Shown: positions 1 through 64,000 of the stretch, piece by piece
Layout of the letters: the number at the start of each line of letters is the position of its first letter
Numbering within the stretch: the stretch's first letter is position 1
Assembly: GCF_900102545.1 (NCBI RefSeq)
Contig: NZ_FNBN01000001.1
Span: forward strand, 1,194,221-1,258,220
Source of the DNA: Chitinophaga filiformis
GTDB lineage: Bacteria; Bacteroidota; Bacteroidia; Chitinophagales; Chitinophagaceae
Length of the DNA: 64,000 bases
Direction of reading: 5' to 3'
Notes under the pieces: model-generated
Told to the model about the DNA's origin: nothing
The model's input: only the letters and a program-made list of their open reading frames with translations
Databases searched by the model: none
Translations under genes and position numbers: made by a program

Positions 1-759
1 CTCGGCACCAGCGTGGCAATACAGACAGTTGATCTGGTTGATACCGGCGTGTACTTTGTGTGAGTAGAAGATTGGCTGCTCAGGCATGTAGTCTTTCTGA
101 CGTCCCAGACCAATTGCACCGTTGATAGTGTAGTAACCACCTACGATGAACAGTAAAAGGATCACCAGGGCGATGTATGCTTTGTTCTTGTAGAATGGAA
201 CCGGTTCTGGAGTAGCAACACCATCCTTGTCAGCGGCCAGTTTGTTCAGGCTACTGTTGATCTGCATCAGGATCAGTGCTACAACTGCCAGGATCAGGGT
301 GATGATACCGAACAGCAGGCTGTTGTTACCACCTTCTTCACCAGCACCGGTAGTACCAGCTCCTGTTTGACCACCTGCATCAGTAGTAGTCGTAGCTCCT
401 CCCTTAGTAGCTTCATCAGCGATGTAAGCCAGGATATTATCGATATCCTCATCGGAGAAAGAAGGGAAAGCTGGCATTGCCTGCTTGCTATACTCATTGA
501 AGAGATTAACAGCATAAGGATCACCAGACGCGATCACAGAACCTGAGTTATGAATCCATTGGTGCAATAATTTCTTATCAGACCAACGCTCTTCCACACC
601 CTTCAGTGCGGGACCAGTAACTTTCTTGTGAACATTATGGCAGCTGGCGCAATTCTGCTGAAACAATGCCTTACCCTTGCCTGGATCCGCAGCCTGTACG
701 GACATGGATGCGATCATTGCAACGCATAGGACAAGAACACTCACAAAATGCTTGCGCAT
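1..759 (-). CDS. ActA-like multiheme cytochrome c of alternative complex III, N-terminal part (cut by window edge)
   Basis: The reading frame is open to base 1, so only 253 residues are visible. A signal peptide (about residues 1-23, ending VQA) is followed by a class I cytochrome c domain with heme motif CASCH (C37, C40, H41) and a likely axial Met in MPAF (M94). After a Gly/Thr-rich linker come two hydrophobic segments (about 147-165 and 194-211), then SHKVHAG and a second heme motif CLYCH (C244, C247, H248), where a multiheme region begins. In Bacteroidota this arrangement fits the ActA subunit of alternative complex III, which passes electrons from menaquinol towards terminal oxidases in the cytoplasmic membrane. 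The leading monoheme domain appears fused to the multiheme part. The rest of the operon would lie to the left of the window. A different membrane multiheme cytochrome is the main alternative. Confidence 0.8.
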   Translation of the reverse strand, partial: MRKHFVSVLVLCVAMIASMSVQAADPGKGKALFQQNCASCHNVHKKVTGPALKGVEERWSDKKLLHQWIHNSGSVIASGDPYAVNLFNEYSKQAMPAFPSFSDEDIDNILAYIADEATKGGATTTTDAGGQTGAGTTGAGEEGGNNSLLFGIITLILAVVALILMQINSSLNKLAADKDGVATPEPVPFYKNKAYIALVILLLFIVGGYYTINGAIGLGRQKDYMPEQPIFYSHKVHAGINQINCLYCHAGAE

Positions 760-830
760 AAGAATGGAAACACGACGATACACAGCCTATTTAGTTTAGA
801 TTTGACCTTAAGTTTCTTTAAAAGTGCTCA

Positions 831-863
831 CAAAAATAAGACACAATGTTGACAATTTATCAA
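831..863 (-). promoter_or_regulatory. Putative promoter of the ActA-like gene
   Basis: On the minus strand a TATTTTTG -7 element (831-838 on the plus strand as CAAAAATA) fits the Bacteroidota TAnnTTTG consensus. A possible -33 TTG lies at 861-863, 22 nt away, slightly longer than usual. It would leave a leader of roughly 65 nt before the ATG at 759. Confidence 0.4.
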
Positions 864-1158
864 CAATTATAAAAAAATCTTACTTGCATCACTCATTCCT
901 TTTCCCTATATATGACGCGGTAAAGCGGGTAATGGTCAATGCGTTTCGCATGAAAAAAAACATGATAAATGTCATGAATTAAGACACCCCGTCTCCGGTT
1001 TCATCGTTTCTCATATATATAATATGGTGTGTCTTTTTGAATGGTATTATTTTTGATTCAGCTGTTGCTTTTTTAACTCTCCAGTCTTCGTAGGTTTCCA
1101 TAATTAACCCCCTGCCGCCTGGAAAGTTCAAATACGCTCATAAATAAGACCAATTAGT
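864..1158. other. Divergent intergenic region, no gene seen
   Basis: This stretch separates the ActA-like gene (minus) from purN (plus). It is AT-rich, with short inverted repeats: CATGA (961-965) facing TCATG (972-976), and an ATGCG/GCAT pair near 940. No open frame, tRNA or strong terminator was seen. Confidence 0.5.
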
Positions 1159-1166
1159 TACTTTTG
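1159..1166 (+). promoter_or_regulatory. Putative -7 element upstream of purN
   Basis: TACTTTTG matches TAnnTTTG, 24 nt before the TTG start of purN. No convincing -33 TTTG is present at the expected spacing, so this is a partial promoter match. Confidence 0.4.
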
Positions 1167-1190
1167 CGCCGTCCTTAATACACAGATATT

Positions 1191-1757
1191 TTGAAAAATA
1201 TAGCCATCTTCGCCTCGGGAGCAGGTAGTAACGCACAAAAAATAATTGATCATTTCCGTCACTCGACCATTGCACGCGTATCTATGATACTTTGCAACAA
1301 GCCGGAAGCAGGCGTACTGAAGATAGCCGAAAAAGAAGGCATCCCCTCCATACTGATAGAGAAAGAACTGTTTTTCCGTACAGACCATTATATAAAGGTG
1401 TTACAACAGGCAGATACAGACCTGATCGTCCTGGCCGGTTTCCTTTGGAAAGTACCTGCCAACCTGGTACAGGCATTTCCGGACCGTATTATTAATATAC
1501 ATCCTGCCCTGTTACCCAAATATGGCGGCAAAGGTATGTATGGCCAGTTTGTACATGAAGCAGTGATCCTGGCGAAAGAGGCCGAAAGCGGCATTACCAT
1601 TCACTTCGTTAACGAAAAATATGATGACGGCGCAACCATCCTCCAGGAACGTTGTACCATCACCCCGGAAGATACTCCTGAGACGCTGGCAGCCAAAATT
1701 CACCTGCTTGAACACCAGTGGTACCCGGTAATTGTGGAACGATTATTGACCTCTTAA
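1191..1757 (+). CDS. purN: Phosphoribosylglycinamide formyltransferase (GART)
   Basis: A 188-residue protein of the usual PurN length. It transfers a formyl group from 10-formyltetrahydrofolate to GAR, the third step of purine synthesis, in the cytoplasm. The N-terminus has the GAR-binding loop SGAGSNA (residues 9-15). The catalytic motif NIHPALLP places N102 and H104, and the conserved Asp lies in YDDGATILQ (most likely D146), matching the N-H-D triad of the family. The start is TTG at 1191: no in-frame ATG precedes the conserved first strand MKNIAIFASG, and a -7 element lies just upstream. The gene stands alone between a cytochrome gene and an outer-membrane protein gene. Confidence 0.95.
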   Translation: MKNIAIFASGAGSNAQKIIDHFRHSTIARVSMILCNKPEAGVLKIAEKEGIPSILIEKELFFRTDHYIKVLQQADTDLIVLAGFLWKVPANLVQAFPDRIINIHPALLPKYGGKGMYGQFVHEAVILAKEAESGITIHFVNEKYDDGATILQERCTITPEDTPETLAAKIHLLEHQWYPVIVERLLTS

Positions 1758-1842
1758 TCAAAGGCTTTCAGCTCAGCTGTAGGCTTCCCCTTATGAACCT
1801 ACAACTCCCAACTGACTGCTGTCGTCAAATGCAGACAACTAT

Positions 1843-2505
1843 ATGAAAAAACCACTGCTTGTTATTTGCCTGTTATGCTTTAGTGTCATCACTGTTTCCG
1901 CACAGGACAAAAGTCCCTTTCGCCGGTCTACCTATATCAAGGTAAACCCCTCCCGGCTGATCAACGAACTGGAAGTCACCATAGAACAGGAACTCACCGA
2001 GAAGATAAGTCTCGAACTGGGAATAAGTGGTATCTATACTGACTATCCTGATTATATCCTGACAAAAAAGATAGATATCGGTCAGAAAAAGCCCAATATC
2101 AGTACCGAACAATTTGTAGACGGCAGAGGCCTTGGCTTCAGTGCCAGTTTACGCTGGTACCTCGTATCGAAGCAGGAAGATCTGTTTCGCGCCCAAGGAA
2201 CCTACTTCCAACCGGTGCTATTATATAAGAAGGTATTCTACCCCAACGACAAGGTGACCATTAATAATGGCACTTACGAGAATACAGGCGATAAAGACGT
2301 CTATGCCCTTCAACTTCTCCTGGGCCGGCAGATCAGGAAAGACAGATTTATTATAGATCCTTATGTCGGAGTAGGTGTCCGGATGAAAGTATATGACTAT
2401 AATAACTTTAATAATGACAACGGAATGGTTGGCACTAACGATGGAAGATTGATCAGTGTGCTCCCCAGCCTGCACCTGGGCGTTAAAATCGGCCTCAGAT
2501 TATAA
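1843..2505 (+). CDS. Hypothetical secreted protein, probable outer-membrane beta-barrel
   Basis: The 220-residue product opens with a clear Sec signal peptide (MKKPLLVICLLCFSVITVSAQ, cleavage after SAQ at about residue 21). The remainder is rich in alternating polar and aromatic residues, with segments such as ISLELGISGIYTDY, LGFSASLRWYLV, PYVGVGVRMKVYDY and LHLGVKIGLRL that look like amphipathic beta strands. The protein ends in a hydrophobic, Leu-terminated strand, as outer-membrane barrels often do. I cannot assign a named family; DUF3575-like small barrels are a possibility. It starts 85 bp after purN and could be cotranscribed with it or have its own promoter. Confidence 0.7.
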   Translation: MKKPLLVICLLCFSVITVSAQDKSPFRRSTYIKVNPSRLINELEVTIEQELTEKISLELGISGIYTDYPDYILTKKIDIGQKKPNISTEQFVDGRGLGFSASLRWYLVSKQEDLFRAQGTYFQPVLLYKKVFYPNDKVTINNGTYENTGDKDVYALQLLLGRQIRKDRFIIDPYVGVGVRMKVYDYNNFNNDNGMVGTNDGRLISVLPSLHLGVKIGLRL

Positions 2506-2553
2506 AAAACCAATGCCGCCCCCACACGGCACAGCACATTGCCAATTGTGTAC

Positions 2554-2561
2554 TACCTTTG
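2554..2561 (+). promoter_or_regulatory. Putative -7 element for the SCO-fur pair
   Basis: TACCTTTG fits TAnnTTTG. Transcription from here would begin near 2567. That places the TTG codon at 2539 upstream of the transcript and supports ATG 2584 as the SCO start. Confidence 0.5.
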
Positions 2562-2583
2562 TAGTGTAAAAACGACTGGCATT

Positions 2584-3216
2584 ATGTCTAAAAAGAATGT
2601 GTTCTATATTATATTCTTCGTGTTGCTCGCTATCGCCTTTCTTGGTTATTCAGGATATGTGCTAAAAGATGAGAAAGGCAGCTTCTTCGGAGAAGAAAAA
2701 TTACCCGTATTAGGGACCAATGGTCATATAGTTGGTGGATTCTCATTTACTAACCAGGAAGGGAAGACCATTACCAGCAAAGATGTAGAAGGGAAAATAT
2801 ACGTTGCGGAATACTTTTTCACTACCTGTACCGGCATTTGTCCGAAAATGAATGCCAACATGACAAAAGTATACGCGACTTACAAAGACGAGCCCCGCTT
2901 CCGCATATTATCCCACACCGTGGACCCCGAAACAGACAGTGTTCCTGTACTGAAGCAATATGCCGAAGAGCATGGCGCTGATCCTAAAAACTGGTGGTTC
3001 CTGACAGGTAGCAAAAAGGAGTTGTATAAATTAGCAAGAGCCGGATATTTGGTGGATGACGGCACCTATACCGGTGATGAAGATTTTGTACATACCCAGT
3101 GGTTTGCCCTCGTAGATGGAGAAGGACGTGTAAGAGGACTCTATGAAGGCACAAAGAAACCAGACGTGGACAAACTGATCGGGGACATATCCAGGTTGTT
3201 AAAGGAAGAAAAATAA
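2584..3216 (+). CDS. SCO1/SenC family copper chaperone / thioredoxin-like protein
   Basis: The 210-residue protein has an N-terminal membrane anchor (about residues 6-26) and a periplasmic thioredoxin fold. The copper-binding CxxxC motif CTGIC is at C82 and C86, and the conserved distal His is H170 in FVHTQWFALVD. SCO proteins deliver copper to the CuA site of cytochrome oxidase or keep its cysteines reduced. This suits a neighbourhood with a respiratory complex gene at the window start. I chose ATG 2584 because an upstream in-frame TTG (2539) precedes the -7 element. A Fur-type regulator begins 17 bp after the stop, so the two are probably cotranscribed. Confidence 0.9.
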   Translation: MSKKNVFYIIFFVLLAIAFLGYSGYVLKDEKGSFFGEEKLPVLGTNGHIVGGFSFTNQEGKTITSKDVEGKIYVAEYFFTTCTGICPKMNANMTKVYATYKDEPRFRILSHTVDPETDSVPVLKQYAEEHGADPKNWWFLTGSKKELYKLARAGYLVDDGTYTGDEDFVHTQWFALVDGEGRVRGLYEGTKKPDVDKLIGDISRLLKEEK

Positions 3217-3233
3217 ACTTATCTTATTTTATC

Positions 3234-3662
3234 ATGAGCAACAAGAACAAAGCAAGTATCACCGAATTGCTCCGGGCCAGTAAGCTCAGCATAACAGATA
3301 CCCGTGTGAAGATATTGGAGCTGTTCATGAACACCAACGGTGCACTTGAACATAGCAGCTTCGAGAAACTGGCCGGTCAGAGCTTCGACCGTGTGACAGT
3401 TTACCGCACCCTGCAAACATTTCTTGACAAAGGGATCATTCACAGCATCCCTACCACCGATACATCCATCCGCTATGCACTCTGTAAATCAGACTGCTCG
3501 GAACATGACCATCACGATCACCACGTTCACTTCAAATGTGAAGAATGCGGTGCCACCACCTGTCTTGAAGATACGGATGTACCAGAGATCAACTTACCGA
3601 AAGGCTACGCCATACATAATGTGGATGTAGTTGTAAGCGGGGTGTGTAAACAATGCAGATAA
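3234..3662 (+). CDS. Fur family metal-responsive transcriptional regulator
   Basis: The product has 142 residues, typical of Fur/Zur/PerR proteins. The N-terminal winged helix contains the recognition region FDRVTVYRTLQTF (51-63). A His-rich loop (HDHHDHHVHF, 91-100) belongs to the metal-sensing site. Two CxxC pairs (C102/C105 and C138/C141) form the structural zinc site. Such proteins repress metal-uptake or stress genes in the cytoplasm. The gene follows the copper chaperone SCO by 17 bp and ends at a strong bidirectional terminator. Whether it senses Fe, Zn or peroxide cannot be told from sequence. The dense His loop and two CxxC pairs lean slightly towards a Zur-like role. Confidence 0.9.
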   Translation: MSNKNKASITELLRASKLSITDTRVKILELFMNTNGALEHSSFEKLAGQSFDRVTVYRTLQTFLDKGIIHSIPTTDTSIRYALCKSDCSEHDHHDHHVHFKCEECGATTCLEDTDVPEINLPKGYAIHNVDVVVSGVCKQCR

Positions 3663-3668
3663 TTATTG

Positions 3669-3726
3669 ATCAGGGATAGTAAAAAAAAGCAGCGAGGTCT
3701 TCGCTGCTTTTTTTACTATCCCTGAT
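3669..3726. terminator. Strong bidirectional terminator between fur and the M3 peptidase gene
   Basis: A nearly perfect 26-bp inverted repeat (left arm 3669-3695, right arm 3701-3726) with a 5-nt loop and one extra A in the left arm. A-runs and T-runs in the arms let it act for both convergent genes. Confidence 0.9.
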
Positions 3727-3729
3727 GAC

Positions 3730-5454
3730 TTAACTGATCTTGTCGATCTCTTTCTGAACAAATTCTGCCAGCTCTTTTACATAAGCGGGAGAGAAGTCAA
3801 ACCTGATACCTGCGGCCTTATACAATTCCGGCAGGGTACGGGTGCTTCCCAGGCTAAGCGCTTTTACATAATTATCCAGCGCCTGCTGCTTGTTCTCTTT
3901 ATATTGTTTCCACATCGCGATAGCCCCTAACTGAGCAATACCGTATTCTATGTAATAGAAAGGTACTTCAAACAGGTGCAGCTGTCGCTGCCAGCCAATG
4001 GCCCTGTATGATTCCCAGCCGCTCCAGTCAACCACACCGGTGGAGAACTCATCCTGGATCCTGTTCCAGTTGGCTGTACGCTCCTCTACAGTATGATTGG
4101 GGTTCTCATACACCCAATGCTGGAATTTATCTATTGTAGCGATCCAGGGGAAAATCACGATAGCGCGTTCCAGCTGTTGCAGTTTCGCCCTGCGCAGCTC
4201 TTCCTCGTCGCTGAAAAAGATATTCCATGAATCCATTGTGAACAGCTCCATACTCATACTGGCCACTTCCGCTATCTCCATCGGATATTCCTTAAAGGCG
4301 CTGAGTGACAGGTCATGGCTCAGGAAGGAGTGTACCGCATGGCCGCCCTCATGCACCATGGTGGTCAGGTCTTTCATCTGGCCGGCTGCATTCATGAAGA
4401 TGAAAGGCACACCTGTTTCTGCCAGCGGACAGTTATACCCTCCGGGCGCTTTACCTTTACGGCTTTCCAGGTCCAGACGGCCCATTTTCTGCATCACACG
4501 CAGGCAATTGCCGAAGAATGGTCCCAGTTCATCAAAGCATTCAATGGCCTTATTTACCAGTTCTTCCCCGGTCTTGAAGGGCTCCAACGGTTTGATACCG
4601 GCAGGTTCTGCCTCCGAATCCCACGGTTTCAGCACATCCAGGCCCAGTTTTTTACGTTGTTTTTCCTGCAGACTTTTCACCAGTGGCAGAATATGCTCCC
4701 TGATGGCGGCATGGAACTGGAAACAATCTTCTTTTGTATAGTCAAAGCGGCCCAGGTCTTCAAACTTATAATCCCGATAGTTCTCAAAACCGGCATTCTT
4801 TGCCACCTGCGCCCTTTTCTGCACCAGTGAAGTATAGAGCTGGTCCAGGGTATCTTTATCTTCCATACGGCGGTTCGCCATCTTAGCAAACACTTCCTCT
4901 CTCAGGGCGCGGTCGCTGTTTTCCAGGAAACGGGCTGCCTGTTGCAGGGTGTATTCCTGTCCGTTTACCGTGATAGTCATTTTACCCGCAATAGCGCCGT
5001 ACTGTTGCGACTGTACGCTCAGTTCTGCCAGTATAGGCACGTTTTCTTCCCGGAACAGTTTTACCTGTTTCCGTACACTGCGGAGGTAAGTAGCATATAA
5101 GTCCTGGTCCAGGTCTTTCAGCCATTCGCTGGCCAGTAATTTTTTATTCAGGGCATCAGCATAAGGCTGCAGCTTAGGCTGGATTTCCATGCAGAAATAG
5201 GCAAATGCCTCTTCCAGCGATTTATCTGTCGTATCGCAGGTCATGCGTATCTGTCGCCAGCAAGCATCTTCACTGATGACGGCCTCCAGCTCACTGATAT
5301 CTTTCAGCCATTGTTCCAGGGCTCCCACACTTTCGAGCGGTCGTTGCTGCAGCTCTTCGAAATAAGGCCGCAATGCATCCCACGTCGTTACCGTAAAATT
5401 CTCCGGCAATAGCGTACGTGGCTGTTTCTCAATATTTGCGTCTAAAGTCTTCAT
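3730..5454 (-). CDS. M3 family oligoendopeptidase (PepF/thimet type)
   Basis: The 574-residue protein is close to the usual length of M3B oligopeptidases. The zinc motif HEGGH (H368, E369, H372) lies in MVHEGGHAVHSFLS, and a third ligand Glu is expected in the following EIAEVASMSME segment. There is no signal peptide, so it should act in the cytoplasm, trimming peptides of intermediate length. The ATG at 5454 opens the frame directly before MKTLDANIEKQ. A degenerate -7-like element (TGACTTTG on the minus strand, 5480-5487) lies just upstream, flanked by ATGCGC (5474-5479) and GCGCAT (5491-5496). The gene is convergent with fur across a shared terminator. Confidence 0.93.
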   Translation of the reverse strand: MKTLDANIEKQPRTLLPENFTVTTWDALRPYFEELQQRPLESVGALEQWLKDISELEAVISEDACWRQIRMTCDTTDKSLEEAFAYFCMEIQPKLQPYADALNKKLLASEWLKDLDQDLYATYLRSVRKQVKLFREENVPILAELSVQSQQYGAIAGKMTITVNGQEYTLQQAARFLENSDRALREEVFAKMANRRMEDKDTLDQLYTSLVQKRAQVAKNAGFENYRDYKFEDLGRFDYTKEDCFQFHAAIREHILPLVKSLQEKQRKKLGLDVLKPWDSEAEPAGIKPLEPFKTGEELVNKAIECFDELGPFFGNCLRVMQKMGRLDLESRKGKAPGGYNCPLAETGVPFIFMNAAGQMKDLTTMVHEGGHAVHSFLSHDLSLSAFKEYPMEIAEVASMSMELFTMDSWNIFFSDEEELRRAKLQQLERAIVIFPWIATIDKFQHWVYENPNHTVEERTANWNRIQDEFSTGVVDWSGWESYRAIGWQRQLHLFEVPFYYIEYGIAQLGAIAMWKQYKENKQQALDNYVKALSLGSTRTLPELYKAAGIRFDFSPAYVKELAEFVQKEIDKIS

Positions 5455-5604
5455 TCTACTAAAATAAGAAATTATGCGCCAAAGTCATGAGCGCATCGGG
5501 CCCCAAAACCATAAAAATGAGCCCTTAATCTACATCCCTAAGAGTTAGAATCCCTTTTGATACCTGTGGGTTGCTTACTGTAATTCATAGATAAACCATC
5601 CTCA

Positions 5605-5698
5605 AGCCATATATAACCCATATATAACCCATATCTTTTTAAATATGGGTTATATATGGGTCATATATGGCTTATATATGGGTTATATATGGGTTATC
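5605..5698. repeat. 11-bp periodic AT-rich repeat forming a 30-bp hairpin
   Basis: Copies of an 11-bp unit (TATATATGGGT and its complement) run in opposite directions on either side of a short centre. The left arm 5605-5634 pairs with 5643-5672 over 30 bp with one mismatch and an 8-nt loop (CTTTTTAA). Two further direct units follow to 5698. It lies between the M3 peptidase start and the DUF5606 terminator, outside any gene. Confidence 0.85.
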
Positions 5699-5853
5699 TC
5701 ACCGAATGCAGTATGGTAAAGCCCTTACAAGGACTGTTTAAAATACTGTCTATGTAACTATCTAATTATAAATCAAATGTGCATGGAGCTAATACTCAAT
5801 AACTGAGTTTTAAGTGGGGAGGGAGGGGGTACACAGGCATATCCGCATAAAAA
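5699..5853. other. Remainder of the 5.5-5.9 kb intergenic region
   Basis: Together with 5455-5604 this makes a gene-free interval around the AT-rich hairpin repeat. It holds a G-rich run (GGGGAGGGAGGGGG, around 5816-5829) but no open frame of note. Confidence 0.4.
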
Positions 5854-5884
5854 AGACGCTGTATGTTTCACACATACAGCGTCT
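5854..5884 (-). terminator. Intrinsic terminator of the DUF5606 gene
   Basis: A perfect 13-bp stem (5854-5866 with 5872-5884), a 5-nt loop, and a run of six U on the minus strand immediately after. Confidence 0.9.
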
Positions 5885-5908
5885 GATTTTATAAGGTGAG
5901 AATATCGA

Positions 5909-6568
5909 CTATTCTTCTGTTTTCTTCTTTTTAGGAGCAGCTTTTTTCTTAGGAGCTTCTTCTCCTTCAGCAGCAGGTGCTTCTTCTTTTTTCGCCTTCC
6001 CTTTCTTAGGCGCTTTTTCAGCGGGTGCCTCTTCAGTTGCTACCTCTTCAGCAGCATCTTTAGCGGCCGCTTTTTTGGGTTTAGCAGCTTTCTTGGCTGG
6101 TTTATCTTCTACTTCTGCTTCGGGAGCCGGGGATGCATCAGCAGCGAGGGCTGCGCCTTCCTGGCTTTCTTCAGCGGCTTCTTCAAACTTCAGCAGATCA
6201 TTCTTCTTGAGGATGGCATACCATTTTACCATCTTCTTCATATCGCTGACGTAAACCCTTTCTTCATCGAAAGTAGGGAACACGCTTTTAAAGTAAGACT
6301 TGATAGCATTATTGTCAGCTTTGGCATCCACCGGAGCTGTTTTGGATTCCTGGTCCTGCATGGCCTTAAATACTTCGGCCAGGTTCACGTTATCGCCGGT
6401 AGTGAAAACCTCAATACTTTCCAGCGGAGTGAAGTTATGGACACGGGAGCTCACAAATTTAGTGCTCTTATCTTCCAGAGATCTTACGATAGCGCCATCC
6501 TGTTTGCTGGCAATCAATTGAAACAAACCACCCAAACCGGTTACTGCAACTATTTCTCTATACTGCAT
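5909..6568 (-). CDS. DUF5606 domain protein with Lys/Ala/Glu-rich tail
   Basis: The N-terminal 130 residues (MQYREIVAVTGLGGLFQL..., then TKFVSSRVHNFTPLESIEVFT) match the DUF5606 domain as I know it from Bacteroidota. Its function is not established. From about residue 140 the protein becomes a low-complexity tail rich in Ala, Lys, Glu and Pro, with repeated PKKA/KKAA-type runs resembling histone H1-like tails. It could bind nucleic acid, but this is inference. I place the start at ATG 6568 rather than the in-frame TTG at 6574, because the family begins at MxxREIVAVTG. The gene has a textbook promoter (6589-6619) and its own terminator. Confidence 0.85.
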   Translation of the reverse strand: MQYREIVAVTGLGGLFQLIASKQDGAIVRSLEDKSTKFVSSRVHNFTPLESIEVFTTGDNVNLAEVFKAMQDQESKTAPVDAKADNNAIKSYFKSVFPTFDEERVYVSDMKKMVKWYAILKKNDLLKFEEAAEESQEGAALAADASPAPEAEVEDKPAKKAAKPKKAAAKDAAEEVATEEAPAEKAPKKGKAKKEEAPAAEGEEAPKKKAAPKKKKTEE

Positions 6569-6588
6569 GTTCAAATTTTTAAGAAGCG

Positions 6589-6619
6589 CAAATATAAAAA
6601 ATCGTTTCTATCCGACAAA
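6589..6619 (-). promoter_or_regulatory. Textbook Bacteroidota promoter of the DUF5606 gene
   Basis: On the minus strand TTTG (6616-6619) is followed after 19 nt by TATATTTG (6589-6596), a full match to the -33/-7 consensus. The predicted start point lies about 15 nt before the ATG at 6568. Confidence 0.85.
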
Positions 6620-6694
6620 TTGGAATAAGGCTGCCGGAGTAATTATTATTATTAATTGCTCCAATCAAGCATTTTTTTGACGGTATCAACTAAT

Positions 6695-9283
6695 CTATCT
6701 TTTTCCCAGTACTATAGGCAATTTCCAATGTCTGACCTCTCCCTCGGCATTAAAAGCCTCCGCAAAGATGATGTATATTCCTGATACCAGCCCGCGGTTC
6801 GATTCTCCCCGGCCATCCCAGGTCATATATCCTGAAGCCGGCAATAAGGTATTCTTTTCCAGGTACCTTACCGGCCTGCCCTCTGCATCAAAAATCGTGA
6901 CATTTATAATATATCCCGGTCCCGGAAAATTATATCTGACCACGGCAAAATCATCCAGCCCGTCATTATCAGGAGAAAAAACGGCCGGCTGTACCGTCAG
7001 GTCTCCCTGTAATTCTACCACCGGCAGCCGCTGTGAATTACGGTAGCCGGGAGTAGCATATTTCGCAGCCGCTGCTGCTGAATGCCAGTTATACTTGTCT
7101 TGTGTTTCCCTATCCGCCTGCAGTCGTTCCAGGGAAACACCCCGGGTATTGTCTGCCAGTGCCAGGTGCATTTTGTCAGAATAATGGAGTTCATCCAGTA
7201 TCTGCCCACTTTCATTTAAGAGTACAATTGTTCCTTCTCCATTTATCAGCGGGGGCAGGTTTATTTTATAAATAGTTGCCGGCTGCAGGCAATCATAATA
7301 TGCACACAATGCCTCCGGCGCTGTTGTAAAGGCTGCATAGCCTCCGGACAACAATAACAAAGGTTGGTCGCCTAAAGTTGCAGGAGCGTCCAGTTGTCCG
7401 TCTTCTTTCCTTCTGGCCAGGTACAGGTGCGACAGGTCCACTGCTTTCCGGCTCCGGTTATAGATTTCAATAAACTCAGGCACACCGGAAGCAGGGTCGT
7501 ATAATATTTCATTGATCACAATGTCGAAACTGTCTGCGGTACCGATCCGGGCGAAGGCAACATCGCTGGCAGCTGTCACTTCCTGACCCGTGCAATCTTT
7601 TAAACCAGATACTACCACCGTATAGACAGTATCAGGTAACAAGGGCGCCGTTAAGTGGACAGATATATTATTATATAGAGGAGGATGAGCTGTGATACGG
7701 GCCATCGCCAGCGGAGGTGTAAACTCAAAATGTGCCGGCTCTGTCACGGTAAGACTATCCATGATGCCATTAAATGACAGGTGCAGCGTCATAGTATCCG
7801 GCGGAAAAGCCTTTACCAGCGATACCGGTGGAGGCATGGCACCAGCTCCTGTCACCCTATTGGGCCGCCCGGGAGTCCCGCCTTGTGGCGCTGTAGAAGG
7901 TTTCCAATTGCTGCTGCCGGCGCAGGGCCAGTTAGTATCTATCATTTCCAGGCTCCAGCCGCCTCTTTCCTTTACCGGGTTGTTATACCAGCTGCGGTCA
8001 TAAGCGACGGCATGTACCAGGGTTCCACTGTCATTGCGCAATGTGATAATGTCACTGTCTCCCGGAGCCGGAAAACTACTGATGCCAAGGATAGAAATAT
8101 CCGCAGGGAAAAGGTCAGTATTCCCTTTATCACAGATTACTACTAAACCGCCGGGTGGCAGCAGATACTGTGGCAATAGGGCTTCCCGACTGCTGTTTCC
8201 GAGTCGCCAGTTCTTTAGTTGTAAGGCATAAGGGCTATTATTCTTCAACTCTACAAAGCGCGAAGGCAATAAACCGGCGGAAGGTAATGCTCTTGGGAGG
8301 AATTCGTGAATAAGTACGTCATAACCACTGCTGGTATAATATAAAAAGGCCACTGTAACCGGCTCCATGACATTCCCGGAGGGGTCCCTTATCCCGTCTA
8401 TCAGCAAGCGGCAACTATCTCCGTTGGGAAAGGCATCCCGGAAATGTATATGCAGGCAGGAAGGCTGACTGCTATCGGCCCAGATGCTATCTGGTGTATT
8501 GCCGGCAACAGATAAGCGGAAATGCGCTGGCTGAGAGAGGATGGCATTATCCAACGGTTCACTGAAACACAATGTAAGCGTGCGACTATCGCGCAGATAA
8601 GATGATTGTAAGACCGGTGATATTGTATCTGTTACAATAGGTGTGACCAGTACATCATCAAAATAGTGGCGCCCAAAGAAGGAAGCGGTGGACTGACGTA
8701 CTACAAATCCCATGAAGTGCGAAGTATCGTACCTGCCATCTGTGGCAGTGCCCTCGCGGGTATAAGCAGTACCATCGGCCCTTTCATCTGTCCACAATTC
8801 CCATTCATCGTCCTTCCGGATCACCCTGACCTTCAGCTTCGTGGAGGTATGATTAGTGATGCCATCACGGCCGTCTATAAGCAGGACTGGTGATGCTGTA
8901 CCGTCTTTCCTGTACAGGCACACTTCATCCTTTGTATTGCCGATGCGGACAAAATACCCGCTGAGCCCCGCCCCCTGCAGGTTTGCGCTGTCGGCAGTGA
9001 GAAAGACGTCCACATAATTGAGAGAAGAGGTGTTGAAATCCAGTTGCAGCCACCATTCCCATATTGCATTGCGGGCCAGTGAAGAAGGCGTAGCGATGTG
9101 GAAGCTGCTGCTTTGTCGCTGTAAATGGCTTCTCAGACGGCCATTATCAATCTGCCAGGCAGTATCTGTGCCTTTCCAGGAATTCGCTTCATTAATATCT
9201 TGATAATCAAAATGTTCGCTCACTTGTGCGAATGAGAAAGAAGCCTGCAGGAGCAGGCATGCACAAACAATGGAAATACGCAT
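6695..9283 (-). CDS. Secreted multidomain protein with two lamin-tail domains and FlgD-like C-terminal Ig domain
   Basis: The 862-residue protein begins MRISIVCACLLLQASFSFAQ, a clear Sec signal. I chose ATG 9283 because the 20 codons upstream add only polar sequence before this signal. A lectin/LamG-like beta region (about 25-210) is followed by Ig-like segments with SFSEP/SFNG-type strands. Two lamin-tail domains follow, starting around DVLIHEFLPRALPS...FVELKNNS and FDIVINEILYDPASGVPEFIEIYNRS. The C-terminus (VFSPDNDGLDDF...VTIFDAEGRPVRYLEKN...WDGRGESNRGLVSGIYI) resembles FlgD-Ig and type IX sorting-type tails. It is probably exported to the surface, where lamin-tail proteins often accompany nucleases or adhesins. 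No catalytic domain is visible, and the role is unknown. Confidence 0.8.
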   Translation of the reverse strand: MRISIVCACLLLQASFSFAQVSEHFDYQDINEANSWKGTDTAWQIDNGRLRSHLQRQSSSFHIATPSSLARNAIWEWWLQLDFNTSSLNYVDVFLTADSANLQGAGLSGYFVRIGNTKDEVCLYRKDGTASPVLLIDGRDGITNHTSTKLKVRVIRKDDEWELWTDERADGTAYTREGTATDGRYDTSHFMGFVVRQSTASFFGRHYFDDVLVTPIVTDTISPVLQSSYLRDSRTLTLCFSEPLDNAILSQPAHFRLSVAGNTPDSIWADSSQPSCLHIHFRDAFPNGDSCRLLIDGIRDPSGNVMEPVTVAFLYYTSSGYDVLIHEFLPRALPSAGLLPSRFVELKNNSPYALQLKNWRLGNSSREALLPQYLLPPGGLVVICDKGNTDLFPADISILGISSFPAPGDSDIITLRNDSGTLVHAVAYDRSWYNNPVKERGGWSLEMIDTNWPCAGSSNWKPSTAPQGGTPGRPNRVTGAGAMPPPVSLVKAFPPDTMTLHLSFNGIMDSLTVTEPAHFEFTPPLAMARITAHPPLYNNISVHLTAPLLPDTVYTVVVSGLKDCTGQEVTAASDVAFARIGTADSFDIVINEILYDPASGVPEFIEIYNRSRKAVDLSHLYLARRKEDGQLDAPATLGDQPLLLLSGGYAAFTTAPEALCAYYDCLQPATIYKINLPPLINGEGTIVLLNESGQILDELHYSDKMHLALADNTRGVSLERLQADRETQDKYNWHSAAAAAKYATPGYRNSQRLPVVELQGDLTVQPAVFSPDNDGLDDFAVVRYNFPGPGYIINVTIFDAEGRPVRYLEKNTLLPASGYMTWDGRGESNRGLVSGIYIIFAEAFNAEGEVRHWKLPIVLGKR

Positions 9284-9346
9284 GTCTAAAAAAGTAGGTT
9301 GGTTAAGGTAGAAATTTAGTGAATTTCTATGATTTTGGCGCATACA

Positions 9347-9376
9347 TTGAAAACCACGCAGGTTGTGTTAAATTTG
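9347..9376 (+). promoter_or_regulatory. Promoter of asd
   Basis: TTG (9347-9349), a 19-nt spacer and TAAATTTG (9369-9376) match the Bacteroidota -33/-7 pattern, with the asd ATG 29 nt downstream. Confidence 0.85.
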
Positions 9377-9404
9377 CATTTCCAAAAAATTAAAATGTAA
9401 AACA

Positions 9405-10394
9405 ATGAAAGTTGCCGTAGTAGGAGCTACCGGGCTGGTAGGCTCAAAAATGTTACAAGTATTGACCGAGAGAAATTTTCCGGTTACAGAACTGATTCCC
9501 GTGGCTTCTGAGAAGTCTGTTGGTAAGGAAGTAACATTTAAGGGCAAGCCTTATAAGGTGGTGAATGCAGATACGGCAATTTCCATGAAGCCGGATGTTG
9601 CACTGTTCTCCGCCGGTGGCAGTACTTCCCTGGAATGGGCTCCAAAATTTGCAGCAGCAGGTATTACCGTGATCGACAATTCTTCCGCATGGAGAATGGA
9701 CCCTACCAAAAAACTGGTGGTGCCTGAGATCAATGGTAAGACGCTGACACCAGAAGATAAGATCATTGCGAATCCAAACTGTTCTACCATCCAGATGGTA
9801 CTTGTGCTGAATCCATTACATGAGCAGTACAAGATCAACCGTGTAGTAGTATCTACTTACCAGTCAGTGACCGGTACCGGTGTAAAAGCGGTAGATCAGC
9901 TGATGAACGAGCGTAAAGGTATCGAAGGTGAAAAGGCATATGCACACCGCATAGACCTGAACGTTATTCCGCAGATCGATGTATTCCTCGATAACGGTTA
10001 TACGAAAGAGGAAATGAAAATGGTGAAAGAAACCATCAAGATCATGGGCGATGACAAGATCCGCGTAACTGCTACAACTGTACGTATCCCTGTAATAGGC
10101 GGTCACAGTGAATCAGTGAACGTGGAATTTGATAAAGAGTACGAACTGTCTGATGTACGTGCCATACTGGAGAAAACATCTGGTGTGATCGTAGTAGATG
10201 AACCTTCCAAACAACAGTATCCGATGCCGAAAGATGCACATGAAAGGGATGAAGTGTTTGTAGGCCGTCTTCGTCGTGATGAAACACAGGAAAAGACCCT
10301 GAATATGTGGATCGTGGCAGATAACCTGCGTAAAGGCGCTGCTACCAATGCAGTTCAGATAGCGGAGTACCTGCACGCACAAAAATGGATCTAA
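9405..10394 (+). CDS. asd: Aspartate-semialdehyde dehydrogenase
   Basis: The 329-residue enzyme reduces aspartyl phosphate to aspartate semialdehyde with NADPH. This is the branch point to lysine/diaminopimelate, threonine and methionine. The Rossmann motif is GATGLVGS (7-14). The catalytic Cys is C126 in ANPNCSTIQM, the substrate-binding Arg is R227, and the catalytic His is H234 in RIPVIGGHSE. Length and layout match the bacterial family. It is monocistronic, with a textbook promoter upstream and a terminator 80 bp after the stop. Confidence 0.97.
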   Translation: MKVAVVGATGLVGSKMLQVLTERNFPVTELIPVASEKSVGKEVTFKGKPYKVVNADTAISMKPDVALFSAGGSTSLEWAPKFAAAGITVIDNSSAWRMDPTKKLVVPEINGKTLTPEDKIIANPNCSTIQMVLVLNPLHEQYKINRVVVSTYQSVTGTGVKAVDQLMNERKGIEGEKAYAHRIDLNVIPQIDVFLDNGYTKEEMKMVKETIKIMGDDKIRVTATTVRIPVIGGHSESVNVEFDKEYELSDVRAILEKTSGVIVVDEPSKQQYPMPKDAHERDEVFVGRLRRDETQEKTLNMWIVADNLRKGAATNAVQIAEYLHAQKWI

Positions 10395-10472
10395 GTGACA
10401 ACATCTAATGACCGGAATGACCTCAAAAAGGTCTTTTCGCGAACGTATAAACGATTTTATTAGTATAAAAAG

Positions 10473-10502
10473 AGAGCAAGTGTTGTAACACTTGCTCTTT
10501 TA
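10473..10502 (+). terminator. Intrinsic terminator downstream of asd
   Basis: A 12-bp inverted repeat (10473-10484 with 10487-10498) followed by TTTT. Confidence 0.85.
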
Positions 10503-10694
10503 GTATCAATTTGAGGAGAAATAAGTATCACTTTGACAAAAATTACACAGAAGTAGTATTGCTTTCTGCTAGATAAAATCCAATTTTGGTATCAATAATC
10601 CTATGCCAACTTACTTATTCCAAAAATTGATTTTTTAAGAAAGTAAGAAGCCGAAGAACTAAAATTCACAAATCCGTAAACACCCTTAAGTCCT

Positions 10695-10946
10695 ATGAAA
10701 ACCAACGCCAATCGCGAGCTGCTACTGATGCACAAATTTACTGAAGAGTGGAGTTCTAATTTTTCATCACAGGTGTCACGCATCATGAACATTGTGGATC
10801 AACATGATACACTGGACGGCATAATCCCGATTATTGAGGTTGCCAACGTGTATAATCAACGTTTTGCGCACACTAAGACAGACAAAGAAAATCTGTTAAA
10901 GAACCGCAAGGCAAGACCTTTCGAATTCCTGATCCATAAGAACTAA
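10695..10946 (+). CDS. Small hypothetical protein (83 aa)
   Basis: An 83-residue frame starting at ATG 10695 encodes a hydrophilic, probably helical protein. It has no signal peptide or membrane segment and ends in a Lys/Arg-rich region (KENLLKNRKARPFEFLIHKN). The composition looks like a real coding sequence rather than a shadow of another gene, because nothing else occupies either strand here. I do not recognise a family. It is followed 25 bp later by a long inverted repeat (10972-11023) that could end its transcript. No TAnnTTTG element with proper spacing was found upstream. Confidence 0.5.
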   Translation: MKTNANRELLLMHKFTEEWSSNFSSQVSRIMNIVDQHDTLDGIIPIIEVANVYNQRFAHTKTDKENLLKNRKARPFEFLIHKN

Positions 10947-10971
10947 CCCATTAAAACTTATTGAGCTGTAA

Positions 10972-11023
10972 TCATCTGCCGGCAATAAATATGTGTACCG
11001 GCGTATGCGTATCCGGCAGATGA
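10972..11023. repeat. 11-bp perfect inverted repeat with 30-nt spacer
   Basis: TCATCTGCCGG (10972-10982) faces its exact complement at 11013-11023. It lies between the small 83-aa gene and the end of the DUF2461 gene. It may be a terminator-like or regulatory hairpin; no U-run follows directly. Confidence 0.7.
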
Positions 11024-11115
11024 CAGCGTAATTTTCAGGATGCATTGTGACTTATCCATCTGTGATGACAGACAGTGACCTGTTGATATTATTTTCGCCC
11101 CGGAGCATTACCTGA

Positions 11116-11781
11116 CTATTCCGTATAAAGTGCCCTGTCCATAAATTTGACAAAGGGCTGCATTACAGCAAATATTTTCAGAATTTCCCTAACCAGCGCA
11201 GGCTGTATGGCAGCTTCGTCGGAGATGCTGTGCCATACTGTGAAGCTTTTCAACTTCAGGTAGGCGATTGCAGGATTGTCTGGCAGGTAGCCCTGTGGTG
11301 CCGTCTTCAGGGATTCTCCTTCTATTTTACCAAAATAGCGGATGAATTCTTTATTGGAGATAATCTGCTGGAATTCTTCAAAGTTGTAGTCTATTTCCTG
11401 TCTGACCTTTTTCAGGGCATCAGCTTCCGGCATCCATAAACCGCCGCCGGCAAAGCTTTTGCCTCCCGGTTCCAGGTGGAAGTAATAGCCTGGACGAGGT
11501 GTTTTGCGCCCTCCAGGTGCAAAAGCTGCACCCATATTGGTCTTGTAAGGTGTTTTATCTTTTGAGAAGCGGACGTCTTTATATATGCGGAAAGTGCAAT
11601 CCTTCACCTGTAAGCCTACAATAGCGGGATCCTGTTTATATAAACCATCCAGGATCTGCTGTACCACACTTTCATAATCGGCTTTCGCCTGCTGGTAATC
11701 GGATTTATGCTCGTCAAACCAGACTTTATTATTATTCTTAGTCAATAATTTTAAGAACTTCAACGTGGGAGGTTGCAGCAT
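11116..11781 (-). CDS. DUF2461 family protein (TIGR02453 type)
   Basis: A protein of about 221 residues beginning MLQPPTLKFLKLLTKNNNKVWFDEHK, followed by FRIYKDVRFSKDKTPYKTNMGAAF and GYYFHLEPGGKSFAGGGLWMPE. All are hallmark segments of the DUF2461 family as I know it. Its biochemical function is unknown, and the protein is cytoplasmic with no signal peptide. An in-frame GTG at 11799 would add MSKTDY. I prefer ATG 11781 because it aligns with the usual family start. It is a single gene between a small hypothetical gene and a porin. Confidence 0.88.
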   Translation of the reverse strand: MLQPPTLKFLKLLTKNNNKVWFDEHKSDYQQAKADYESVVQQILDGLYKQDPAIVGLQVKDCTFRIYKDVRFSKDKTPYKTNMGAAFAPGGRKTPRPGYYFHLEPGGKSFAGGGLWMPEADALKKVRQEIDYNFEEFQQIISNKEFIRYFGKIEGESLKTAPQGYLPDNPAIAYLKLKSFTVWHSISDEAAIQPALVREILKIFAVMQPFVKFMDRALYTE

Positions 11782-11841
11782 GTAATCAGTTTTGCTCACA
11801 AAATAAAAAAATTATTCTCCTTACCCAGCAAATAACAATAG

Positions 11842-11889
11842 GTTATGCCCTTCCCTCCAGGTCCGCGGGACCGGAAAGAAGAGCATAAC
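11842..11889 (-). terminator. Nested hairpin downstream of the porin gene
   Basis: A 7-bp outer stem (11842-11848 with 11883-11889) encloses GGTCC/GGACC (11860-11864 with 11868-11872). It begins 18 nt after the porin stop on the minus strand and lacks a clean U-run. Confidence 0.5.
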
Positions 11890-11906
11890 GTGGCAGAAGG
11901 CGCTGC

Positions 11907-12989
11907 CTAGAAATGATATGTAGCGGCTAGTAATACGCTGGGGCATGTGCCCACAGGCGCCCCGGATTTCTTATGGAAGATGTCTACAGAAGCGTTGTCC
12001 ATCCTGAACTCAGGAATAATGGTCAGGTTACCCACCTTATAATTTAATGAAAGTGTGCCTGCCACTACGTGGCCTCCATCTGTGCCGGCAAAGGTCTTCA
12101 GGCCATCCTTGTCATCAAAATACTCACCACGCAATGTCAGACCTACCTTTTCATTGAAATCCAGGTTCACATATAAGGCAGATCCCCACCATTGCTTTGC
12201 ACTTTCAAGGCCTTCTTTGTCACGTGTATTATTGTATGTGCTGACAGTTCCGTTGTAGCCCAGCCCCAATATGCTGTTAACCTGGTAAGTGGCGACAAAG
12301 TCAATCTGATGGTTCTGAATACCCGTGGTATCCTTACCTTCCAGGTAGTTCAGATATAATTTGAGTGGCGCCTTGGTAGAAGAATATCCTAATTGTGCAC
12401 CAATGTATTTATTATTGGTCCAGGAAGCAGATTTGAAATCAGTGGGGTTGAAAACGCCCACCATGGCCGTCCATGCGGAACTGATAGTGATGTCTGCCTT
12501 CACGCCGGTACTGAAGAAGGGGCCATTACTGAACATATAACTCATGCTGTAGTTCCTGTTCAGGTAAGCATCCAGCAGTTCATAACCCACGTGGGTACCG
12601 AAGCTACCCATGCTGATCTTCAGTTTATCCAGTACCTGGTAACCTACGTAAAGTTGTTTGATCACTACTTCCGCGGTTTTGGTCTTATCGGGTGTTTCAT
12701 TGTAAGAAAATTCCGCTGCCCTTTTGCCAAAGCCGACATCAGCCACAATACTTCCTTTTTTAAATTCATGTTCGGCTTTCAGCGAGATCATTCCCAGTTC
12801 GAAACTGTTGTGAGAGTTGGTAAAGCTTGTTTTGTTATCGGTATTATTACCGTTGAAATTATAGCGATAGTAGACGTCTGCAGACCCGGAAAGCTTAACC
12901 AATGGGGCTTTAGTTGTATCAGCAGCAGTCTGGGAATGCGCAATAAGCGCCTGACAGGCAGCAAATGCTACCAATAGAACTTTTTTCAT
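11907..12989 (-). CDS. Outer-membrane beta-barrel porin (OmpL/BBP2-like) associated with ammonium transport
   Basis: A 360-residue protein with a signal peptide (MKKVLLVAFAACQALIAHSQ) and a barrel-type body: SGSADVYYRYNFNG, FELGMISLKAEHEFKKG, VKADITISSAWTAMVGVFNPTDF, VGLTLRGEYFDD and a C-terminal strand ending ATYHF. The terminal aromatic Phe is a classic outer-membrane insertion signal. The overall pattern fits the putative beta-barrel porin-2 family. It lies directly downstream of amtB on the same strand, so a plausible role is letting ammonium or other small solutes across the outer membrane for AmtB. That role is inferred from context only. Confidence 0.85.
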   Translation of the reverse strand: MKKVLLVAFAACQALIAHSQTAADTTKAPLVKLSGSADVYYRYNFNGNNTDNKTSFTNSHNSFELGMISLKAEHEFKKGSIVADVGFGKRAAEFSYNETPDKTKTAEVVIKQLYVGYQVLDKLKISMGSFGTHVGYELLDAYLNRNYSMSYMFSNGPFFSTGVKADITISSAWTAMVGVFNPTDFKSASWTNNKYIGAQLGYSSTKAPLKLYLNYLEGKDTTGIQNHQIDFVATYQVNSILGLGYNGTVSTYNNTRDKEGLESAKQWWGSALYVNLDFNEKVGLTLRGEYFDDKDGLKTFAGTDGGHVVAGTLSLNYKVGNLTIIPEFRMDNASVDIFHKKSGAPVGTCPSVLLAATYHF

Positions 12990-13000
12990 GCAAGGAAATT

Positions 13001-13165
13001 TGGTTGATAAAAATGGTGTGTGCGAATCGTTTCGTTAATTCTATGCTCGCTGTCCTATAGCCTGGAAATAAAGGGAAGAGAAAAGAATAGCTAATAATCA
13101 ACCGGGAAGACATCTACATGGAATACTACAGATATTGGTTGATAAACTAAATCCTGGTTGATAAA
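13001..13165. repeat. Three copies of TGGTTGATAAA between amtB and the porin gene
   Basis: The 11-mer occurs at 13001-13011, 13136-13146 and 13155-13165. The first sits 12 nt upstream of the porin ATG on the minus strand. It may be a regulator site, or chance in AT-rich DNA. Confidence 0.5.
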
Positions 13166-13257
13166 ATAAAATACTGTTTACGTTTTTTATTTCCCAGTTC
13201 GATTATTAGCTATTCTAACATTTGGGTGTCAAACTATGTGAATTATCTATTAAGCGC

Positions 13258-14667
13258 TTAGTGCACCATCTGCTCTTCTTTCAACGCACCGTTGTCGGAT
13301 ACGCTCATCATGGCAGGGTGATACTGTTCGTTGTGCTGTGTAGCATCCAGACCCAGTTCTTCTTCCTGGTCGCTTACACGCAGCGGATGGATCATGTTAA
13401 TCAGCTTGAAGATACCGTAGGAAACTACAAAGCTGTATACAACTACGATCACTAATCCGATCACCTGATTTTTAAAGAGTTCAAAACCACCGTAGAACAG
13501 GCCATCACTGATAGCACCGTTTACATTCTTGCTGGCGAAAATACCGGTCAGCACCATACCAACCATACCACCAATACCATGACAAGGGAATACATCCAGT
13601 GTATCGTCAATAGCAGTTTTGGATTTATAGTGAGCCACCAGATTAGAAACGATAGCGGCAACAAAACCGATCATGATACTCTGTGGGATACCTACATATC
13701 CTGCAGCAGGAGTAATAGCTACCAGACCAACTACAGCACCGATACAGAAGCCCAATGCAGAAGGTTTACGACCACGGATCACATCGAAGAAGATCCAGGA
13801 CAAACCAGCAGCAGCAGCAGCAGTGTTAGTAGTAGCGAAAGCAGAAGCAGCCAGACCGTTTGCAGCGAGGGCGGAGCCTGCATTGAAACCGAACCATCCG
13901 AACCAGAGCAGGCCAGTACCTAACAGTACGAAAGGAATATTGGCAGGTTGCAGTTCTTTCTTTTCTATATGGTCTTTACGGCGTTTCAGTACCAGTACAC
14001 CTGCAAGGGCAGCACAACCAGCAGAGATGTGTACCACAGTACCACCTGCGAAGTCAAGTACACCCAGTTTAAACAGGAAACCGTCAGGATGCCAGGTCCA
14101 GTGCGCAATAGGCGCATAAACCAGCAGGCTGAATAACACCATAAATAATACGTAAGACGTAAACCGGATCCTTTCAGCTACAGCACCTACCACCAGGGCA
14201 GGAGTGATCACTGCAAATTTCATCTGGAAAAGGGCAAATACCAGTAAAGGGATGCTGGTTGCCAGAGACCAGGGCTCACTGGAAGGAACGCCTCTGAAGA
14301 ACAGGAATGTGGAAGGATCACCAATCAGACCATATCCATTCACTCCTATCGATTTACCAAATGCAAGGCTGAATCCTACGGCTACCCATACGATACTAAC
14401 AACACCGGCAGCGATAAAGCTTTGTACCAATGTTGAGATCACATTTTTACGGTTAACCATACCTCCGTAGAAAAATGACAGCCCTGGGGTCATCAGAAAC
14501 ACGAGGCAGGATGCCACCAGTATCCAGGCAATGTCACCAGTATTGTATTGACCCTTGGGATCGGCAAAAGGAAGCTCCCCAGGAATAAACAATGCAATTA
14601 TTGCGACAATCCCTAGCAAAAGGAAGGGCACATAGTCTTGAAATGATGTTTTCTTCATAGCGTTCAT
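13258..14667 (-). CDS. amtB: Ammonium transporter, Amt/MEP/Rh family
   Basis: The 469-residue inner-membrane protein has about 11-12 hydrophobic helices. Family signatures include TPGLSFFYGGMVNRKNVISTL near the N-terminus and DFAGGTVVHISAGCAALAG in the middle, which carries a pore His. Conserved HGIGGMVGMVLTGIFA follows later. It conducts ammonia/ammonium into the cytoplasm. The C-terminus extends about 45 residues beyond the last helix (SDQEEELGLDATQHNE...), usual for GlnK-interacting Amt proteins. ATG codons at 14667 and 14658 are both possible starts. The porin gene downstream on the same strand suggests a transport unit. No glnB/glnK gene is adjacent. Confidence 0.95.
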   Translation of the reverse strand: MNAMKKTSFQDYVPFLLLGIVAIIALFIPGELPFADPKGQYNTGDIAWILVASCLVFLMTPGLSFFYGGMVNRKNVISTLVQSFIAAGVVSIVWVAVGFSLAFGKSIGVNGYGLIGDPSTFLFFRGVPSSEPWSLATSIPLLVFALFQMKFAVITPALVVGAVAERIRFTSYVLFMVLFSLLVYAPIAHWTWHPDGFLFKLGVLDFAGGTVVHISAGCAALAGVLVLKRRKDHIEKKELQPANIPFVLLGTGLLWFGWFGFNAGSALAANGLAASAFATTNTAAAAAGLSWIFFDVIRGRKPSALGFCIGAVVGLVAITPAAGYVGIPQSIMIGFVAAIVSNLVAHYKSKTAIDDTLDVFPCHGIGGMVGMVLTGIFASKNVNGAISDGLFYGGFELFKNQVIGLVIVVVYSFVVSYGIFKLINMIHPLRVSDQEEELGLDATQHNEQYHPAMMSVSDNGALKEEQMVH

Positions 14668-14965
14668 TTTTAAATTTCTTTAATAAAAGTATAAAGGATA
14701 TTTATTTCATCAAATAGAAAAGGCAAAAAATAGAAATGATTGAAGAAAAATATAGGATATGGGGTCAAATATCAAGTATATTATAATAATAATTAATATA
14801 ACTATCGCTTTTGGCCGCTACAGGTGGGGTAAAATGGGGGACATTTGTCTTATAAACTTATAATTATCAACGTATTATAAAATTAAGGAAGGGGCATTTA
14901 ACAATTTTCTAACATTGGAAAGGTAGTTGCTACTGCAATTAGGGAATATGTGCTATAATAAACTA
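14668..14965. other. AT-rich upstream region of amtB
   Basis: A gene-free stretch that should carry the amtB promoter. I found no full TTTG/TAnnTTTG pair on the minus strand. Only AT-rich runs are present, with no RNA gene or long repeat. Confidence 0.4.
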
Positions 14966-14997
14966 AAAATCAGCCTAATAAATATTAGGCTGATTTT
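14966..14997 (-). terminator. Terminator hairpin downstream of uvrB
   Basis: A 15-bp perfect inverted repeat (14966-14980 with 14983-14997), AAAATCAGCCTAATA and its complement. It ends in a T-run on the minus strand, about 100 bp after the uvrB stop. It could also stop plus-strand transcripts. Confidence 0.8.
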
Positions 14998-15095
14998 GTT
15001 GTATGGGATAGCCCCGTTAAATATTATCAATACATTAAAAATAAAATAATGTATGTTTTATGATCCAGACCATAAAAACTGACCTTTCCACTGCA

Positions 15096-17150
15096 TTATT
15101 GCTTCATACTTTCTAATTCGCGTTGCATTGCGAACATCTGGTCACGTAACCTGGCAGCTTCCATAAAGTCGAGGTCCTTTGCAGCCTTCTCCATATCCTT
15201 TTTGACCTTCGTGATTGCCTTCTCCATCTGAGGTATTGTTTTGGCAACAGTAGCCTCCTGTTTGGCGTAACCGATAGCATCTTCTGCTACAAGCGTTACC
15301 TCGTCATGTACCGCATATGGTGAGTTTTCGTCGAACTGCTTGATTTCCAACACAGCAGTCTGTCCGAGGATTTGTTCCTTACTCTTGAGCACCGTTCTCG
15401 GCGTAATCTTATGTTCTATATTATAGGCAATCTGCTTCTGCCTGCGCCGGTCTGTTTCGTCGATGGTACGCTGCATACTGTCGGTAATCTTGTCAGCATA
15501 AAAGATCACAAGACCATCCACGTTACGTGCCGCACGGCCTGCTGTCTGGGTCAGGGAACGCTCATCCCTCAGGAAGCCTTCCTTATCTGCATCCAGTATA
15601 GCCACTAGTGTCACCTCGGGCAGGTCCAGACCCTCACGCAGGAGGTTTACGCCCACCAGGACATTGATATTACCCAGGCGGAGGTCTCTTAATATCTCTA
15701 TGCGTTCCAGGGTATCTACCTCAGAGTGAATGTAACGGGACTTAATATTAATTCGATGGAGGTACTTGTCCATTTCCTCGGCCATCCGCTTGGTAAGGGT
15801 GGTTACAAGCACACGGCCTCCTTTTGACACACGCTTGTCTATTTCTTCCAGGAGGTCATCTACCTGGTTGACGCTTGGTCTTATTTCGATAGGCGGTTCA
15901 AGCAGTCCTGTAGGACGTACCACCTGTTCCACCACTACACCTTCTGTCTTTCTCAGTTCATACTCACCCGGGGTAGCGCTGACAAAGATGGCCTGGTTCA
16001 CCAGGTTCTCAAATTCATAGAAGTTCAGCGGCCGGTTATCCATTGCTGAAGGCAGGCGGAAACCGAAGTCAACCAGGGTCAGCTTACGGGACCTGTCTCC
16101 ACCATACATTCCCCCGATCTGGGGAATAGTTACGTGGCTTTCATCTATTACCAGGAGATAATCTTTAGGGAAATAATCCAGCAGGCAGAAAGGGCGGGTA
16201 CCCGGAGCACGTCTGTCCAGGAAGCGGGAGTAGTTCTCGATACCGCTACAATAGCCTAATTCCCTGATCATCTCCAGGTCATAATTCACTCTTTCAGAGA
16301 GACGCTGTGCTTCCAGGTGTTTCCCGATGGACCGGAAGTATTCCACCTGTGCCAGCAACTCATCCTGGATCTCAAATATGATCTGGGCCATCATGTCTTT
16401 GGGCGCCAGGTAGAGATTAGCCGGGAAAATGGCTGCGTTCTCCATGGTACCTATACGTTTGCCGTTTTGCACGTCAAAGCTTTCAATCTCCTCAATCTCG
16501 TCGCCAAAGAAGGTGATGCGATAACCAAAATCCACGTAAGGCAGGTTAATATCTACCGTATCTCCCTGCACACGGAAATTACCGCGATTAAAGTCGCCGG
16601 TAGTGCGGGTATATAGAGAATTCACCAATCCATGCAATACTGTATTACGGCCAATGGTCTGTCCTTTGTGCAGGCGGATAATACCATTTTCATAATCCGT
16701 CGGATTACCCATACCATAAATACAGGAAACGCTGGCTACGACTATTATATCCCTTCGTCCTGACAGGAGACTGGTAGTGGCTCTCAATCTAAGCTTATCA
16801 AGCTCCTCATTGATGGAAAGGTCCTTTTCTATATAGGTATCGCTCACAGGCATATATGCCTCCGGCTGATAGTAATCGTAGTAAGACACAAAGTATTCCA
16901 CGGCATTATCCGGGAAGAACTGTCGGAACTCTCCATACAGCTGGGCCACCAGTGTTTTATTGTGCGTCAGCACCAGTGTAGGGCGCTGTACCTGTTGAAT
17001 GACATTTGCAACAGTGAATGTTTTTCCTGAGCCGGTTACCCCCAGTAATGTCTGAGCGGGGGCTCCATCCTGTAATCCTTCTACTAACTGGCGAATGGCT
17101 TCCGGTTGATCGCCTGCGGGGGCATATGGTGCATTTATCTTAAAGGGCAT
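15096..17150 (-). CDS. uvrB: Excinuclease ABC subunit B
   Basis: The 684-residue protein is full length. It is the damage-verifying helicase of nucleotide excision repair, loaded by UvrA and recruiting UvrC for incision. The Walker A motif GVTGSGKT is at 37-44. The beta-hairpin region follows at YYDYYQPEAYMPVSDTYIEKD, and helicase motifs appear as DESHVT, FVSATPGEYE, NVLVGVNLLREGLDLPEVTLVAILDADKEGF and QTAGRAARN. The C-terminal UVR domain that binds UvrC is ITKVKKDMEKAAKDLDFMEAARLRDQM. Upstream on the minus strand lies a TACATTTG -7 element (17171-17178). Confidence 0.98.
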   Translation of the reverse strand: MPFKINAPYAPAGDQPEAIRQLVEGLQDGAPAQTLLGVTGSGKTFTVANVIQQVQRPTLVLTHNKTLVAQLYGEFRQFFPDNAVEYFVSYYDYYQPEAYMPVSDTYIEKDLSINEELDKLRLRATTSLLSGRRDIIVVASVSCIYGMGNPTDYENGIIRLHKGQTIGRNTVLHGLVNSLYTRTTGDFNRGNFRVQGDTVDINLPYVDFGYRITFFGDEIEEIESFDVQNGKRIGTMENAAIFPANLYLAPKDMMAQIIFEIQDELLAQVEYFRSIGKHLEAQRLSERVNYDLEMIRELGYCSGIENYSRFLDRRAPGTRPFCLLDYFPKDYLLVIDESHVTIPQIGGMYGGDRSRKLTLVDFGFRLPSAMDNRPLNFYEFENLVNQAIFVSATPGEYELRKTEGVVVEQVVRPTGLLEPPIEIRPSVNQVDDLLEEIDKRVSKGGRVLVTTLTKRMAEEMDKYLHRINIKSRYIHSEVDTLERIEILRDLRLGNINVLVGVNLLREGLDLPEVTLVAILDADKEGFLRDERSLTQTAGRAARNVDGLVIFYADKITDSMQRTIDETDRRRQKQIAYNIEHKITPRTVLKSKEQILGQTAVLEIKQFDENSPYAVHDEVTLVAEDAIGYAKQEATVAKTIPQMEKAITKVKKDMEKAAKDLDFMEAARLRDQMFAMQRELESMKQ

Positions 17151-17170
17151 ATTCTAAATTCTAGCGTTAT

Positions 17171-17178
17171 CAAATGTA
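17171..17178 (-). promoter_or_regulatory. Putative -7 element of uvrB
   Basis: TACATTTG on the minus strand, 21 nt before the uvrB ATG; a -33 element at the normal spacing is not evident. Confidence 0.45.
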
Positions 17179-17263
17179 CAAATTAATAGACAGTGCTTTT
17201 TCATTTCAAAAATCTGGCTCACCTTTATGCACTTATTGAGACATATTAACCACCTCATCTATT

Positions 17264-18061
17264 ATGCTTAAAAAACTCTACCCTATTCTACTGGGTATGC
17301 TATTACTGGCGCCCATATCAGGCTTTTCCTGGGGCGTTACCGGTCATCGTGTGGTAGCCGAGATCGCCAGCAATCATTTAAGTCCGCAGGCAAGAAAAGC
17401 CATCACTGCTTTACTTGGTCGTCAGAGCATGGCAATGGTTGCCAACTGGCCTGATTTTATCAAGTCAGACACTACTCACCGCTACGATCACACTTCTCCC
17501 TGGCACTACCTCGATTTTCCTGCCAACTGCACACGCCAGCAATTTGATGAAGTCATAAAGGCGCATGCTACGGGTGACAACCTGTACGCACAAACTGAGT
17601 CGCTGATCAAAAAACTGAAAGATCCGGCTACTTCCAAAGAGGATAAAGTATTTGCATTGAGTTTCCTCATCCATATGATAGGAGATATGCATCAGCCATT
17701 ACATGCAGGTCGTGATGAGGATCAGGGTGGTAACAAGATACAGGTAATGTGGTTTGACAAACAGACCAACCTGCACAGGGTATGGGATGAACACCTCATA
17801 GAATTCCAGCAACTCAGCTATACAGAATATACACATGCTCTGGATACCGCTACTGCTGCAACTGTAAAGAAAATACAGAGCGGCACTGTAGCCGACTGGA
17901 TATTTGAATCCAATCAGCTCTCCGGCAAAATATATTCACTGACGCATGCAAATGATAAGCTGAGCTACCGTTATAATTTCTGGTTTGTCAACGACCTGAA
18001 TAACCAGCTGCTGAAAGGAGGCTTAAGACTCGCAGCTATTCTGAATCAGATCTACAAATAA
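17264..18061 (+). CDS. S1/P1 family zinc-dependent nuclease, secreted
   Basis: A 265-residue protein with a signal peptide ending GFS at residue 22, so the mature protein begins with Trp as in S1/P1 nucleases, where the terminal amine binds zinc. All nine zinc ligands of the trinuclear site can be placed by comparison with P1 nuclease: W23, H28, D64, H81, H137, D141, H147, H171 and D175. They fall in WGVTGHR, ANWPD, WHYLDF, HMIGDMHQPLH and LHRVWDEHL. It should degrade single-stranded DNA/RNA and 3'-nucleotides in the periplasm or outside the cell, perhaps for phosphate or nucleoside scavenging. It is a single gene with a shared terminator downstream. Confidence 0.95.
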   Translation: MLKKLYPILLGMLLLAPISGFSWGVTGHRVVAEIASNHLSPQARKAITALLGRQSMAMVANWPDFIKSDTTHRYDHTSPWHYLDFPANCTRQQFDEVIKAHATGDNLYAQTESLIKKLKDPATSKEDKVFALSFLIHMIGDMHQPLHAGRDEDQGGNKIQVMWFDKQTNLHRVWDEHLIEFQQLSYTEYTHALDTATAATVKKIQSGTVADWIFESNQLSGKIYSLTHANDKLSYRYNFWFVNDLNNQLLKGGLRLAAILNQIYK

Positions 18062-18084
18062 TATAGTGGGTTATAGTACAAAAG

Positions 18085-18113
18085 AAAAGCATCAGCCTTG
18101 GGCTGATGCTTTT
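18085..18113. terminator. Bidirectional terminator between the nuclease and PfkB genes
   Basis: A 13-bp perfect stem (18085-18097 with 18101-18113) and 3-nt loop, with A- and T-runs on the outer sides. Confidence 0.9.
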
Positions 18114-18135
18114 GCTCTTTATAGCCTTTTATTGA

Positions 18136-19062
18136 CTAGATCAGGTCAATATCAAAATTTACCAGTTGTACGAACTGCTCCAGGCGGTTGCTGATATCCT
18201 CATGAGTGATCTCACGCATACGGCCTACCCCAAAACGTTCCACGCAGAAGGAAGCCATAGCGGAACCAACGATGATAGCAGTTTTCATGTTTTCGAAGGA
18301 GATATCCTTTGTTTTAGCCAGGTGGCCGATAAATCCACCTGCAAAGGTATCACCGGCGCCGGTTGGATCAAATACCTCTTCCAGTGGCAGGGCAGGTGCG
18401 AAAAATACATGGTTCTCATGGAACAGCAGTGCACCGTGCTCTCCCTTCTTAATGATCAGGTACTTAGGCCCCATGGTAGTCAGTATCGTACGGGCAGCTT
18501 TCACCAGGGATACTTCCCCTGTCAGCTGACGGGCTTCGGCATCATTTACCAGGAGCACGTCTACTTCTTTCAGTACCTTTTTCAGATCGTCCATAGCTAC
18601 TTCCATCCAGAAGTTCATGGTATCCATTACGATCAGTTTAGGCCTTGTTTTCATCTGTTTGATTACAGACATCTGCACCTGTGGTGTCAGGTTACCCAAT
18701 ATCAGGAATTCGCTTCCCTGGTAACTGTCGGGTATTATAGGCTGGAATTCACCCAGTACGTTCAGCTCTGTGGTCAGCGTATCACGGGTGTTCATGTCCA
18801 TATGATATTTACCGGCCCAGTAGAAAGATTTCTCATCCTTCTTCACCTGTACACCATCGAAAGCAACACCTTTGGCACCTAGCGCGTCCAGTTCCTCCTT
18901 AGGGAAGTCTCCGCCAATTACAGAAACCTGGTTGATGGGCTTTACAAAATTGGAAGCTGCCCATGCAATGTATGTAGCGGAACCACCTACGATCCGGCCT
19001 GATTTACCAAAGGGCGTTTCTATATCATCGAACGCCATAGTACCTACAACAGTTAGCGACAT
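18136..19062 (-). CDS. PfkB family carbohydrate/nucleoside kinase, substrate unknown
   Basis: A 308-residue cytoplasmic kinase of the ribokinase/PfkB superfamily. The N-terminal region has GGSATYIAWAASNF and the C-terminal signature is FDPTGAGDTFAGGFIG, with catalytic Asp D238 in the anion-hole motif. A long lid region around KYHMDMNTRDTLTTELN differs from classic ribokinase or fructokinase. In Bacteroidota such proteins are often annotated simply as sugar kinases, and I cannot assign a substrate. A -7-like CAAATGTA (19108-19115, read as TACATTTG on the minus strand) lies upstream. The MATE gene ends 54 bp upstream of its start on the same strand. Confidence 0.85.
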   Translation of the reverse strand: MSLTVVGTMAFDDIETPFGKSGRIVGGSATYIAWAASNFVKPINQVSVIGGDFPKEELDALGAKGVAFDGVQVKKDEKSFYWAGKYHMDMNTRDTLTTELNVLGEFQPIIPDSYQGSEFLILGNLTPQVQMSVIKQMKTRPKLIVMDTMNFWMEVAMDDLKKVLKEVDVLLVNDAEARQLTGEVSLVKAARTILTTMGPKYLIIKKGEHGALLFHENHVFFAPALPLEEVFDPTGAGDTFAGGFIGHLAKTKDISFENMKTAIIVGSAMASFCVERFGVGRMREITHEDISNRLEQFVQLVNFDIDLI

Positions 19063-19107
19063 GCGTATTCTTTTTTTATTGAGTTTTAGTTAGTTTGCAA
19101 AACAGCG

Positions 19108-19115
19108 CAAATGTA
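19108..19115 (-). promoter_or_regulatory. Putative -7 element of the PfkB kinase gene
   Basis: TACATTTG on the minus strand, 46 nt before the ATG at 19062; the -33 position falls inside the end of the MATE gene and shows no TTTG. Confidence 0.35.
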
Positions 19116-19116
19116 A

Positions 19117-20529
19117 CTAAACTTTCACCTGCTTCCACCATCCTTTCCGGAATATAACAATAGCCGCTACCGCGATACAGGATTCTGCTATGGCAATAGC
19201 CCAGAAAACGCCGGCCGGGCCCATGTTATAGTTCACCGCCAGAATCCAGGCCATGGGTATCTGCAACATCCAGAAGCCTACCAGGTTAATAAGGGTAGGG
19301 GTACGCGTATCGCCAGCCCCGTTAAAAGACTGGGACAGCACCATACCATAAGCGTAAAAGATATACCCTATACTTACCAGCTGCAGGCACTGTGCCGCCT
19401 GTAATACGATAGCTGTTTCGCTGGTAAAGATCATCACTATCGGCCGGGCCGCCAGGAAGAAACAGATGGATATTAGTCCCAGGAACACCATATTGAAGAA
19501 TGCTGCTCTCCATACAGACGTTTCCGCTCTATCAGGCTGACCAGCACCCAGGTTCTGTCCTACCAGGGCAGCTGCCGCATTGGCCATACCAAAGGCAGGC
19601 AGCAGGGTGAAAATAACGATCCTAATGGCAATGGTGTAGCCGGCCACTGCGTCTTCTCCGAAACGGGCAATCAGGCGCACGAGGAAGATCCAGCTAACTG
19701 TATTGATGAGCAGCTGTGCGGTACCTCCCGCTGCTATCTTAAGCAGTTTCCAGATCACACCTATGTCGGGACGTATATGACGGCTGGTAATACGGATCAG
19801 GTCCTTACCTCCAAAAAGATGGTACAGCTGATAACATACCCCGATACCACGGCCTATTGTAGTAGCCAGCGCTGCGCCTTTCAGGCCTAATGCAGGAATT
19901 GGTCCCAGACCATTGATCAGCAATGGACACAACAGGATATTCAGGATATTTGCTATCCACAATGACCTCATGGCGATAGCCGCATCTCCGGCCCCTCTGA
20001 AAATACCATTGATCAGGAAGAGCAACATTACGATTAGATTACTGCCGAGCATGATACGCGTATATATGTGACCGTTATCAATCACATCCTGAGACGCGCC
20101 CATCAGTGCCAGCAAGTCAGGAGCCAATATAATCCCTGTTATTGCAATAGCCGATGCCAGCACCGCAGCAACATACAGTGACTGCACAGCAGTATGCGCG
20201 GCAGCATCACTATCCTTTTCACCTGTACGACGCGCTACTACGGCAGTAGCTGCCATGCTCAGTCCAAATGCCGCTGTATACACCAACGTCATCATAGACT
20301 CTGTTAATCCAACTGTAGTAATGGCATGCTTACCCAGTTTACTTACAAAAAAAATATCCACGACTGCAAAGAGTGATTCCATCATCATCTCCAGGATCAT
20401 GGGTACTGATAATAAAAAGATGGCGCGGTTGATATTACCACTTGTGAACTCTTTTTCCGTGCCTGATACTGCCATAACAAACAACCGGAATACCTTGCCC
20501 AGGCGGGAACTAGCCTGTGTATCTCGCAT
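19117..20529 (-). CDS. MATE family multidrug/cation efflux transporter
   Basis: A 470-residue inner-membrane protein with about 12 hydrophobic helices and two similar halves. Family features include an early VPMILEMMMESLFAVVDIFFVSKLGKHAITTVGL segment and, in the second half, ATTIGRGIGVCYQ and AAALVGQNLGAGQPDRAE. MATE proteins export drugs or organic cations using a Na+ or H+ gradient. ATG 20529 gives a 20-residue hydrophilic leader; an internal ATG at 20475 (MAVSGTEKEF) is an alternative start. It is upstream of the PfkB kinase gene on the same strand, but the kinase may have its own promoter. The substrate is unknown. Confidence 0.92.
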   Translation of the reverse strand: MRDTQASSRLGKVFRLFVMAVSGTEKEFTSGNINRAIFLLSVPMILEMMMESLFAVVDIFFVSKLGKHAITTVGLTESMMTLVYTAAFGLSMAATAVVARRTGEKDSDAAAHTAVQSLYVAAVLASAIAITGIILAPDLLALMGASQDVIDNGHIYTRIMLGSNLIVMLLFLINGIFRGAGDAAIAMRSLWIANILNILLCPLLINGLGPIPALGLKGAALATTIGRGIGVCYQLYHLFGGKDLIRITSRHIRPDIGVIWKLLKIAAGGTAQLLINTVSWIFLVRLIARFGEDAVAGYTIAIRIVIFTLLPAFGMANAAAALVGQNLGAGQPDRAETSVWRAAFFNMVFLGLISICFFLAARPIVMIFTSETAIVLQAAQCLQLVSIGYIFYAYGMVLSQSFNGAGDTRTPTLINLVGFWMLQIPMAWILAVNYNMGPAGVFWAIAIAESCIAVAAIVIFRKGWWKQVKV

Positions 20530-20929
20530 ATAAAAGCTGTTAAATAATTAAAAATGGAATTGCCGGTACAGATATGTACCTGTTTACATTAAAAGGGGGC
20601 GGTGGGCATATCCGGAAGTACCGGATATTGAATTACATTTTCATAACACATCAATTGTAGGCCACAAAGGTAAAATGTTTTTTAATTCCCCCTCATTTTT
20701 TTAGATGGTGTGGCAACATATATACTTTTTCAGAACATTTTTTACGGGGCTAAAACACTGTACAGATAAGCAATTCATTGATTGCCGGAAACACATTAAA
20801 TAATTTTTCTACAGTCGCTGTAACTTTTCCTGACCATCTCCGTTTAACAATTGCATCAGCGCTGAGAAACCAATTTATTGTACTAAATACGGAAACCTAT
20901 TTTCTATTAATTCAAATTAAACGGAAACC
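20530..20929. other. Divergent intergenic region between MATE and lipoprotein genes
   Basis: About 400 bp without a gene. A -7-like TACCTTTG on the minus strand (20665-20672) may serve the MATE gene, although no -33 partner is seen. On the plus strand ACGGAAACC occurs twice (near 20889 and 20921) just before the lipoprotein ATG. No RNA gene was recognised. Confidence 0.4.
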
Positions 20930-21427
20930 ATGCTTACGATTAAAAAACATGCTCTTAAAGTGGGAGCATTAGCCCTTGCTATGGGTATTACTTTTGCAGC
21001 TTGCAGCGATGATGACGATCCAGCAACGCCGAATACTCGTTCTAAAGAATACAAGTTGACTAAAAGCGCTACAGATGCAACTCAGGTAGGTTCTGTTAAA
21101 CTGACTGAAAATGCTGATAGCAGTGTTAACCTGTCTATCACGCTGAAGGCTTCTACCAAAGACACTAAACATCCGTTCTATCTGATCGGTGGTTCTGTTG
21201 CATCGCCTACCATTGATACCCTGTTAAAGGATACTATTCCTGGTAACGGTGCTGAAGCTACAAAAGTGATCTGGAACAAGGTGAAGAGCGTTGTTGTAAA
21301 CGGTCAGACCCGTAAATTCAACTATGACAGTGCACTGAAAATAAGCGCATTCTCTAAAGTATACTTCAAAGCTGGTAAAGACAGCGTTATTGCTATCGGT
21401 AATATCCTGAAAAGCAGCGCCCAGTAA
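20930..21427 (+). CDS. Small surface-type lipoprotein, function unknown
   Basis: A 165-residue protein with a lipoprotein signal and lipobox FAAC (C25). The cysteine is followed by SDDDD, an acidic stretch like the lipoprotein export signal known from Bacteroides surface lipoproteins, so it may be flipped to the cell surface. The rest is Thr/Ser/Lys-rich and beta-like (VKLTENADSSVNLSITLKAST, YDSALKISAFSKVYFKAGKDSVIAIGNI). The pattern of net charge changes resembles small CHRD-like or adhesin-like beta domains, but I do not recognise a family. It is monocistronic with a perfect terminator palindrome downstream. Confidence 0.8.
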   Translation: MLTIKKHALKVGALALAMGITFAACSDDDDPATPNTRSKEYKLTKSATDATQVGSVKLTENADSSVNLSITLKASTKDTKHPFYLIGGSVASPTIDTLLKDTIPGNGAEATKVIWNKVKSVVVNGQTRKFNYDSALKISAFSKVYFKAGKDSVIAIGNILKSSAQ

Positions 21428-21474
21428 TAATCGGCTGATATAAAATATCAGGAGAACTACAGGTTAAAAAAAAG

Positions 21475-21506
21475 TAATAATGGCCGGAAATTTCCGGCCA
21501 TTATTA
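21475..21506 (+). terminator. Terminator palindrome after the lipoprotein gene
   Basis: A perfect 16+16 nt inverted repeat (TAATAATGGCCGGAAA and its complement) with no spacer, preceded by an A-run. It may also act on minus-strand transcripts. Confidence 0.8.
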
Positions 21507-21590
21507 TAATGGTCTTTACTCGTTATTAGGATATGGCTCCAACCCGCAGGTCAGAAAACCGACTTTATAAGAAGGTGTTGCTCCTCTTAA

Positions 21591-23603
21591 TCAATCCAAC
21601 TGGGTTACGCGCAACACTTTGAATTCTGTTCTTCTGTTCAGCTGTCTGCCATCCGGATTATCCTTTCCACCTGGCAGCTCATTGGCAGCTATAGGCCTTG
21701 TTTCACCATACCCTTTAGCGATCATTCGATCAGCGGAAATACCTCTGCTGATCAGGTAATCCACGCAGGATTGTGCCCTTCTCTGGGACAGCTTCATGTT
21801 GTATGCATCTTTACCTTTACTATCCGTATGTGCACTCATCTCAATGATAAGATTCGGGTTATCCTGCATGATTGAGACGACAGTGTCCAATACTATAAGT
21901 GACTGGGAACGTAATGTTGCTTTATCGAAGTCATAATAAATATCTTTCAGGATAATGGGCTTTCCTATTTCAAAACGTTTGAGACAGGTATTGGGGTTCA
22001 ACAAAGAGTCAACTTTTGTTAATCCATCTGTATTTGCATAAATGGCCTTGGAGAAATAGTTCTCTTTTTCCGCCATGATCTTATAGTGTTTCAATGGTTC
22101 CACCTCAAAGTGATAACGCCCGGTCTCATCCAGTACCACCTGCTGCAATACGCGCTGTAATATGGTATCTAATAGCGTGATCTTGGCTCCCGTAAGCGGC
22201 ATATCATTCTCACAATCCAGCACCAATCCATTTATTGTTTTGGAAATCTTTTTAATGGCAAATACTTCCAGGCAGCAAACAGACTCTCTGTCTGAACTGA
22301 TGTAGCCCCCAGCCAGTGGGTGCTCATTATCGATAGCCGAGTAGTAAACATCATCCTTGGGAGAGTTCAGGGGGATACCCAGGTTCCTTGGAGCGCCCCA
22401 GCTGCTGAAATCGCCTTCCACAACAAAGAAGTCCAGTCCTCCCAGTCCGACCCTCCCGTCGGTACTGAATACCAGCGCCTTCTTTTCACTGTCATAGAAA
22501 GGGGCCTGTTCCTCATCACGGGTATTGATATTGGTACCCATGTTCTTGGCAGGACCTACAACACCTTTATCAAGCGGACAATACCAAAGGTCATTTTTGC
22601 CCATACCTCCCGGCCTGTTGGAAGCAAACAACAGGTACTTTCCATCTGCCGTCACATATGGCTGCATTGCGCTATATCCTTCGACATTGACATTGGGTCC
22701 CATTAGTTTTGGTTCTTCCCAGCTGCCTCCCTTTCGGGTGCTCGTATAGATAGCGGCAACCTTTATCCCATTTTTAACCGTCCAGCGGGTCAGGTAAAGC
22801 GTATTCCCATCAGGGCTGACGGTAGCCACTCCCTGGTCAACTCCTTTTTCTTCAGGAATATTGACCGGCTGACTATTATGAAAATCGGCTCCATTTCCAC
22901 GGGCCAGGAACAGGTTATTGATGTATGGATTGGCTTTTTTTGATTTCTTTTCTTTTTCCAGCTCGCTACTATCAGGACGGGATGAGGTATATAACAGCAG
23001 GTCCTTTCCCAGCGCGGCAGGGGCATAGTTTGCACCTCCTGCATTTATATCACCCGACAATTTACTGATCGTATATGCAGGCATGCGATTGCTCTCTGCA
23101 ATGGCGAATTCACAGCAGGCGATCTCCAGACTTGTCCGTGAACTGAAGTCATCTATTTTGGTGTATTCCTGTTTGAACTTTGTAAACTGTTCCAATGCAG
23201 CATCATACTTGCCGTTTGCACGCAGGCTCACCCCATACCAGAAACGGGCCAGCGGAAAGAGGGCGGTATTATTGAAACCTACTACCTGCTCGTAGTATTT
23301 TTCTGCATTACCATAGTCGTAATAATTCCGGTAAGATTCCGCCAGGCGGTAGATCACCGCTTCATAGTCTTTGAGCTTTCCGGATTCCTTCCCCCGCAAT
23401 TCAACGGTATAAGGCAGGATCTGGCCAGGTTTTATTTTAAAGGTACCAAGAGCTTTGTTGTAATACTGCGCAGCAGAGTAGTAGTCCTTTGCCTCGAAGT
23501 AAATATCACCGGTCCTCTTATAGTCGTATACATATTGGGCCTTTGAGCTGCCAACAATCCATAATAATGCGATAGCCAGCCAATAGCGTACATTTGGTTT
23601 CAT
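21591..23603 (-). CDS. PorE-like OmpA family protein (TPR, beta-propeller, CRD, OmpA C-terminal domain)
   Basis: A 670-residue protein with a signal peptide, then TPR-like helices (about 25-165), then a WD40/PD40-type propeller with repeated LYLTR, YLLFASNRPGGMGKNDLWYC and ALVFSTDGRVGLGGLDFFVV strands (about 185-450). A carboxypeptidase-regulatory-like fold follows (INGLVLDCENDMPLTGAKITLLD), and then an OmpA peptidoglycan-binding domain (IEMSAHTDSKGKDAYNMKLSQRRAQSCVDYLISRGI). This domain order is that of PorE, which links the type IX secretion machinery to peptidoglycan. Here it follows an adhesin and a PorP/SprF protein, so it is probably a dedicated partner rather than the core subunit. The gap to the preceding gene is 18 bp, so cotranscription is likely. 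Confidence 0.9.
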   Translation of the reverse strand: MKPNVRYWLAIALLWIVGSSKAQYVYDYKRTGDIYFEAKDYYSAAQYYNKALGTFKIKPGQILPYTVELRGKESGKLKDYEAVIYRLAESYRNYYDYGNAEKYYEQVVGFNNTALFPLARFWYGVSLRANGKYDAALEQFTKFKQEYTKIDDFSSRTSLEIACCEFAIAESNRMPAYTISKLSGDINAGGANYAPAALGKDLLLYTSSRPDSSELEKEKKSKKANPYINNLFLARGNGADFHNSQPVNIPEEKGVDQGVATVSPDGNTLYLTRWTVKNGIKVAAIYTSTRKGGSWEEPKLMGPNVNVEGYSAMQPYVTADGKYLLFASNRPGGMGKNDLWYCPLDKGVVGPAKNMGTNINTRDEEQAPFYDSEKKALVFSTDGRVGLGGLDFFVVEGDFSSWGAPRNLGIPLNSPKDDVYYSAIDNEHPLAGGYISSDRESVCCLEVFAIKKISKTINGLVLDCENDMPLTGAKITLLDTILQRVLQQVVLDETGRYHFEVEPLKHYKIMAEKENYFSKAIYANTDGLTKVDSLLNPNTCLKRFEIGKPIILKDIYYDFDKATLRSQSLIVLDTVVSIMQDNPNLIIEMSAHTDSKGKDAYNMKLSQRRAQSCVDYLISRGISADRMIAKGYGETRPIAANELPGGKDNPDGRQLNRRTEFKVLRVTQLD

Positions 23604-23621
23604 CCGTGTATATTTTGTTTT

Positions 23622-24632
23622 TTACAGGCGCGGGCAAAAGAAATTTTCTTCTGAGTAAACTCTCTTTTTCCGGCTTATGAAGGATAAGGATAGCTCAAAA
23701 CTATTACTGCCATTGACCAATCGTCTGAGATTGGAGGTATTCACGTCATAACTAACTCCCAGTACAAAGCTTTTGAAGTGAAAGCCTGCAAACGGAATGG
23801 CAGAGTCATTGAAGCGGTAATTAGCTCCCAGCAGGAAATCGAATTCTTCGTTCAGATACGCCTGTCCATATGCACCCAGCACTGCTTCATGCGCGTTTCC
23901 CTGTCGCATATACAATCCATGAGGCGTAACACTGAAGATGTCATTCAACTTTATACGTGTACCTCCATGTGCCATGTATCTTACAGGCAGGCGTTTGTCT
24001 TCACCGGATAAAAACGGATCTCTTGGCTGTGTGAGATGGCCTGCAGAAAAACCTGCGAAAGGATTGAACTGATGATTGGGATTGCCATCAAAGAACATTA
24101 CACCTGCAGCGGCGTCAAATACATTGGAAGAAGTAGTGCTGATATTCTCTCCACTCGGTTTCGAAGGATTAAAGCCCATTACAGGGTCATACTGACTGCC
24201 CAGCTGCCATTTGGCCGGATCTATCTTACGATTGATCATACCAGCCTGGATACCAAATACCAGGTGGCTGGTACCGGTTTCTCCAAAGCGTACGCCACGA
24301 TAGGATACACTGGCCATTGCATTGAGGTATTTGTAACCCGCATCTCCGGCAGTCATGTTGATGATATTCACACCGGCGCCAATATTATTGGGTGCAGCAG
24401 CATCAAAGGAAACACCGGTAGTAGAAAATGGTTTACCAATGTTCACCCACTGGTTACGATAGTTGGCACTGACACGATAATCGCCATCAACGATACCTGT
24501 CAATGCAGGGTTCAACCACATGGGATAGGCATAGTATTGTGAGAAGTGAGGATCCACCTGTGCCTTTGCCCATGCAGGCAGTAAAGCGGCCAATACTATC
24601 CAGACAACAAAGCGTATGTTTCTATTCTTCAT
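23622..24632 (-). CDS. PorP/SprF family type IX secretion membrane protein
   Basis: The 336-residue outer-membrane protein has the signal MKNRNIRFVVWIVLAALLPA then AQVDPHFSQYYAYPMWLNPALTGI, the family's hallmark N-terminus. The rest consists of barrel strands such as YRVSANYRNQW, RVRFGETGTSHLVFGIQAG and SFVLGVSYDVNTSNLR. I start at ATG 24632: the 15 upstream codons are not signal-like. SprF-type proteins are needed for secretion or surface attachment of a specific type B CTD adhesin encoded next to them. Here that is the giant protein directly upstream (77 bp gap). It probably forms the acceptor or shuttle in the outer membrane. Confidence 0.92.
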   Translation of the reverse strand: MKNRNIRFVVWIVLAALLPAWAKAQVDPHFSQYYAYPMWLNPALTGIVDGDYRVSANYRNQWVNIGKPFSTTGVSFDAAAPNNIGAGVNIINMTAGDAGYKYLNAMASVSYRGVRFGETGTSHLVFGIQAGMINRKIDPAKWQLGSQYDPVMGFNPSKPSGENISTTSSNVFDAAAGVMFFDGNPNHQFNPFAGFSAGHLTQPRDPFLSGEDKRLPVRYMAHGGTRIKLNDIFSVTPHGLYMRQGNAHEAVLGAYGQAYLNEEFDFLLGANYRFNDSAIPFAGFHFKSFVLGVSYDVNTSNLRRLVNGSNSFELSLSFISRKKRVYSEENFFCPRL

Positions 24633-24709
24633 AAGAAGATTTTTAACTTTTTTGTAATGGCCGGGATGACATGTCATCCCGGCCCTGTTTATAACCTTTT
24701 CTAACCCGA

Positions 24710-27700
24710 TTAGCGGACGATTGTAACGGTTCCTTTCTTATCTACTACAGTACCATCCTGGAGGGTAGCGCGGAGCACGTAGATGTAAACACCCACAGGC
24801 TGCTGACGTCCACCCATAGTACCATCCCATCCTACACGCTGGTCTTTGGTCTCAAATATCTGCTGACCAAACTGGTTGTAGTATCTCACTACTATGTTCG
24901 CAATGGTATTTCCATATACATAATGCACATCATTCATTCCATCTCCGTTTGGTGTGAACACATTTGGTACAAAGATGTTGTTGCCCTGCGGGTTCTCTGT
25001 TGTACCTGTCACCGCGTCGGAGAGTGCACTGGTTTCACAATCTGCGTTACCGACTGCCTTTACACGGATGGTTACTGACTGTGCAGGCGCTAAACCGGAA
25101 ACAACATGTGCAAGCCCTTCGGCGCCGGAACTTGGAACAACATAGGTCACTCCGTTATCCAATGTTACCTGGTAAGCTATTGCGCCCGGTACTGCCGTCC
25201 AGGTAAAGGTTACCTGTGTCGGTGTTTTCTCGGTTACAGTTATCACCGGTGGCGCCAGTGGTTCGAGGATATTCACCTGTACAGCTGTTCTGGAAGGACT
25301 GATGCAACCAGCTTCTGTTACCGCCTCTACATAGTAGGTTGTATTCTGATTGAGGGCAGGAGTGATGAATGTAGCACCAGCTGCTATCAGTGCACCACCT
25401 GTAGCTGTCGTATACCAGCGGAAGCCTGCATTTGCGGTTGTCGATGTAGCGGCGAGTGTTGCCATGTTACCCGGACAGATACCTGCTTCATTACCGGTTA
25501 CGGTTGGATTACCAGCCGAAGCATTTACTGTTATACTTACAGGCGTACGGGTAGTGCTGGTACAACCGGAAGTATTCGTTGCGTCTACATAGTAAGTGGT
25601 GTTTGCTGTAATTGCCGGTGTCATTATAGAACTACCTGTTGCTACCGGTGTACCACCTGTCAGGCTGGTATACCAGCGGTATGTCAGGCTAACACTTGGA
25701 TTTTGTATGCTTAGCGTAGCTATTTGGTTCGGACATACTGTTGATACCGTATTGCCGGAGATTACCGGCGCCGATGGTGTAACATTGACCGTTACCGGCA
25801 CGATGGTACGGCTCTGACTTATACAACCACCTGTAGCTGCTTCTACGTAGTAAGTTGTATTAGCGCTCAATTGCTCAGTAGTAAAGGCCGCACCGATGAA
25901 GATAGGAGTACCTCCTGTAGCTGCTGTATACCATTTGTAACTGATACCTGCCAGCGGATCTTTCACGTTGAGTACTGCAGATTGGCCTGCGCATATTGTT
26001 GTACCGTCTGCCAATGGCGCGTCGATGGTATTCACTACTGTTGCAGTTACGCCCTTCCTTGCCTGGCTGCTGCAACCCGAACCATTCAATGCTTCTACAT
26101 AGAATGTAGTATTACTGTTCAATGCTGCCGTTGTGTATTCAGGACCGGAAGCGAGCAGGGTACCGTTAGCCGGAGCATCATACCAGCGATAGGTCAGTGC
26201 TGCATCGGGGTTGGACACATTGAATGTAGCTGTCCCGCCTACACAGGTGATTACATTTGCTGCAACAACATCCGGTGTTGGCGCTGCTGCGTCTACTGTA
26301 ATACTTGCTGCTGCACGGCTGGCGCTCACACAGGTTGCACCTAATGTGGCCTGCACATAGTAGCTGGCATCTGCGTTCACAGCTGTTACAGTGAAGGAAT
26401 TCCCCGTGAATACCAACGTACCGCCTGTTGGCGCGTTGAACCACTGGTAAGTGATCCCCGCCTGTGGGTTTTGTACTGACAAGGTCACATCCTGACCGGC
26501 ACACACCCTTACACTGGCAGCAGTCAGTACCGGTATATCGGGAGACACACCCACTGTTACTGTAACTGCAACTCGCGCGCTGGTGCCGATACACTGGTTA
26601 TTAGTAGTTGTTCCATCTACGTAATAGGTAGTGGTGTTGGTAAGAGCAGGAGTTGTGAACTCAGGACCGTATTCTACCGGCGTACCACCTGTAGCCACAG
26701 TATACCAACTATACAGCATACCATTTGTACTGGAAGTTACGCGCAGCGTTGCGGTCTCTCCCGTACAGATACTTACATTGTTTGACTCAAGTACCGGCAC
26801 CGGAGGCGCAGTAGATACAAAAATGGCCGCCTCAGCTCTTGCAGGACTGGTACAATTACCATTCACAGCCTCTACATAGTAGTTTACTGCTGCGTTGACA
26901 ACCGGCGTAGTAAAGCTGCTGCCTGTAGCAATCGGAGTTCCTCCTGTTGCCGTTGTGTACCAGCGATAAGTGAATGCCGGATCAGGATTCTTTACAAACA
27001 AAGTCACATTATCGCCAGCACATATTATTATTGGATTAGTGAAAGTCAGTACTGGTACATCCGGAGATACTCCTACCGTTACAGTAGCTGGCACTCTGGC
27101 ACTTGTACCCGTACACTGGTTATTAGTGTTTACTGCTTCTACATAGTAAGTTGTGGTATTGTTAAGAACAGGAGTCGTGAACTCCGGCCCGCTGGCTACC
27201 GGTGTGCCGCCAGTAGCAACAGTATACCAGTTATAGGTCACACCGGTTGTGCCGGAAACGACGCGAAGTGTTGCGGTACCACCAGTACAGGTGCTTACGT
27301 TGTCAGATTCAAGTACGGGCACCGGAGGAGTGGTAGAAACAATAGCGCTGGCGGCAACTCTTGCACTTGCCTGGCCACATGCTGAGCTGTTGCTGCTTGC
27401 CTCCACATAGTACACTGTGGTAGCAGAAAGCATCGGAGTGGTGAATGTAGTACCTGTTTCAACGGCCGTACCACCAGTCAAAGTAGTATACCATTTGTAG
27501 GTAATGCCTGCCGTAGCCGATGTCACTTTAAAGGTGGCCGTACTGCCCGCACAGATATTAACATTCTGATCTTCCAGCACAGGAGCGGGCGCATTACCAC
27601 CTACAGTTACAGTTGCTTTCACCCTTGAAGACAGGGTACAAGCACCATTGCCTGTCTCTACATAAAATGCCGTATCTGCATTCAGTGCATTGGTGACATA

Positions 27701-30700
27701 TGTAGTACCTGTAAATAACAGTGTACCACCTGTCGGTGCGCTATACCAGCGGGTCTGAATATTCTGACCTGTTACGGTAGCCGTCAGGGTTGCCTGCTGA
27801 CCTGCGCAGATCGCAGCGTTGTTTACAGTAGGCGCTACCAGTCCAGGTACCACACTTACCGTTACAGACACTCTGTTTGGATTAGCGCAATCATTGCTGG
27901 TGCGCACACTCTGTACATAATATGTTTTCGTAGCTGTCAGCACCGGTGTAACGAAGGACGCACCTTCAAACACCTTTTGTCCGCCAACAGGAGCATCATA
28001 CCATTCCAGTCTGGCTACTGAACTGGCTGTTGCTGTCAGCGTAGCAGTATTGCCACTACAGATAGTAACATTACGTGCCGCTACTATCGGAGCCGACACC
28101 TGCCTTGTTGCATAATAGATATATGCTTTCACCAGTGCCGTTATTACACCTCCTCTCAGGCGTACCTGTACACGGTCATAAGCGGCACCCGGCGCAAAGG
28201 CTACTGTGAATTTGTCGCTGCCGTTCAAGAGCCTGATGCTCAGGTTACCATTATTCAACAACATGGCGTCATTGTTGGCAGTCGCGCCGTTAAAGCTGGA
28301 CACCTCCAGGGCACTTAGCAAACTTGCATCGATCACCTGGGCTGGCAGTTCCATTACAATACGCACGCTATCACCTGCAGCGGCTACTTCAGGGAAAATG
28401 AGGCTTTGCTGTACGCTGCCTCCGCCGGCTGCCAGTGGTACTGACAATATTGAATAGTTATTGACATCAGCATCTGTCGTATTCTGTGCATCTACTACTG
28501 AGCAAAGCGCACAGACAGCCGTGGTACTGTTTATCTGTGCGTTTGCAAAATCACAGACAGTATTCGGTACTACAGTTACCGTTAATGGTACGGCAGTACG
28601 CTGACCAGGGCATCCGCCTGCACCTGCCACTGCTTCAACATAGTAGGTGATACCACTTGTCAGGGCTGGCGTTGTAAACACTGCTCCGGTAAATACAGGG
28701 CTACCGCCGGTAGCAACTGTATACCAGTTAAATACTACGCCTGGCGTTGCGGAACTTGCAGTAAGTATGGCTGACTGACCAGACACCACTTCTCCATTCA
28801 CAGGTACTGTTGTTACAGTCGGAGCAGCAGGTACCTGGTTTACGATAACAACTGCTGCCGTCCTCGATGCACTTGCACAGGCACCTGCAGCTGCTTCCAC
28901 ATAATAAGTGGTTGATGATGTCAATACTGGTGTCTGGAATGATGCACCTACAAATACCGGCGTGCCGCCGGTCGCTGTTGTATACCAGCGGAATGCTGCA
29001 CCCGGAGTAGCAGAAGTAGCTGTCAGTTCCGCGCTATTGTTTGCACAAATAGTCACATTACCTGTAGTCACTACCGGTGCATCCGGTCTGCCAACGATAT
29101 TAACTGTTACCATCTTACGGGTCGTATTGGTACAACCAGTAGCATTGGAAGCTTCAATATAATAGGCTGTGGTAGCAGTCAGGTTAGGTGTTGTATAAGA
29201 AGGGCCTGTGAACAGCAAGGTGCCACCTGCCGGAGCAGTGTACCAGCGGTAGATCACACCGGCTACCGGTTCCACATTAAAGGTGGCTTTACTGCCGCTG
29301 CAAATAGCCAGCGCAGTCGTATCCAGTACAGGTACCCCTGGTACAGGATCTACAATTGCCGTTACCGCTACACGCTGCGGGTTAGGGCAGTTCAAACTTG
29401 TTTTAACCACCTCTACATAGTAAGTAGTATTGGCTGTCAATACCGGCGTCTGATAACTTGTACCGGTAGAAATAGCGTTCCCACCTGTAGCGGTTGTATA
29501 CCAGCGGAAGGAAACATTCGCCGGACCACTTGCCGTCAGTGTAGCACGATTACCGGTACATACGGTATCTCCTTTCACTACCGGTAGTCCTGCCACACGG
29601 CTCGCGAAATGTACATTCACTTCGGTCAGGGCGGAAACGGTGCCGGATCTGAGACGTATTACAAGCCTGTCAAACAGCGCTTTAGGCTTAAAGCCCGCCA
29701 TCAGCTGCTGATTACCTCCCAGTATGGTCAGTTTAATAAGCGGGTTATTCAGGGCAATGAAATCATTATTGGAAACTGCTCCATTGTATGAACCTATTTC
29801 AACGCCTGCCAGCAATCCGATATCTACCAGCGCACTGTCGAGAGAGAGTGCTACTATTACACTGTCGGCTGGCTCGCTGATCTGCGGGAAGATCAATGTC
29901 TGCTGTACATACCCGTTCAGGAGTCCCAGGACTACATGCAGTGTGGATTTAGAAAGCGTACTATTATCAACTGACAGGGTTGGATTTTCAACATAACAAC
30001 CGACACAGAGGCCATTCGCACTGTTTTCCTGGCTGGTAGCTGCATCACATGGGATGTCGTTGCTACCCGCCACTACAGTAGCAGTTACGGATACTCTCGG
30101 ACCACTTTTACAACCGCCGGCATTTACCGCCTCCACCGTGTAGGTAGTGGTAGCAGCCAAAGGACCGGTATTGAACACAGCTCCGGTGAAGATCGAATCT
30201 CCGGCCATGCTGTACCATTTGTAGATCACGTTGGCACCCGTTGCATTTGCCGTAAAGATGGCGCCCTGGCCACGGAGAATAGACGTAGCCGGCGGCGTTA
30301 CGGTGAGATTACCGGGAGCCGGACTTACCGTTACCGGTACTCTTGTCCTGGTAGTGCTCTTACAACCATTATCATCTGCTTCCACATAGAAAGCAGTATC
30401 TGCCGTCAGAATATTAGTAGTGTAGTTTGCGGTGGATGCCAGCAGTGTACCACCTGTTGCTGCGGAATACCAGCGGAATGTAGCTCCCGCAGGCGCTGTT
30501 GCCAGCAGTGTAACCGGATTACCGGCGCAGGCACTTTTTCCGGCGGCAGTAGGTGCAGCAGGGGTTGTACCTACGTTTACACTGACTGGTGTCCTGACAG
30601 GGTTAGCACAACCAAAGCGGCTGGCCTCCACATAATAGGTAGCGGAAGCTGTCAGTACCGGGGTAACATAAGTACCATTTGCAGATAGTGGCGTACCTCC

Positions 30701-33700
30701 TACAGCAGTAGCATACCAGGCCAGATCTGCACCGTTGGCAGATGTTGCAGTTAATGTAGCGGTGTTACCACTGCATAGATTCACAGTTGCCGTAACCTGC
30801 GCTCTCTGTGTCACTACAGCCGCAAAATAGACCTTCACGCGGGTCAGCGCTGTCAGGAGACCATTAATACTTACCAGTACTCCATTGAATGCCTTGGTAA
30901 CCGGCAGTGTTACGCGGAACTTATTGCCGGTGTTCAGGAACATGAGATGCACTGCGGGATTATTCAGGAATATAGCGTCTCCATTAGCTGTATTGCCATT
31001 GTAGGTTTCCAGTCTCACTCCACCCAGCAATGCAGCATCTGCCACCTGACCAGGAATTTCCAGGTCCAGTGTAACGCTGTCACCCGCAGGGTATGTATTA
31101 CCAAACCGTAATAACTGCCCTACATATCCAACTGCACTCAGGGTAGAAGTAATCGTAGATGCCGAATTGGAGTTCTGGTCTACTGCCAGTGCCGGATCAG
31201 CTACAGAGCATAACAGACAGATACCTGCAATGACAGGACTTACCTGCTGCGCAGCATAGCTACATGGCGTCGGTTCATTAGGCCTGTTGATTTCCGCCCG
31301 CACAGCAGTACGTGTCGGACTGGTACAGTTATTTACCGGATCTCTTACTTCTACATAATAGACTGCGTCAGCAGTCAATGCAGGAGTAGTGTAAGAGGTG
31401 GCATTACCCTGTAACAAGGTACCGCCGGCAGGCGCATTATACCAGTTATATTGATATGCCGGATTAGGATTATTAATAGTGAATGTAGCCGTCTGTCCAC
31501 TGTTGATCGTACTTACAGCCGGTGTTACCAATGGTTGTGGTAAACCGACAATCACATATACTGGTTTCCTCACCGGATCAGCACAACCTGAAGAAGAAAC
31601 CGCTTCAACATAATAGATAGCATTGGTCACGCCACTTACCTGATAGGTAGCATTGGTAGAAAGTACGCTACCTCCAACAGGCTGGTTATACCAACGGAAA
31701 GACGTGCCAGGCCCTGTAGCCCTGAGCGTAGCTGTGCCGCCCTGGCATACATAAACAGTATCTTTTTCCACGGTAGGTACACCGGCAAACATCTGCGCTG
31801 AATAGACCTTCAGTTCGATGAGCCCTGCCAGCTGACCAATCAGCTTAATATTAACCCTGTCAAAGGGTTTACCAGGACCAAAAGAGTAGATCAGGTCCCT
31901 GTTGCCATTCAGCAGCTTAAGATTCAGCATTTCCGGGCTGAGGGTCACTGCATCATTATTCGAAGTGGTATTATTGGATGAAGAGATCTGGATACCGGTT
32001 AAGAGGCCCAGATCTGCTAATCCAGTAACAAACCCAAGTTTAATACGCACACTATCGCCGGCTGTACCGGTAGTAGGGAAGATGAGCGATTGCTGTATGT
32101 TACCGCCCACTCCCAGCACGGTATGCATCACAGATGCTGTTGCCGTGCTGTTATCTACTGCAGAATCCTGTTTTTGCACAAAACAGCCAATGCAAAGACC
32201 ACTTGTAGTGATCTGCTGGCTGGTGGCGCCGCCACAGTCAATATCGCCAGGAGTTTCCGGTCCGCTATCGCCATTAAGTGTAACCGCAACAGGCGTACGC
32301 AGGCTCTTGCAGCCAGGGTTGCCCTGTAAGACTGCCTCTGCATAGTAGGTTGCGTTCCCTGTTACGGGAGGGGAGGTAAACTGTGTACCAACAAATACGG
32401 GAGTGCCGCCCGTTGGAACGCTGTACCAATTATAGATGTAACCGGGATTAGGGCTAACCACACTAAATGTAGGTGTGGCGCCTTGCACTACCGAGGCAGA
32501 AGATGGTGTCACTACCACTCCGGGCAGGCCTGTTTTCACCTGCACCGGTGTGCGCCTTTCACTACCACAACTGTCAGCGCCGGCGGCTTCTACGAAATAG
32601 GTAGTGTCTTTTGTAATAACCGGGGTAGTGAATGATGGGCCATAACCCACCGGAGCACCACCTGTGTAAGAGGTGTACCAGCGCAGGGTATAACCGGCAG
32701 GGCCAGTGGCGCTCAATATCGCAGGACTTCCGCTACAGGTAAATATGTTTCCGGCAGCTACCTGTGCGACCGGAGTGACTATCTGTGCATAATATACGTT
32801 CAGTACAGTAATTGCACCAACCAGTGTGTTTAGGCGGATCTCAACCCTGTCAAAAGTCTTATTGGCAACAAAAGTGTAGGCATTCTGCTGTACGCCGTTT
32901 AAGATACGTGCTGTCAGCAGATCGCTCTGAAGACTGCCCATCTCAGCGTCTGTTGGTCTTGCACCATTTCCGAGACCGACACCGATACTTCCGAGCAGAC
33001 TCAGATCAAGCACTCCGGTAGTGGTACCAAGGCCCAGACGTACAGTGTCTCCGGCTTTACCTGCAATCGGGAATACCAGGTCCTGGTAAACATATCCTAA
33101 TGCGCCTACTCCCAAACGCACAGTAGATGCGGTTGCGGGATTATTATCCACGGCCAGGGCGGGGTTATCTACAGTACATAATAAACAGGCAATACCTCCT
33201 GTGCCAGCACTCTGGGTCTGAGAACCACTGCAGCTTAGCTGTCCGTTACCACTGGCATTGTTCACATTCACCGCAACTGCTGTTCTGGTGATGCTGACCA
33301 GACCATCAGCAGGAGAAATAGCTTCTACGTAATAAGTTTTGTTCTGGAATAAGGGAGGCGTTTTAAAACTGCTACCTGTGTATATTGGCGAGCCTCCTTC
33401 CGGTGTTTCATACCAGTTGAAGATAGCGCCGGGGATGTTGGGCAATGTAGCATTGAGGGTAGCGGTTGCTCCTGCGTTAATAGTAGCAGGACTTGGCGCA
33501 ACCGTTACCGGTGTCATTGCGATAGCCTCATAGATATATATAGAATTACTTGCGCCCAGGAGGCTGCTGACATCTATCTGTGCGGCATCGAAGTTATGTG
33601 ATACAGGTATGGCTATCCTGACCCTTCTGATGCCATTTATTCCCTGAAGGATATGATAATCCAACAGGAAATCCGTCAGCATCCGTCCGTCATTGTTACT

Positions 33701-34951
33701 TACATTATTCAGGGACGTTGTCACCTTAATACTTCCCAGCACTGATGCATCTGCCAGGATATCAGCCTCGGCACCCAATATCAGAATAATACTATCGCCG
33801 CTGTGATATATACCGGGGAAAGAGATCTTTTGTCCTAATGTTGCGGCAATACCTAAAGGCAATGATAAATGGGAGGCTGTAGTCGTATCTCCATCTGCAG
33901 CAAATGCCGGATTCTGTGTATTACACAGGGCACAGGCCACACCACCCATAATAGGGGCCTGCTGGCCTGTACCATATGTCCATAGCGGACCAGTACCGCC
34001 ACCAATAGTCACAGGTACTGCAGTCCTTATCAGGCTTGCTGTACCGGCATTATCTTCTGCCTCCACATAGTAGGTTGTATTACGGGTAAGAGAAGGGGTC
34101 GTAAATGCTCCGGGGCCGGTGAAAATGGGCGATCCTCCCTGCGGAGTGGTATACCAACGGAACACCGGATTTGAGATACGGATAGAAGGCGTTAAAGTGA
34201 TGGGGGTATTATACGCAGTTTTAGCCGGCTGCGGTAGTGCCGTTACCGGTATCATTGCTGCTACTTCATACAGTTTTAATGCACCGGATATGCCAACCAG
34301 ACCTCCGAAATCAACCTGTATGCCATCGAAAGTTTTAGTAGCGGGTATGGTCACACGGAACTTTCGGGCATTATTCAAACCTATGCCCAACAGTTCCAGT
34401 TTTACTACTGCTGCATCGAGATTTACGCCATCATTGTTAGATACCGCCGGACCATCAATGCTGTTATTATAGGTAGTCACTTTCACTCTTGGCAGGACCA
34501 CTCCTGCCAGATCTTCTGTAGGCGCTTCCAGGAACAGGACGATACTATCTCCCGCCTGATACACACCAGACAATTTTACAAATTGTCCTATAGTACCAAT
34601 AACGCCGAGTGGAACTGTTAGCGTCGAGGAGGTGGTCGTATCTCCGTCCACCGCGAGGGCTGGCGTTGTTACTGAACACGCGGCACAGGCTACACCACCG
34701 GTAACAGGACTTTGTTCCTGACCGTAACTCCAGATGGTGCCGGGATCGCCGGCAAAATAGTTGCCGTTGGTCCGCCAGGCGCTGCTCAATAAAGGAGAGT
34801 GGGGATGATAGAAAAGATAATTATCCCACCAGGTTGCCGCGTTATTTGTCAACGCGTTATTAGTTACGGGTAGTTCCTTTGCGGAAGTTTTACCCAGGGG
34901 TAACCCAACCAGCCAGACGAGATAAATAAGAATAAGCATAAAAGCTCTCAT
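24710..34951 (-). CDS. Giant Ig-repeat adhesin with type B (gliding-motility-associated) C-terminal sorting domain
   Basis: About 3,413 residues. The start MRAFMLILIYLVWLVGLPLGKTSA gives a clean signal; an ATG 30 bp further upstream (34981) is an alternative. I count about 24 Ig-like CHU_C-associated repeats of roughly 80 residues, each with an FRWYTTATGGT-type and a TTYYVEA-type motif and mostly one Cys pair. Interspersed in the first two thirds are seven modules of roughly 170 residues (about 79-250, 335-495, 575-745, 915-1085, 1245-1415, 1650-1830, 2145-2315). Each begins with a CxxC and a PALAVDGDTTTxS-like segment. A fibronectin III-like domain (VTFTWTAVPGAIAYQVTLDNG) precedes the type B sorting tail (VFTPNGDGMNDV...YYNQFGQQIFE...GVYIYVLRA). 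It should be secreted by the type IX system and act in adhesion or gliding. Confidence 0.92.
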   Translation of the reverse strand: MRAFMLILIYLVWLVGLPLGKTSAKELPVTNNALTNNAATWWDNYLFYHPHSPLLSSAWRTNGNYFAGDPGTIWSYGQEQSPVTGGVACAACSVTTPALAVDGDTTTSSTLTVPLGVIGTIGQFVKLSGVYQAGDSIVLFLEAPTEDLAGVVLPRVKVTTYNNSIDGPAVSNNDGVNLDAAVVKLELLGIGLNNARKFRVTIPATKTFDGIQVDFGGLVGISGALKLYEVAAMIPVTALPQPAKTAYNTPITLTPSIRISNPVFRWYTTPQGGSPIFTGPGAFTTPSLTRNTTYYVEAEDNAGTASLIRTAVPVTIGGGTGPLWTYGTGQQAPIMGGVACALCNTQNPAFAADGDTTTASHLSLPLGIAATLGQKISFPGIYHSGDSIILILGAEADILADASVLGSIKVTTSLNNVSNNDGRMLTDFLLDYHILQGINGIRRVRIAIPVSHNFDAAQIDVSSLLGASNSIYIYEAIAMTPVTVAPSPATINAGATATLNATLPNIPGAIFNWYETPEGGSPIYTGSSFKTPPLFQNKTYYVEAISPADGLVSITRTAVAVNVNNASGNGQLSCSGSQTQSAGTGGIACLLCTVDNPALAVDNNPATASTVRLGVGALGYVYQDLVFPIAGKAGDTVRLGLGTTTGVLDLSLLGSIGVGLGNGARPTDAEMGSLQSDLLTARILNGVQQNAYTFVANKTFDRVEIRLNTLVGAITVLNVYYAQIVTPVAQVAAGNIFTCSGSPAILSATGPAGYTLRWYTSYTGGAPVGYGPSFTTPVITKDTTYFVEAAGADSCGSERRTPVQVKTGLPGVVVTPSSASVVQGATPTFSVVSPNPGYIYNWYSVPTGGTPVFVGTQFTSPPVTGNATYYAEAVLQGNPGCKSLRTPVAVTLNGDSGPETPGDIDCGGATSQQITTSGLCIGCFVQKQDSAVDNSTATASVMHTVLGVGGNIQQSLIFPTTGTAGDSVRIKLGFVTGLADLGLLTGIQISSSNNTTSNNDAVTLSPEMLNLKLLNGNRDLIYSFGPGKPFDRVNIKLIGQLAGLIELKVYSAQMFAGVPTVEKDTVYVCQGGTATLRATGPGTSFRWYNQPVGGSVLSTNATYQVSGVTNAIYYVEAVSSSGCADPVRKPVYVIVGLPQPLVTPAVSTINSGQTATFTINNPNPAYQYNWYNAPAGGTLLQGNATSYTTPALTADAVYYVEVRDPVNNCTSPTRTAVRAEINRPNEPTPCSYAAQQVSPVIAGICLLCSVADPALAVDQNSNSASTITSTLSAVGYVGQLLRFGNTYPAGDSVTLDLEIPGQVADAALLGGVRLETYNGNTANGDAIFLNNPAVHLMFLNTGNKFRVTLPVTKAFNGVLVSINGLLTALTRVKVYFAAVVTQRAQVTATVNLCSGNTATLTATSANGADLAWYATAVGGTPLSANGTYVTPVLTASATYYVEASRFGCANPVRTPVSVNVGTTPAAPTAAGKSACAGNPVTLLATAPAGATFRWYSAATGGTLLASTANYTTNILTADTAFYVEADDNGCKSTTRTRVPVTVSPAPGNLTVTPPATSILRGQGAIFTANATGANVIYKWYSMAGDSIFTGAVFNTGPLAATTTYTVEAVNAGGCKSGPRVSVTATVVAGSNDIPCDAATSQENSANGLCVGCYVENPTLSVDNSTLSKSTLHVVLGLLNGYVQQTLIFPQISEPADSVIVALSLDSALVDIGLLAGVEIGSYNGAVSNNDFIALNNPLIKLTILGGNQQLMAGFKPKALFDRLVIRLRSGTVSALTEVNVHFASRVAGLPVVKGDTVCTGNRATLTASGPANVSFRWYTTATGGNAISTGTSYQTPVLTANTTYYVEVVKTSLNCPNPQRVAVTAIVDPVPGVPVLDTTALAICSGSKATFNVEPVAGVIYRWYTAPAGGTLLFTGPSYTTPNLTATTAYYIEASNATGCTNTTRKMVTVNIVGRPDAPVVTTGNVTICANNSAELTATSATPGAAFRWYTTATGGTPVFVGASFQTPVLTSSTTYYVEAAAGACASASRTAAVVIVNQVPAAPTVTTVPVNGEVVSGQSAILTASSATPGVVFNWYTVATGGSPVFTGAVFTTPALTSGITYYVEAVAGAGGCPGQRTAVPLTVTVVPNTVCDFANAQINSTTAVCALCSVVDAQNTTDADVNNYSILSVPLAAGGGSVQQSLIFPEVAAAGDSVRIVMELPAQVIDASLLSALEVSSFNGATANNDAMLLNNGNLSIRLLNGSDKFTVAFAPGAAYDRVQVRLRGGVITALVKAYIYYATRQVSAPIVAARNVTICSGNTATLTATASSVARLEWYDAPVGGQKVFEGASFVTPVLTATKTYYVQSVRTSNDCANPNRVSVTVSVVPGLVAPTVNNAAICAGQQATLTATVTGQNIQTRWYSAPTGGTLLFTGTTYVTNALNADTAFYVETGNGACTLSSRVKATVTVGGNAPAPVLEDQNVNICAGSTATFKVTSATAGITYKWYTTLTGGTAVETGTTFTTPMLSATTVYYVEASSNSSACGQASARVAASAIVSTTPPVPVLESDNVSTCTGGTATLRVVSGTTGVTYNWYTVATGGTPVASGPEFTTPVLNNTTTYYVEAVNTNNQCTGTSARVPATVTVGVSPDVPVLTFTNPIIICAGDNVTLFVKNPDPAFTYRWYTTATGGTPIATGSSFTTPVVNAAVNYYVEAVNGNCTSPARAEAAIFVSTAPPVPVLESNNVSICTGETATLRVTSSTNGMLYSWYTVATGGTPVEYGPEFTTPALTNTTTYYVDGTTTNNQCIGTSARVAVTVTVGVSPDIPVLTAASVRVCAGQDVTLSVQNPQAGITYQWFNAPTGGTLVFTGNSFTVTAVNADASYYVQATLGATCVSASRAAASITVDAAAPTPDVVAANVITCVGGTATFNVSNPDAALTYRWYDAPANGTLLASGPEYTTAALNSNTTFYVEALNGSGCSSQARKGVTATVVNTIDAPLADGTTICAGQSAVLNVKDPLAGISYKWYTAATGGTPIFIGAAFTTEQLSANTTYYVEAATGGCISQSRTIVPVTVNVTPSAPVISGNTVSTVCPNQIATLSIQNPSVSLTYRWYTSLTGGTPVATGSSIMTPAITANTTYYVDATNTSGCTSTTRTPVSITVNASAGNPTVTGNEAGICPGNMATLAATSTTANAGFRWYTTATGGALIAAGATFITPALNQNTTYYVEAVTEAGCISPSRTAVQVNILEPLAPPVITVTEKTPTQVTFTWTAVPGAIAYQVTLDNGVTYVVPSSGAEGLAHVVSGLAPAQSVTIRVKAVGNADCETSALSDAVTGTTENPQGNNIFVPNVFTPNGDGMNDVHYVYGNTIANIVVRYYNQFGQQIFETKDQRVGWDGTMGGRQQPVGVYIYVLRATLQDGTVVDKKGTVTIVR

Positions 34952-34981
34952 GGGGCCTTTCAGGGTAGCATTAAAATACAT

Positions 34982-35251
34982 AATATTTAGTATTCAATTG
35001 GTTCGGGTTAGTGTGTTTTCCGGTGTAAAAAAAACATGCACACAGATTCTCCTTTAATCTTAACTCTCAGGTAGGGCAGGGGCTATGAAGCTCAGGGGAT
35101 AAGGAACGGGAGTTACCAGGTTGAAATATCTGAATACACCCAAGGATCCTTATGTTGAGGATATTGAATATTGATTTTTGAAAACAACGGGGCGAAAATA
35201 GGCTGATAGGATGGTTTAAAAGAAGGTCTTTTTATTCAGTATAGAAGAGCC
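34982..35251. other. Upstream region of the adhesin operon
   Basis: A divergent regulatory region, gene-free. A possible minus-strand -7 element is TATTTTCG (near 35196), one base off consensus. No -33 partner was confirmed. No RNA gene was seen. Confidence 0.35.
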
Positions 35252-35606
35252 TGTTCATTTCGTTCATTACATGTAAATCAGGTGTTCATTTCATTCACAC
35301 CCTATCAAGTCGGAGAATTATTGCTATATAAGGGATCTTATTTCAATTGCGGTAAAACGGGAATTTTATTAAAACGGTCTTCCTAAGAAAAAATTATGCG
35401 CTACTCATTATTTTTTTATTCGGAGTGCTAACCATTTTAACAGCCATGCATTAGTTAACAATGCCAATCAAATAAAATAATTTCCTCATCTGATAATTTC
35501 ATCCCAAAAGAACCCGGTCGGGCAGCTATACTATCATAATCATGCACTTACATTTAATAATCAACACATAGTGCATGTTGTTCATTTTAATTTATTTTGT
35601 TCATTT
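35252..35606. repeat. Four copies of TGTTCATTT in the divergent promoter region
   Basis: Exact copies at 35252-35260, 35283-35291, 35579-35587 and 35598-35606, in two close pairs spaced 31 and 19 bp. Between the pairs, CATGCACT (35541-35548) faces AGTGCATG (35570-35577). They may be binding sites for a regulator of the adhesin operon or of the NTPase gene. Confidence 0.55.
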
Positions 35607-35611
35607 CAGCC

Positions 35612-35629
35612 ATTTGTTTCTAAACAAAT
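35612..35629. promoter_or_regulatory. Perfect 18-bp palindrome upstream of the NACHT-type gene
   Basis: ATTTGTTT and AAACAAAT arms (8 bp each) with a CT centre, 81 nt before the ATG at 35710. This is the shape of a dimeric repressor operator. Confidence 0.5.
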
Positions 35630-35709
35630 CTGAATCGAAAATGGATACGTAAGTTTACCTCAGAATAACCAGAATCCATTTACTCAAAATCCATTTTTCT
35701 TGTCCCCGT

Positions 35710-38289
35710 ATGATAGATCTCTCCTATGACTTTATCATAACATTACAGAATGAAGTATCCCGTAAGTTTGGCGCAGATACCATCACACCCAGTGATTGCA
35801 AGCGTCTTTCTGATCTTATAAGGGATGAAACGACAAAAGCGGTCAGTGAAACGACGCTTAAAAGAGTGTTTGGCTTTGCTACAACCAAGCATAGCTTCTC
35901 CCGTTATACGCTTAACACACTGGCTCAATACTGTAATTACCGGGACTGGGATGATTTTCAGGCCCAACATTATGTTCAGACAGACGGTAATGAACTGAAT
36001 GACAGCAAGTGGCTGGATCTAAAGAATAAGGCCGTTACCATCTCGCATTATACCATCACCACTTTAAAGAACAGGTCGGGCGTACCATTTGCCCTGACAG
36101 TTCCCCGTCCTTCCTGCTTTGCACACATTGAACGGTTTCTTGAAAGCGACTATGCCGCCACTGCACTGATAGCGCCTTCCGGCTGGGGTAAATCTGTCAC
36201 CCTCGTGCATATGGCAGAACATTTCTGGTTCAGCAAAGACGCCAAATTTAAAAAGGATATCTGTTGGTTCATTCATGCACATGCGGCTGGCAGCCTGTTA
36301 TTACGGGGTTTCTCCCTGGCTACCTGGCTGGATAATCAACTGAATCTCGGTGCGGGAGAAAACTTCAGAGAGTACTTCGCCGCCCATTTTGATAAGCTAC
36401 GGGGAAGACTGATATTAATAATAGACGGATTTGACGAGATCACCATTGCGGGAGACAAGCTAAAGCTGCTATACACTAAACTGGAAGAATTTGTGTACTC
36501 CAACGATCTGTTCCCCTGGGTAAAAGTGATCCTTTCTATACGCAGCAGCACCTGGTCGGATATTTTTCAGCACTCACTCCAGTATCCTGCCTTCAGGCGA
36601 TACTGGTACCTGGGGCCCGAAATGGATGAAGAGACCAGTATTAACCTGCCTTCCCTTACAGAACAGGAGGTGAAATCGGTACTATATAATCACCGTATTG
36701 ACCCTGCTACCGTACGTACCTTCAGCGAAGGTTTCCTGCAGAAACTGCGATACCCCTATTACCTGCAGCTGTTTTGTCAGCTGAATACAGGTCCGGGACA
36801 GCACTTCGTCAACGAACATCTCAGCCTCTTTGAGATGATCTCTAAGTTTGTACAGACCAAAGTTTTCAACTCTCCCACCAATACTTTTAAGGTCAGGATC
36901 ATTGAAAAAATGTTATGGCTGCTCGATCTTGGCAAAGCAGGACAACATACCGACAAAAACCTGTTGCTGAATAAAAGTGCAGACCTTTTCCCTGCATATA
37001 AAGAACTGCTGGCAGATAATATCCTCGTAGAAGAAAACCTCAGCCAGGAGGTTATGTTCCTCGTTAAAGTGCGGTTTGCGCACCAGTTCCTGCTGGAATA
37101 TTTTTCAGCCATGCATTATATCAAACAGGCCAACGACCTGATTGATGATCATATGCTGCAAAAGATCGCCAAACAGCTGCCTCCCTCGTCCTACCGGGTA
37201 GGCGTATTTAAATGGTTGCTACGTTATGCAATCAACAACGACCAACCAGAAGGGATCCATAAGATCTTTTACCTGCCTTTGAGCACAATGGAAAAATCTC
37301 ACCTGCTGGAATATCTTGCGGTACACTATCAACATGAAAGCGAAAAACCGGTTGTACTGAATACTATATTCCCTCAGGGATATTTCCGTAGAAATCCATT
37401 GAGCCGTTTCATTAATGATAACTTCCTGCATTTCGGGAAAAAGCGGGTGCTCAATGCTCTTCTCGACCTGTCGGAAATGCCCGATGATAAACTGAAGATC
37501 CGCAGTATTCTTTTCTCAATGTCACTGCTACAACTGGATGCGGAACAATGTGAACAGGAGCTGAGCAATATCAAAAAGCTTATTTCCAGGGAAACGATCG
37601 ACGACGAAGTATGGGTATCTCCTTATGATCTGTATCTCTTTATATATGAGTATCTCAAATTTGGGATCATCAATGAAAGCATAAAAGATAAGATCTATAA
37701 CTATCCCCGTTATTTAACCGGCAGTACCAGGCATGCGCCTACCGTTGTACAGGAAATCGTATTCCGGATGACGGGTATGGCCTTCGCCCTGTTGAATGAC
37801 AATACACATATATTCAATTATACGAAGCGAATATTTGAATGCTTCCCGGCAATGGTATATCAACGAACCAATACACTGCGACTGTCCCTATTGTGCTGGC
37901 AGGCGCTGGCTCACCTTGGACTTGACAATCTGCCCCTGGCGAATAAAATATGTCAGCATACAGACAAACTGATGAAGACGTACTCTTTCGATTTCACCAG
38001 CGGACGGCATATCGAAGTCTTGCAAAAGATGATCCTGGCGGAAGTATATTTTAAAGAAAAGGAATTGAACAGGGCTATCCGTACAGCAGAAGCAGCTGTC
38101 GAAATTTCACAGAAGATGGATTTCAAATTATTACTACTGACCGGTTTTAAGTTGCTTGGTAAAATGTACTCGCAGGTCCGTTTTGACAAACAATATAATC
38201 AGACCCAGCAACAAATGACGTTGATCAATAAAAGTACTTCATTTAAACATTTCGATAAGGTACTGGTCGCTGTAACTCAAACCAACTAA
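35710..38289 (+). CDS. NACHT/STAND-type NTPase with N-terminal HTH-like domain and TPR-like C-terminus
   Basis: An 859-residue protein without a signal peptide. Residues 1-90 form a compact helical domain (SDCKRLSDLIRDETTKAVSETTLKRVFGF...TLNTLAQYCNYRDWDDFQ) of a type often found at the start of Bacteroidota regulators. The NTPase has Walker A APSGWGKS (155-162), Walker B LILIIDGFDEI (234-244) with the DGFDE typical of NACHT, and a sensor-like ILSIRSS (274-280). About 450 helical residues follow, including TPR-like repeats near the end (AEVYFKEKELNRAIRTAEAAVEISQKM). Such STAND proteins act as signal-gated switches; bacterial NACHT proteins include anti-phage effectors. No effector nuclease domain is visible, so a regulatory role is equally possible. 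Confidence 0.8.
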   Translation: MIDLSYDFIITLQNEVSRKFGADTITPSDCKRLSDLIRDETTKAVSETTLKRVFGFATTKHSFSRYTLNTLAQYCNYRDWDDFQAQHYVQTDGNELNDSKWLDLKNKAVTISHYTITTLKNRSGVPFALTVPRPSCFAHIERFLESDYAATALIAPSGWGKSVTLVHMAEHFWFSKDAKFKKDICWFIHAHAAGSLLLRGFSLATWLDNQLNLGAGENFREYFAAHFDKLRGRLILIIDGFDEITIAGDKLKLLYTKLEEFVYSNDLFPWVKVILSIRSSTWSDIFQHSLQYPAFRRYWYLGPEMDEETSINLPSLTEQEVKSVLYNHRIDPATVRTFSEGFLQKLRYPYYLQLFCQLNTGPGQHFVNEHLSLFEMISKFVQTKVFNSPTNTFKVRIIEKMLWLLDLGKAGQHTDKNLLLNKSADLFPAYKELLADNILVEENLSQEVMFLVKVRFAHQFLLEYFSAMHYIKQANDLIDDHMLQKIAKQLPPSSYRVGVFKWLLRYAINNDQPEGIHKIFYLPLSTMEKSHLLEYLAVHYQHESEKPVVLNTIFPQGYFRRNPLSRFINDNFLHFGKKRVLNALLDLSEMPDDKLKIRSILFSMSLLQLDAEQCEQELSNIKKLISRETIDDEVWVSPYDLYLFIYEYLKFGIINESIKDKIYNYPRYLTGSTRHAPTVVQEIVFRMTGMAFALLNDNTHIFNYTKRIFECFPAMVYQRTNTLRLSLLCWQALAHLGLDNLPLANKICQHTDKLMKTYSFDFTSGRHIEVLQKMILAEVYFKEKELNRAIRTAEAAVEISQKMDFKLLLLTGFKLLGKMYSQVRFDKQYNQTQQQMTLINKSTSFKHFDKVLVAVTQTN

Positions 38290-38376
38290 CTACAGATCAA
38301 CATATTACAAAGTATTCCGGCTATAAAAAAGAACACTTTTTACAGCGAATCACAATTTTTTACCATTCATCTGGCA

Positions 38377-38384
38377 TAATTTTG
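38377..38384 (+). promoter_or_regulatory. Putative -7 element for the transglutaminase-CLC-Kef run
   Basis: TAATTTTG fits TAnnTTTG and lies 18 nt before ATG 38402. It overlaps the region of the upstream TTG (38390), which argues that the ATG is the true start. Confidence 0.5.
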
Positions 38385-38401
38385 CGTTATTGCATACCAT
38401 A

Positions 38402-39310
38402 ATGGCTATTGATGAAAGTAAATACTCTACATTCCAACACTTTCTGCTCAATCTACTGAGCCTATTGACCATTATACCATTAGCACCGTACATTAACCGG
38501 TATATTCCTACCCTGGTGATACAAGGCTGGCACATGGACATGCTTGTGGCTGTGCTGATTGCCTTCCTGTTCACCCGCTTGCTGTTATGGGTTTTTAAAC
38601 CGCTGATCATCCCAGCTTTTGTGCTTGTATGTGGCATTCTGTCTATTAATTATTTCACGGACAATTATTCCTTTGTTAATGTACTGAATGATTATAAAGG
38701 GATGGTGCAGGGGAACTGGGGCGCAAAGAACAACAAACAATTCGACATCCTCAGCCTTTATCCAAGACGTGTGGAAACTTATCGTGATAAAACGGTAAGA
38801 GGCATACGGGATAAGGTCAATTATAAAGATTCTCTTGTCCGCAATTTTTCTGTCGCACACTCTGTGGAAGATTTCGACGAGTATTTTCCCAAATACGGGA
38901 AGGTGTCCCGCTATCTTGCCTTATTCCATTATATAAACAGGCATTTCAAATATGTACCTGATACACATCGTGACGAGTATTTTGCCACTCCCATGGAAAC
39001 CATTCAGAATGGCCTGGGAGGGGACTGTGATGACCATTCCATCCTGATGGCCTCCTGTATGCAATCTATTGGTGCACGTTGCCGTATTGTACTCATACAG
39101 GGGCATGCCTATCCGGAACTTTATTGTGGCAGTAAAGAGGATTTTGAGATTATCAAACAGGCCATTGTTACTTTGTTTCCACAGCCTCCTGTGAGGGAGA
39201 TCCATTACCACGAGATGAAAGGCGAATACTGGATAAACCTTGATTATACTGCCCGTCATCCTGGCGGTAAGTATATGAACGATAAGGTTTATGCGCTGAT
39301 TGAATTATGA
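38402..39310 (+). CDS. Membrane protein with transglutaminase-like (cysteine protease fold) domain
   Basis: A 302-residue protein with two to three N-terminal hydrophobic segments (about 20-85), followed by a soluble domain. The catalytic core has LGGDCDDHSILMASCMQSIGARCRIVLIQG, with nucleophile Cys in GDCDDH, and downstream His and Asp candidates in GHAYPEL and YWINLDYTARHPGG. These proteins resemble archaeal/bacterial transglutaminase-like proteases, which cleave or crosslink proteins, but the substrate is unknown. The start is ATG 38402, not the TTG at 38390. The gene is followed 19 bp later by the CLC gene, which suggests an operon. Confidence 0.82.
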   Translation: MAIDESKYSTFQHFLLNLLSLLTIIPLAPYINRYIPTLVIQGWHMDMLVAVLIAFLFTRLLLWVFKPLIIPAFVLVCGILSINYFTDNYSFVNVLNDYKGMVQGNWGAKNNKQFDILSLYPRRVETYRDKTVRGIRDKVNYKDSLVRNFSVAHSVEDFDEYFPKYGKVSRYLALFHYINRHFKYVPDTHRDEYFATPMETIQNGLGGDCDDHSILMASCMQSIGARCRIVLIQGHAYPELYCGSKEDFEIIKQAIVTLFPQPPVREIHYHEMKGEYWINLDYTARHPGGKYMNDKVYALIEL

Positions 39311-39329
39311 TACAAAGAAAGCATTAGTA

Positions 39330-41174
39330 ATGAGCCAATTCAAAACGATAAGGAAGTATTATTCTTTCTTCAGGTTTAAGCGTGATTTTGAGCAATATAG
39401 TTTAAGAAAGGTCAGAAGCTACGAGATTATTATTCACTGGCTGCATAAGGTATTAAGCAGAAGCCAGTTCCTGATATTATCCGGTATACTTGTCGGACTC
39501 GGGGCAGGAATGGCAGGAGTGGTGCTGAAGGTGCTGGTACACTATATTCACTATTTTATCACGCACAAGGTACATTTCAGTACACAGATCATTTTTTACG
39601 TCGTCTTCCCGTTCCTGGGTATTGTGCTGACCACCATGCTGGTGATCTGGGGTTTCAAAGGCCAGTCCAGAAAGGGCATTGGTCTCATTCTCTATGAAAT
39701 TGCACAGAACTCCAGTCTTATTCCACCGGTAAAGATGTATTCCCAGATCATGCAGAGTGCCATCACCGTGGGGCTGGGAGGTTCTGCCGGATTGGAGAGT
39801 CCTATTGCGGTAACAGGAGCCGCTATTGGCAGCAACTATGCACGCAATTATCATCTGGGATATAAGGAAAGAACACTGTTATTGGCAGCAGGCGCCACCT
39901 CTGGTATTGCAGCTGCTTTCAATGCTCCTATTGCCGGAGTTATGTTTGCATTTGAGATATTGCTGACAGGAGTTGTTTTCTCAGACTTCATCCCCCTCAT
40001 CCTGGCTGCAGTATGCGGTAGCTTATTATCAAAGATCATCCTGCAGGAAGAAGTATTATTCCATTTTGAAACCAGGCAGGCATTCAATTACCATAACGTT
40101 CCTTACTATGTTGGTTTAGGATTGTTATGCGCATTATATGCACGTTACTTTATTGTCATATCACAACGCATTGAGCATTTCATTAAAGGGCTGCAATGGT
40201 CTGCCCTTCAGAAAGCCATTTTGGGAGGTCTGATCGTATCTGTTTTATGTGTACTGATGCCCCCATTGTTTGGAGAAGGATATGCCAGCGTAAAATTACT
40301 GGCAGGGGGACATTCCGATGAAATCATTCAAAACAGCTTTTTCAGGTATATTCCTGCGCAAAGCTGGATACTGTTACTATTCACCGGTTGTATCTGTTTG
40401 CTGAAAGTATTTGCGACTGCTTTCACCATTCATAGTGGCGGTAATGGCGGTAATTTTGCCCCTTCTCTTTTTGCAGGTGGTTTCCTGGGATATTTCTTTG
40501 CCTTGTTATGCACGCATCTGGGATTCACCGACGTTCCCTTTACCAACCTGATAATTGTCGGAATGGCCGGTGTGATGAGTGGCGTGTTGTATGCACCATT
40601 GACCGCTATTTTTCTCATTGCGGAATCCAGTTCAGGATATGATCTTTTCATCCCGCTGATGATCGTATCTACCACTTCATTCCTGCTGGCAAAATGGTTT
40701 TCACCTATCTCCCCCGAGTTAAAACATCTGGCAGATACAGGAAAGATCTTCACGAAGGCACATGATAAAAACATCCTGTCCGTCCTGAAACTGGAAGAAT
40801 TGGTGGAAAAAGATTTCCAGCGGATATCTTCCGATGAAACACTCAGGCAGCTGATTGAACTGGTGAAGGAGGGACATCGTAATATAATTGGTGTGGTAGG
40901 ACCTGACGACCGGTTGGATGGCATTATCACGCTCGACGATATACGACAGATCATGTTCAACCCATCCCTATATGATACAATAACCATCAGACAATTGATG
41001 AAACCTCCTCTTGCGGTAATTGATCTGCATGATAATGTGGCTGATGTGATCAATAAATTCGACGCGGTACATACCTGGAATCTTCCGGTCACAGATAGTG
41101 GCCGGCTGGTAGGCTTTGTTTCCAAATCAGGTATACTTAACCAATATAGATTATTATTGCAGGAGTATTCATGA
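39330..41174 (+). CDS. CLC-type chloride channel/transporter with CBS domains
   Basis: A 614-residue membrane protein starting at ATG 39330; an upstream TTG (39300) would overlap the previous gene. It has the CLC helices with conserved GLGGSAGLESPIAVTG (gating Glu in GLESP), GAAAGIAAAF-like LLLAAGATSGIAAAFNAPIAGVMFAFE, and the second-half signature GGNGGNFAPSLFAGG. The cytoplasmic C-terminus carries a CBS pair (about 480-610), including IGVVGPDDRLDGIITLDDIR. It may be a Cl-/H+ exchanger or channel for pH or volume control. It lies 40 bp before a KefF-like gene, pointing to joint control of ion balance. Confidence 0.93.
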   Translation: MSQFKTIRKYYSFFRFKRDFEQYSLRKVRSYEIIIHWLHKVLSRSQFLILSGILVGLGAGMAGVVLKVLVHYIHYFITHKVHFSTQIIFYVVFPFLGIVLTTMLVIWGFKGQSRKGIGLILYEIAQNSSLIPPVKMYSQIMQSAITVGLGGSAGLESPIAVTGAAIGSNYARNYHLGYKERTLLLAAGATSGIAAAFNAPIAGVMFAFEILLTGVVFSDFIPLILAAVCGSLLSKIILQEEVLFHFETRQAFNYHNVPYYVGLGLLCALYARYFIVISQRIEHFIKGLQWSALQKAILGGLIVSVLCVLMPPLFGEGYASVKLLAGGHSDEIIQNSFFRYIPAQSWILLLFTGCICLLKVFATAFTIHSGGNGGNFAPSLFAGGFLGYFFALLCTHLGFTDVPFTNLIIVGMAGVMSGVLYAPLTAIFLIAESSSGYDLFIPLMIVSTTSFLLAKWFSPISPELKHLADTGKIFTKAHDKNILSVLKLEELVEKDFQRISSDETLRQLIELVKEGHRNIIGVVGPDDRLDGIITLDDIRQIMFNPSLYDTITIRQLMKPPLAVIDLHDNVADVINKFDAVHTWNLPVTDSGRLVGFVSKSGILNQYRLLLQEYS

Positions 41175-41214
41175 TCTTAAACCGTCGGATCATGCATGAA
41201 ATTTAATCCGGTTT

Positions 41215-41763
41215 ATGGCCAAAATTCTGATCTTATTTGCGCATCCTGCATTTGAAAAATCCAGGGTGCATTCACAATTGGTGGCTGCTATACGCGGCAT
41301 GCAGGGAGTGACCCTGCATGACCTTTATGAAGTGTATCCTGATATGAATATTGATGTGAGACATGAACAATCCCTGCTCTTGCAGCACGATATCATACTG
41401 TTTCAGCATCCTTTATACTGGTACAGCGCTCCTGCCATCATCAAACAATGGCAGGACCTCGTTTTGGAACACGGCTGGGCCTATGGACGTACAGGTACCG
41501 CACTTCGGGGTAAAATAGCCGGTAACGTGATTTCAGCCGGCGCCCAGGAGGAGTCATACAGCAAAGAGGGATGGCATCATTATACGATTCACGACTTTCT
41601 TTTGCCATTCAGGCAAACAGCAACGCTGTGCAACATGCAATATCTCGAACCTTTTGTTGTTTACGGAACACACCGGCTTTCCTATACCGGCATCCTGGAG
41701 CAGGCCGTTTCCTATAAGCAAATGCTGGAAAGGCTAAGAGACGGACAACCAAAAATTCAATGA
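41215..41763 (+). CDS. NAD(P)H-dependent oxidoreductase, KefF/KefG-like ancillary protein
   Basis: A 182-residue flavodoxin-like quinone oxidoreductase. It begins MAKILILFAHPAFEKSRVHSQL, with the FMN-binding motif, and contains FQHPLYWYSAPAIIKQWQDLVLEHGWAYG, typical of the KefF/NQO1 family. It ends one base before the start of the KefB/C-like antiporter gene (the stop at 41761-41763 and ATG 41765). In other bacteria KefF-type proteins bind the KefC antiporter and are required for full activity of glutathione-gated potassium efflux. Tight coupling here supports the same role. Confidence 0.92.
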   Translation: MAKILILFAHPAFEKSRVHSQLVAAIRGMQGVTLHDLYEVYPDMNIDVRHEQSLLLQHDIILFQHPLYWYSAPAIIKQWQDLVLEHGWAYGRTGTALRGKIAGNVISAGAQEESYSKEGWHHYTIHDFLLPFRQTATLCNMQYLEPFVVYGTHRLSYTGILEQAVSYKQMLERLRDGQPKIQ

Positions 41764-41764
41764 C

Positions 41765-43645
41765 ATGGAACATTCTTACTTCTTCATAGCGATGATATAT
41801 CTGGCTGCTGCGGTGATCTTCATCCCGGTAGCAAAAAAACTCGGCCTGGGTTCAGTGCTGGGATATCTGCTGGCAGGTATCGTAATAGGCCCCTCTCTCC
41901 TGGGGTTTATAGGACATGAGGGACAGGATATTATGCACTTTGCAGAATTTGGCGTAGTGATGATGTTGTTCCTGATCGGCATTGAACTGGAACCAGCATT
42001 ATTGTGGAATATGCGGGCGCCAATTCTCGGACTTGGCGGATTACAGGTATTGATCACAGCCGCCGCTATTGCCGGATTGGCCCTCTTACTTGGTCAGCCC
42101 CTGAATGCGTCACTGGCGCTGGGTATGACGCTGTCCCTGTCCTCTACGGCGATTGTGTTGCAAAGTCTGAAAGAGAAAGGACAGCTATCGTCAGCCGCAG
42201 GGCAGAGCGCCTTTTCAGTGCTCCTCTTTCAGGATATTGCTGTCATCCCGATGCTGGCAATCTTCCCCTTACTGGCCGGCCCTGATGCAAGCACTACTAC
42301 AGACCATACTCCCACATTCAAGGATAACCTGCCGGCCTGGATGCAGACCCTTGTTGTACTCGGGGCAGTAATAGCGATCATCGTTGCAGGACAATATCTG
42401 GTCCGTCCATTACTAAGGGTCGTGGCCAAAACACGCGTAAGGGAATTGTTTACTGCGTTCGCATTACTGCTTGTGGTAGCAATATCTGTACTTATGAGCC
42501 TTGTTGGATTAAGTCCTGCATTAGGCGCCTTCCTGGGCGGAGTAGTATTGGCTAACAGTGAATACAAGCATGAGCTGGAAAGTGATATAGAGCCTTTTAA
42601 AGGGCTGCTGTTAGGCTTATTCTTTATGGCAGTGGGAGCATCCATTGACTTTAAACTGGTACTGTCCATGCCATGGGTGATACTGGGCCTGGTGGTATCC
42701 TTAATAATACTGAAGGCGATCATTCTACTGATACTGGGTAGAGTATTCCGTATCAGCATGGAGCAAAACCTTCTCTTTGGTATGGCGCTTTCCCAGGTGG
42801 GAGAATTTGCATTTGTATTGTTGTCATTTACCCAACAGAATAATATCCTTTCTGCCCGGCTGGTCAGTATCATGACCGCGGTAGTTGCACTCAGCATGGC
42901 ATTGACGCCATTGTTATTACTGATATACGAACGGGGTATTCAGCCCAGGCTCAGTCAACCTGACACCGGGAACAATAATACACGTGAAGCAGACGAAATA
43001 CACGAGAAACACCCGGTTATCATTGCAGGATTTGGTCGTTTCGGAAACATTGTGGGACGTTTCCTCAGAGTAAACGGTGTAAAGGCAACCATCCTGGACC
43101 TGGATTCAGACCGGGTTGATGCATTGCATAACCTGGGTGTCAAAGTATATTACGGAGATGCCGCCCGTCGCGATCTGCTCGAAGCTGCCGGTGCTGCCGA
43201 GGCGAAGATCATTATCGTTGCCATGGATACAGTGGAGCAAACACTCGATGTCGTAAAGATTGTACGTAAACATTTCCCTCACCTGCAAATGCTGGTAAAA
43301 GCGGAGCATATTCCTGATACCTATGAGCTGATGGATCTTGGCGTATTACATATCTATCGCGAAACACTGGACACGTCCTTACGCATGGGCGCCGACGCCC
43401 TGCAGATGCTGGGCGTAAGGGCCTATCATGCTCATCGTAATATCAGCACTTTCAGGAAACAGGACGAGAAGGCATTGAAAGGCCTGTCTGCCATCAGAAA
43501 TGACAAAAAACTCTACGTCAATACGGTCAGAGAGCGTATTGAAGAAATAGAAAAACTGATGGCCAATGAAAGGGTAACCAAATGGAATCCTTCTGCACAA
43601 GGATGGGATGAGCAATCCCTGATCGATGAGGCTAACCAGGACTAA
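41765..43645 (+). CDS. KefB/KefC-like K+/H+ antiporter (CPA2) with TrkA-N domain
   Basis: A 626-residue protein with about 12 membrane helices in the first 390 residues (PSLLGFIGHEGQDIMHFAEFGVVMMLFLIGIELEPALLW is a family landmark). A cytoplasmic Rossmann domain follows, HPVIIAGFGRFGNIVGRFL, with the GxGxxG motif near residue 422. It should export K+ in exchange for H+, lowering cytoplasmic pH under electrophile stress. The KefF-like gene immediately upstream supports the glutathione-gated Kef type. A short soluble tail after the TrkA-N domain ends ESAQGWDEQ-like sequence. The stop is two bases from that of a convergent small gene. Confidence 0.95.
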   Translation: MEHSYFFIAMIYLAAAVIFIPVAKKLGLGSVLGYLLAGIVIGPSLLGFIGHEGQDIMHFAEFGVVMMLFLIGIELEPALLWNMRAPILGLGGLQVLITAAAIAGLALLLGQPLNASLALGMTLSLSSTAIVLQSLKEKGQLSSAAGQSAFSVLLFQDIAVIPMLAIFPLLAGPDASTTTDHTPTFKDNLPAWMQTLVVLGAVIAIIVAGQYLVRPLLRVVAKTRVRELFTAFALLLVVAISVLMSLVGLSPALGAFLGGVVLANSEYKHELESDIEPFKGLLLGLFFMAVGASIDFKLVLSMPWVILGLVVSLIILKAIILLILGRVFRISMEQNLLFGMALSQVGEFAFVLLSFTQQNNILSARLVSIMTAVVALSMALTPLLLLIYERGIQPRLSQPDTGNNNTREADEIHEKHPVIIAGFGRFGNIVGRFLRVNGVKATILDLDSDRVDALHNLGVKVYYGDAARRDLLEAAGAAEAKIIIVAMDTVEQTLDVVKIVRKHFPHLQMLVKAEHIPDTYELMDLGVLHIYRETLDTSLRMGADALQMLGVRAYHAHRNISTFRKQDEKALKGLSAIRNDKKLYVNTVRERIEEIEKLMANERVTKWNPSAQGWDEQSLIDEANQD

Positions 43646-43647
43646 GG

Positions 43648-43908
43648 CTACTGACCGCTAACAGTTTCCTGTATCCGGCGGGCAATGTCCTGTAACAGCT
43701 GTGGGTCAACAGTGTGTCCGGCATGTGTATGCTTGTCGCCAATAGCTCTCAGCTGCCCTTCCTCATCTTCCTCGAAGGTGATCTCGCATTCTTCGACAGT
43801 CACTTTGTAACTGATCTTATATTGCTGTATCCATGGGCGTACCTCCAGGATATGGGGTTTCTCCTTGTATTCAAACTTGAGTATAAATGGTTCATCCAGA
43901 CCTTCCAT
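43648..43908 (-). CDS. Small conserved-looking hypothetical protein (86 aa)
   Basis: An 86-residue soluble protein, acidic in the middle (ECEITFEEDEEGQLRAIGDKHTHAG). It has no signal or membrane segment. Composition and strong start (ATG 43908) make it look like a real gene. It is convergent with kefC, two bases separating the stops. I do not recognise a family. A small membrane-protein gene lies 26 bp upstream on the same strand, so the two may be cotranscribed. Confidence 0.65.
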   Translation of the reverse strand: MEGLDEPFILKFEYKEKPHILEVRPWIQQYKISYKVTVEECEITFEEDEEGQLRAIGDKHTHAGHTVDPQLLQDIARRIQETVSGQ

Positions 43909-43934
43909 AGTTCACAAATTAGCACGTAAAGATA

Positions 43935-44156
43935 TCACTCAAAGCTCTTATTCCGGATACGCATTTTTTCCTCTCTTGATAACTGATGAATGAATAAAAG
44001 GGAGAGAGAAGCCGCGGCACTGATGATCAGTATATAACCGATAAAGCCGAGCGTGTGAAATAACCGAAACAATGTCCAGTCGTTAATAATAGCGTACTGG
44101 GCTAAAACAGCCAGCACTGTTCCTACTAGCGCAAAAGCGAATGCAATTCTCTTCAT
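43935..44156 (-). CDS. Small membrane protein (73 aa), function unknown
   Basis: A 73-residue protein with two predicted transmembrane helices (about 3-22 and 36-56) and a basic C-terminal tail (REEKMRIRNKSFE). The family is unknown. It lies upstream of the 86-aa gene on the same strand, 26 bp away, which suggests a two-gene unit. No promoter match was found. Confidence 0.6.
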   Translation of the reverse strand: MKRIAFAFALVGTVLAVLAQYAIINDWTLFRLFHTLGFIGYILIISAAASLSLLFIHQLSREEKMRIRNKSFE

Positions 44157-44896
44157 AAAGGGTACGTTTTGGGATCCGTTATTCTTCTCGAATTAGTTGA
44201 TCTTTTTTGTCCGTTTTTTCTGTTGGTTAATGTCCTACTGTTCAGGGGGCAAACAAAATGCCATGGCGTCCAAAAGACAAAGTTACTATCAGCATGGTTT
44301 TTCTCGTAGATACTTTTCCACATTTTCGGGAAACGATGAAAATGTGAATAACTCCATTCCTAAGATATCACCAATATTCCGTATTGAAACCTAACGTATC
44401 ATACTGATAATTCTTACATAATCGTATCATTTATAAACTTTTTTACCATAATTTCATCATGCTTTATTATTACATCATCGCTAAGATCTGCTACAGGCAT
44501 AGAAATTAACTACCATATGTTGTGAATAACTACCAAAACGATCATCAGACAATTTTCCAGTTTTCCATTTGATTATAAAGTGCTTATCGGTCATCTATTA
44601 CTTTGACTTGTACCGGTATGGATTAATTTGAGGGAATATAGTAACCCGCGGCTTTTCCAGGCCCAGGGCTTTGTTCTGTTTCTTCTCTGTACCTGTAGAC
44701 CACATTTCGATGCCAGCAGACTACATACTGTCTATTAAACACACCGTAAAAATGAAACCGGCCATTTCGATCCAGTAATGGCCCTTTTTCTTAAATGGAA
44801 GGGGTAGAATGCGCCGCGCTACAAATACAAGTCGCCTGAAACCATTCTACAGGAACAGGCAGAACTGAACGGGACCTTTAGCATTAACATAAAAAA
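44157..44896. other. Gene-free region upstream of the emrB terminator
   Basis: About 740 bp, AT-rich, without a supportable gene. A short open stretch of codons near 44808-44930 reads into the terminator but begins right after a stop and has no start codon, so I do not call it. No RNA gene or long repeat was seen. Confidence 0.4.
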
Positions 44897-44920
44897 AGCC
44901 GGAATAAGATTATTCCGGCT
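44897..44920 (-). terminator. Terminator of the tetR-tolC-emrA-emrB operon
   Basis: A 10-bp perfect stem (44897-44906 with 44911-44920) with a 4-nt loop, followed on the minus strand by a run of seven T. It lies about 50 bp after the emrB stop. Confidence 0.9.
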
Positions 44921-44973
44921 CATTACCTAAACCTACAACTGTTACACTGTTAGTAACATATCTTTAATATCTT

Positions 44974-46548
44974 TTAGTGCATAGCACTTGGATCCAGTTT
45001 TGTTTTCTTGCTGCCTTTTACCATCAGTACAAATGGCACACAGATCAGGAACATTAAACCCAGGTAAAGGAACACGTCCATGTATGACATGACTACGGCT
45101 TGCTTCATTACACTGTATTCCAATGACTGGTAAGCACTTCCTACCGCTTTTTTCGCATCCATTCCTTTAGAAGCAAAGCTGGCCGTCATTCCGGATACCC
45201 TGTTCATTACAGTAGGATTGTTGGTGTCCAGCTTACTCACCAGGTCCACACGATGGAGTTCATTGCGGCGGGACACAAACGTGGTGATCAATGCTACTCC
45301 AAAGGAACCTCCTAACTGACGCATCATACCTGTAAAGGCCGCGCCTTGTCCTATCTGCTGACCTTTCAGCGTCGACAATGAAAGTGTTGTAATAGGAATG
45401 AACAACATACCCATTCCGACCCCTCTCACAATCAGCATCCAGAAAAAGGCTTCTGACCCGGTGTCTGGTGAAATGATCTTATATCCCCAGAAACAGAAGA
45501 CAAAGAACAGGAACATTCCGATGGCCACCAGATACTGCTGCGGTATTCCTCTTTCCAGCATTTTACCAATAAAGGGCATCATAAATGCTGTGGTCAGGGC
45601 TGCCGGTATCATCAACATACCTGATTGTGTAGCCGTCCAGCCTAAGGTACTTTGGGTGTATAATGGAATAATGAAGGTAGATCCATATAACCCGAAACCC
45701 ATCAGGAAGGATAAAAGTGTACCTACCCGGAGATTCCCGTTCCCAAGCACTCTCAATTCCACTATCGGACTCTTATATGAAAGTTCCCTCCAGATAAAGA
45801 AGAAGAAGCCCAGTACTGCTGCAATTCCCAATATTAATATTGTCGAGTCATTAAACCAGTCATCTTCCTGCCCACGTTCCAAGACGTACTGGAGTGATCC
45901 TACCCCCAGAGCCAGGAGGCCAATCCCTAACCAGTCCACTTCACTCGCTGATTTCTTCTCACCATATTTCGGGCTTCTTACAAATTGAAGTGTAAGCAGG
46001 GTTGCTATTACACCAATAGGAATGTTTATATAAAAAATGTAAGGCCATGCATAATTATCTACAATATAACCACCCAGGGGAGGACCCAGAGTAGGACCGA
46101 TGATCACACCCAGGCCATAGATTGCCTGTGCCATCCCTCTTTTTTCCGGCGGATAGCTTTCAGTAATAATGGTTTGTGAGGTTACCAGCAGCGCTCCACC
46201 GCCCAGGCCCTGTATAAAACGGAACAATACCAGTTCCCACATGGCAGTGGCGTTTCCGCAAAGGAAGGAAGCTATAGTAAATATGATAATGGAAACTGCG
46301 AAGTAGTTACGACGTCCGAACTGCTGTGATAACCAACTCGTCATCGGTACAATAATTACGTTACCGATAGCATACGCCGTGATCACCCAACCGATCTCAC
46401 TCAGTGTGGCGCCCATGTTTCCGCGCATATCATTCAATGCCACGTTCACGATGGTTGTATCCACGATTTCCAGCAAGGCGCAAAAGATGGCAGTAATTGT
46501 GATGATCACCCGCCGGGCTCCATATTCTACCAATGATTCTTGTTGCAT
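44974..46548 (-). CDS. emrB: DHA2 family multidrug efflux permease (EmrB/QacA-like)
   Basis: A 524-residue inner-membrane protein with about 14 helices. Signatures include EIVDTTIVNVALNDM in helix 1, GWVITAYAIGNVIIVPMTSWLSQQFGRR (motif A), RFIQGLGGGALLVTSQTII (motif B) and GLGVIIGPTLGPPLGGYIVDNYAW (motif C). These define drug/H+ antiporters of the EmrB type. ATG 46548 is preferred over the in-frame TTG at 46560. It works with the EmrA adaptor and TolC-like outer-membrane protein encoded upstream, pumping toxic hydrophobic compounds directly out of the cell. Confidence 0.95.
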   Translation of the reverse strand: MQQESLVEYGARRVIITITAIFCALLEIVDTTIVNVALNDMRGNMGATLSEIGWVITAYAIGNVIIVPMTSWLSQQFGRRNYFAVSIIIFTIASFLCGNATAMWELVLFRFIQGLGGGALLVTSQTIITESYPPEKRGMAQAIYGLGVIIGPTLGPPLGGYIVDNYAWPYIFYINIPIGVIATLLTLQFVRSPKYGEKKSASEVDWLGIGLLALGVGSLQYVLERGQEDDWFNDSTILILGIAAVLGFFFFIWRELSYKSPIVELRVLGNGNLRVGTLLSFLMGFGLYGSTFIIPLYTQSTLGWTATQSGMLMIPAALTTAFMMPFIGKMLERGIPQQYLVAIGMFLFFVFCFWGYKIISPDTGSEAFFWMLIVRGVGMGMLFIPITTLSLSTLKGQQIGQGAAFTGMMRQLGGSFGVALITTFVSRRNELHRVDLVSKLDTNNPTVMNRVSGMTASFASKGMDAKKAVGSAYQSLEYSVMKQAVVMSYMDVFLYLGLMFLICVPFVLMVKGSKKTKLDPSAMH

Positions 46549-46698
46549 CGCGTTTGTCAATTAGTTGTATAAAAATCAGTTACCGAATGCCCCCGCCTGG
46601 TGACGCGAAATACGCTGTTGTATGTAATACCAGACTTAGAGTAATTCCAATTTGTTTTTTCACCCGCACCACTCAAGCGGGGCCATTCGTGACTGAAA

Positions 46699-47826
46699 TT
46701 AGTCAAGATGTACATCCACAACTACGTTCATACCTGGACGGAGTTGTTTCACTTCAGTTTGGTTCAGATCATTGAATTCGATCTTCACCGGCAGACGCTG
46801 CACCACCTTTACGAAGTTACCTGAAGCATTATCAGGAGGCAGTAAGGCGAAACGAGCACCTGTAGCAGGAGAGAAGGATGTTACTTTACCTTCGATAGAT
46901 TTACCAGGAAACGCATCTACATGCACACTTACTTTCTGGCCTAGTTTCATTTTATCGAGCTGTGTTTCCTTGAAGTTGGCCACTACCCATACATCGTTAG
47001 ATAATACAACGCTGAAGAGTGACTGACCTGCCTGCACCAGCTGTCCTGGCTGTACATATATTTTGGATACTTCCCCATCTTCAGGAGCGGTGATGATAGC
47101 GTAGCTCGCCACAAGTTTTGCATTGTCTACTTCAGCCTGACGTTCTTTGATCACGGCTTTGGCAGCATTGATCTGTTCTGCGGTAGCATCACTTTGTGTA
47201 GATACTGCGCTTGTCTGACGGGCAGCTACTTTCTTCTGTTCTTCCAGTACATTCAGCTGACGCTCTGCAGTTTGTTTTGCTGCCAGGGCCTGCTCATATT
47301 GCTGCTGGGTAACAGAATGATCTTTAATCAGGTTATTATATCGCTCGTAGTCCTGGTTAGCGCGCCATACGTTTACTTTGGCAGCTTCGATCTGTGCATC
47401 TACTGCAGAGATATTTGCCTGGGAAGATGAAACGTTTGAGCGGGCAGCCGTAGTAGTAGCAACTGCTACCTGTACATTTGCTTCAGCAGCTGCCAGCGCA
47501 GCTTCTGCCTGTGCCACTTTTATCACCAGATCCCTGTCGTCAAGGATTACCAGGGTATCTCCTTTCTTTACACGTTGGTTATCCTTTACACGTACTTCTT
47601 TTACGTAACCTGTTACCCGTGGGATTACAGGGCTTACGTTTGCTTCCACCTGTGCGTTATCGGTCTCTTCATGATGTTGCGCATGTATATATTTAGAGAT
47701 ACCGAATGCACCACCACCGATAACAAGGATTGCTAAAACGATGATGAAACGATAGTTCCTCTTTTTAGGAGCCTCATGGGCATTCTGAGAACTTTTATTG
47801 TTAGTTGTAGCTGTTTGCGTTTCCAT
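46699..47826 (-). CDS. emrA: HlyD/EmrA family membrane fusion (adaptor) protein
   Basis: A 375-residue protein with one N-terminal transmembrane helix (about 27-45), then the lipoyl-like half motif NAQVEANVSPVIPRVTGYVKEV. A long alpha-helical hairpin rich in Ala/Gln (about 85-220) follows, then a beta-barrel domain (DGEVSKIYVQPGQLVQAGQSLFSVV). This is the periplasmic adaptor that bridges EmrB to the TolC-type channel. The genes around it complete the tripartite pump. The gap to emrB is about 150 bp, and to tolC it is 43 bp. Confidence 0.95.
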   Translation of the reverse strand: METQTATTNNKSSQNAHEAPKKRNYRFIIVLAILVIGGGAFGISKYIHAQHHEETDNAQVEANVSPVIPRVTGYVKEVRVKDNQRVKKGDTLVILDDRDLVIKVAQAEAALAAAEANVQVAVATTTAARSNVSSSQANISAVDAQIEAAKVNVWRANQDYERYNNLIKDHSVTQQQYEQALAAKQTAERQLNVLEEQKKVAARQTSAVSTQSDATAEQINAAKAVIKERQAEVDNAKLVASYAIITAPEDGEVSKIYVQPGQLVQAGQSLFSVVLSNDVWVVANFKETQLDKMKLGQKVSVHVDAFPGKSIEGKVTSFSPATGARFALLPPDNASGNFVKVVQRLPVKIEFNDLNQTEVKQLRPGMNVVVDVHLD

Positions 47827-47869
47827 ATAGTATATATATGATTAATACTTTTATTAAAATCCTGATTGA

Positions 47870-49234
47870 TTATTTCCCGGCCTCTGCACCTGCTTCATTT
47901 AAAACACCTGCGGTTTCAAGTAGCTTGGTATAAGCAACCACTGCGTCAGCTTTGGCGAAAGCATAGTTCAGTTTTGCCTGTACATTTGCTACATCAGCTT
48001 CCAGCAGATCTGTGGTTGTAGCCAGATTATTCTCCTGTTTGTTTTTTACTATCTTATAATTCTCACTTGCCTGGTCAATTGCCTTCATGTAGGCTTCTAT
48101 CTTCTTCTGATTTACCAGGTAATCCTGGTATGCCTTGTTGATAGAAAGATGGATGTTATCGGCCAGCAATTCCTCGTTTACCTGTACTTCCTGCAATCTT
48201 ACTTTGGCTTCGGTTACTTTTGATCCTGCTTTCCAGAGAGAAGAAGGAGAGTATTTTACGCCTATGCCTGCATTCAGTGCGTTGGTTACTGTCAGTGCAT
48301 TAGGTACTGTCAGCGCAACGTATCCACCGGTCAGTGCTACAGAAGGGTAATATTCGCCTTTGGCAGCTTTGATACCTGCGTTGGCAGCTCTTTCACGGGC
48401 AGAGAGTGCAGCAGCATCCTTACGGTTCTGCAGTGCTATCTGTTCCCACTCAGCAACAGCTTTGGCGCCGGCAGGTAGCTGTTCGAAAGTGGTAGTATCA
48501 GCATCCAGTACGGTGGTTTCCGGTAAGCCCAGCAACAGGTTCATGGCGATATTGGCCAGTTTCAGGTTGCTTTCTGCTTCCAGCAGCGATACTTCTACAT
48601 TGGACTGTTGCAGCTGCACTTTTAATAAGTCGTTACGGGCCACAATACCATTCTTTTCAAGATTGGTAAAATCTGTCACCCGCTGTTGCTGCTGTTTAAG
48701 ATTTTCCTGTACGAGTGTTACTGCCTGTTGTGCCTTATAGAGATTGCTATAGGCATTGATGGTATTCTGGATCACTGCTTCACGGTCTTTATCGGCATCC
48801 AGTTTTGCAGCTTCGGCAAGATATTTTGCTGATTCCTTCTGGCTCTGCATGATAAATCCTGAAAAGAGCGGCATGGAAACAGAAGCCATCGCATAAGCTA
48901 CTGAATTCACTTTGGGAGATGATCCACCGCCGGAGCTATCGCCCCCCAGTTTCAGTTTAAGATCGACATTAGGCTCATTAATACGGAGATAAGAAGCAGA
49001 AACGCTTACGTTTGGTAACTGCGCATCCCGTGAAGTCTTAACTGATGCCAGTGCTGCATCAATTTTAGTTTTGCTGAGTTTGAGTTCTTTACTGTTTTGT
49101 ATACTAAGCGTTATGGCTTCCTTTAAAGACAGGCTCTTCTTGTCCTGCGCCTGAGTGCTGAAATAAGGTAAAGTCAGCAGTAGGGCGCACATTGTAAGAG
49201 ACCATAGTCGCCTGTATGTGCTATTAAGCTTCAT
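47870..49234 (-). CDS. TolC-family outer-membrane efflux protein
   Basis: A 454-residue protein with a signal peptide (ending STQAQ at about 30) and the TolC repeat architecture: long coiled-coil helices (SIQNSKELKLSKTKIDAALASVKTSRDAQLPNVSVSASYLRINEPN and its second copy after about 230) and short barrel strands. It forms the trimeric outer-membrane exit duct of the EmrAB pump. It overlaps the end of the upstream tetR gene by 11 bp, so the two are translationally coupled. Confidence 0.95.
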   Translation of the reverse strand: MKLNSTYRRLWSLTMCALLLTLPYFSTQAQDKKSLSLKEAITLSIQNSKELKLSKTKIDAALASVKTSRDAQLPNVSVSASYLRINEPNVDLKLKLGGDSSGGGSSPKVNSVAYAMASVSMPLFSGFIMQSQKESAKYLAEAAKLDADKDREAVIQNTINAYSNLYKAQQAVTLVQENLKQQQQRVTDFTNLEKNGIVARNDLLKVQLQQSNVEVSLLEAESNLKLANIAMNLLLGLPETTVLDADTTTFEQLPAGAKAVAEWEQIALQNRKDAAALSARERAANAGIKAAKGEYYPSVALTGGYVALTVPNALTVTNALNAGIGVKYSPSSLWKAGSKVTEAKVRLQEVQVNEELLADNIHLSINKAYQDYLVNQKKIEAYMKAIDQASENYKIVKNKQENNLATTTDLLEADVANVQAKLNYAFAKADAVVAYTKLLETAGVLNEAGAEAGK

Positions 49235-49850
49235 GGATTAGAATGGCTTTAAACAAATTTTTCAAATGATTGCTTGTATGACTGATTAGATATTCCTGCA
49301 ATTCGCTGTCTGTAAGATGTTCAAGATTGCTCATGCGCTGGAAATGGTGCCGGGTAGACATAATATGATTAGTCGTACCTACAAGGGTAACCACCATCAT
49401 CATGATATCCACATCCTCTTTAAATACCCCGTTTTCCTGCCCTTCGTTAATGAAGGATTTGATCACATCGTGTACTTCCTTTTTATTTTCGTGAATAAGT
49501 TCGTTCACTGCTATGTCTTCCTGGATCTGCGCTCTTATCATCATCAGGTTGAAGCAAGGATTACTCATTACCCTGGTAACGTACGTTTCCACCAACGCAT
49601 CAAATCTTTCAACATATGAACGCTCTGTATTGCTAAGCGTTGCTGTCAGTGTCATTTTCCAGGCGATGATCCTTTTCAGGAAGATGGCTTCAATTAATTT
49701 CTCCTTTGAGCCAAAGTAGTAAGATATCATTGCGATGTTCACATCAGCCTCATGAGCAATATCCCTCACCGAAGTAGCATGAAAACCGTGGGAAGCAAAT
49801 AACTTCTCGGCAGCCTCCAGGATTGATAATTGCTTTTGATTGTATTCCAT
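49224..49850 (-). CDS. TetR/AcrR family transcriptional regulator
   Basis: A 208-residue protein with an N-terminal HTH (ILEAAEKLFASHGFHATSVRDIAHEADVNIAMISYYFGSKEKLIEAIF) typical of the family and a helical ligand-binding C-terminus. It starts the efflux operon and overlaps tolC, so it probably represses its own transcription together with the pump genes and releases on binding a drug. Directly upstream is an imperfect inverted repeat, AAAC and GTTT flanking GACT (49899-49910), overlapping the -33 element, a good autoregulatory operator. Confidence 0.92.
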   Translation of the reverse strand: MEYNQKQLSILEAAEKLFASHGFHATSVRDIAHEADVNIAMISYYFGSKEKLIEAIFLKRIIAWKMTLTATLSNTERSYVERFDALVETYVTRVMSNPCFNLMMIRAQIQEDIAVNELIHENKKEVHDVIKSFINEGQENGVFKEDVDIMMMVVTLVGTTNHIMSTRHHFQRMSNLEHLTDSELQEYLISHTSNHLKNLFKAILIHEA

Positions 49851-49870
49851 GTGTAACTCGAATTATGGCA

Positions 49871-49910
49871 CAAAGTTAAACAAACATTTAATTTAATCAA
49901 ACGACTGTTT
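49871..49910 (-). promoter_or_regulatory. Promoter and probable TetR operator of the efflux operon
   Basis: On the minus strand TTTG (49898-49901), a 19-nt spacer and TAACTTTG (49871-49878) fully match the consensus. An AAAC-GACT-GTTT repeat (49899-49910) overlaps the -33 box. Confidence 0.8.
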
Positions 49911-49914
49911 AAAT

Positions 49915-50627
49915 TCTTGGTAAGTTTAATACCTTTTTAAGGTGTTTTTAAGGTTTAAGTCCCTACCAGGTTAATTTTAGCATGGATTGTGCCAATACAC
50001 ATTAATATTTTTAATATTTATTCAGATGGCCAGGTCGATTTCGGGGAGGAGTGAACAGAACGAACTAACAGTTTCAAAATGAACATAATGGACTCATTGA
50101 GTACCGGTTTTTCATTTTACTTTTGAGCCGTTCAAAAAAAATCTTGTCCCGATTCAATCATTCATTTATGCCAGATCTATCTCTAAGTGAGCTGACTTTA
50201 ACTAACGAAACCGATCATTCATTATCCCGAACCAATAAATTTTTATGTGCTATATTTTAAGAAACTGCTGGTTATCAAGCCGTTTATCGGCATCAATTAC
50301 CAGGACCTATTCGAGCCTGTCTTTATATCTGTTGTTTCATTTATACCTGTTCCTATATCTATACCTATTTTCTGGTCTAAATTTATCGCTATATCTAGCC
50401 ATATCCATTATCTGAAAACGATGCCGGATTCAATCGATCCGTCCAATCCGGACTAATTTTCCATTTTACTTCATGTTCATCGCATAGCTCTGACATTGTC
50501 ATGGCCGGCGAAGCACATCCATTTGCTTGTATTTAAGCTACGGGCATTGTAATTCATTATAATGTCCCCGGACGGGGGTATGTACTTTTCTCTATACACA
50601 CCAAGGTTGATAAAATAGATGCTTAAC
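49915..50627. other. Gene-free region between tetR and the sugar-kinase operon
   Basis: About 700 bp with no convincing gene. It includes a TATATCT-rich stretch around 50320-50400 whose 69-codon open frame looks like a by-product of the repetition. A copy of AAATGAACA at 50077-50085 is the complement of the TGTTCATTT motif in the 35 kb region, possibly by chance. Confidence 0.4.
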
Positions 50628-50656
50628 CCGGAGCGCTGTCCAGCGCTCTGGTTTTT
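50628..50656 (+). terminator. Isolated intrinsic terminator, no gene upstream
   Basis: An 11-bp stem with one G-U pair (50628-50638 with 50641-50651) then TTTTT on the plus strand. No plus-strand gene precedes it, so it may end an unannotated small RNA. Confidence 0.6.
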
Positions 50657-50884
50657 AACTTATTCTCTGTCAGAGCAGGAACAAGGACAAGGTCGAGGAT
50701 GACCGTATTGCCGGTGGGTTGCTGTTACGGTATTGCCGACCGGGAACGGGAAAACAATGTCAGTATAGTACAGGAGCCCGCCTTTCGGATAGCGTTGAGC
50801 CACCGGTTTCTATAAGACGTTGTGCAGGAAAAGAGTATTATTATGTAACCAAAATATAATTACTGAGCACAAATACATTTAATT
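50657..50884. other. Leader region before the sugar-kinase gene
   Basis: Contains near-direct repeats around CGTATTGCCGGTGGG (about 50712-50726) and GGTATTGCCGACCGGG (about 50737-50752). No promoter of the TAnnTTTG type was found, so the kinase gene start of transcription is unclear. Confidence 0.35.
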
Positions 50885-51787
50885 ATGACGCAATATCAAG
50901 TAGCCTGTTTTGGAGAGGTGCTCTGGGATATTTTGCCGGATAAGGCCTTACCCGGAGGAGCACCAATGAATGTCGCCTATCATCTTCAGAAATTATCCGT
51001 GCCTGTTGCTATGGTATCAAGCATCGGGGATGATGAACCTGGCCAGACATTACTGGACATCATGAAACAATACCAGCTAACGACCGACTATATCCAGACC
51101 GATCCTGTTCATGAAACAGGAAAAGTATATGCCCGTCCCTCAGCTGAAAATCCGCTTGAGATGAAATATGAGATTGTGCAGCCGGTGGCCTGGGATTATA
51201 TTTCTTTTACGCCAGCCCTGCGGGAACTGGCCCAGCAACCGGGAGGCACTTTTCTCGTATTCGGTAGCCTGGCCAGCAGGAATATAGATAGCCGGCAAAC
51301 ATTACTGTCCTTATTAAAAGGGAACCGCACCTTTGTGCTGGATATTAACCTGCGTCCTCCTCATTTTGAACAGGAGCTGCTGGTAGAGCTGCTACATCAT
51401 TGTCACATTCTGAAGCTGAATGAGACAGAACTCTCCATCATCGGTAACTGGCACCAATGGCCGGATAATATGGAGGCACAGGCAAAAGCACTGAGCACTC
51501 AGTACTCTATTCCCACAATCATTATTACGTTAGGGGATAAAGGAGCCGCCTTATTAAAAGGAGGAAAATTCTATCAGCACCCCGGATACCGCGTGAAGGT
51601 AGCCGATACAATCGGTAGTGGGGATGCGTTCCTCGCGGGGTTCCTGTACAGCACTATAAAAAAATATGATCCTATCGATACGCTTTCCTTTTCATGCGCG
51701 CTTGGTGCCGTAGTAGCTTCCTATCACGGTGGTTGTCCCGATTATCAGAGATCTGAGATCACCACCCTGATGGCAGCTCACAGGTAG
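50885..51787 (+). CDS. PfkB family sugar kinase, probable fructokinase
   Basis: A 300-residue cytoplasmic kinase. The N-terminus VACFGEVLWDILPDKALPGGAPMNVAYHLQKL matches bacterial fructokinases of the PfkB family, and the C-terminal signature DTIGSGDAFLAGF contains catalytic D247. Conserved VLDINLRPPHF lies in the middle. It phosphorylates a hexose, most likely fructose. It opens a plus-strand run with a CBM9-like protein and a glycosidase-like protein, so it may feed monosaccharide released by them into metabolism. Confidence 0.88.
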   Translation: MTQYQVACFGEVLWDILPDKALPGGAPMNVAYHLQKLSVPVAMVSSIGDDEPGQTLLDIMKQYQLTTDYIQTDPVHETGKVYARPSAENPLEMKYEIVQPVAWDYISFTPALRELAQQPGGTFLVFGSLASRNIDSRQTLLSLLKGNRTFVLDINLRPPHFEQELLVELLHHCHILKLNETELSIIGNWHQWPDNMEAQAKALSTQYSIPTIIITLGDKGAALLKGGKFYQHPGYRVKVADTIGSGDAFLAGFLYSTIKKYDPIDTLSFSCALGAVVASYHGGCPDYQRSEITTLMAAHR

Positions 51788-51886
51788 TCACATAGCCGGC
51801 CGGCCAACTTTTGCATTTTAACCACTCAATTAAGCCATTCATTGAAAAAACATAAATAACGCGCTCATCTTTCTTATATTTAGCGC

Positions 51887-52996
51887 ATGTCTCAACTTAT
51901 TCGTCATGTGATTACAGGATTGGGAATGGTATGCCTGTACCTTCCATCTTATGCACAACAAAAGCCGGCCTATGTGCCTCCCAGGCAGTATCACTCGTAC
52001 CAAACCGATGCTCCTATAAAAATAGATGGGATAGCAGATGAAAATGCATGGTCCAAAGCGGTATGGAGTGAAGATTTCACTGATATTGAAGGCGACAAAC
52101 AGCCCACACCGGCTATGCGGACGCGCCTGAAGATGCTATGGGATAATCAAAATCTCTACATTCTCGCAGAGCTCGAAGATCCACATATATGGGCCACCTT
52201 ACATCAACACGACACCATCATCTTCCAGGATAACGATTTTGAAGTATTCGTAGATCCGGATGGAGATGGTGAAAAGTATTTTGAAATAGAGATCAATGCT
52301 CATAATACCGTGATGGATCTCTTCATGTCAAAAGCTTACCGTGTAGGAGGAGATGCCCTGATGACCTGGGACACCAGGGGGATCCAGACGGCTGTTCACA
52401 TAGACGGTACCTTAAATGATCCCCGGGATAAGGATAAAAAGTGGACTGTGGAGATGGCTATTCCCTTCGGCGCTTTTGCATTCTTTAACCAGGGACTGCC
52501 CCCTAAAGACGGGGCCCGCTGGAGAATTAATTTTTCCCGTGTTGAATGGGATACCGATATTGTGAACGGACAGTATATCAAGCGGAAAGACCCTAAAACC
52601 GGCAGATCATTGCCTGAGCATAACTGGGTATGGTCTCCACAGGGAATCATCAATATGCACGCGCCTGAAAAGTGGGGTTACCTGTCTTTCGTCGCAAAAC
52701 CAACAGGCAGCGCTCCGGTTAGCTTGCCACTGCCTGCCATTGAAGCGGCCAAGGAATACCTCTGGGATGTATATGCAAAACAACAGCAATACCGCAGGAA
52801 GAATGGCCGCTATGCGTCTACCCTAAGCGCACTTGGTATATCTGCCACTACTATCAAGGAGCAGGGAGCAACTTACACACTGCAGATGGAGGGTATTACA
52901 GATCAATTCACAGCTACTCTGTTGAACAAAAACGCAAAAGAACGTTGTTCTATTAATCAAGAAGGGAAAATCTCTCAAAACTCGTCAAATGAATAA
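51887..52996 (+). CDS. Secreted carbohydrate-binding family 9-like protein
   Basis: A 369-residue protein with a signal peptide (MSQLIRHVITGLGMVCLYLPSYAQ). The domain from about 45 to 270 has the CBM9-like pattern: IKIDGIADENAWSKAVWSEDFTDIEG, LKMLWDNQNLYILAELEDPHIWATL, DNDFEVFVDPDGDGEKYFEIEINAHNTVMDLFM and WTVEMAIPFGAF. In Bacteroidota this module binds sugars, sometimes attached to enzymes. The last 100 residues are not recognised. The stop overlaps the ATG of the next gene by 8 bp, indicating a translational pair. Confidence 0.9.
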   Translation: MSQLIRHVITGLGMVCLYLPSYAQQKPAYVPPRQYHSYQTDAPIKIDGIADENAWSKAVWSEDFTDIEGDKQPTPAMRTRLKMLWDNQNLYILAELEDPHIWATLHQHDTIIFQDNDFEVFVDPDGDGEKYFEIEINAHNTVMDLFMSKAYRVGGDALMTWDTRGIQTAVHIDGTLNDPRDKDKKWTVEMAIPFGAFAFFNQGLPPKDGARWRINFSRVEWDTDIVNGQYIKRKDPKTGRSLPEHNWVWSPQGIINMHAPEKWGYLSFVAKPTGSAPVSLPLPAIEAAKEYLWDVYAKQQQYRRKNGRYASTLSALGISATTIKEQGATYTLQMEGITDQFTATLLNKNAKERCSINQEGKISQNSSNE

Positions 52997-54074
52997 ACGC
53001 AATTTCCTGAAATCAGTCGGTCTTGGTAGCCTGGCTATCATGCAACCATCTATCCCAACTTTATCTGCTTCGGCGAAAACGCCATCTCAACCGGCTAAAA
53101 AAGCCAGACATCGTGTCTGGATCAATCCCGATGAAAAAGATACCGTTGCCGACTTGCAGCAACGTTATGCTGCTTACAAAAAAGCAGGCATTGGCGATAT
53201 CTTCTTTGAAGCAGACAGCGAAAAGCATTTCAGAGCGGCGAAAGAGAATGGTATCATGGCACATAGATGGATCTGGACAATGAACCGTGGCGAGAAGGAA
53301 TTGCTGGCCAGCCATCCTGAGTGGTATGCAAAGAACAGAAAAGGAGAATCCTGTGCAACACATCCACCTTATGTACAGTATTACCGCTGGCTATGCCCCA
53401 GTAAACCAGAAGTTGTCAACTACCTGAAAGAACAGGCTGAAGCAGTGCTCTCTAAAGATTATGTAGACGGTCTTCACCTGGATTATGTTCGTTACTGTGA
53501 TGTTGTACTGCCTGTGAACCTGTGGACTAACTACGGTATTGATCAATCTAAGGAGTTACCTGAGTATGATTTCTGCTATTGCGAAACCTGCAGGGAGAAA
53601 TATAAAGAGAAGAAAGGAATAGATCCACTGGAAATGGAACATCCGGACCAGAGCCCTTCCTGGAGGAGGTTCAGGTATGAGCGTATCACTAATGTGGTTA
53701 CCAACCTCGCACAGGTGGCGAAACAACATAAAAAGCCTATCACGGCAGCTGTATTCCCAACTCCTGATATTGCGAAACGCATCGTAAGGCAGGACTGGAC
53801 AAACTGGCCGCTTGACTCAGTTAATCCGATGATCTATCATGGCTTCTACAAAGAAGACGTAAACTGGATAGGCGAAGCGGTGGCTGAAGGGGTAAATGGT
53901 CTTCACGGGAAATTTCCGCTGTATGCAGGATTGTATCTGCCGGACTTCAAGGGCAACATGGATGATCTTGAAAAAGGTATCCGCCTTGCTTTACAAAACG
54001 GTGCCGCCGGTGTATCATTGTTCGGAAGCGTAAATACAACTGTATTGGATACGCTTAAAAAAGCAAGCGTATAG
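52989..54074 (+). CDS. Putative secreted glycoside hydrolase, TIM-barrel (GHL/DUF4015-like)
   Basis: A 361-residue protein starting MNKRNFLKSVGLGSLAI, a Tat-like or Sec-like signal followed by a linker. The TIM-barrel region includes VDGLHLDYVRYCDV, whose acidic residues resemble the catalytic region of GHL-type hydrolases, plus a CYCETCREKYKEKKG segment (Cys-rich, possibly metal or disulfide). The substrate is unknown. It overlaps the CBM9-like gene by 8 bp. A stable hairpin (54113-54136) follows, which ends the transcript. Confidence 0.82.
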   Translation: MNKRNFLKSVGLGSLAIMQPSIPTLSASAKTPSQPAKKARHRVWINPDEKDTVADLQQRYAAYKKAGIGDIFFEADSEKHFRAAKENGIMAHRWIWTMNRGEKELLASHPEWYAKNRKGESCATHPPYVQYYRWLCPSKPEVVNYLKEQAEAVLSKDYVDGLHLDYVRYCDVVLPVNLWTNYGIDQSKELPEYDFCYCETCREKYKEKKGIDPLEMEHPDQSPSWRRFRYERITNVVTNLAQVAKQHKKPITAAVFPTPDIAKRIVRQDWTNWPLDSVNPMIYHGFYKEDVNWIGEAVAEGVNGLHGKFPLYAGLYLPDFKGNMDDLEKGIRLALQNGAAGVSLFGSVNTTVLDTLKKASV

Positions 54075-54112
54075 TGACCGTAATAATATGCTGACATATA
54101 TTTAAAATAGAC

Positions 54113-54145
54113 CCGGGGATCATGAATGATCCCCGGTTTATTTTA
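54113..54145 (+). terminator. Terminator of the kinase-CBM9-hydrolase operon
   Basis: A perfect 11-bp stem with a 2-nt loop (54113-54136), followed by TTTATTTT. It is also the first member of the 24-nt palindrome family. Confidence 0.85.
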
Positions 54146-54331
54146 TCATAACCCCATGTCACGAATAAATATTTGTAATAAGTTCCAGGTATCAGAAATG
54201 ACACCCGGTATCATACGAAACGATAAAATGAACACCTATGAAAATTATTGCCAGGTACCAGGAATAGTACCCGGCTCAGAAGAATCATCTATTAGGCGAT
54301 TGAGACAATATTCCCAGTTTAGAAATATCTT

Positions 54332-54362
54332 TTAGGACACTGTAAATTTAGGACACAGTAAA
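54332..54362. repeat. 16-bp-spaced direct repeat
   Basis: TTAGGACAC, one variable base and GTAAA occurs at 54332-54346 and 54348-54362, differing at one base. It lies just before the fourth 24-nt palindrome. Confidence 0.7.
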
Positions 54363-54924
54363 GGTTCCGGGAGCCAGGATTGGCTCCCGGTTAATCAAAT
54401 TGAAAACCCCTAATGAAATGAGTAAATAATTGCAGCGCCTTTCATCGGAATGCGTCACCAGATTACGGTCAGCGCCGCATTTGAACCCAACATGTTCCTT
54501 TAATATCATCATAATATTTTCATCATTTTTTTTATCACTTCTTAGGCACATGATCTTTGATGAGATGACAGCACCGCTTATACTCTATAATCATGGCAAC
54601 ATCTGGCTTCACTAGTTCCACCAACACCATTAGCCTGTTTCCCAGATAGTATGTGATTACAACTACCATCTACAAATCCGCTCCATCATCCCCATATGAC
54701 CACATCATACACCATTTGAGCGAATAAGAGCCAGGAACCAGGAATGGTTCCCGGGTTAATTTATATTGTTTGTTATTACGTTATACACCATATATAACAA
54801 AACCCCTATTATTTAAACCAGTGCAATAAACTGCCTTAACAGTAATTTGCTTACTGAATACATTTAATAGTTCAAGAAAACCCGGGTAACAGGACTGAAA
54901 CCCGGTGACGTCTATTGTTTGTTA

Positions 54925-55699
54925 AACCCTAATTACTAAATAGCCGGAAAACAAAGGCAATACGAGTTACCGTCCATCTTGCAGGACACTAATCATTGTT
55001 TGCATGATGCTGTGTTTTATCCCCCTTAATAACATATCAACTGAATAATATTTTACGTTCTCGGTTAAGTAATCTCTTTGTATCATTTTCGTATAGGTAT
55101 ATGGTTAACTTAAAGCTGTTTTATTAAAATGCTATTGGCGTTAGCGACAACAGGACAAAAGTAAACCGGCTTTCCCGATTAACCTTGTATCATTACATTC
55201 ATTAAACTGGCAGCATTCATTTTATTCAGTTTTTATAGAACTCATGCTATAAAGGAAAAAATTTGTAGTGCAGAAGGGATAATAAAAGAAGTAATACTGA
55301 TAGTGGAGATATTCAAAAAGAGTCAACAGGTAACATCTCCAGAAAGGATAAGTCTATCGTTGAAAGCATTATAACCTACATGCCTATTCCCGGTGGAGGT
55401 AACCAATCTATACCCCCAACCGGGCAATAAGCTGCATCAAAATTCCACCACAATTCCACTCTGCACTATCTTTATGCTTCCCGCTATATCTATAGCAGTT
55501 ATAGCATATCCCCCTTGTGAGCACGCAATAATAACTTCTGCTACTTTGCGTCAGTGTAAGATGTAAATTTCAATGCATAGGTATCTTGTGTTAAAGGGCA
55601 TTCCTGCTCATACTTGCATCAGGAACAAATCACTTCCTGCATGATAACCCACGTAAGATCAGCAGGCGATCATCATGTAAATTAAGTATGTGGAAATGA
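54925..55699. other. Remainder of the 54-55.7 kb gene-free region
   Basis: About 775 bp of AT-rich DNA with no supportable gene or RNA. Short GC-containing inverted pieces are present (for example CCCGGT and ACCGGG near 55390-55425), but nothing strong. Confidence 0.4.
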
Positions 55700-55732
55700 T
55701 CAGAAGAGACTGCATACTGCAGTCTCTTCTGA
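55700..55732 (-). terminator. Hairpin after susD
   Basis: A perfect 15-bp stem (55700-55714 with 55718-55732) and a 3-nt loop, 7 nt after the susD stop. The U-run is poor, so it may slow or protect rather than fully terminate. Confidence 0.7.
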
Positions 55733-55739
55733 AAGAATA

Positions 55740-57281
55740 TTAATAACCGTCGTTCTGTTTGAGGTTCTTATTAACAGCAAGGTCGCTGGTTGGTATCGGG
55801 AATAACAAATTCTTCGGATTATCGGAAGGCTTCAACTGCCACACATCCAGGAACTTACCAAAGCGGATCAGATCCTGCCTGCGCCATCCTTCCCAATAGA
55901 GTTCACGACCTCTTTCATCAAGCAGTTTATTAAGATCCAAAGTTGCCCATGTGCTGGCCTGGCGATTGGTCCTGATCTGGTTAACAATCGTCAGCGCTGC
56001 GGCAGCATTGTTTGTACGCAACAGCGCTTCCGCTTTCATCAGCAGAACGTCTGCATAACGCAGGAATACATAGTCGTTGTTGGCGTTGTTGCTACTCTTA
56101 GTTTCATTAGAAGTCATATCAGGCGGATATTTCACAACCCTGATACCTGTTACTTCCAGTGTATTCGGATCTGTTTCCTGCAGTTTCAGCTCTCTTGTGA
56201 AGATCAACAGATTACCCTTCCTGTCTTTCAGTGCAGTACCTGCAGCATTATATTGTTGTCCAACCAGGAAGCCTACTTTCAATCCGCTTTTTTCAGTTAC
56301 ACCCGGATAAGATCCTCCACGGCGTACATCAGTTGCTTCAAATTTGTCGTAGAAATCTGAGATGGTAGCATATCCATTCCAGCCGCTTGGATCCTGGTTA
56401 TAGTGCAGGGTAGGCGCCCAATGACAGAATACAGCGTTGCCGCTTCTTACTGTACTGAAGCCGGGTCCATTACGCTGTGTGAAGATGTTCTCCTTTGAGA
56501 TCGCATCATTATTAAAGGCGAAGTTGTCAAAGTAATTAGTCAGGTTATATTTACCGCTTGCAGTGATAGCATCTGCCAGCTCAATCACCTTCTGCATATC
56601 TGCTGCATCAAAGGTAGGCGCTGCTCTGTTGGCCCAGGCACCTTTGTTAAGATATACTTTCATCAACAGTGCTCTGGCAGCATTCTTATTAGCTGTGTAA
56701 GCCGGTACATTCTCATCCAGTGTGTTAATAACCTCAGTCAGTTCACTAATGAGATACGCTGTCGCTTCCGCAGGTTGCATTACCCTTGGCGCATTCAACA
56801 GTGTATCGCCGGGATTACGGAAGGGTACCTGTCCCCAGCCATCCAGGATAGCGAACATTGCAAAAGCGCGCAGGAAGCGGGCTTCCCCTGCCTGTTGTGC
56901 GGTGGGATTAAAACTCAGCACATTGGACGCCAGGAACTGCAGCTGCAGGATGTTAGAGAATGTATTGCTGATATATGTATGATCCGGTGTCCAGTTGTGC
57001 AGTTTAAGCGCACGCCATACGCCGTTATCATCCCAGTCACCACCGCGGGTAGGAGCCACGGCTTCATCTGCAGTCATTTCCTGTAATGCCCAAAAGTTGG
57101 ATTGGTCCTGAAAAGGCAACTGCAGACCATTATATGCTGAGATCAATAGTGCGGGAACCTTGATCAATGAATCTGCCTGCTCACGTGTGAGCGTGGAACC
57201 CAGCTGCTCATCGAGAGAGCAGGATGCCATTCCACATCCGAACACAAGTGATAATATGATGAATGCTTTATTCAATCGCAT
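55740..57281 (-). CDS. SusD/RagB family outer-membrane nutrient-binding lipoprotein
   Basis: A 513-residue lipoprotein with lipobox MASC (C21). TPR-like helices (QLQFLASNVLSFNPTAQQAGEARFLRAFAMFAILDGWGQVPF) and the C-terminal RagB/SusD region (YADVLLMKAEALLRTNNAAAALTIVNQIRTNR ... LLDERGRELYWEGWRRQDLIRFGKF) define the family. It caps the SusC channel on the cell surface and captures an oligosaccharide or peptide. It starts 26 bp after susC on the same strand. No glycosidase gene is adjacent on this side; the nearest candidate enzymes are the CBM9/hydrolase run beyond the 54-55.7 kb gap, on the opposite strand. Confidence 0.95.
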   Translation of the reverse strand: MRLNKAFIILSLVFGCGMASCSLDEQLGSTLTREQADSLIKVPALLISAYNGLQLPFQDQSNFWALQEMTADEAVAPTRGGDWDDNGVWRALKLHNWTPDHTYISNTFSNILQLQFLASNVLSFNPTAQQAGEARFLRAFAMFAILDGWGQVPFRNPGDTLLNAPRVMQPAEATAYLISELTEVINTLDENVPAYTANKNAARALLMKVYLNKGAWANRAAPTFDAADMQKVIELADAITASGKYNLTNYFDNFAFNNDAISKENIFTQRNGPGFSTVRSGNAVFCHWAPTLHYNQDPSGWNGYATISDFYDKFEATDVRRGGSYPGVTEKSGLKVGFLVGQQYNAAGTALKDRKGNLLIFTRELKLQETDPNTLEVTGIRVVKYPPDMTSNETKSSNNANNDYVFLRYADVLLMKAEALLRTNNAAAALTIVNQIRTNRQASTWATLDLNKLLDERGRELYWEGWRRQDLIRFGKFLDVWQLKPSDNPKNLLFPIPTSDLAVNKNLKQNDGY

Positions 57282-57307
57282 AGTTGTAATTTTTTTAGAT
57301 CAGTGAA

Positions 57308-60262
57308 TTATAACGAGAAATTGATGCCTGCCAGAAAGTTCCTGGCTGTCGGATAAGGTGAATACTCGATACCCAGAGAGGTAACACCATTGATACTCTT
57401 ATCTGTATTTACTTCAGGATCGAAACCAGAGTACTTCGTAATGATGAAGAGGTTTTGTCCAGTGATGTATACAGATGCATTCTTGATCACCTTTCCGATA
57501 TTCCCGATACTATAACTGATAGTGGCATTATCCATTTTCATGAAATTGCCTTTTTCCAGGTAACGGCTGGATACTGTGATAGGGTTAGAAAGACTTTCCT
57601 TTGTTCCCACCAGATCAGCTGCGATATTCCTGGAGCCCAGGTTGTTGATAGGTAATACCGTATTGGCCGTATTATTATAAAGGTCGAAGCCATAAGCGCC
57701 GTGCATACTGATATTCAATGCCCAATGTTTGTAGTTTACAGCAGTGATAATACCCAGCATTGTTTTAGGGTTAGGATCTCCGAGGTAGAACAGACTGTTA
57801 CCACCGTCGGTGTATTTACCCTGGCCATTGTCATCGAAGCCTTCAAATTTTCTCAGGTAGAAAGAGTTCAAAGGCTGATTGTTGGTGAGGCGCTGCGCAT
57901 ATGCGTCAGATACCCCCTGTCCGCTGATGGAACCTGTCAATACCGGAGGACCGTCGTAGTTTTCCAGTCTGTTTTTCAGGAAAGTAGCATTCACCCCGAG
58001 GTTCCAGTTAAAGTCTTTGGTAGCTACCACATCTCCGCGCAATACTATTTCCACCCCTTTGTTGATCACATTAGCCGGCAGGTTGATCCAGTAGTTGGAA
58101 GCTGGTGCAGGCTGGATAGCAGGGAAGTTGAAAAGCAGGTCGGAAGTATTTTTACGGAAGTAATCTATACTACCATACAATCTGCCACCAAAGAAAGTAT
58201 AGTCAATACCGGCATTCAGCTGTTTGGAGCTTTCCCATTTCAGGTTGGGGTTTGCCACATTGCTAAGGCTGGCGCCTCCATTTGAATTGAGGGTGTATTG
58301 TTCCTGGGCAGCACCTGCAGGGAACTCCTGGTTACCGGTAATACCCCAGCCAACACGCAATGCCAACTGGTTGATGGTTTTATTATCCTTCAGGAAAGCC
58401 TCGTTGCTCAGGTTCCATTTAGCCGCAAATGATGGGAAATAACCATACTTGTTGTTGGAGCCGAACTTGCTTGATCCGTCTGCCCTCAGGGTAGCAGTCA
58501 GTAAGTACTTATCCAGGAAGTTGAGGTTAGCCCTACCAAAATAGGATTGCAACTCAGACTTTGGATTGCGGAAGGAACTCAGGAAAGTATTCGTCTGCGT
58601 AGGGTTCTGAAGGATGTCAGTATATTTCAGCTCATCCGTAGTGAATCCCAGGCCACCTACAGACCTGCCTTTATAATCAAATTTCTGACGTTCATACCCG
58701 ATCACAGCGCCGAGGAAGAGGGCAGGAGTAATCTGCTTGTTGAAGTTCAGGGTATGGGTCATCAGTTGGGAGGTCAGTGTGTTGTTGCCATAATAGGCCT
58801 GACCGTTACCGAATACCTGATCTATATTAATAAAGGAAGCGATCTGTGTTTCCCTTTCACCTACCTGGTGGTTGATGCTGTAATTAAAACGGTACTCCAG
58901 TTCATCCGTAAATTTGAAGGAAGGAGACACACTTGCCAGGATACTGTTAATATTCACGTTATCGTCATAAGCCGAAGACATCGCTTCCGGATTGATAGCG
59001 GATCCAACTCCCAGTATATTAAATGAACCATCAGGCTTACGTAGCGCCGTTGTTGGATTCCATTGCAGTGCCTGGCCAATCAGACTACCAGTAAAACCAG
59101 CATTGCTGGTAATAGGAGCAATCTGCTCGGTGGTATGTGCGGCCTGGATATAATAGTCTACACCCAATCTTTTATTGTCAAGCAGTTTATATTGACCATT
59201 CAGATTGGCGGTATATTTCTTCAACCCGGTCTTCTTTACGATACCCTGTTGGTCCAGCATACCGAAAGAGGCTCTGTAAACACCCGATTCGCTACCACCG
59301 CTGATACCTACGTTTACGTTGTGTGTAACGCCTGTACGAAGAATGCTTTCCATAGCGTCTACGCTGGAGCCGTTGTCGCCACCAGCAAGGTTGTATTGTT
59401 TGAGTGCACTCCTGTAGCCGGCAGCATCCAGTACATCCAGCTTCTTTAGGATTTTACTCATACCGGCAGAGTAGCTTACATCCAGACGGGGAGTTCCCAC
59501 TGCACCTTTTTTGGTGGTGATGATCACTACGCCATTAGCGCCTCTTGCACCATAAATAGCGGTAGCAGACGCGTCTTTCAATACATCCATAGAGAGGATG
59601 TCAAAGGAATTAATGAAGTTCAGCGGGTTGGCATCCGGAGTCTGGCCCAGACCGTTAGCACTTACGGATGGTTTAGCTGTACGGCCGTCCAACGGCATTC
59701 CATCCACTACATACAGTGGCTGGTTACCTGTTCTTACGGAAGAGTTACCCCTGATCCTTACAGTAGTTGCACCACCTGGTGCACCGCTGTTGGCCACCAC
59801 CATCAAACCGGCCACTTTACCCTGGATCAGCTGATCGGGGGCGGTTACGATACCTTTGTTAAAGTCGGCTGATTTGATAGATACCACCGACCCGGTGAGA
59901 TCCTTCTTTCGGGTAGTACCATAACCTACTACTACCACATCGGTCAGGGTAGTACTGGTGGGTACCAGTGAAATTGAAAAGTCTGATTTACCTGCAATGG
60001 CAATTTCCTGCTGTACGTATCCAACAAAAGAAACCACCAGTGAGGTAGCGCTTGCCGGCACGTTCAACTTGAATGTACCGTCTGCAGTTGTAGCGGTACC
60101 TGTGTTTGTACCTTTTACCTGCACAGTAGCGCCGGGAACAGGGTTACCATTTTCGTCCGTGATCTTACCGGTCACGGGTTTGGTCTGCGCGCTGGCTAAC
60201 CCTGCTATAAGCAGTAATAACGAGCATAACAGACGCACCTTGCGAAATAGAAGATTGGTCAT
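57308..60262 (-). CDS. SusC/RagA family TonB-linked outer-membrane transporter
   Basis: A 984-residue protein with a signal peptide, a carboxypeptidase-regulatory-like domain (GKITDENGNPVPGATVQVKGTNTG, about 30-110), a TonB box/plug region (DVVVVGYGTTRKKDLTGSVVSIKS ... DASATAIYGARGANGVVIITTKKG) and a large beta-barrel ending in a hydrophobic strand (YPTARNFLAGINFSL). It imports oligomers across the outer membrane using TonB energy, with the SusD partner downstream. The upstream regulator pair (60.7-63.3 kb) probably controls it. Confidence 0.96.
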   Translation of the reverse strand: MTNLLFRKVRLLCSLLLLIAGLASAQTKPVTGKITDENGNPVPGATVQVKGTNTGTATTADGTFKLNVPASATSLVVSFVGYVQQEIAIAGKSDFSISLVPTSTTLTDVVVVGYGTTRKKDLTGSVVSIKSADFNKGIVTAPDQLIQGKVAGLMVVANSGAPGGATTVRIRGNSSVRTGNQPLYVVDGMPLDGRTAKPSVSANGLGQTPDANPLNFINSFDILSMDVLKDASATAIYGARGANGVVIITTKKGAVGTPRLDVSYSAGMSKILKKLDVLDAAGYRSALKQYNLAGGDNGSSVDAMESILRTGVTHNVNVGISGGSESGVYRASFGMLDQQGIVKKTGLKKYTANLNGQYKLLDNKRLGVDYYIQAAHTTEQIAPITSNAGFTGSLIGQALQWNPTTALRKPDGSFNILGVGSAINPEAMSSAYDDNVNINSILASVSPSFKFTDELEYRFNYSINHQVGERETQIASFINIDQVFGNGQAYYGNNTLTSQLMTHTLNFNKQITPALFLGAVIGYERQKFDYKGRSVGGLGFTTDELKYTDILQNPTQTNTFLSSFRNPKSELQSYFGRANLNFLDKYLLTATLRADGSSKFGSNNKYGYFPSFAAKWNLSNEAFLKDNKTINQLALRVGWGITGNQEFPAGAAQEQYTLNSNGGASLSNVANPNLKWESSKQLNAGIDYTFFGGRLYGSIDYFRKNTSDLLFNFPAIQPAPASNYWINLPANVINKGVEIVLRGDVVATKDFNWNLGVNATFLKNRLENYDGPPVLTGSISGQGVSDAYAQRLTNNQPLNSFYLRKFEGFDDNGQGKYTDGGNSLFYLGDPNPKTMLGIITAVNYKHWALNISMHGAYGFDLYNNTANTVLPINNLGSRNIAADLVGTKESLSNPITVSSRYLEKGNFMKMDNATISYSIGNIGKVIKNASVYITGQNLFIITKYSGFDPEVNTDKSINGVTSLGIEYSPYPTARNFLAGINFSL

Positions 60263-60698
60263 AGATCAGTTTTTATTGGTTTGTGGAATATTGATGCCTG
60301 AACGAATGGGTCTGGCAAGCCTGGCAGCTCACCAAACGTGGAATACTTAACCCTGCATCGATTGTCTTCACAACGTGATTAATGTCACTTACAATAAGTC
60401 CTGACTAAAGCTCAATTAGGGCCGTGAATGTTTGTTTCATAACTGGATTTTTTGACATTATCATAACGTGTTCTCACTGGTTCTCTCTGCAACGGATAGT
60501 CTCGCAGATGCGGTCGATAAGTCAAAGTAAACCTGCCTGACACAGGTTAACAATTAATATGATCCTTATATAGAAAATATTGGGTCAAAAGGTGTTTTCA
60601 TAAGCGACAATTTATTGATTAACAATTCATTAATAATATATTATCATTATAACTATATAACGACAATAACCGGGTTTTCTTATCATTTAAAGCCTGTT
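60263..60698. other. Upstream region of susC
   Basis: About 436 bp without a gene, between the TPR regulator and susC on the minus strand. It should contain the susC promoter. I found no good CAAAnnTA match (the minus-strand -7 form). No RNA gene was recognised. Confidence 0.4.
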
Positions 60699-62303
60699 TT
60701 AAAGCGCTTTGATGTCCATCAACCGCTCTTCAAACTCTTCCTTTGGAATAATTGCTTTGTTTTTGATCTTGGTTTTATAAGTGTAAATAGTGTTCACTGA
60801 ATATTCGAGTATCTGGGCAATTTTTACATTGTCGCTGATACCTATCCTTATCAGAGCGAAAATCCGTAGATCTGTGTTCAATAGTTCGTTGTCTTTTAAC
60901 CTGATCCGGTCTTCTTCTTTAAAAAACGAGTTAAAAACAGTCACAAAGTTGGGAAATATTTTCAGGAAGATCCGATCAAAATTTCTGAACAGTTCATCCC
61001 TTTCCTCCTTAAGGTCTATATTATTGACAAGGTACCTGACTTCGGCATATTTATTATCCGTTAGCTTCTGGTCGGCCAGTTTTTTGAACTTCTTGATCTT
61101 ATCCAGGTAAGATGAGTTTATCTGAAAACAATATCCAATATATTCCTCTTTGATCTTATTGGCCTCCATCAATTTATAGTTGATCTCCTGCTGGAGTGCA
61201 TGCGCGGAAGTAATTACCTGCTGAGCAGCCTGCAGCTTTTTATATTGCCGGTAAATGATCACAGACAGCCAGATCAGTGCCAGTAATAAAAGGGTAGCAA
61301 TGGCCGAATAGACAAATAACAACTTTTTCTGTGCCTCTACTGTATTGATCTTTTCCACCTCGATGATAGGAAGGATGGCGCTCACCTGTACCTTCCTTAA
61401 GCGTGCCCCGTAAAAAGAGGCGTCCGCCACCGCATATTCTATATACCGGGAGGCATGTTTAACATCCCGTTTTTTAAACAATAGTTCCGCAAGGATGAAC
61501 ATAGCCGTTGTTTCCTTGGTGCAGGACATGATGTCGGCCATGGCAGCTTTTGTCATCATAATGATAGCACTGTCCTGTTTCCCCATTCGTATATAGATAT
61601 TCCCCAATGAGGAAGTAGCTATTGCCTGCTGGTGTGTGGTGATATCCTGGTGGGCAACAGTCAGGGTATAATAGTACTTCGCACTGTCCATCATTTGCTT
61701 CTTCTGATACATTAAGCCATAACTATAGTCATAATTGAACGAATGCGGTTTATATAACATCAGCGCTGAGTCAATATAGATATTTCCCTGGCGGGTATAG
61801 GCAGGTGCAAAGTAAGTATCACTACTATAGTCAGACATGTCATAATAGTAACGTCCCTTTAATGAGTAGTATTCCGCTCTGGCACTATCTGGCAGGGAAT
61901 TGACGTTTACGGTCAGCAGGTAGTCACCTGCTTCACGAAACATACCGGAAGAAAGCAACACAAACCCCAGCTTAACACCAGCGTAATTGATCCGCTGTGA
62001 GTCATTCATTTCACGGGCCAGTTCCTGCAGCTTACGGGCATAAGCGAAAGCTGAATCATATTTGAAAACCTTGAACTGTTCATATAACTGCTGGCAAATG
62101 TCAAACTGCTGCTGCAGGGGTAAATGCCTCGCTGCTGCAAATGCCTGCCTCAGAGTATGTATCTGTTTCAGTTTTTCTGCATCATATATATGTGCATTTT
62201 CTATTGTCAGATTCAGTTTCTCCAATAAACTATCCCCGGCAGATCCGGCAAATGACAATTTACATGCAACTAGCAATAACAAACAAATAAGCTTCGATTT
62301 CAT
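60699..62303 (-). CDS. Membrane-bound TPR/HTH regulator, SusR-like (DUF6377 type)
   Basis: A 534-residue protein with a signal peptide (MKSKLICLLLLVACKLSFAG), TPR-like helical repeats in the periplasmic part (about 60-300), one transmembrane helix (about 333-352), a coiled segment and a cytoplasmic C-terminal domain. The last 60 residues (LLNTDLRIFALIRIGISDNVKIAQILEYSVNTIYTYKTKIKNK) look like a LuxR-type DNA-binding HTH. This layout is like SusR, which senses a sugar and activates susCD. It overlaps the upstream WYL gene by 4 bp and sits before susC, so it is a plausible regulator of susCD. Confidence 0.82.
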   Translation of the reverse strand: MKSKLICLLLLVACKLSFAGSAGDSLLEKLNLTIENAHIYDAEKLKQIHTLRQAFAAARHLPLQQQFDICQQLYEQFKVFKYDSAFAYARKLQELAREMNDSQRINYAGVKLGFVLLSSGMFREAGDYLLTVNVNSLPDSARAEYYSLKGRYYYDMSDYSSDTYFAPAYTRQGNIYIDSALMLYKPHSFNYDYSYGLMYQKKQMMDSAKYYYTLTVAHQDITTHQQAIATSSLGNIYIRMGKQDSAIIMMTKAAMADIMSCTKETTAMFILAELLFKKRDVKHASRYIEYAVADASFYGARLRKVQVSAILPIIEVEKINTVEAQKKLLFVYSAIATLLLLALIWLSVIIYRQYKKLQAAQQVITSAHALQQEINYKLMEANKIKEEYIGYCFQINSSYLDKIKKFKKLADQKLTDNKYAEVRYLVNNIDLKEERDELFRNFDRIFLKIFPNFVTVFNSFFKEEDRIRLKDNELLNTDLRIFALIRIGISDNVKIAQILEYSVNTIYTYKTKIKNKAIIPKEEFEERLMDIKAL

Positions 62304-63340
62304 TTTTCAGTTTTGTGGAATAGTAGCGGGTCGCTGTAATTGATCACCCCCTGCTGCATCTTTTTCTGCATTCTGGCTACCAGGTTTGCCGGCGACAGAA
62401 CCGTCATTCCGTCTCCGTATCCGAGGATTTCCCTTTCCAGCTCAAAATTCAGTTGGACCTTCAGGCTAATAACGATGCCATCTTCCCGGGTCTCTATCAG
62501 CTCCTGGGTATGATGCATTGGTTTTGTGAGAATGTATGGCGCGTGTTCATGACTGACAAGTATTTTTACATGCTGGGCCCGCAGATTAGTAGAAACTGTC
62601 ACTCCCACTACATCCCTATAATAGGTTGCCGGCTCCATATCATCATTTTCGATATATAAAGGTGTGTCCAACAGTTCCAGTTCATGTATCCTGTCCAGCG
62701 CCAGGTGGGTAATTACCATACCTTTTCCCTTTACCCCCACTGCAAACCACCTGTTTTTAAACTCCTTCAGCCACCAGACATGGTATTCAAAAGTGTTGCC
62801 ACTCTTTGCACGAAAAGACTGATAGGTGATCTTCACCACTTTTCTTTGTATCACTGACTGATACAGCAGCTCCAGGTGCTCCAATCCCTTCAGCCGCTCA
62901 TTCTTTTCAAAGTCAATAACTGACCGCGTATTGTGAGAGGCTGCGTACACATGATCCTCCAGTTTCTGCACTACCTCATTCAGACTACTGAAATGAGAGA
63001 AGCCTTTGAATTGTTTAAGCACTTCCACGGCTTCATTCATACGACTCAGGTCAACGTCGTTCAAAGGAATTTTAGTGATACTGTAGTCCGGATCTTCATA
63101 CGTGTAATATTTCTTGTCCACGACAATGATCGGCGCACTATATCCCAGCTTATCACTCCGCATGGCCTGCAGGTCCATCTGGATGGCACGCCGGCTGATC
63201 CCTTTTTCAACGCCCTCATATTCGTACAATGCATCTCCTACTGCGTTAATAAGATCTTGTAACGTCCATTTCCGTAAACGGTTCCGGAGACAGGAATCTA
63301 TAGTTCTGTAACGGATAAGGGCATTCTTATTAACAGGCAT
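62300..63340 (-). CDS. WYL domain HTH transcriptional regulator
   Basis: A 346-residue protein with an N-terminal winged helix (YRTIDSCLRNRLRKWTLQDLINAVGDALYEYEGVEKGISRRAIQMDLQAMRSDK) and a WYL domain (about 160-330: VKITYQSFRAKSGNTFEYHVWWLKEFKNRWFAVGVK). WYL domains bind nucleic acid or nucleotide ligands and often switch on stress, RNA-repair or defence loci. Its stop overlaps the start of the TPR/HTH regulator by 4 bp (62300-62303). Upstream, divergent, lies the structured 63.4-64 kb segment containing a tRNA-like RNA. The TGCGCA inverted repeat overlaps its promoter, so it may autoregulate and control that RNA. Confidence 0.88.
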   Translation of the reverse strand: MPVNKNALIRYRTIDSCLRNRLRKWTLQDLINAVGDALYEYEGVEKGISRRAIQMDLQAMRSDKLGYSAPIIVVDKKYYTYEDPDYSITKIPLNDVDLSRMNEAVEVLKQFKGFSHFSSLNEVVQKLEDHVYAASHNTRSVIDFEKNERLKGLEHLELLYQSVIQRKVVKITYQSFRAKSGNTFEYHVWWLKEFKNRWFAVGVKGKGMVITHLALDRIHELELLDTPLYIENDDMEPATYYRDVVGVTVSTNLRAQHVKILVSHEHAPYILTKPMHHTQELIETREDGIVISLKVQLNFELEREILGYGDGMTVLSPANLVARMQKKMQQGVINYSDPLLFHKTEK

Positions 63341-63353
63341 CAGGATATTTTTT

Positions 63354-63396
63354 CAAAAAGTAAAAAAAATATTCTAATGCGCAAAAAAAGTGCGCA
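63354..63396 (-). promoter_or_regulatory. WYL gene promoter overlapping a TGCGCA inverted repeat
   Basis: On the minus strand TTTG (63382-63385), a spacer of about 19 nt and TACTTTTTG (63354-63362, one base longer than consensus). Two TGCGCA hexamers (63378-63383, 63391-63396) spaced 7 bp overlap the -33 box, giving an operator-like site. Confidence 0.55.
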
Positions 63397-63406
63397 CATG
63401 ACTTTC

Positions 63407-63433
63407 ACCTTTGTATTGTCATCGCCGATGACA
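63407..63433 (+). promoter_or_regulatory. Possible -7 element and start-site palindrome for the structured RNA region
   Basis: CACCTTTG (63407-63414) is one base from TAnnTTTG on the plus strand. Next to it lies a perfect palindrome TGTCATCG-C-CGATGACA (63417-63433), either an operator or a 5' hairpin. No -33 element was found. Confidence 0.35.
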
Positions 63434-63550
63434 CAGTTACAAAAGGCTGCGGTGGACCCGACGAGGGTTTCTGAATGGCCCCGTAGTATTGCCACGATTC
63501 GCTGGTAATATGCTGCTGCCGCAAGTGTTTGTTACTATATCTATATGTGC

Positions 63551-63628
63551 GTAGGTTCGATTCCTGCTCCTCTGAAAAAGGATAGCTCAGCTGGTAGAGC
63601 AATAGACTTTGAACCTGAAAAGTTCAAA
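63551..63628 (+). ncRNA. Permuted tRNA-like RNA module, candidate YrlA-type Y RNA
   Basis: Read 5' to 3': a T-arm with stem GTAGG/CCTGC and loop TTCGATT (63551-63567); an acceptor-like hairpin TCCT/AGGA (63568-63571 with 63579-63582) closed by loop CTGAAAA; TA (63583-63584, as tRNA positions 8-9); a D-arm GCTC/GAGC with loop AGCTGGTA (63585-63600); a short linker; and a 7-bp hairpin TTTGAAC/GTTCAAA (63608-63628), again with loop CTGAAAA, the tRNA-Phe anticodon-loop sequence. Order T, acceptor, D is circularly permuted relative to tRNA. Known bacterial Y RNAs of the YrlA type carry tRNA-like domains. Full RNA limits, probably beginning near 63420, are uncertain. Confidence 0.65.
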
Positions 63629-63652
63629 CCTGGACTTGAAATCCAAACTCCA

Positions 63653-63760
63653 GCAGATGGCAAACTGCTTTAACAACTGCCGTTTCTAACTAAGACAGGG
63701 TAGCAGCCCGGCAGAGAAGCAAAAGGCTTCTTCTCCATCTGCAACCGCCTTGAAAAAGGC
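63653..63760 (+). ncRNA. Structured region downstream of the tRNA-like module
   Basis: GCAGATGG (63653-63660) pairs with CCATCTGC (63735-63742), enclosing CTGCCG/CGGCAG (63677-63682 with 63709-63714) and AGAAGC/GCTTCT (63715-63720 with 63726-63731). A GAAA-tetraloop hairpin GCCTT/AAGGC (63747-63760) follows. No open frame is present. It may be part of the same RNA or a second one. Confidence 0.45.
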
Positions 63761-63938
63761 AGATACCGCTGTTGAACGTGCAACTGCTCTCAGGCCGGGT
63801 ACCTGGTTTATACCTATACCGGTATCCCTGTACCTTGCGTAGCCCACCTGGCACCATGGCCGGGAACATGTTTCACCGACAACAACTCAAGCCCGCTTCC
63901 GCAGGTAACAGAAATGGTAGCTACCCTACAGATACACC
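63761..63938. other. Gene-free, GC-richer segment
   Basis: Contains small palindromes such as ATACCGGTAT (about 63816-63825) and GGTAGCTACC (about 63916-63925), but no long helix I can support. The 74-codon open frame over this region lacks coding character. Confidence 0.35.
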
Positions 63939-63960
63939 ACTCCCCCGGGAGTCTTTATAT
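63939..63960 (+). terminator. Possible terminator of the RNA region
   Basis: A 6-bp stem ACTCCC/GGGAGT (63939-63944 with 63947-63952), then CTTTATATAATT. Weak, but well placed before the window end. Confidence 0.4.
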
Positions 63961-64000
63961 AATTATAATTTACTAATCCCTAAACCGAAACGATAGATTT

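Follow-up and report, generated by a model that had tools for sequence, protein, structure and literature searches.

An RNA family of Bacteroidota with permuted tRNA-like modules, encoded upstream of slipin genes

Within a stretch of 64,000 nucleotides of the Chitinophaga filiformis genome (contig NZ_FNBN01000001.1; hereafter the window), we find a structured element that is not a product of chance and that is, almost certainly, a member of a real and distinct RNA family. As shown by comparison of loci, the family lies upstream of slipin genes, often among genes for RNA repair and spare tRNA genes. It is widely conserved and apparently undescribed: no description of a slipin-linked tRNA-mimic RNA was found in the literature searched, and key Y RNA literature lies outside that search, so a prior mention is possible.

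The element belongs to the intergenic stretch, in which the window ends, between a gene for a WYL-domain regulator and a slipin-type gene. Direct reading of 63551-63600 on the + strand confirms the permuted order that a first-pass annotation, made from the sequence of the window, had pointed out: T-arm, closed acceptor-like hairpin, TA, D-arm. By sequence, the T-arm (63551-63567) reads GTAGG/TTCGATT/CCTGC, the closed acceptor-like hairpin (63568-63582) TCCT, loop CTGAAAA, AGGA, and the D-arm (63585-63600) GCTC, AGCTGGTA, GAGC. As had also been stated, the loop CTGAAAA recurs in a 7-bp hairpin at 63608-63628 (TTTGAAC, loop, GTTCAAA; assigned by sequence and lying outside the covariation test), where it resembles an anticodon loop (GAA); this hairpin occupies the place that module 2 has in two-module relatives.

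Three further parts had been overlooked. A framing helix, TCTAT (63540-63544) with ATAGA (63602-63606), is the equivalent of the tRNA anticodon stem and delimits a permuted tRNA-like module at 63540-63606. It is followed by an anticodon-arm-like hairpin (63631-63645, TGGA/CTTGAAA/TCCA), which has 4 bp in the window, and by an H-type pseudoknot (63652-63682, AGCAG A TGGCA AA CTGCT TTAACAAC TGCCG), for which 0 of 100 shuffles were as good. On the 5' side, a domain at 63463-63516 comprises a hairpin (63463-63482) and a stem GTAGTATTGCCA...TGGTAATATGCTGC (63483-63516), the inner 8 pairs of which close in the RNAalifold consensus with four relatives, one of them cut at its 5' end; sequences resembling this domain were noticed by eye in other families. 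All these parts are on the + strand. Folding of 63420-63800 alone gives a weak signal (z -1.53).

Searches with known models set the element apart from tRNA. ARAGORN finds 0 tRNA genes in the window, and no Rfam match for the element is above threshold. Both covariance searches that the annotation had suggested as checks remained sub-threshold: the tRNA model gives 18.2 bits (threshold 29), and the YrlA model (RF02553) 37.1 bits over 63525-63634 (gathering threshold 69; E 1.9e-6 for 701 bases searched). An ordinary or decayed tRNA is ruled out by the ARAGORN result and the tRNA score, and the earlier statement that this is not a decayed tRNA read in order is supported, in that the element is a conserved, covarying permuted tRNA mimic. 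Some relatives exceed the tRNA threshold (29.5-34.1 bits) when D1 is read with T2. In this regard, the YrlA threshold is passed by no match in the C. filiformis genome, Ro60-linked RNAs included (best 40.2), so that the gathering score alone separates nothing. The family is like tmRNA in combining a tRNA-like part with a pseudoknot and unlike it in that matches to the tmRNA model are weak (16.3-19.5 bits, threshold 47).

A model of the family itself, R1, was built from 16 slipin loci of the host family (Chitinophagaceae), the window not being among the training sequences. It matches 63537-63647 at 55.2 bits, with an E value, to be taken as rough, of 2.4e-13 in 177,225 bases. By itself this score is not decisive, because tandem tRNA genes reach equal scores; R1 matches such genes at up to 75.1 bits and Ro60-linked Y RNAs at up to 72.5 bits, and for this reason it is unusable below about 76 bits without context. 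For the window, the context is a slipin-type (Band_7/SPFH) gene on the same + strand, downstream of the R1 match and running from window position 64001 (L011:1001-2107).

Relatives of this slipin gene (E 1e-40 or better) occur in 32 of 147 host-family genomes, and 31 of the 32 loci have an R1 match upstream of it, the weakest being L040, L042 and L047 (28.0, 36.8 and 40.9 bits). L078, the sole locus without a match, carries a partial slipin gene with a broken frame. All 21 host-family hits of at least 78 bits are in slipin loci, 16 of them being training sequences; at E 0.001 some R1 match is found in 145 of the 147 genomes, unsorted below 72 bits. Across the phylum (345 genomes), each of the 12 hits of at least 86.9 bits outside the host family is followed by slipin 452-678 nt beyond the RNA start, and the weaker hits with a fetched neighbourhood are tRNA arrays without slipin (6/6). 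This survey was cut at E 1e-14 and therefore missed single-module members, the window's own genome included (0 matches).

The reverse search, starting from slipin, gave an upstream R1 match on the same strand in 78 of the best 80 named loci (of at least 541), with a spacing between core and slipin of 193-529 nt. R1 scores at least 76 bits in 61 of the 78; the other 17, at 28.8-71.9 bits, were accepted because of their place before slipin, and in two cases, L260 and L251, the match taken was the one closest to slipin, although another further upstream scored slightly higher. L190 and L210 are the two of the best 80 without an R1 match. Most of the named loci belong to Chitinophagaceae, Flavobacteriaceae, Cytophagales, Pedobacter and Bacteroidales, and Chitinophaga pinensis is one of the species with the locus; two records stand under proteobacterial MAG names and may be misbinned. 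As side observations, a palindrome and an apparent lone tRNA gene can be seen by eye just upstream of slipin in L190 and L210, and in-frame stop codons interrupt otherwise conserved slipin genes in L037 (G067), L042 (G018), L078 (G071) and L159.

In its common form the RNA carries a tandem pair of permuted modules and then the H-type pseudoknot, the closed anticodon arm belonging to the second module; the order is T1, acceptor, D1, helix partner ACAG, T2, acceptor, D2, closed anticodon arm. The window and its near relative L048 have one module each, and the window has two anticodon-loop-like hairpins; the window member is a reduced, single-module form that has lost module 2. Longer forms with additional permuted modules occur in L142 (1501-1811) and L145 (minus strand, 1288-1660), both from one other family. 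Inspection by eye of these two also reveals more anticodon-like arms, with Arg-ACG-like and Asn-GUU-like loops.

The annotation had called for an alignment of the locus in related genomes, and covariation is what the alignments reveal. In the training set (16 sequences), 95.7% of cells are paired and 28 of 37 pairs show double changes, with a covariation score of 0.621 vs 0.211 in shuffles. A separate collection, A4, was made up of 61 of the 78 matching named loci aligned to R1; in this alignment, which leans towards the model and may contain some training-set genomes, 97.5% of cells are paired, double changes affect 32 of 36 pairs and 621 cells (vs 171.5 cells in shuffles), and the covariation score is 0.769 vs 0.232. 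When partners are slid by 1-3 columns, pairing falls to 40.5-48.0%. In A4 the T-arm and D-arm helices are 100% paired, and the acceptor-like hairpin has double changes in 5/5 pairs with 94.7% of cells paired. The framing helix, the weakest part in the training set (81.3% paired, double changes in 2/4 pairs), reaches 97.5% of cells paired and double changes in 4/4 pairs among the 61 sequences. The pseudoknot lies outside the R1 model, and its stem sequences vary among loci. It was sought in the 30 of 42 loci whose anticodon-arm end had been placed by eye, and in 25 of these, the window included, an H-type solution is equalled in 3 of 100 shuffles or fewer, the shuffles preserving composition only and the solution in L019 being of different geometry; L037 and L042 have none.

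The anticodon arm covaries in the 61 relatives at 5/5 pairs. U33, a purine at 37 and A38 are the marks of a good anticodon loop, and among the 51 of 61 relatives with 7-nt loops, to which the following counts refer, they are present in 47, 48 and 44, respectively. At positions 34-36 the 47 U33 loops have 19 distinct triplets, most often CAA, GAA, TTT and GTT. Good-loop features are conserved while the anticodon identity changes, which leads us to prefer a partner that reads the anticodon loop, such as tRNA-cleaving enzymes, over one that reads the elbow only. The acceptor loops are short: 4-9 nt separate the strands in module 1 in 54/61, and 5-13 nt separate the 4-bp strands of module 2 in 57/61. 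The idea of a mimic anticodon complementary to the local tRNA array was dropped: the mimic triplet occurred within its own array in 0 of 24 cases of a first set (expected 4.05, P 0.004, arrays cut at 3 kb) and the effect was absent in a second, hand-picked set (4 of 20, expected 3.9).

The first-pass annotation had taken the element for a candidate YrlA-type Y RNA, and part of this comparison holds: the permuted module is YrlA-like, its T-arm, closed acceptor hairpin and D-arm following one another as in YrlA inside a basal helix. The Ro60 partnership is not supported. The annotation had counted the lack of a TROVE gene anywhere in the genome as a point against its proposal; a Ro60 (TROVE) gene is present at G000:C9:371005-372531 (L012:7006-8532), about 0.88 Mb from the window RNA. 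This gene has Y RNAs of its own directly after it, in several tandem Y-RNA-like copies (L012:8590-9250) with a GGTGTCGT...GTTACTTCG stem. Among the 32 host-family genomes with the slipin gene, TROVE is matched in 5 (about 3 expected by chance; 14 of 147 overall) and absent in 27. The 5' motif of the Y stem is found in 14 of 14 Ro60-linked modules vs 0 of 42 slipin-linked RNAs, the window included, and the 3' motif in 10 of 14 vs 3 of 42, the motifs having been derived from those same 14 modules (8 loci); the 5' motif also appears seven times in L126, a Ro60-linked locus outside the derivation. An earlier, narrower pattern recovered only 3 of 17 Ro60-linked loci and was for that reason replaced by the 14-module one. 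The slipin-linked RNA is Y-RNA-like in part of its fold but fails membership in that class, and a Ro60 partner RNA was rejected on the missing 5' motif and the mostly absent TROVE gene.

Neighbouring genes were counted from 7 kb upstream to 8 kb downstream, each cluster being named from one Pfam-scanned member. The 32 host-family slipin loci contain RtcB in 19, RNaseH_like (PF04308) in 18, an AAA ATPase in 12, WYL in 10 and two types of RlaP in 6 and 5; in 13 loci RtcB is not nearby. In 12 loci of other families (16 kb each), the RNA stands beside slipin in 12, with RtcB in 3, RNaseH_like in 3, WYL in 2 and tRNA genes in 10. By ARAGORN within 3 kb, individual predictions being unchecked, 47 of the best 80 named loci have upstream tRNA genes on the strand of the RNA, and none of the 80 has them on the opposite one. 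Spare tRNA arrays were also observed in slipin-RNA loci L159-L170 and L048-L065, with up to 18 tRNAs (L051). The annotation had advised looking just after position 64000 for TROVE/Ro60 or RtcB: what follows in the window genome is the slipin-type (Band_7) gene and, further on, two RlaP-type nucleotidyltransferase genes (L011:4729-6560), which precede tRNA-Ile(UAU), -Gln and -Cys some 6 kb downstream (L011:7067-7300) adjoining an RNaseH_like gene; the TROVE/Ro60 and RtcB genes are located elsewhere. RlaP takes part in RNA repair, according to a passage of PMC7824862. The setting is thus one of RNA repair and tRNA replacement, and its constant partner is slipin, not RtcB.

The WYL-domain transcriptional regulator named as a neighbour in the annotation is indeed there, encoded divergently from the RNA at 62300-63340 on the - strand with WYL and WCX matches of 33.8 and 48.2 bits, both above cut-off. 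Between the two, at 63378-63396, is an unstranded palindrome TGYGCA-N7-TGCRCA, a pattern that comparison of loci links to WYL: in the 10 WYL-carrying host-family loci its strict form is present in 7 and its loose form in all 10, and the other 22 host-family loci have 0 strict and 3 loose occurrences. In the other families, 10 of 12 loci have it 210-590 nt before the RNA, and a similar pattern is found in the best 80 named loci within 1.5 kb upstream in 43 and within 1.5 kb downstream in 5. The palindrome is probably the operator of the WYL regulator, which would bind it.

The window genome has 5 strict sites and 0 in a reversed-pattern control. One lies before the window RNA. Ro60 and an RtcB gene each have a site 42 nt in front of them, and a 129-aa ORF has one at 62 nt; the last, with another spacer and perhaps a chance occurrence, is at the start of a SusC-like-looking ORF. 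The palindrome of the 129-aa ORF also precedes a 266-aa ORF, and this locus (L180:1501-2948, G000:C11:563480) is a possible further regulon member. Of the 14 host-family Ro60 matches, 12 have a loose palindrome upstream, although in one case it fits poorly and is more than 1 kb away. Since the same palindrome precedes both, Ro60 and the window RNA may share a regulon. After the palindrome comes CACCTTTG (63406-63413, + strand), a possible -7 element of the Bacteroidota type; in 7 of the 10 WYL loci, the window included, TTTG follows a palindrome at a distance of 13-14 nt. The transcript would start near 63420. A sigma-70 scan found no promoter beyond chance.

As to function, we propose that this Bacteroidota RNA family, with its 5' domain, permuted tRNA mimics, anticodon arm and pseudoknot before slipin, acts as a tRNA decoy or bait, a statement which as a whole, decoy included, we regard as plausible and short of probable. 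The RNA of the window would probably be transcribed from the promoter beside the WYL-linked operator, together with slipin. It would work in trans: tRNA-cleaving enzymes would meet a tRNA elbow and anticodon loops whose identity varies and, with no free acceptor end on the mimic, could be kept occupied or have their activity sensed. Meanwhile, RtcB and RlaP would repair damaged tRNAs, and the spare tRNAs would replace them. In its fullest version, which is rather doubtful, a chain of permuted tRNA mimics with exchangeable anticodon arms would be bait against tRNA-cutting toxins or phage-defence nucleases and would act with membrane-bound slipin in a WYL-controlled response of repair and tRNA replacement across Bacteroidota, as a new class of bacterial RNA. 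For YrlA, competitive inhibition of a nuclease has been proposed, and no YrlA fragments were seen in Salmonella under tRNA cleavage, as reported in passages of PMC7790460; mimicry, to judge from that result, need not mean cleavage. RtcB is an inconstant neighbour, missing from 13 of 32 host-family loci and present in only 3 of the 12 from other families; this counts against a decoy, as does the loss of module 2 in the window member.

A decoy need not be strictly tied to slipin, so that the observed tie favours a role in a ribonucleoprotein or in cis. It is possible, if still doubtful, that the RNA is an adaptor whose tRNA-like modules bind PNPase or another tRNA-handling enzyme and whose 5' domain or pseudoknot binds a protein, slipin or a different one, so that an RNA-processing complex is tied to the membrane. 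The near-strict partnership with slipin (78 of the best 80 loci), stricter than that with RtcB, the large 5' domain and the permuted module common to YrlA are consistent with this adaptor, and the YrlA module is reported to bind PNPase while its basal stem holds Rsr (passages of PMC8394870). The full anticodon arm, however, is absent from the YrlA design described there, RNA binding by slipin is purely putative, and adjacency of genes is no proof of binding. We consider it unlikely that the RNA is a cis-acting leader that would regulate slipin expression in response to tRNA damage, nucleases or tRNA-binding enzymes sensed by its tRNA-like fold. Such a leader would agree with the placement on the same strand, 193-529 nt upstream of slipin in 78 of the best 80 loci, and with the palindrome and possible promoter in front of the RNA; a gap of that length between core and slipin speaks against it, as does the scan for a terminator-like site before slipin, at chance level (1 site vs 0.8 in shuffles), and a simple switch needs neither repeated modules nor anticodon arms.

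It is very unlikely that the RNA is, as first proposed, a genuine Y RNA of the YrlA type with Ro60 as its binding protein: the YrlA match at 37.1 bits and the Ro60 gene under the same palindrome are outweighed by the 5' motif in 0 of 42 RNAs, TROVE being absent in 27 of 32 genomes and the Ro60 gene having its own adjoining Y RNAs. Module 2 has all four tRNA arms in permuted order, the anticodon loops look normal and many loci contain RtcB, all of which would suit a permuted tRNA gene whose ends RtcB joins and whose acceptor loop is opened by processing to give a working tRNA; we hold this to be highly improbable, for the short acceptor loops would leave little room for normal end maturation and the anticodon identity varies without filling a clear gap. 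That the modules are remnants of tRNA genes gathered by recombination could be suggested by the tRNA arrays in many loci and by R1 matches to tandem tRNA genes of up to 75.1 bits. The acceptor halves, however, pair and covary, which in our view already refutes such remnants, and the position before slipin is fixed; their probability is close to nil.

Compared with known systems, the slipin-linked RNA is like YrlA in occurring in RNA-repair loci and, in the window genome, in an operator-like palindrome seemingly common to both. It differs from YrlA in having no Ro60-type Y-stem motif, up to several tandem modules, a closed anticodon arm and an H-type pseudoknot, with slipin as partner gene in genomes mostly without Ro60. 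In permuted tRNA genes of algae and archaea the 3' half of the tRNA precedes the 5' half; the 3' half also comes first here, whereas the acceptor is closed by a short loop and the modules are tandem, with no sign of maturation. The rsr-yrlBA-rtcBA operon of Salmonella likewise has a tRNA-mimic RNA adjoining RtcB in a damage-response operon; as described in passages of PMC7790460, it is controlled by RtcR, in contrast to the WYL-linked palindrome of the window genome, and unlike it the slipin-RNA loci have slipin, RlaP and spare tRNA arrays, with RtcB not always adjacent. In Anabaena, one repressor (TrcR) controls rtcB, a slipin gene and the trn tRNA operon, bringing RtcB, slipin and tRNA genes together as in our loci, but the regulator is another one and the passages concerned (PMC10272220) mention no tRNA-mimic RNA.

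Together, our findings add a structured RNA to RNA-repair and tRNA-replacement loci whose RNA components are poorly understood, and they indicate that tRNA mimicry of the Y RNA type occurs in genomes without Ro60. Slipin genes, too, gain a candidate partner and function. The question of whether tRNA mimics beside repair genes are decoys, sensors or adaptors becomes testable in this family, its changing anticodon loops included.
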